Source of the DNA: Desulfonatronum sp.
GTDB taxonomy: Bacteria; Desulfobacterota; Desulfovibrionia; Desulfovibrionales; Desulfonatronaceae
Reading direction: 5' to 3'
NCBI GenBank assembly: GCA_007127655.1
Contig: SKYX01000288.1
Coordinates: 1 to 12,641, forward strand
DNA length: 12,641 nucleotides
Below the pieces are notes generated by a model. The model did no database searches, was not told the DNA's origin, and saw only the letters and a list, made by a program, of their open reading frames with translations. Shown here piece by piece: positions 1-12,641 of the stretch. Position 1 is the first letter of the stretch. The number at the start of each line of letters is the position of its first letter. A program made the position numbers and the translations under genes.

Positions 1-744
1 CAGGCCAACCTGGGAAAAGGGGGTGCCGGAGATGTACAGCCAGCTGGTGCCGCCCATTTCATGCTCGCCGTAGATCTGATCCACGTAACGGCCCGGGAAG
101 GCAGCAAAGCGACGGCGGGCCAGAGTGATCAGTTCGTTGCGGGGACCGTAGGTCATGGCCTCCATGGGACATTCCTGCACGCAACCGGGCAGGCGCAGTT
201 CGCCGGAGCGCATCTGCGGACCGCACAGCGTGCATTTCATCACCCGGGGGGTGAAGGCCTTGTGGTATTCGTAGGTTGGGATTTCAAAGGGGCAGGCGAT
301 CATGCAGTACCGGCAGCCGACGCAGACAGTGTCGTCGTAGTGCACGGCGCTGTCAGGCTTCTTCTGGAACGCGCTGACGAAGCACGAGGAGGCGCAGGCC
401 GGTTCAAGACAGTGATTGCACTGGTTTTTCCGGTACACCGGGCCGCTTGGTGTGTCGAACTTGTTGACCACGGTGAAGGTGGACGAATCCGTGCGTCGGC
501 GGGTGTCCAGGATTTCCAGGTTGTCGAAGGGCACTTCAGGCTCAGGCAGGCTGTTGACCTTGTTGCAGGCCAATTCGCACTTGCGGCAGCCGATGCACCG
601 CGTCCCGTCGAACAGCACGCCTGGAGTGGCGTGATAGCCTCTGAAGTCCCTGGCCGCGGCCCGGGCGGTGGCCGGAACGACGGCCGGAGCCGCCAGCCCG
701 GCCCCGGCCGCGCCCATCAATCCGAGGAATGATCTGCGTTTCAT
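1..744 (-). CDS. hmcB: HmcB-like periplasmic-side [4Fe-4S] ferredoxin subunit of the Hmc complex (3' part missing)
   Basis: The frame is open to the left edge, so 248 N-terminal residues are visible. A twin-arginine signal opens the protein (RRSFLGL at residues 3-9, then an Ala-rich stretch to about 31), implying Tat export of a folded, cofactor-loaded protein. Four cysteine clusters fit four [4Fe-4S] centres: CIGCRKCELAC (50-60), CNHCLEPACASSC (109-121), CVGCRYCMIAC (141-151), and CTLC (171-174) pairing with CVQEC (188-192). This is the DmsB/HmcB type of electron-transfer subunit. It starts 23 bp after the hmcA stop, with AAGGAG nine bases before the ATG, so the two form an operon. In Desulfovibrio the Hmc complex passes electrons between periplasmic cytochromes and the membrane; HmcB links the haem subunit to the integral membrane subunits. 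The HmcB assignment rests on the hmcA neighbour, since other ferredoxins share this layout. The rest of the operon should lie to the left. Confidence 0.9.
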   Translation of the reverse strand, partial: MKRRSFLGLMGAAGAGLAAPAVVPATARAAARDFRGYHATPGVLFDGTRCIGCRKCELACNKVNSLPEPEVPFDNLEILDTRRRTDSSTFTVVNKFDTPSGPVYRKNQCNHCLEPACASSCFVSAFQKKPDSAVHYDDTVCVGCRYCMIACPFEIPTYEYHKAFTPRVMKCTLCGPQMRSGELRLPGCVQECPMEAMTYGPRNELITLARRRFAAFPGRYVDQIYGEHEMGGTSWLYISGTPFSQVGL

Positions 745-767
745 ATGTTGGTTCTCCTTGCGAGCTG

Positions 768-2537
768 TCAGTTCTCTTTCTGTTTGTGGCAAGAGGTGCA
801 GTCCGTGGCCGCGGGCTTTTCCAGGCCCATCTCCGCGTGGCAGGACATGCACTGGATATGGTAGGCGGCCAAGAGACCCGGCCGGCCAAGACGGCCTTCC
901 TGGGAGCGCTGGTCGTGACAGGTCTGGCAGCTCGGCGGCTCCTTGGAGAGGGGACTGTTGTGGTGGCATCCCTGGCACATGGTCACCGGCGTGGCGTGGA
1001 AGACGGTGGCCAGGGTGTTGTCCTTCATGCCCTCCATCATGCTCATGACGATCTTGCGGTGAGGCAGTTCGGCTGGCTGGTACTCGTCGGCCAGAACGTC
1101 GATCTTGACCACGTCGGGAATGTCTTCCTCGGCGATCAGCAAGGGTTTCTGCCGTCGGTCGATGATGAGCTCGTGGGCCAGGGCTATGCGACCTTCCTTG
1201 TCCTCGGGAACGACCACCGGCTCCCCAGCGGGCTGTCTGCCGTCGGCCTGGGCCGGAATGAGCATTTCGGTGTAGTCTGTGTAGTCCGGCGTGTAGCCCG
1301 GCGACTGATGTCCGGCGGGGCGCTGGGTGAGGATGTCCGGGTTGACGTGGCACAAGGCACAGCTGGAAGCCGGGGGCTCGGTTCCCTGGGGCATGGCGGT
1401 GTGACAACCGGCGCAGGAGGGATCCTGCTTCATTTCATTGTGGCAGCCCACGCAACTGGACTTGCTGTCCGGGGCGTGCATGGCTCGTTCCAGGGTGATG
1501 TAGCCACCCTGCTCCGAGCCTTGCAGGGTGTGACAGTCCGTACAGGAACTCTTCAGGGTTTCGTGGTGGCAGTCCCGGCAGGCGTCCGTGGCCTGTTCGT
1601 GCAGTTCATGGTTAAAGGGCACGGGGTACATCAGGGAGGGGTGGGTGGCGTCCATAGGCCGCTCGGGGAGCTTGGCAGCCAGCAGTACGGCGTCGGGCTG
1701 GTTGCGAGGCAGGCGGGGCAAAACACCGTCCATCTCTTCCAGCTTTTCGGTGAATTTCGCCTGCATTTCAAAGCGTTGCGGCCCGCCGTGACAGGAGGCG
1801 CAGTCCAAGGGACCGTTGCGCTCGGCCTGGGCTTCCTTGTTTTCCAGGTGGCAGGTTACGCACTGCCCGTGGAACGCCTCGGCGAGGTTTGATTTGACAG
1901 GTTCCTTAGGTTCCGTGGTGTGGCAGGAGCGGCACCCTTCCTCGGCGAACTGAATGTAGACGAGCTCTTGCTTGTCCTCGTCGTACTCGTGATGGCACTG
2001 GCCGCAGTTGGTGTCCTTGCCCTCGTCCTTGGCGATGAGGTCCGAGCCCCAGTGGATATAGTGCAACATGTTGTCCATGCCGCCGGAAACCCAGGCCTGG
2101 GTGTAGGTCGCGGGTTCAGCGTGGCACTTGCGGCATTCGCCGATCTGCGGGCCGGGGTTGGCCATCCGCGCCTTGGCGTTTTCCGCGTGACAGGCCGTAC
2201 AGTTGTCGTGATACAGATCCTTCAGCCGATTCGCGGCGGGGTCCTCGAGGCGCATGTACTTGTAGGAGATCACGCCGTCCTCGTCCTTGATGTGGCAGGC
2301 CGCGCAGTCCTTGTCCTGTTCCGCCAGGGCTTCGGTATGCGCATCGTGTAAAAACTGAACGGCGGGGGCCTGCTTCGTGGTTTGCTTGGCTATGGCCTGA
2401 ATCATGATCAGATCGGCCCTGCCGGAATCCTTTCCGGAAGAGCTGATCATGCTCATCACGTCGGCCTGTAGAAAAAAAACGCAAACAAAAACGAAAAGGC
2501 ACCCGGACAAGCCCAGTACTATTTTCCTGTATGCCAT
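768..2537 (-). CDS. hmcA: HmcA, 16-haem high-molecular-weight cytochrome c
   Basis: The 589-residue protein contains exactly sixteen CxxCH haem-binding motifs. Twelve lie between residues 78 and 397 and four between 521 and 584 (CQGCH, CQTCH, CMSCH, CTSCH). Sixteen c-type haems with this length fits HmcA of Desulfovibrio, which is about 545 residues. A Sec-type signal or anchor occupies roughly residues 1-29 (RK at 4-5, then a Val/Phe/Leu/Cys core). Several motifs are followed by an extra His, and scattered FNHELH/AFH-type histidines could supply the distal ligands of bis-His haems. About 110 residues (410-520) hold no haem motif and include a charged, Pro-rich stretch. The protein should accept electrons from periplasmic type I cytochrome c3 and hand them to the membrane Hmc subunits. 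The start ATG has only a modest ribosome binding site (GGGAGCG). It is the first gene of its operon, with a 582-bp gap upstream. Confidence 0.95.
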   Translation of the reverse strand: MAYRKIVLGLSGCLFVFVCVFFLQADVMSMISSSGKDSGRADLIMIQAIAKQTTKQAPAVQFLHDAHTEALAEQDKDCAACHIKDEDGVISYKYMRLEDPAANRLKDLYHDNCTACHAENAKARMANPGPQIGECRKCHAEPATYTQAWVSGGMDNMLHYIHWGSDLIAKDEGKDTNCGQCHHEYDEDKQELVYIQFAEEGCRSCHTTEPKEPVKSNLAEAFHGQCVTCHLENKEAQAERNGPLDCASCHGGPQRFEMQAKFTEKLEEMDGVLPRLPRNQPDAVLLAAKLPERPMDATHPSLMYPVPFNHELHEQATDACRDCHHETLKSSCTDCHTLQGSEQGGYITLERAMHAPDSKSSCVGCHNEMKQDPSCAGCHTAMPQGTEPPASSCALCHVNPDILTQRPAGHQSPGYTPDYTDYTEMLIPAQADGRQPAGEPVVVPEDKEGRIALAHELIIDRRQKPLLIAEEDIPDVVKIDVLADEYQPAELPHRKIVMSMMEGMKDNTLATVFHATPVTMCQGCHHNSPLSKEPPSCQTCHDQRSQEGRLGRPGLLAAYHIQCMSCHAEMGLEKPAATDCTSCHKQKEN

Positions 2538-2631
2538 GAAAATCGCTCCCTTTTTCTCAATTTTTCGAGCGGGGTCGCTTGGGGTGGATGAAAACGCCCT
2601 TGCCGGATGATGGGGACTACATGTTTGTTTA

Positions 2632-2647
2632 TGTTCACTGTTTCACA
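2632..2647 (-). promoter_or_regulatory. Possible Rex- or CRP/FNR-type operator upstream of hmcA
   Basis: The minus strand reads TGTGAAACAGTGAACA, about 95 bp before the hmcA start. One half (TGTGA/TGTGAAA) fits the CRP-family or Rex half-site well; the second half is degenerate, and only the outer ATGT/ACAT is symmetric. By eye it matches about 12 of 18 positions of a Rex-like TTGTGAAATNATTTCACAA pattern. Regulation of an electron-transfer operon by redox state would make sense, but the match is weak. Confidence 0.25.
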
Positions 2648-2894
2648 TTTACGCTCCTTTGCCGTGAATAACGCCGCTCCTCGAGCCGGGATCAGCGGTA
2701 CGAGGTTGTGGACCCCCTTGGGCCATAAAAGGCAATACCCCCCCTGGGCATGAGGGGAATTCGACGATTTGAAGACGTATCCAGGATCTTCGGGCCTCCC
2801 GGATTTTTCGCATGGGCACCGGGTGGCTCAGCGGCAGGCTCCGAATACTCGAAACAATTCTCTAAAAGCTGATAGGCGAGTTTTTTAGTAGGAC

Positions 2895-2923
2895 TTGCTA
2901 GATGAGCTGGGGCGTATTGTCAA
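2895..2923 (-). promoter_or_regulatory. Candidate sigma-70 promoter for hmcA (weak)
   Basis: On the minus strand a perfect -35 hexamer TTGACA (2923-2918) is followed after 17 bases by TAGCAA (2900-2895), which matches the -10 consensus at only three positions. If used, it would give a leader of roughly 350 nt before hmcA. The poor -10 keeps this speculative. Confidence 0.22.
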
Positions 2924-3119
2924 GGCATTGGCGCGGATTGTGAAAAAAAGATCGGAAAAATGTAGCGTCTATGTGTATGATTTTCTTTATCAATTGCCAA
3001 CACCTTTCACGTCTTGCTACCTTTTGGTGGACCTCCCAAAGCAATGGGCGACCAAGTGCGACCTTTGGGCTTGGGTTCGGGTTTTGGCAATCGCGAAGTG
3101 GACTGTGGGGCTTGGAGGA

Positions 3120-3635
3120 TCAGGGCATGGAACCCTTGGTATCGGGAAGGATCTCGACGGCCTGAGGAGTGTGTTCTGGGCTGGCAAACTTGGAACTCGC
3201 GGCCAACCGGGCCACGGCAACGCCAAGGGTCAGTCCGGCCGCTGCTCCGAGCAAGGTGTTGAGATCCTCGGAAGGAAGCGGTGCGACCCAATACATGCCG
3301 AGAGCACCGCACAGCACGCCCAGCAAAGGGATGCCGAACAGCACGGTGGAAGCTACTATGGCGGCTCGGGGCGAGTCGGCGATCCGGACATGTCGGCCGA
3401 CTTCAGCGTCGACGATGTTGACGACGGTTACGGTTCGTGTTGACGTGGATTGGTCGCGGGCTTGGGAATTGGTGCAGGTGCAGGCGGCGCAGCCCCGTGA
3501 TTCACGCACCTGAACCTGGGCCATCCGACCTTGGCGAGAAAGGACGATTCCGGAGCGTCCCGCACAGGGACGATGCGTTTCCGAAGTAGGGTCACTTTCC
3601 AATGCAGAATTTGCTGAAGATGGAGTCCAGGACAT
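3120..3635 (-). CDS. RseC/MucC-family membrane protein (SoxR-reducing system RseC type)
   Basis: The order of elements fits the RseC family: a short beta segment (GIVLSRQGRMAQVQVRES), a cysteine patch GCAACTC that could bind an Fe-S cluster or a partner, a hydrophilic segment, then two membrane helices (about residues 86-108, AAIVASTVLFGIPLL onwards, and 123-144, LNTLLGAAAGLTLGVAVA) and a short polar tail. In enterobacteria RseC acts with Rnf-like proteins in reducing SoxR and modulates sigma-E; its role in sulfate reducers is not established. The start is uncertain. The ATG at 3635 gives 171 residues and overlaps the mnmE 3' end by 44 nt without a Shine-Dalgarno sequence. A TTG at 3602 would give 160 residues and nearly touch the mnmE stop. 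The ATG at 3527 would cut into the conserved N-terminal strand. Expression probably depends on coupling to mnmE. It is the last gene of the block. Confidence 0.78.
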   Translation of the reverse strand: MSWTPSSANSALESDPTSETHRPCAGRSGIVLSRQGRMAQVQVRESRGCAACTCTNSQARDQSTSTRTVTVVNIVDAEVGRHVRIADSPRAAIVASTVLFGIPLLGVLCGALGMYWVAPLPSEDLNTLLGAAAGLTLGVAVARLAASSKFASPEHTPQAVEILPDTKGSMP

Positions 3636-5070
3636 CAGAGGAGGTAATTTCTCCGGTTATTTCAGACAGGATGGAGCTGGCGAGTTCCAGCCGGACCCCG
3701 AGCAGATCGTAGGGCAGCCCGGCTTGAATGTCGGTTCGCAGGAGCGCCAGTTCCTGGTCCGCCCGTTCCAAGGCCAGCGATTGGCGCAGGTTTGGGGTCA
3801 GGGTGTCCGGACGGGGTGCCGGGGCCTTGCTCGTGAGCATGGAGCGCATGGCGTCCAGTAGCGTGTCCAGTCCTTGGCCGGTCTTGGCCGAGATGTGCAC
3901 CACGGGATAGCCGAGTTCGGCCAGCGAGGCGACGGGTTCAAGGTTAGGCCGGGGAAGGTCGGCCTTGTTGGCCACGACCAGGGTCTTGGAGGTCGGAAAG
4001 GATTCGAGGATCGTCTCGTCTTCTTCCGAGGGGCGTATCGGGCTGGATCCCGGTTGTGCGGCTGAAGGGGATTCCGAGTGGAAAGTCGGCTGAAAGGCCA
4101 CCGCGCTCCCCCCCCCCGGAGTCGAGTTGTCCACCACCAAAAGAATCAGGTCCGATGTATTCTGAAGTCTGCGGGCTTGAGACAAACCCGCCTGCTCAAC
4201 CTCGTCGACGTCTTGGCGGACACCGGCTGTGTCCACTAGCCGAACCTCAAGCCCTTGGAGGTAAAGGCGTTCCTCAAGATAATCTCGAGTCGTTCCCGGC
4301 GTGGCGCTGACAATGGCCCTTTCCCGGCCCAGAAGCAGGTTGAGCAGGCTGGATTTGCCGGCATTTACGGCCCCGGAAAGAACGCACAAGGCCCCGTCGT
4401 TCCAGATGCGATTGCGATGAACGTTCTCCAGGACGACGCGGATTTGGTCTTGGATCCGGGCCACGTCGCGCTGAAAGTCCTCCGGTGCGAGGCACTCCAG
4501 ATCCTCCTCCGGAAAATCCACAGCGAGGCACAGCTGGGCCCGGAGCGCTTCCAAGCTGGAGCGCAGGTTTTGCAACCAAGCGCTCAAGGCTCCGGAAAGC
4601 TTGGTTTGGGCCAGAAGCGAAGCCGCCGGAGATGTTGCGGCAATGATTTCGGCCACTGCTTCGGCCTGGGCCAGATCCATACGGCCGTTGAGGAAGGCGC
4701 GTTGCGAAAACTCTCCAGGGCCGGCGGGCAGAACTCCTTGGGCCAATATGGACTCCAGAACGTCTCGGAGGACCGCCGGCGATCCGTGGCAGTGAATTTC
4801 CACCACATCCTCACCGGTGAATGATCCCGGGCCGGGCATGTAGGCCGCCAGGACCTCGTCCAGAATCCGTCCGTCCACGCCCAGAAAGTGGCCATGGTGC
4901 AGCCGGTAAGGACGAAAGACGGTGAAGTTCGGGCGGGTTGAGGCGAAACGGGTCTGAACCACGGCCTTGGCCCGAGAGCCGCTGACGCGGATGATTCCTA
5001 CCGCGCCGTGGCCCGGCGGGGTGGCCACGGCGGCGATGGTGGTCGTGGCCTCTTGGGCCGAAGCGGTCAT
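3592..5070 (-). CDS. mnmE: MnmE (TrmE), tRNA-modifying GTPase
   Basis: With MnmG, MnmE installs the (carboxymethyl)aminomethyl group at C5 of wobble uridine 34 in certain tRNAs. The 492-residue protein shows the N-terminal folate-binding and dimerisation domain (TIAAVATPPGHGAVGIIRVS, 11-30; GPGEFSQRAFLNGRMDL, 117-133). A GTPase domain is inserted in the helical region: G1 GAVNAGKSS (233-241), G2 TTRD (260-263), G3 DTAG (280-283), G4 NKAD (368-371), G5 SAK (394-396). The C terminus is the signature FCIGK with the catalytic cysteine at 489. Two oddities: the usual Pro of the G1 GRPNAGKS motif is Val, and the loop between the LLVVD strand and NKAD is about 20 residues longer than in E. coli (roughly 316-362), Gly/Ser/Pro-rich, and encoded in part by a run of ten G. 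The start overlaps the jag stop (ATGA), so the two genes are translationally coupled. Confidence 0.96.
   Translation of the reverse strand: MTASAQEATTTIAAVATPPGHGAVGIIRVSGSRAKAVVQTRFASTRPNFTVFRPYRLHHGHFLGVDGRILDEVLAAYMPGPGSFTGEDVVEIHCHGSPAVLRDVLESILAQGVLPAGPGEFSQRAFLNGRMDLAQAEAVAEIIAATSPAASLLAQTKLSGALSAWLQNLRSSLEALRAQLCLAVDFPEEDLECLAPEDFQRDVARIQDQIRVVLENVHRNRIWNDGALCVLSGAVNAGKSSLLNLLLGRERAIVSATPGTTRDYLEERLYLQGLEVRLVDTAGVRQDVDEVEQAGLSQARRLQNTSDLILLVVDNSTPGGGSAVAFQPTFHSESPSAAQPGSSPIRPSEEDETILESFPTSKTLVVANKADLPRPNLEPVASLAELGYPVVHISAKTGQGLDTLLDAMRSMLTSKAPAPRPDTLTPNLRQSLALERADQELALLRTDIQAGLPYDLLGVRLELASSILSEITGEITSSDVLDSIFSKFCIGK
4108..4117. repeat. G10/C10 homopolymer inside mnmE
   Basis: Ten consecutive C on the plus strand, read as G10 in mnmE, encode the PGGG part of the variable GTPase-domain loop (about residues 318-321). 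The frame is intact here, as G4, G5 and the FCIGK terminus follow. Tracts of this length are prone to slippage and to sequencing error. Confidence 0.9.
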
Positions 5071-5756
5071 AAATCCTGGGCGGGTAGGCTCTCGGTGTTT
5101 GCGGCCTCGCCTTGGGAAGGGACGGCCTTGGGAATGATCAGAACGCGTTTCAGCGGCCCGTCGCCCTTGCTCTTGGTCTGAATGTCCGTGACCTCCTGCA
5201 GGGCCACGTGGACGATGCGACGTTGGTAGGAAGGGAGAGGCTTGGTGCTTTGTGGCGATTGCGTGGACTTGGCCTTTTCGGCCAGAGTCACGGCCAGGGT
5301 GCTGAGTTCCTGGTCCTGGCGCTCCCGAAATCCGTCGGCGTCCAGCATGACCCGCACGACGCTGGGCCAGCGACGGGCAACGATTCGGTTGACGACGTAT
5401 TCCACCGCTCCGAGCACCTGCCCGTCGCGTCCCAGGAGCCGGTCCATGTCGTCAGAGGTTTTTATGGTGGCCTTGACCAGGTCGGACTGATGCTCCACTA
5501 CGACCCGAGGGTTGTCCACGATAGCGGCGGTGATTCGTTCCGTGACCGCGCGGATCATGGTTTCCAACTCTGAAAGCCGGACCCGCGGCTGGGCCTTGAT
5601 CCGGGCCTTTTTCGCGCCCACCAAGCCGAAAATACCGGCTGAACCGCCCTCCAGTATAGTTATTTCCAATTCATCCCGGATACAGGAAAAAAACGAACAA
5701 GCCTCCTCAATGGCCTCATCGACACTTTTGCTTTGGAATTCCTTTGGCTCACTCAT
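5067..5756 (-). CDS. jag: KhpB/Jag RNA-binding protein (Jag-N, KH and R3H domains)
   Basis: The 229-residue protein has the three-part layout of Jag/KhpB. A Jag-N domain (about 9-56) contains the GGSAGIFGLVGAKKARI signature. A type II KH domain (about 84-150) has its GxxG loop as GRDG (109-112). An R3H domain (about 171-210) is marked by YQRRIVHVALQEV and a conserved RVLIIP strand. In other bacteria KhpB binds many RNAs, often with KhpA, and affects division and envelope functions; its gene commonly follows yidC, as here. Start choice: the ATG at 5756 follows AAGGAG (5774-5769) at a rather long 12-nt spacing, while an ATG eight codons upstream (5780) has no Shine-Dalgarno sequence and itself overlaps this one. 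The stop overlaps the mnmE start by four bases. A 75-bp gap separates it from yidC. Confidence 0.93.
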   Translation of the reverse strand: MSEPKEFQSKSVDEAIEEACSFFSCIRDELEITILEGGSAGIFGLVGAKKARIKAQPRVRLSELETMIRAVTERITAAIVDNPRVVVEHQSDLVKATIKTSDDMDRLLGRDGQVLGAVEYVVNRIVARRWPSVVRVMLDADGFRERQDQELSTLAVTLAEKAKSTQSPQSTKPLPSYQRRIVHVALQEVTDIQTKSKGDGPLKRVLIIPKAVPSQGEAANTESLPAQDL

Positions 5757-5831
5757 GTTGACGTTGGTCTCCTTCACCATTGGTGGACGGCCTGGCCGTG
5801 ACCAATGGACGAACCGGCGACGGTTTGCTTC

Positions 5832-7532
5832 CTACGACTTGGCTGGTTCGCGCATCACCCACCACTGCTGGGCGATGGAAAGGACGTTGTTGACCAGCCA
5901 GTAGAGGACCAAACCCGACGGGAAAGTTAAGAACAAAAAGGTGAAAATGATCGGTAAAAACAGCATGATCTTGGCCTGCATGGGGTCTCCGGGGGCAGGT
6001 GTCAGCTTTTGCTGCAAGAACATGGTCGCCCCCATGATGATCGGGGTGACGTAGTAGGGGTCCCGGGCAGAAAGATCGGCCAGCCAGATGATGTCCGTGA
6101 ATGGCACATGGGTGATGAACGGGGCGTGGCGCAACTCGATGGCCCCCATCAAAGCCTGGTACAGGGCGATGAAGACTGGAATCTGGACGGCGATGGGCAG
6201 GCAGCCCCCCAAGGGGTTGACCTTGTAGGTCTTGTAGAGCTGCATCATCTCTTCGTTCATCTTCTGGCGGTCATCTTTATGCTTCTCGCGCAGCTTGAGC
6301 ATCATGGGTTGCAGCTTCTTCATCTGCTGCATGGACTTGTAGCTCTTCTGGGACAAGGGAAAGAAGATCAGCTTGATGACCAGGGTCAGCAGAATGATGG
6401 CCAGCCCATAGTTGTGGACGTACCCGTGGAAGAAGTTCAGCACCTGGATAAGCGGGCTGGCAATGAGGTCGAACCAACCGTAATGCAGGGCCTCCAGCAG
6501 GTTAGACGGGGCCACGGAGAGGGCTTCGCGTTCCCGTGGGCCGAAGTAGTAGGTGGACCGGAACTGCATTTCCAGTTGGGAGTCCAGGAAAAAGTTCCTG
6601 GTTTCCATGACCAGGCGATGCATGCCGTCTTCAAGCCGTGCCCGGAAGACCGGGTCGGAAAAGCCGGGAATCACGGCGGCCAGAAAGTAATTGCTCTGGA
6701 CCGCACCCCAGAGGACACTGGTGTCGGATCGGATGCCAGGCAGTAAATTTTTGTCTTTCCGTTCCTTTGTCAGGCCATTGATGTCGTAAAACATCACCTG
6801 GGTCGGTGTGTAGCGGTCCTGGATGGCGCTCAACGGTTCGCTGGCCATGGTGAAGCCGAGGGTTGCCCCGATCTGGTTGGGTGAGTGGTTGCGGACCTGA
6901 AGGTGTTCCTCGATCAGGTAGGTGTCTCCGGTGAAACTGAAGGTCCGGACCAGTTCCAGTTGCCCGAAGCGGCCGATAAACGACAGGGAGCCGCGTTCAC
7001 CACGGGTAAGGTCCAGGTTCTGCCCTTCGACGGTCCACTCCCCCTGCATCCATGTGGGTTGGTCATTCCAGAGCAAGCCGAGAGGCCGCTTGCGCGGGTC
7101 AGGAGAGTCGACCAGGTCCACGAATGGGGCGTTTGGCTCAATGGTCTGGCGGAATTGAAGGAGCTTAAAATGTTCCAGCACTCCGCCCTCGGAGTTGAAA
7201 ACCGCTTCGAACAGCGGGCTGCGAACCGTGATCAGCTGTCCTCGGGGCGTCGCTGTGCCGATGAATCCCGGATCCAGAGGTGTTTCCTGTTGGACGCCCA
7301 CCCCTGCTTCCACTCCCTCACTCGTCTGATCCCTCGGGGGGATGGGTTGAGGAGCCAGGGCCGGGTCAATGGGCTGGATTTCAGGGAGTGGTCGTGTTTC
7401 GGGTCGGGACTCGGCGGTTGGGGAGTCTGGTTGGGGTGTCGGCTGCTGGGGAGGAGGAGAGAACATCCAACTCCAGAGGACCAGAAACAATAAGGAAATG
7501 GTGATTGCCAGAAAAGCTCTTTTGTGATCCAT
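5832..7532 (-). CDS. yidC: YidC, membrane protein insertase (Gram-negative type)
   Basis: YidC inserts proteins into the inner membrane, alone or with SecYEG. The 566-residue protein has the Gram-negative design: an N-terminal membrane segment (about 6-24, AFLAITISLLFLVLWSWMF), a Pro-rich linker (26-70), a large periplasmic P1 domain (about 92-335), then the conserved five-helix insertase core starting with YGLAIILLTLVIKLIFFPLS (375-394). Lys387 sits where E. coli YidC has the functionally important Arg366 in the hydrophilic groove. A charged cytoplasmic hairpin (about 396-436, KKLQPMMLKLREKHKDD) and the motif GGCLPIAVQIPVFIALY (442-458) follow. The short basic C-terminal tail ends REPAKS. 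The gene starts 3 bp after the yidD stop and has no clear Shine-Dalgarno sequence, pointing to coupling with yidD. Confidence 0.97.
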   Translation of the reverse strand: MDHKRAFLAITISLLFLVLWSWMFSPPPQQPTPQPDSPTAESRPETRPLPEIQPIDPALAPQPIPPRDQTSEGVEAGVGVQQETPLDPGFIGTATPRGQLITVRSPLFEAVFNSEGGVLEHFKLLQFRQTIEPNAPFVDLVDSPDPRKRPLGLLWNDQPTWMQGEWTVEGQNLDLTRGERGSLSFIGRFGQLELVRTFSFTGDTYLIEEHLQVRNHSPNQIGATLGFTMASEPLSAIQDRYTPTQVMFYDINGLTKERKDKNLLPGIRSDTSVLWGAVQSNYFLAAVIPGFSDPVFRARLEDGMHRLVMETRNFFLDSQLEMQFRSTYYFGPREREALSVAPSNLLEALHYGWFDLIASPLIQVLNFFHGYVHNYGLAIILLTLVIKLIFFPLSQKSYKSMQQMKKLQPMMLKLREKHKDDRQKMNEEMMQLYKTYKVNPLGGCLPIAVQIPVFIALYQALMGAIELRHAPFITHVPFTDIIWLADLSARDPYYVTPIIMGATMFLQQKLTPAPGDPMQAKIMLFLPIIFTFLFLTFPSGLVLYWLVNNVLSIAQQWWVMREPAKS

Positions 7533-7535
7533 GAT

Positions 7536-7838
7536 TCAGCAATTGGGGGGGTTGAGGTTGGCGGCGGCCGGCGGGGATGGAGCAGCGGCGGACCTATATG
7601 CCGTGGACCTGGATGCAGTGGACCGGGGTTCAGGAACCGGGTCCAGGCCGCCTGCACAAAGGGGCTGGCAGCGCAGCAGGCGCCATGCGCTGAGCATGGT
7701 CCCCTTTACAAGGCCGTGCGTTTCCAGTGCATGCTTGGCGTATTCCGAACACGAAGGAATGAAGCGGCAGCTGGGAGGGAGAAGAGGGGAAACGACAAGT
7801 TGGTACCCTCGGATCAGCAGGATCAGCAAGTAACGCAT
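7536..7838 (-). CDS. yidD: YidD, membrane protein insertion efficiency factor
   Basis: This 100-residue protein has the compact YidD (DUF37) pattern. An amphipathic N terminus ([20 protein letters not shown]) leads to the signature [12 protein letters not shown] (23-34), then [19 protein letters not shown] and a final Cys-Gly-Gly-x-DPVP segment. YidD lies at the inner face of the cytoplasmic membrane and aids YidC-dependent insertion. I start at the ATG at 7838 because the conserved sequence begins there; the frame continues upstream by 50 codons through the rnpA 3' end, but that part is unlike YidD. The start lies 16 bp after the rnpA stop with no obvious Shine-Dalgarno sequence. The last 30 residues or so are a Pro/Ala/Ser-rich tail beyond the usual length of about 70-85 residues. 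Confidence 0.93.
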
Positions 7839-7854
7839 GGCGATGAACGCGTGG

Positions 7855-8442
7855 TCAAGGTTGGGGCGTGACCCGGAGGGACCGTCCAGGGCGGGGCTCA
7901 TCTCGCGGAGGAGAGCCAGCGGTTGTCGCCCCGGATTCCCGACGAACCCGCTGCATGACGCCTCGGAAATCCTTCTGGATATCGGCAAGCTTGAGCTGGC
8001 TGATATCGATGCCTCGTTTCACGACCACGATGACATCAGCATTGTCCGGGAACAGGACACGTCCAAGACGGAAGGCTTCGCGAATCAAGCGCTTGATGCG
8101 GTTGCGCCGGACCGCCGTGCCGATCTTGCGGCCCGCGGCGATGCCCAGTCGCGGACCCCGAGCGGGGCAGGGGGCGGTATTTGGCAGAAAAAAAAGGAGG
8201 AAATACCGGGAGTGATATTTCCTGCCTTTGGTGTAACATTGCGTGAATTCCGCGCGTACCCTGATCTTGTCCGCGGGCCTGAGCGTTAAACGCCCAAGCG
8301 TTGGCGGCCTTTGGCTCGACGGCGGCGGATAATGGCTCGGCCGCTTTTCGTCTTCATGCGCGTCAGAAATCCGTGGGTGCGCTTGCGCCGGGTGTTGCTC
8401 GGCTGATATGTCCGTTTCATGGTACTCTCCTTCGTCCTGCAT
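7855..8442 (-). CDS. rnpA: RnpA, RNase P protein subunit, with rpmH nested out of frame in its 5' end
   Basis: RnpA binds the RNase P RNA and helps it mature tRNA 5' ends. The conserved domain runs from about 8298 to 7930: [41 protein letters not shown] and the RNA-binding [14 protein letters not shown] signature. The start is the puzzle. I read every codon of this frame upstream of and into the domain, and between the ATG at 8442 and residues deep in the domain there is no ATG, GTG or TTG. From 8442 the protein is 195 residues, with about 48 extra N-terminal residues (Glu/His/Pro-rich) encoded antiphase over all of rpmH. The 8442 ATG lacks an upstream Shine-Dalgarno sequence. Alternatives are a rare start codon (ACG, ATA or ATT in frame behind the rpmH ribosome binding site) or a later non-canonical start. 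The C-terminal 20-25 residues are Pro/Arg-rich. A T8 run at 8195-8188 lies within the domain, but the protein is intact on both sides. Confidence 0.9.
8286..8420 (-). CDS. rpmH: RpmH, 50S ribosomal protein L34
   Basis: A 44-residue, very basic protein begins [19 protein letters not shown] and continues with [20 protein letters not shown] to a terminal LGV, a full-length textbook L34, a small protein of the large ribosomal subunit. It is preceded by a strong Shine-Dalgarno sequence AAGGAG (8432-8427) six bases before the ATG. It is the first conserved gene of the rpmH-rnpA-yidD-yidC-jag-mnmE block. The whole gene lies inside the extended rnpA frame in another phase (rnpA codons begin one base before each rpmH codon). 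A 5-bp hairpin, AACGC-N4-GCGTT at 8289-8302, covers its last codons and the point where the conserved RnpA domain begins. Confidence 0.97.
8425..8432 (-). promoter_or_regulatory. rpmH: Ribosome binding site of rpmH, possibly shared with rnpA
   Basis: AAGGAGAG on the minus strand sits six bases (counted from AAGGAG) before the rpmH ATG at 8420. It lies downstream of the rnpA candidate ATG at 8442, so it cannot serve that codon in the usual way. It could serve a non-ATG start in the rnpA frame such as the ACG at 8415. Confidence 0.8.
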
Positions 8443-8516
8443 GGGATGCAAATAAGTAGCTATGGGCTGCGTCGTGATCAAAACGAGAAAATTCGTGCCG
8501 TCCTTGAATCAGGCCT

Positions 8517-8560
8517 GGTATCTCGCCGGTATCTCGCCAATATTTCGCCAGTATTTCGGA
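8517..8560. repeat. Four tandem 11-bp repeats upstream of rpmH
   Basis: Four consecutive 11-bp units: GGTATCTCGCC twice, identical, then AATATTTCGCC, then AGTATTTCGGA. The period is exactly 11 bases with TAT-TCG constant in all four. They lie 97-140 bp upstream of the rpmH start, in the gap between rpmH and the radical SAM gene. The near-helical period would place the copies on almost one face of the DNA, as in repeated protein-binding sites; simple tandem duplication without function is equally possible. Confidence 0.85.
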
Positions 8561-8567
8561 GGTTGCG

Positions 8568-8585
8568 CCGAACCGATACGTTCGG
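8568..8585. repeat. Inverted repeat CCGAAC-N6-GTTCGG
   Basis: Perfect 6-bp arms around a 6-base centre (CGATAC), just beyond the 11-bp repeat array. It may be part of a regulatory or structured region upstream of rpmH; no known family of operators was recognised. Confidence 0.5.
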
Positions 8586-8637
8586 ATACCGAGGGATCTC
8601 ACGCTTTCGTTCGGTTTTCCGACGCACGTCGTTAACT

Positions 8638-8649
8638 GTCGAATTCGAC
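8638..8649. repeat. Perfect 12-bp palindrome GTCGAATTCGAC
   Basis: A fully self-complementary 12-mer, preceded by another GTCG and by the palindrome GTTAAC (8631-8636). It lies between the radical SAM stop and the rpmH upstream repeats. It could be an operator; chance is not excluded. Confidence 0.5.
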
Positions 8650-8709
8650 TCCTTACAAAGAGGCGTCCATGGAGTCAAGGTGTTGGTCGACAAGCAGGAC
8701 AATCCGGGA

Positions 8710-9783
8710 TCATTTCTGGAGGGAGTCCGCGAGGGACGTCACCAGAAAATATGGACGCTCCCAACACCGGACGTTGGACGGGGCTAAACCCAGACGTCGC
8801 CATACGCCGACGTGTTCGCGTTTGTGCCCCCAGAACTCGGCTGCGAAGCGTTTCGGAACGAATATTAGGCGAGGGGCTTCGGGTAGTGCAGACATGGATA
8901 GGGTGAGCCAGGCTCGCAGGGCGTGGGATTTGGCCATGTACCCCAGGGCCGGGTGCCAGGGGCCGGCCTGGATTGCTGGAGTCAGTGTCCCTTCCGGGGC
9001 AAGCCCGATTCGGATCACTGGAATGCCCTGGCGCCACAAGGAATTCAGGGCCTGGCTCACGGCCCAGATCGTCCGGGACAGGGACCAGGGGCGATAGGAA
9101 CCCGCGCGGTGGGCTTGGCTGAGCGGGGTATCTCGCAGCACGAGACAGGGATAAATGCGGACGGCTTCGGGGGTCAGAGCGAGGGTTTGGTCGACGTCCC
9201 GGAACCAACCGGAAATGGTCGAGCCAGGCAGGCCGGGCATCAGTTGGACGCCCAGTTCCAGGCCGGACTTGCGAACCGTAAGGCAGGCTTGCACGGCGGT
9301 TTCGGCTTCGTAACCTCGTCGGGATTGGCGCAGAATCTCCGGCTCGAAGCTTTGCACTCCCAGTTCCACCATGTTCAGGCCGTTCTCGCGCAGCCAGGAA
9401 AGGTGGTTCGCCTTGATGCTGTCCGGGCGGGTGGAGCAACGGACATGGGTGATGGTCCCTGCTACTCGGTGCGGTTGTACGGTCTTCAAAAACCGTTCCT
9501 GCCACTCCACGGGCAGGGCCGTGAACGTCCCGCCGTAAAAGGCGATCCCGAGACCTTTCGAGCCGTTTGTCGTCTGTAGTCCCAGGTTTTGGACCATTTT
9601 GGCATGAATTGCTTCCAGCGCCGGTCCTTCTGCCGCTGTATGCACGCCGTTGGCCATGCCGGTCTGCAGGTGCTGGGCGCAGTAGAGGCAACGGTGCGGG
9701 CAGCCGTGGTAGGGCAGGAAAATCGGGATGATCCGAAGACGCTTTCGGACGGGTTCCGGGTGAAGAAGGCGGAGCTGGTTCAT
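8710..9783 (-). CDS. Elp3-like radical SAM protein
   Basis: This 357-residue protein carries the radical SAM signature CPHRCLYC (Cys28, Cys32, Cys35) that binds a [4Fe-4S] cluster and S-adenosylmethionine. The glycine-rich AFYGGTFTALP (81-91), RCSTRPD (115-121), ENGLNMVELGVQSFEPEIL (133-151) and QLMPGLPG (180-187) follow. The opening IIPIFLPYHGCPHRCLYCAQ and the overall pattern fit the COG1243 branch: Elp3-related proteins without the C-terminal acetyltransferase, widespread in bacteria and of unsettled substrate. A HemN/HemW-type role is less likely, since the signature here is CxxxCxxC in an HGCP context and no HemW C-terminal domain is seen. The start is the ATG at 9783, where conserved sequence begins; no strong Shine-Dalgarno sequence is visible. 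The frame remains open far upstream but only as an antisense shadow of the HIT gene. It is divergent from that gene, 201 bp away, and stops 289 bp before the rpmH start. Confidence 0.88.
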   Translation of the reverse strand: MNQLRLLHPEPVRKRLRIIPIFLPYHGCPHRCLYCAQHLQTGMANGVHTAAEGPALEAIHAKMVQNLGLQTTNGSKGLGIAFYGGTFTALPVEWQERFLKTVQPHRVAGTITHVRCSTRPDSIKANHLSWLRENGLNMVELGVQSFEPEILRQSRRGYEAETAVQACLTVRKSGLELGVQLMPGLPGSTISGWFRDVDQTLALTPEAVRIYPCLVLRDTPLSQAHRAGSYRPWSLSRTIWAVSQALNSLWRQGIPVIRIGLAPEGTLTPAIQAGPWHPALGYMAKSHALRAWLTLSMSALPEAPRLIFVPKRFAAEFWGHKREHVGVWRRLGLAPSNVRCWERPYFLVTSLADSLQK

Positions 9784-9984
9784 TGTTTTGTCGGGAATAG
9801 ACCGGAAAGGAGTTGAAAAAGCAAACGGTCTCGGGTAGATCAGGACCAGCCTTCGGCCGCGTCCGGAAACCATGGGAGTTCGTTGCGGAGTTCGGGAGCC
9901 CCCGGCAGCCCTCCATCTCTGATCCCGGATGCTTTTGAAACTGCTTGCTGCGAAACCCGGAAACCCTGAACCTGAGGGCCAAAC

Positions 9985-10401
9985 ATGTCCACATGCATCT
10001 TTTGCGAGATTGTCCGGGGCGCGATTCCCTCCGCGACGATCCACGTCACGCCGAATACCATGGCATTTCTGGATATTTCCCCGGTTCATCCAGGCCATGC
10101 CCTGGTTATACCCAAGGCGCACCACGCCACCCTGTGGGATCTGCCTTCGGAATTGGGCAATGAGTTGCTGGAGGCGATGCAGACAGTTGCCGGAGCGATC
10201 CGCACGGCTATGAACGCCGACGGTTTGAACGTGATGATGAACAACTACCGGGCCGCCGGACAACTGGTGGATCATGCCCACTTCCATTTGATCCCCCGGT
10301 ATGAGGGCGACGGTTTGCAGCTTTGGCCGCAAGCGGCGTACCCTAGTCCGGAAGCGATGCAGTCCGCCGCCGAGTCCATTCGGACCGCGTTGAACAGCTA
10401 G
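9985..10401 (+). CDS. HIT-family nucleotide hydrolase/transferase
   Basis: The 138-residue protein opens with CIFCEIVRGAIPS, the typical start of bacterial HIT proteins, where CxxC (Cys4, Cys7) takes part in a zinc site. The HIT core includes ISPVHPGHALVIPKAHH (31-47) and the triad HAHFHLIPR (97-105), the HxHxHxx motif carrying the nucleophilic His. Family members hydrolyse purine nucleoside phosphoramidates or dinucleoside polyphosphates in the cytoplasm; the exact substrate here cannot be told. Length and order are normal for the family. GAGGG lies six bases before the ATG. It is a lone gene, divergent from the radical SAM gene and followed by 407 bp without coding sequence. Confidence 0.93.
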   Translation: MSTCIFCEIVRGAIPSATIHVTPNTMAFLDISPVHPGHALVIPKAHHATLWDLPSELGNELLEAMQTVAGAIRTAMNADGLNVMMNNYRAAGQLVDHAHFHLIPRYEGDGLQLWPQAAYPSPEAMQSAAESIRTALNS

Positions 10402-10462
10402 CGCTGATCTTGCGCGCTGATTGGCCAGATACGCGGGCCAGGTCCGAATTTTTGATTGACTG

Positions 10463-10484
10463 TGTGGAAAAGTCCTTATCCACA
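10463..10484. promoter_or_regulatory. Pair of inverted DnaA-box-like sequences
   Basis: TGTGGAAAA (10463-10471, reverse complement TTTTCCACA) and TTATCCACA (10476-10484) face each other across four bases. The second is a perfect match to the E. coli DnaA box and the first differs at one base. Flanking them are 7-bp arms GACTGTG and CACAGTC (10458-10464, 10481-10487). The right box spans the left border of the MITE-like element, so it may be an accident of insertion. Two boxes alone do not make an origin. Confidence 0.4.
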
Positions 10485-10557
10485 GTCCGTTCAAAAACTC
10501 CAAGTGCAAGGAGCATAAAAAGTTCGTAACTATTCAGCTCATCCGAGGAAATACGGC

Positions 10558-10584
10558 CTGGATACCCGCCTTCGCGGGTATGAC
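10558..10584. repeat. Palindromic REP/dRS3-like repeat, copy 1
   Basis: The core ATACCCGCCTTCGCGGGTAT (10562-10581) is a near-perfect palindrome that folds as a GC-rich hairpin. Its reverse complement agrees with copy 2 at 25 of 27 positions, and the two differences are paired in the stem. It lies in the left arm of the MITE-like element. Confidence 0.85.
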
Positions 10585-10610
10585 TGATTGGGAGACGGCA
10601 TGGAAAATAC

Positions 10611-10637
10611 GTCATTCCCGCGAAGGCGGGAATCCAG
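10611..10637. repeat. Palindromic REP/dRS3-like repeat, copy 2 (inverted)
   Basis: The core ATTCCCGCGAAGGCGGGAAT (10614-10633) fits the pattern ATTCCC-N8-GGGAAT known as dRS3 in Neisseria and seen in many proteobacterial genomes. It faces copy 1 across 26 bases. Confidence 0.85.
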
Positions 10638-10808
10638 CGTCGGAAATGAGCTCAACTCAGGATTTGCTGAGTAGTTACAAAAGTTCAAGGTCAAAACGTA
10701 TCTCTATCATACGTGAGAGTTTGAAGTTTTTGCAGCGACGCAGCAATTGGGAGTTTTTCAACGGACTGTTAATCCTGCAACCAAGATGAGAACCACCGGA
10801 GAGCAATC

Positions 10809-11099
10809 ATGAGCAGAACACTGACCAAAGCGGAAATCGTGGACACCATTTACGACAAGGTGGATCGAAGCCGGGGTGAGGTGAAAAAAATGGTGGAGTC
10901 CCTGCTGTCGATCATGAAGACCGCCGTGAAGCGGGATCATGCTTTGCTGATCAGCGGTTTCGGCAAGTTCGAGGCCTACCCGAAAAAAGCCCGCAAGGGA
11001 CGCAACCCGCAGACCAGCGAGACCATCACCCTGGACCCACGCAAGGTGATTGTTTTTCGGCTTTCCAAAAAGTTTCGCGCCGAGATCAATCCGCAATAA
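10809..11099 (+). CDS. ihfA: IHF/HU-family DNA-bending protein, closest to IHF alpha
   Basis: The 96-residue protein has the HU/IHF fold pattern: N-terminal helices (LTKAEIVDTIYDKVDRSRGEVKKMVESLL, about 5-33), the GFGKFEAY turn (50-57), then the DNA-binding arm ARKGRNPQTSETITL, with Pro67 as the residue that wedges between base pairs, and the closing VIVFRLSKKFR. LTKAEI and KKMVE resemble E. coli IHF alpha more than HU, but deltaproteobacterial members are hard to split, so the symbol is tentative. It would bend DNA and act in nucleoid structure, transcription and recombination. GGAGAG lies five bases before the ATG. Its upstream region is mostly the MITE-like element. Its last 14 bases overlap, tail to tail, the end of rlpA on the other strand. 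Confidence 0.9.
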   Translation: MSRTLTKAEIVDTIYDKVDRSRGEVKKMVESLLSIMKTAVKRDHALLISGFGKFEAYPKKARKGRNPQTSETITLDPRKVIVFRLSKKFRAEINPQ

Positions 11100-11853
11100 C
11101 GAACGCTCCCGGTGTCTGGCGGGCGATTTGGCTCCTGGCGGCTTCGGCCTTGTCCAGGTTGCCGAATTCGCCCACCTGAACCCGCCAAAAGGTCTGGCCG
11201 TCGATATTGGCCTGGACCACTCTGCTACCCGAGTATCCCCTGCCGCGCATTTCCTGCATCAGGCGGGCGGCGTTTTCACGCTGGTTGAACGACCCGACCT
11301 GCACGAAGAACCTGCCGGGAATTCCGCCCGGCCACCTGCCCAAAGCCTCCACCCGCACTCTGGCCAATCCTGGCCGGACCACGTCCAGTTCCTGAGCCGC
11401 CTTGTAAGAGAGGTCCACGATTCTGTTCCCGACAAAGGGGCCGCGATCGTTGACCCGCAAGACCACGGACTTCCCGTTTTCCAGATTGGTGACCCGAATC
11501 TTGGTTTGCATGGGCAAAATTCGGTGCGCTGCTGTGAGGTCGTACATGTTGTAGACCTCGCCGCTGGCGGTGCGCTTGGCGTGAAACTGTGGCCCGTACC
11601 AGGAGGCCACGCCCTCTTCCGAGAACCCGTCCGCCGAGGTCAGGGGGTGATAGGTCTGGCCGAGTACGGTGTAGGGTCTGGCCGTGGGCGGAGCTGGGGC
11701 CTGAGGCGGGGTTGGACGGCTGACCGCGGGCGTCGAAGGCCTCTGAGGGGGCGGAGAGGGTTTGGACGCACAACCGACCAGCAGAAGCACTCCCAGGAGC
11801 ACCCAGCAGGCCAAGTGGGCCGCTCTCCTCCAGGGATCGTCAATGCAATTCAT
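11086..11853 (-). CDS. rlpA: RlpA-family septal lytic transglycosylase lipoprotein (DPBB + SPOR)
   Basis: The 255-residue protein starts with a lipoprotein signal peptide (LLGVLLLVGC, lipid-anchored Cys28), then a Pro-rich linker (32-58). A double-psi beta-barrel domain (about 79-170) contains GVASWYGPQFHAKRTASGE and RVNDRGPF. Glu99 and Asp136 fall where Pseudomonas aeruginosa RlpA has its catalytic Glu and Asp. A C-terminal SPOR domain (about 180-255, RFFVQVGSF and FWRVQVGEF repeats) binds peptidoglycan lacking stem peptides at the division site. RlpA cleaves such denuded glycan strands during daughter-cell separation; it should be lipid-anchored facing the periplasm. I start at the ATG at 11853 because it gives a proper signal peptide; the frame extends 25 codons further (to 11928) but would bury it, and no strong Shine-Dalgarno sequence supports either. 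It lies 61 bp after the sensor gene and overlaps the IHF-like gene by 14 bases. Confidence 0.93.
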   Translation of the reverse strand: MNCIDDPWRRAAHLACWVLLGVLLLVGCASKPSPPPQRPSTPAVSRPTPPQAPAPPTARPYTVLGQTYHPLTSADGFSEEGVASWYGPQFHAKRTASGEVYNMYDLTAAHRILPMQTKIRVTNLENGKSVVLRVNDRGPFVGNRIVDLSYKAAQELDVVRPGLARVRVEALGRWPGGIPGRFFVQVGSFNQRENAARLMQEMRGRGYSGSRVVQANIDGQTFWRVQVGEFGNLDKAEAARSQIARQTPGAFVIAD

Positions 11854-11914
11854 GACGGTGGCCCCGACACCGTCATCTGGCCCGGAAGGGCCGGAGGACG
11901 GGCAGGGACATGTA

Positions 11915-12641
11915 TCAGGCCGGTGCATCCCCTTCTTCCTCTTCTAATTCGGATCGACGTTTGAGCAGTTCCTCGAAGCGGATGTCCGCGCCGAGGATGG
12001 CCTGGATGTCGTCGTTGGCGTCAAAGACCGGCATGGAGACGGTCAGGCAGAGTTTGCCGGTAATGAACGATCGGTAAAAGTCCGTGATGTTTAGCTTTCC
12101 CGTCTGCATTGGGGCGGTGAACCATTCGCGGTCCGAAAGATCCTTGCCTGGGTCGTAGGCCTTGTATTTGGACTTGTCCTCGGGATGGGAAATGCTGCCG
12201 GTGACCAGGCGGCCCTTGGTGTCCACCATGTAAAGGTACTGGATGAAGGAGTATTTTTCCAGGACAGTGTCGATGGCGGCCAGGACGCGCTTGGGCTCCA
12301 GGGATTTGATTTCCATATTCTCCGACAGCTTGCGCATGATCCTGGAGGACAAGGTGTGGGCCGTCTTCTTGAGCTGGTCGAACTCGGAGGAAAAGAGCTG
12401 CGGCAGGTGGCGTTTGACCAGGTTCCACATTTCCTGATTGGAAAAGGAGGTGGTCCGGCCCTCCTCGTAGGCCTTGATGATCCGGTTGTGGATCTTGCCC
12501 ACGGCTGGATGGCGTTTGTCCACCTGCTGGGTGCCGCGCAGCCCGAAGCGGTTGTTGATCCAGTAGGCCACCCCGGCTCGGCCGGACTTGTCCGTGATGA
12601 TAATGGAGACCGGCTTGCCCAGGATCTGACGGGTGTCAAAA
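11915..12641 (-). CDS. PDC/Cache-type sensor domain protein (5' part missing)
   Basis: The frame is open to the right edge, so 241 C-terminal residues are visible. It continues upstream of the GTG at 12571 without a stop (FDTRQILGKPVSIIITDKSG), so the true start lies outside. The C-terminal half looks like a PAS-like PDC/Cache ligand-binding domain: YLYMVDTKGRLVTGS, then KAYDPGKDLSDREWF, ITDFYRSFITGKLCLTVSMPVFD, and ILGADIRFEELL. The DLSDREWF and ITDFYRS segments are typical of Cache domains that bind small organic acids or amines. No membrane helix, HAMP, kinase, receptor or GGDEF domain follows; the protein ends in an acidic tail, ELEEEEGDAPA. In the visible part it is therefore a stand-alone sensor domain. 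A helical segment (about residues 80-130 of the visible part) comes before it. The ligand is unknown. It is probably cotranscribed with rlpA, 61 bp downstream. Confidence 0.78.
   Translation of the reverse strand, partial: FDTRQILGKPVSIIITDKSGRAGVAYWINNRFGLRGTQQVDKRHPAVGKIHNRIIKAYEEGRTTSFSNQEMWNLVKRHLPQLFSSEFDQLKKTAHTLSSRIMRKLSENMEIKSLEPKRVLAAIDTVLEKYSFIQYLYMVDTKGRLVTGSISHPEDKSKYKAYDPGKDLSDREWFTAPMQTGKLNITDFYRSFITGKLCLTVSMPVFDANDDIQAILGADIRFEELLKRRSELEEEEGDAPA

Follow-up and report, generated by a model that had tools for sequence, protein, structure and literature searches.

The overlap of rnpA, the gene of the RNase P protein, with rpmH, the gene of L34, in Thermus was reportedly described by Feltens and colleagues in PNAS in 2003. 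The closest known arrangements are of two kinds, one concerning the overlap and the other the start codon. In the available part of one account (PMC9841429), Thermus is named as the one bacterium for which such a start site has been described. Initiation at AUU is known from infC and pcnB of E. coli (available excerpt of PMC1780047) and from cvfC1 of S. aureus, in which, according to the accessible part of its source, the AUU reduced protein output and is conserved among staphylococci (PMC13009471). Apart from Thermus, a literature search that fell short of most subscription journals returned no published description of an AUU-started rnpA or of an overlap between the RNase P protein and L34.

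The window, that is, the whole 12,641-nucleotide stretch of Desulfonatronum sp. DNA analysed here, carries on its minus strand the gene order rpmH, rnpA, yidD and yidC (Table 1). The RnpA domain is read in the -1 (= +2) frame relative to rpmH, which is wholly enclosed, out of frame, by the rnpA reading frame; the earlier note had proposed this nesting, and the frames, the domain matches and all seven loci found in the genus confirm it. The locus thus resembles that of Thermus, where, in the part of PMC9841429 available, rpmH also lies whole and out of frame within an N-terminally extended rnpA and the two ATGs are near each other. Unlike in Thermus, the two ATGs of the window's genus are 22 nt apart with the Shine-Dalgarno between them, and the order also holds a probable precursor state with an AUU start. 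A single upstream Shine-Dalgarno serving both starts, as in a Thermus-type arrangement, was not found in the genus. The in-frame standard starts of rnpA are TTG 8481, TTG 8451 and ATG 8442; the earlier note had listed 8442 and 8481, both of which are real, and had overlooked TTG 8451. Between ATG 8442 and the RnpA domain there is no usable standard start, either in the window or in any of the seven genus loci, and the next one, TTG 8088, lies past the conserved RNRIKR block, which bears out the start-free gap described before. The same holds for the 195-residue RnpA, of which 48 residues precede codon 8298 and run antiphase over L34, and for the AAGGAG downstream of ATG 8442. No Rfam family matched the window at the gathering threshold, and no promoter was found by a consensus scan of positions 7500-9000, a result that speaks neither for nor against a leaderless rnpA transcript. 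Elsewhere, at 768-2537 on the minus strand, a 589-residue reading frame rich in CxxCH motifs (by eye) resembles a multihaem cytochrome of sulfate reducers.

Table 1. Features of the rpmH-rnpA locus, in window coordinates
Feature	Position	Strand	Evidence
rnpA read from ATG 8442 (195 aa), made up of the RNase P protein domain and, antiphase over rpmH, a 48-residue extension	7855..8442	-	Same layout in 7/7 genus loci
RNase P protein domain	7945..8274	-	Pfam PF00825; E 1.2e-24 when read from 8481 (208 aa)
Terminator-like hairpin (8223-8198) followed by a T run, within rnpA and 65 nt past the rpmH stop	8188..8223	-	Fold
Hairpin around the rpmH stop codon	8271..8307	-	-21.1 kcal/mol, z -2.9
rpmH (L34, 44 aa)	8286..8420	-	Pfam PF00468 E 2.6e-22; NCBIfam TIGR01030
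Codon homologous to the RnpA start: CTT in the window, ATT in 127/164 same-spacing loci of the order	8296..8298	-	
AAGGAG, rpmH Shine-Dalgarno, within the proposed rnpA coding sequence and between both ATGs	8427..8432	-	Sequence; pairing
ATG, proposed rnpA start, 22 nt 5' of the rpmH ATG	8440..8442	-	Conserved 7/7; pairing energies: without Shine-Dalgarno in 6/7 genomes

The locus is present in seven of eight sampled genomes of the genus; since L004 and L005 do not differ around the junction, the seven count as less than fully independent. The remaining genome (G002; 1.6 Mb, listed as 90% complete) gave no rnpA match. In all seven loci an ATG stands 22 nt 5' of the rpmH ATG with GAAGGAG in the space separating them, the rnpA frame is open across rpmH and the start-free gap is present, so that the gap and the antiphase extension, whose conservation the earlier note had proposed to check, are both kept. 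The ATG at -22 is invariant and most positions immediately upstream of it are variable; among the codons tested (ATG, GTG, TTG, CTG, ATT, ATC and ATA), ATG 8442 is the only one conserved in all seven. Near-cognate starts in the gap, such as ATA 8409 and ATC 8265, were rejected as unconserved across the genus. The open frame was also rejected as the main proof, being weak evidence given that it survives about 72% of synonymous codon shuffles within rpmH in this genus. On sequence grounds, the joint occurrence of the ATG at -22, the open frame and the start-free gap in 7/7 loci exceeds chance. Pairing with the 16S tail at ATG 8442 averages -0.63 kcal/mol in the genus against a background of -2.70, and only one of the seven loci reaches -5.1. 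Eight public proteins of the clade (P0001-P0008) have a Met at the place of this ATG (by eye), in two of them within a longer called protein; this agreement is weaker, biased evidence because gene callers favour standard starts. We consider it likely that translation of RnpA in the Desulfonatronum-type genus begins at ATG 8442 and runs through rpmH in the -1 frame, an ancestral AUU inside the 3' end of rpmH having been lost and the upstream ATG having taken over.

The proposed ancestral state was sought in the order, in which 330 of 348 genomes matched. A total of 188 loci, covering 57 of 59 genera, were classified; they comprise the matches listed with coordinates (minus G082) and 40 genomes picked for genus spread, minus L217 at a contig end, and leave 142 of the matched genomes outside the counts. 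In 164 of the 188 loci (hereafter, same spacing), all with rnpA in the -1 frame of rpmH, the conserved Phe/Tyr of RnpA lies 41 nt downstream from where the rpmH stop codon begins. A usual position for the RnpA start is 17 codons before this residue, as seen in 10 of 16 loci outside the order that have a standard start. At that position, homologous to codon 8298, ATT occurs in 127 of the 164 same-spacing loci, from 33 genera. The rnpA frame contains a stop within rpmH in 60 of these 127 loci, and 76 have no standard start whatever; the frame is open through rpmH in 67, against 30.1 expected from codon shuffles. An open standard start within 60 nt upstream is present in 33 ATT loci (ATG in four), a standard start inside rpmH in 10, and a TTG near the domain start in four; at the loci with such an upstream start or TTG, ATT is not the sole option. 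The four loci in which ATT coexists with an open upstream ATG (L021, L136, L165 and L169) are possible intermediates between the AUU start and nesting.

The AUU-start state, defined as an ATT in the rnpA frame 10 nt upstream of where the rpmH stop begins, is absent from the window and its genus, where the codon equivalent to 8298 is CTT, GCT or CCT. The 37 same-spacing loci without ATT (11 genera, g16 being mixed) are all open through rpmH and all have some standard start, which in 35 of them lies within 60 nt upstream of rpmH. The start types include ATG at -22 in the window's genus, ATG at -4 in g54 and g31, ATG at -4, -7 or -13 in g37, and others in single genera; three loci (g6 and g45) have a start close to the domain. 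One locus without ATT, L071 (G228), is open through rpmH with a sole standard start at an implausibly distant ATG (-178), and has ATA at -7, ATT at -22 and ATA at -28 upstream of rpmH. In all 24 loci with other spacings a standard start precedes the conserved residue by 10 to 35 codons, and the old site is ATT in one. The earlier note had named an ATG, GTG or TTG in relatives at the place of codon 8298 as evidence against its reading; no such codon was found there, and relatives carry ATT instead. A rare start at this codon, one of the options considered in the note, is unavailable in the genus and suits most of the relatives examined; among those options, ATG 8442 has the best support.

ATT as a phylum-wide trait was rejected. 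A strict L34-tail pattern, which misses QKG-type L34 (g39) and matched none of the 17 order genomes in the phylum draw (the others being g1, g31 and g32), was found in 18 of 395 phylum genomes. Seventeen of these loci were classified (L146 was wrongly positioned by the script; L148 has no RnpA match), and ATT at them looks coincidental because 16 have a standard rnpA start, in 10 cases 17 codons before the conserved residue.

Codon usage within the order speaks for the ATT as a start and against a codon accident. Read in the frame of L34, 97 of the 127 loci have AGA TTA at this site. Its leucine is encoded by TTA in 107 of 127 cases as against 1 of 203 for the other leucines of L34 in the same genes, and AGA precedes it in 115 of 127 cases as against 305 of 1435 elsewhere; ATT in the rnpA frame forces this TTA into L34. 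The preceding codon varies (AGA, CGA, AAA or CAA), and the ATT is nonetheless retained. The mean pairing with the 16S tail is -5.96 kcal/mol upstream of ATT and -4.38 at the same place in loci without it, compared with -7.88 at 164 rpmH starts and -2.70 in the gene body; this is non-independent evidence, since the conserved Lys-Gly codons of L34 supply part of the pairing. Public protein entries beginning exactly at the ATT, read as Met (123 or 129 aa), match 12 loci; for other ATT loci the matching entries start 11 to 56 residues later, at internal starts (e.g. 112, 104 or 67 aa), and L096 has both kinds. The relatives' rnpA would resemble infC, pcnB and cvfC1, as portrayed in the available parts of PMC1780047 and PMC13009471, in having a poor start codon behind a Shine-Dalgarno-like sequence. 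Unlike in those cases, the putative AUU start belongs to relatives and not to the window, the gene is rnpA, and the codon lies within rpmH and is kept in 33 genera.

In a quick, weak tree of L34 and RnpA from 89 loci, the ATT and non-ATT states require eight changes, at least two of them forced by well-supported branches. ATT is present in families f2, f3, f4 and f6; it is absent from f1, from parts of f3 and f6, and from one g16 genome out of three. These changes and this distribution point to repeated loss of ATT from what we infer to be the ancestral state. Probably, rnpA originally began at AUU and several lineages moved to other starts, mostly nested, as suggested by ATT accompanied by stops or by the lack of a standard start in relatives, and by open frames with a standard start at the non-ATT loci.

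According to this reconstruction, the ancestral rnpA start would have been an AUU codon within the 3' end of rpmH, as most examined same-spacing genera still appear to have it; in the window's genus the codon would have changed to one of the three triplets seen there, with the upstream ATG replacing it. Translation starting at ATG 8442 would then cross the whole of rpmH, in the -1 frame, before reaching the RNase P protein domain. The footprint of the ribosome would keep two initiating ribosomes from occupying starts 22 nt apart, and initiation at rnpA and at rpmH would thus compete for ribosomes. L34, with its good Shine-Dalgarno, would be made in excess; less RnpA would be expected because its start has none.

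The 48-residue extension that such translation would produce is probably a tolerated passenger, since it is unconstrained, has low predicted order and precedes the part matched by known structures. The synonymous-site constraint over rpmH predicted in the earlier note was tested and is absent: the L34/domain ratio is 1.00 in the genus, and no extra constraint appears in the 18 genera scored as ATT (0.52-2.68). Residues 1-50 have a mean pLDDT of about 45-49 in a model built from only seven sequences, and solved RnpA structures align only from about residue 54 onward. In its lack of extra constraint and its low pLDDT, the extension is of the weakly constrained kind expected of a Thermus-type arrangement.

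Two hairpins accompany the junction. The one at the rpmH stop, already pointed out in the earlier note, is real (41 nt folded; 1 of 200 shuffles equally stable) and is not retained throughout the genus: L001-L003 have a strong form, in L004 and L005 it reaches -11.1 kcal/mol, and in L006 and L007 it gives way to different weak folds. The other, inside rnpA, consists of 10 bp followed by a T run that Phe/Leu codons partly supply. In six of the seven genus members its 39-nt stretch has a folding energy of -16.4 to -19.0 kcal/mol, a stability matched by 0 to 2% of synonymous samples; in L007 the helix is kept, mostly as A-T pairs, at -7.1 kcal/mol (40% of samples equally stable). Of the 157 remaining same-spacing loci, 16 have a fold of -12 kcal/mol or below, to which three add a T-rich tail, as against six of seven in the genus. 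As judged from its sequence, this hairpin could truncate transcripts past rpmH whenever no ribosome is translating the rnpA frame. A wider scheme that includes it is conceivable but doubtful. In the Desulfovibrio order, the output of an ancestral AUU-started rnpA would have hinged on the translation of L34 and on how far initiation factors discriminate against AUU, and lost AUU codons would have been replaced repeatedly by the nesting of rpmH; in this genus, the intragenic terminator-like hairpin would in addition end transcripts past rpmH unless held open by a ribosome in the rnpA frame. The regulatory tie between the RNase P protein and L34 suggested in the earlier note is an inference.

The stop-codon hairpin bears on whether a non-standard codon close to the end of rpmH (for example ATC 8265 or ACG) serves as the RnpA start in this genus too, through hairpin-aided reinitiation after L34. 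Such a start would fit the ATT that is the rule at the rpmH end in relatives and the lack of a Shine-Dalgarno at ATG 8442. It is nevertheless unlikely, as the ATT position has other codons throughout the genus, ATC 8265 is replaced by CTC or GTC in three of the seven loci, and both the ACG after the stop and the hairpin are missing from L006 and L007. The same hairpin, with the -1 offset at an exact spacing in 164 of 188 loci, could also be taken for the mark of a frameshift near the rpmH end from the rpmH into the rnpA frame, yielding an L34-RnpA fusion; a codon that varies before an unchanging ATT is, however, ill-suited to a fixed slippery site, and the genus has no ATT, which makes this reading very improbable.

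Initiation at another upstream codon, TTG 8451 or 8481, both in frame and open, has a small probability, given that the TTG at -31 exists in only four of the seven genus loci and that at -61 in two. An assembly or sequencing error that erased a normal start might be suspected in a genome in 439 contigs and 84% complete, but the identical arrangement in 7/7 genus loci, including the one-contig genome G001 (listed completeness 99%), makes it scarcely credible. The nested arrangement has counterparts beyond the genus: the Thermus spacing itself, with the rnpA ATG 4 nt 5' of the rpmH ATG, is found in genera g54 and g31, where the mean pairing at the ATG at -4 is -5.2 to -5.3 kcal/mol and a single Shine-Dalgarno for both starts, as in Thermus, fits.

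Nested rnpA genes thus occur in further lineages beside a probable AUU-started precursor, with a few loci that have both, so that the birth of a whole-gene overlap becomes traceable. The arrangement also explains the uneven annotation of rnpA, whose database entries begin at the ATT or at internal starts, and suggests a way of tying RNase P output to ribosome synthesis.
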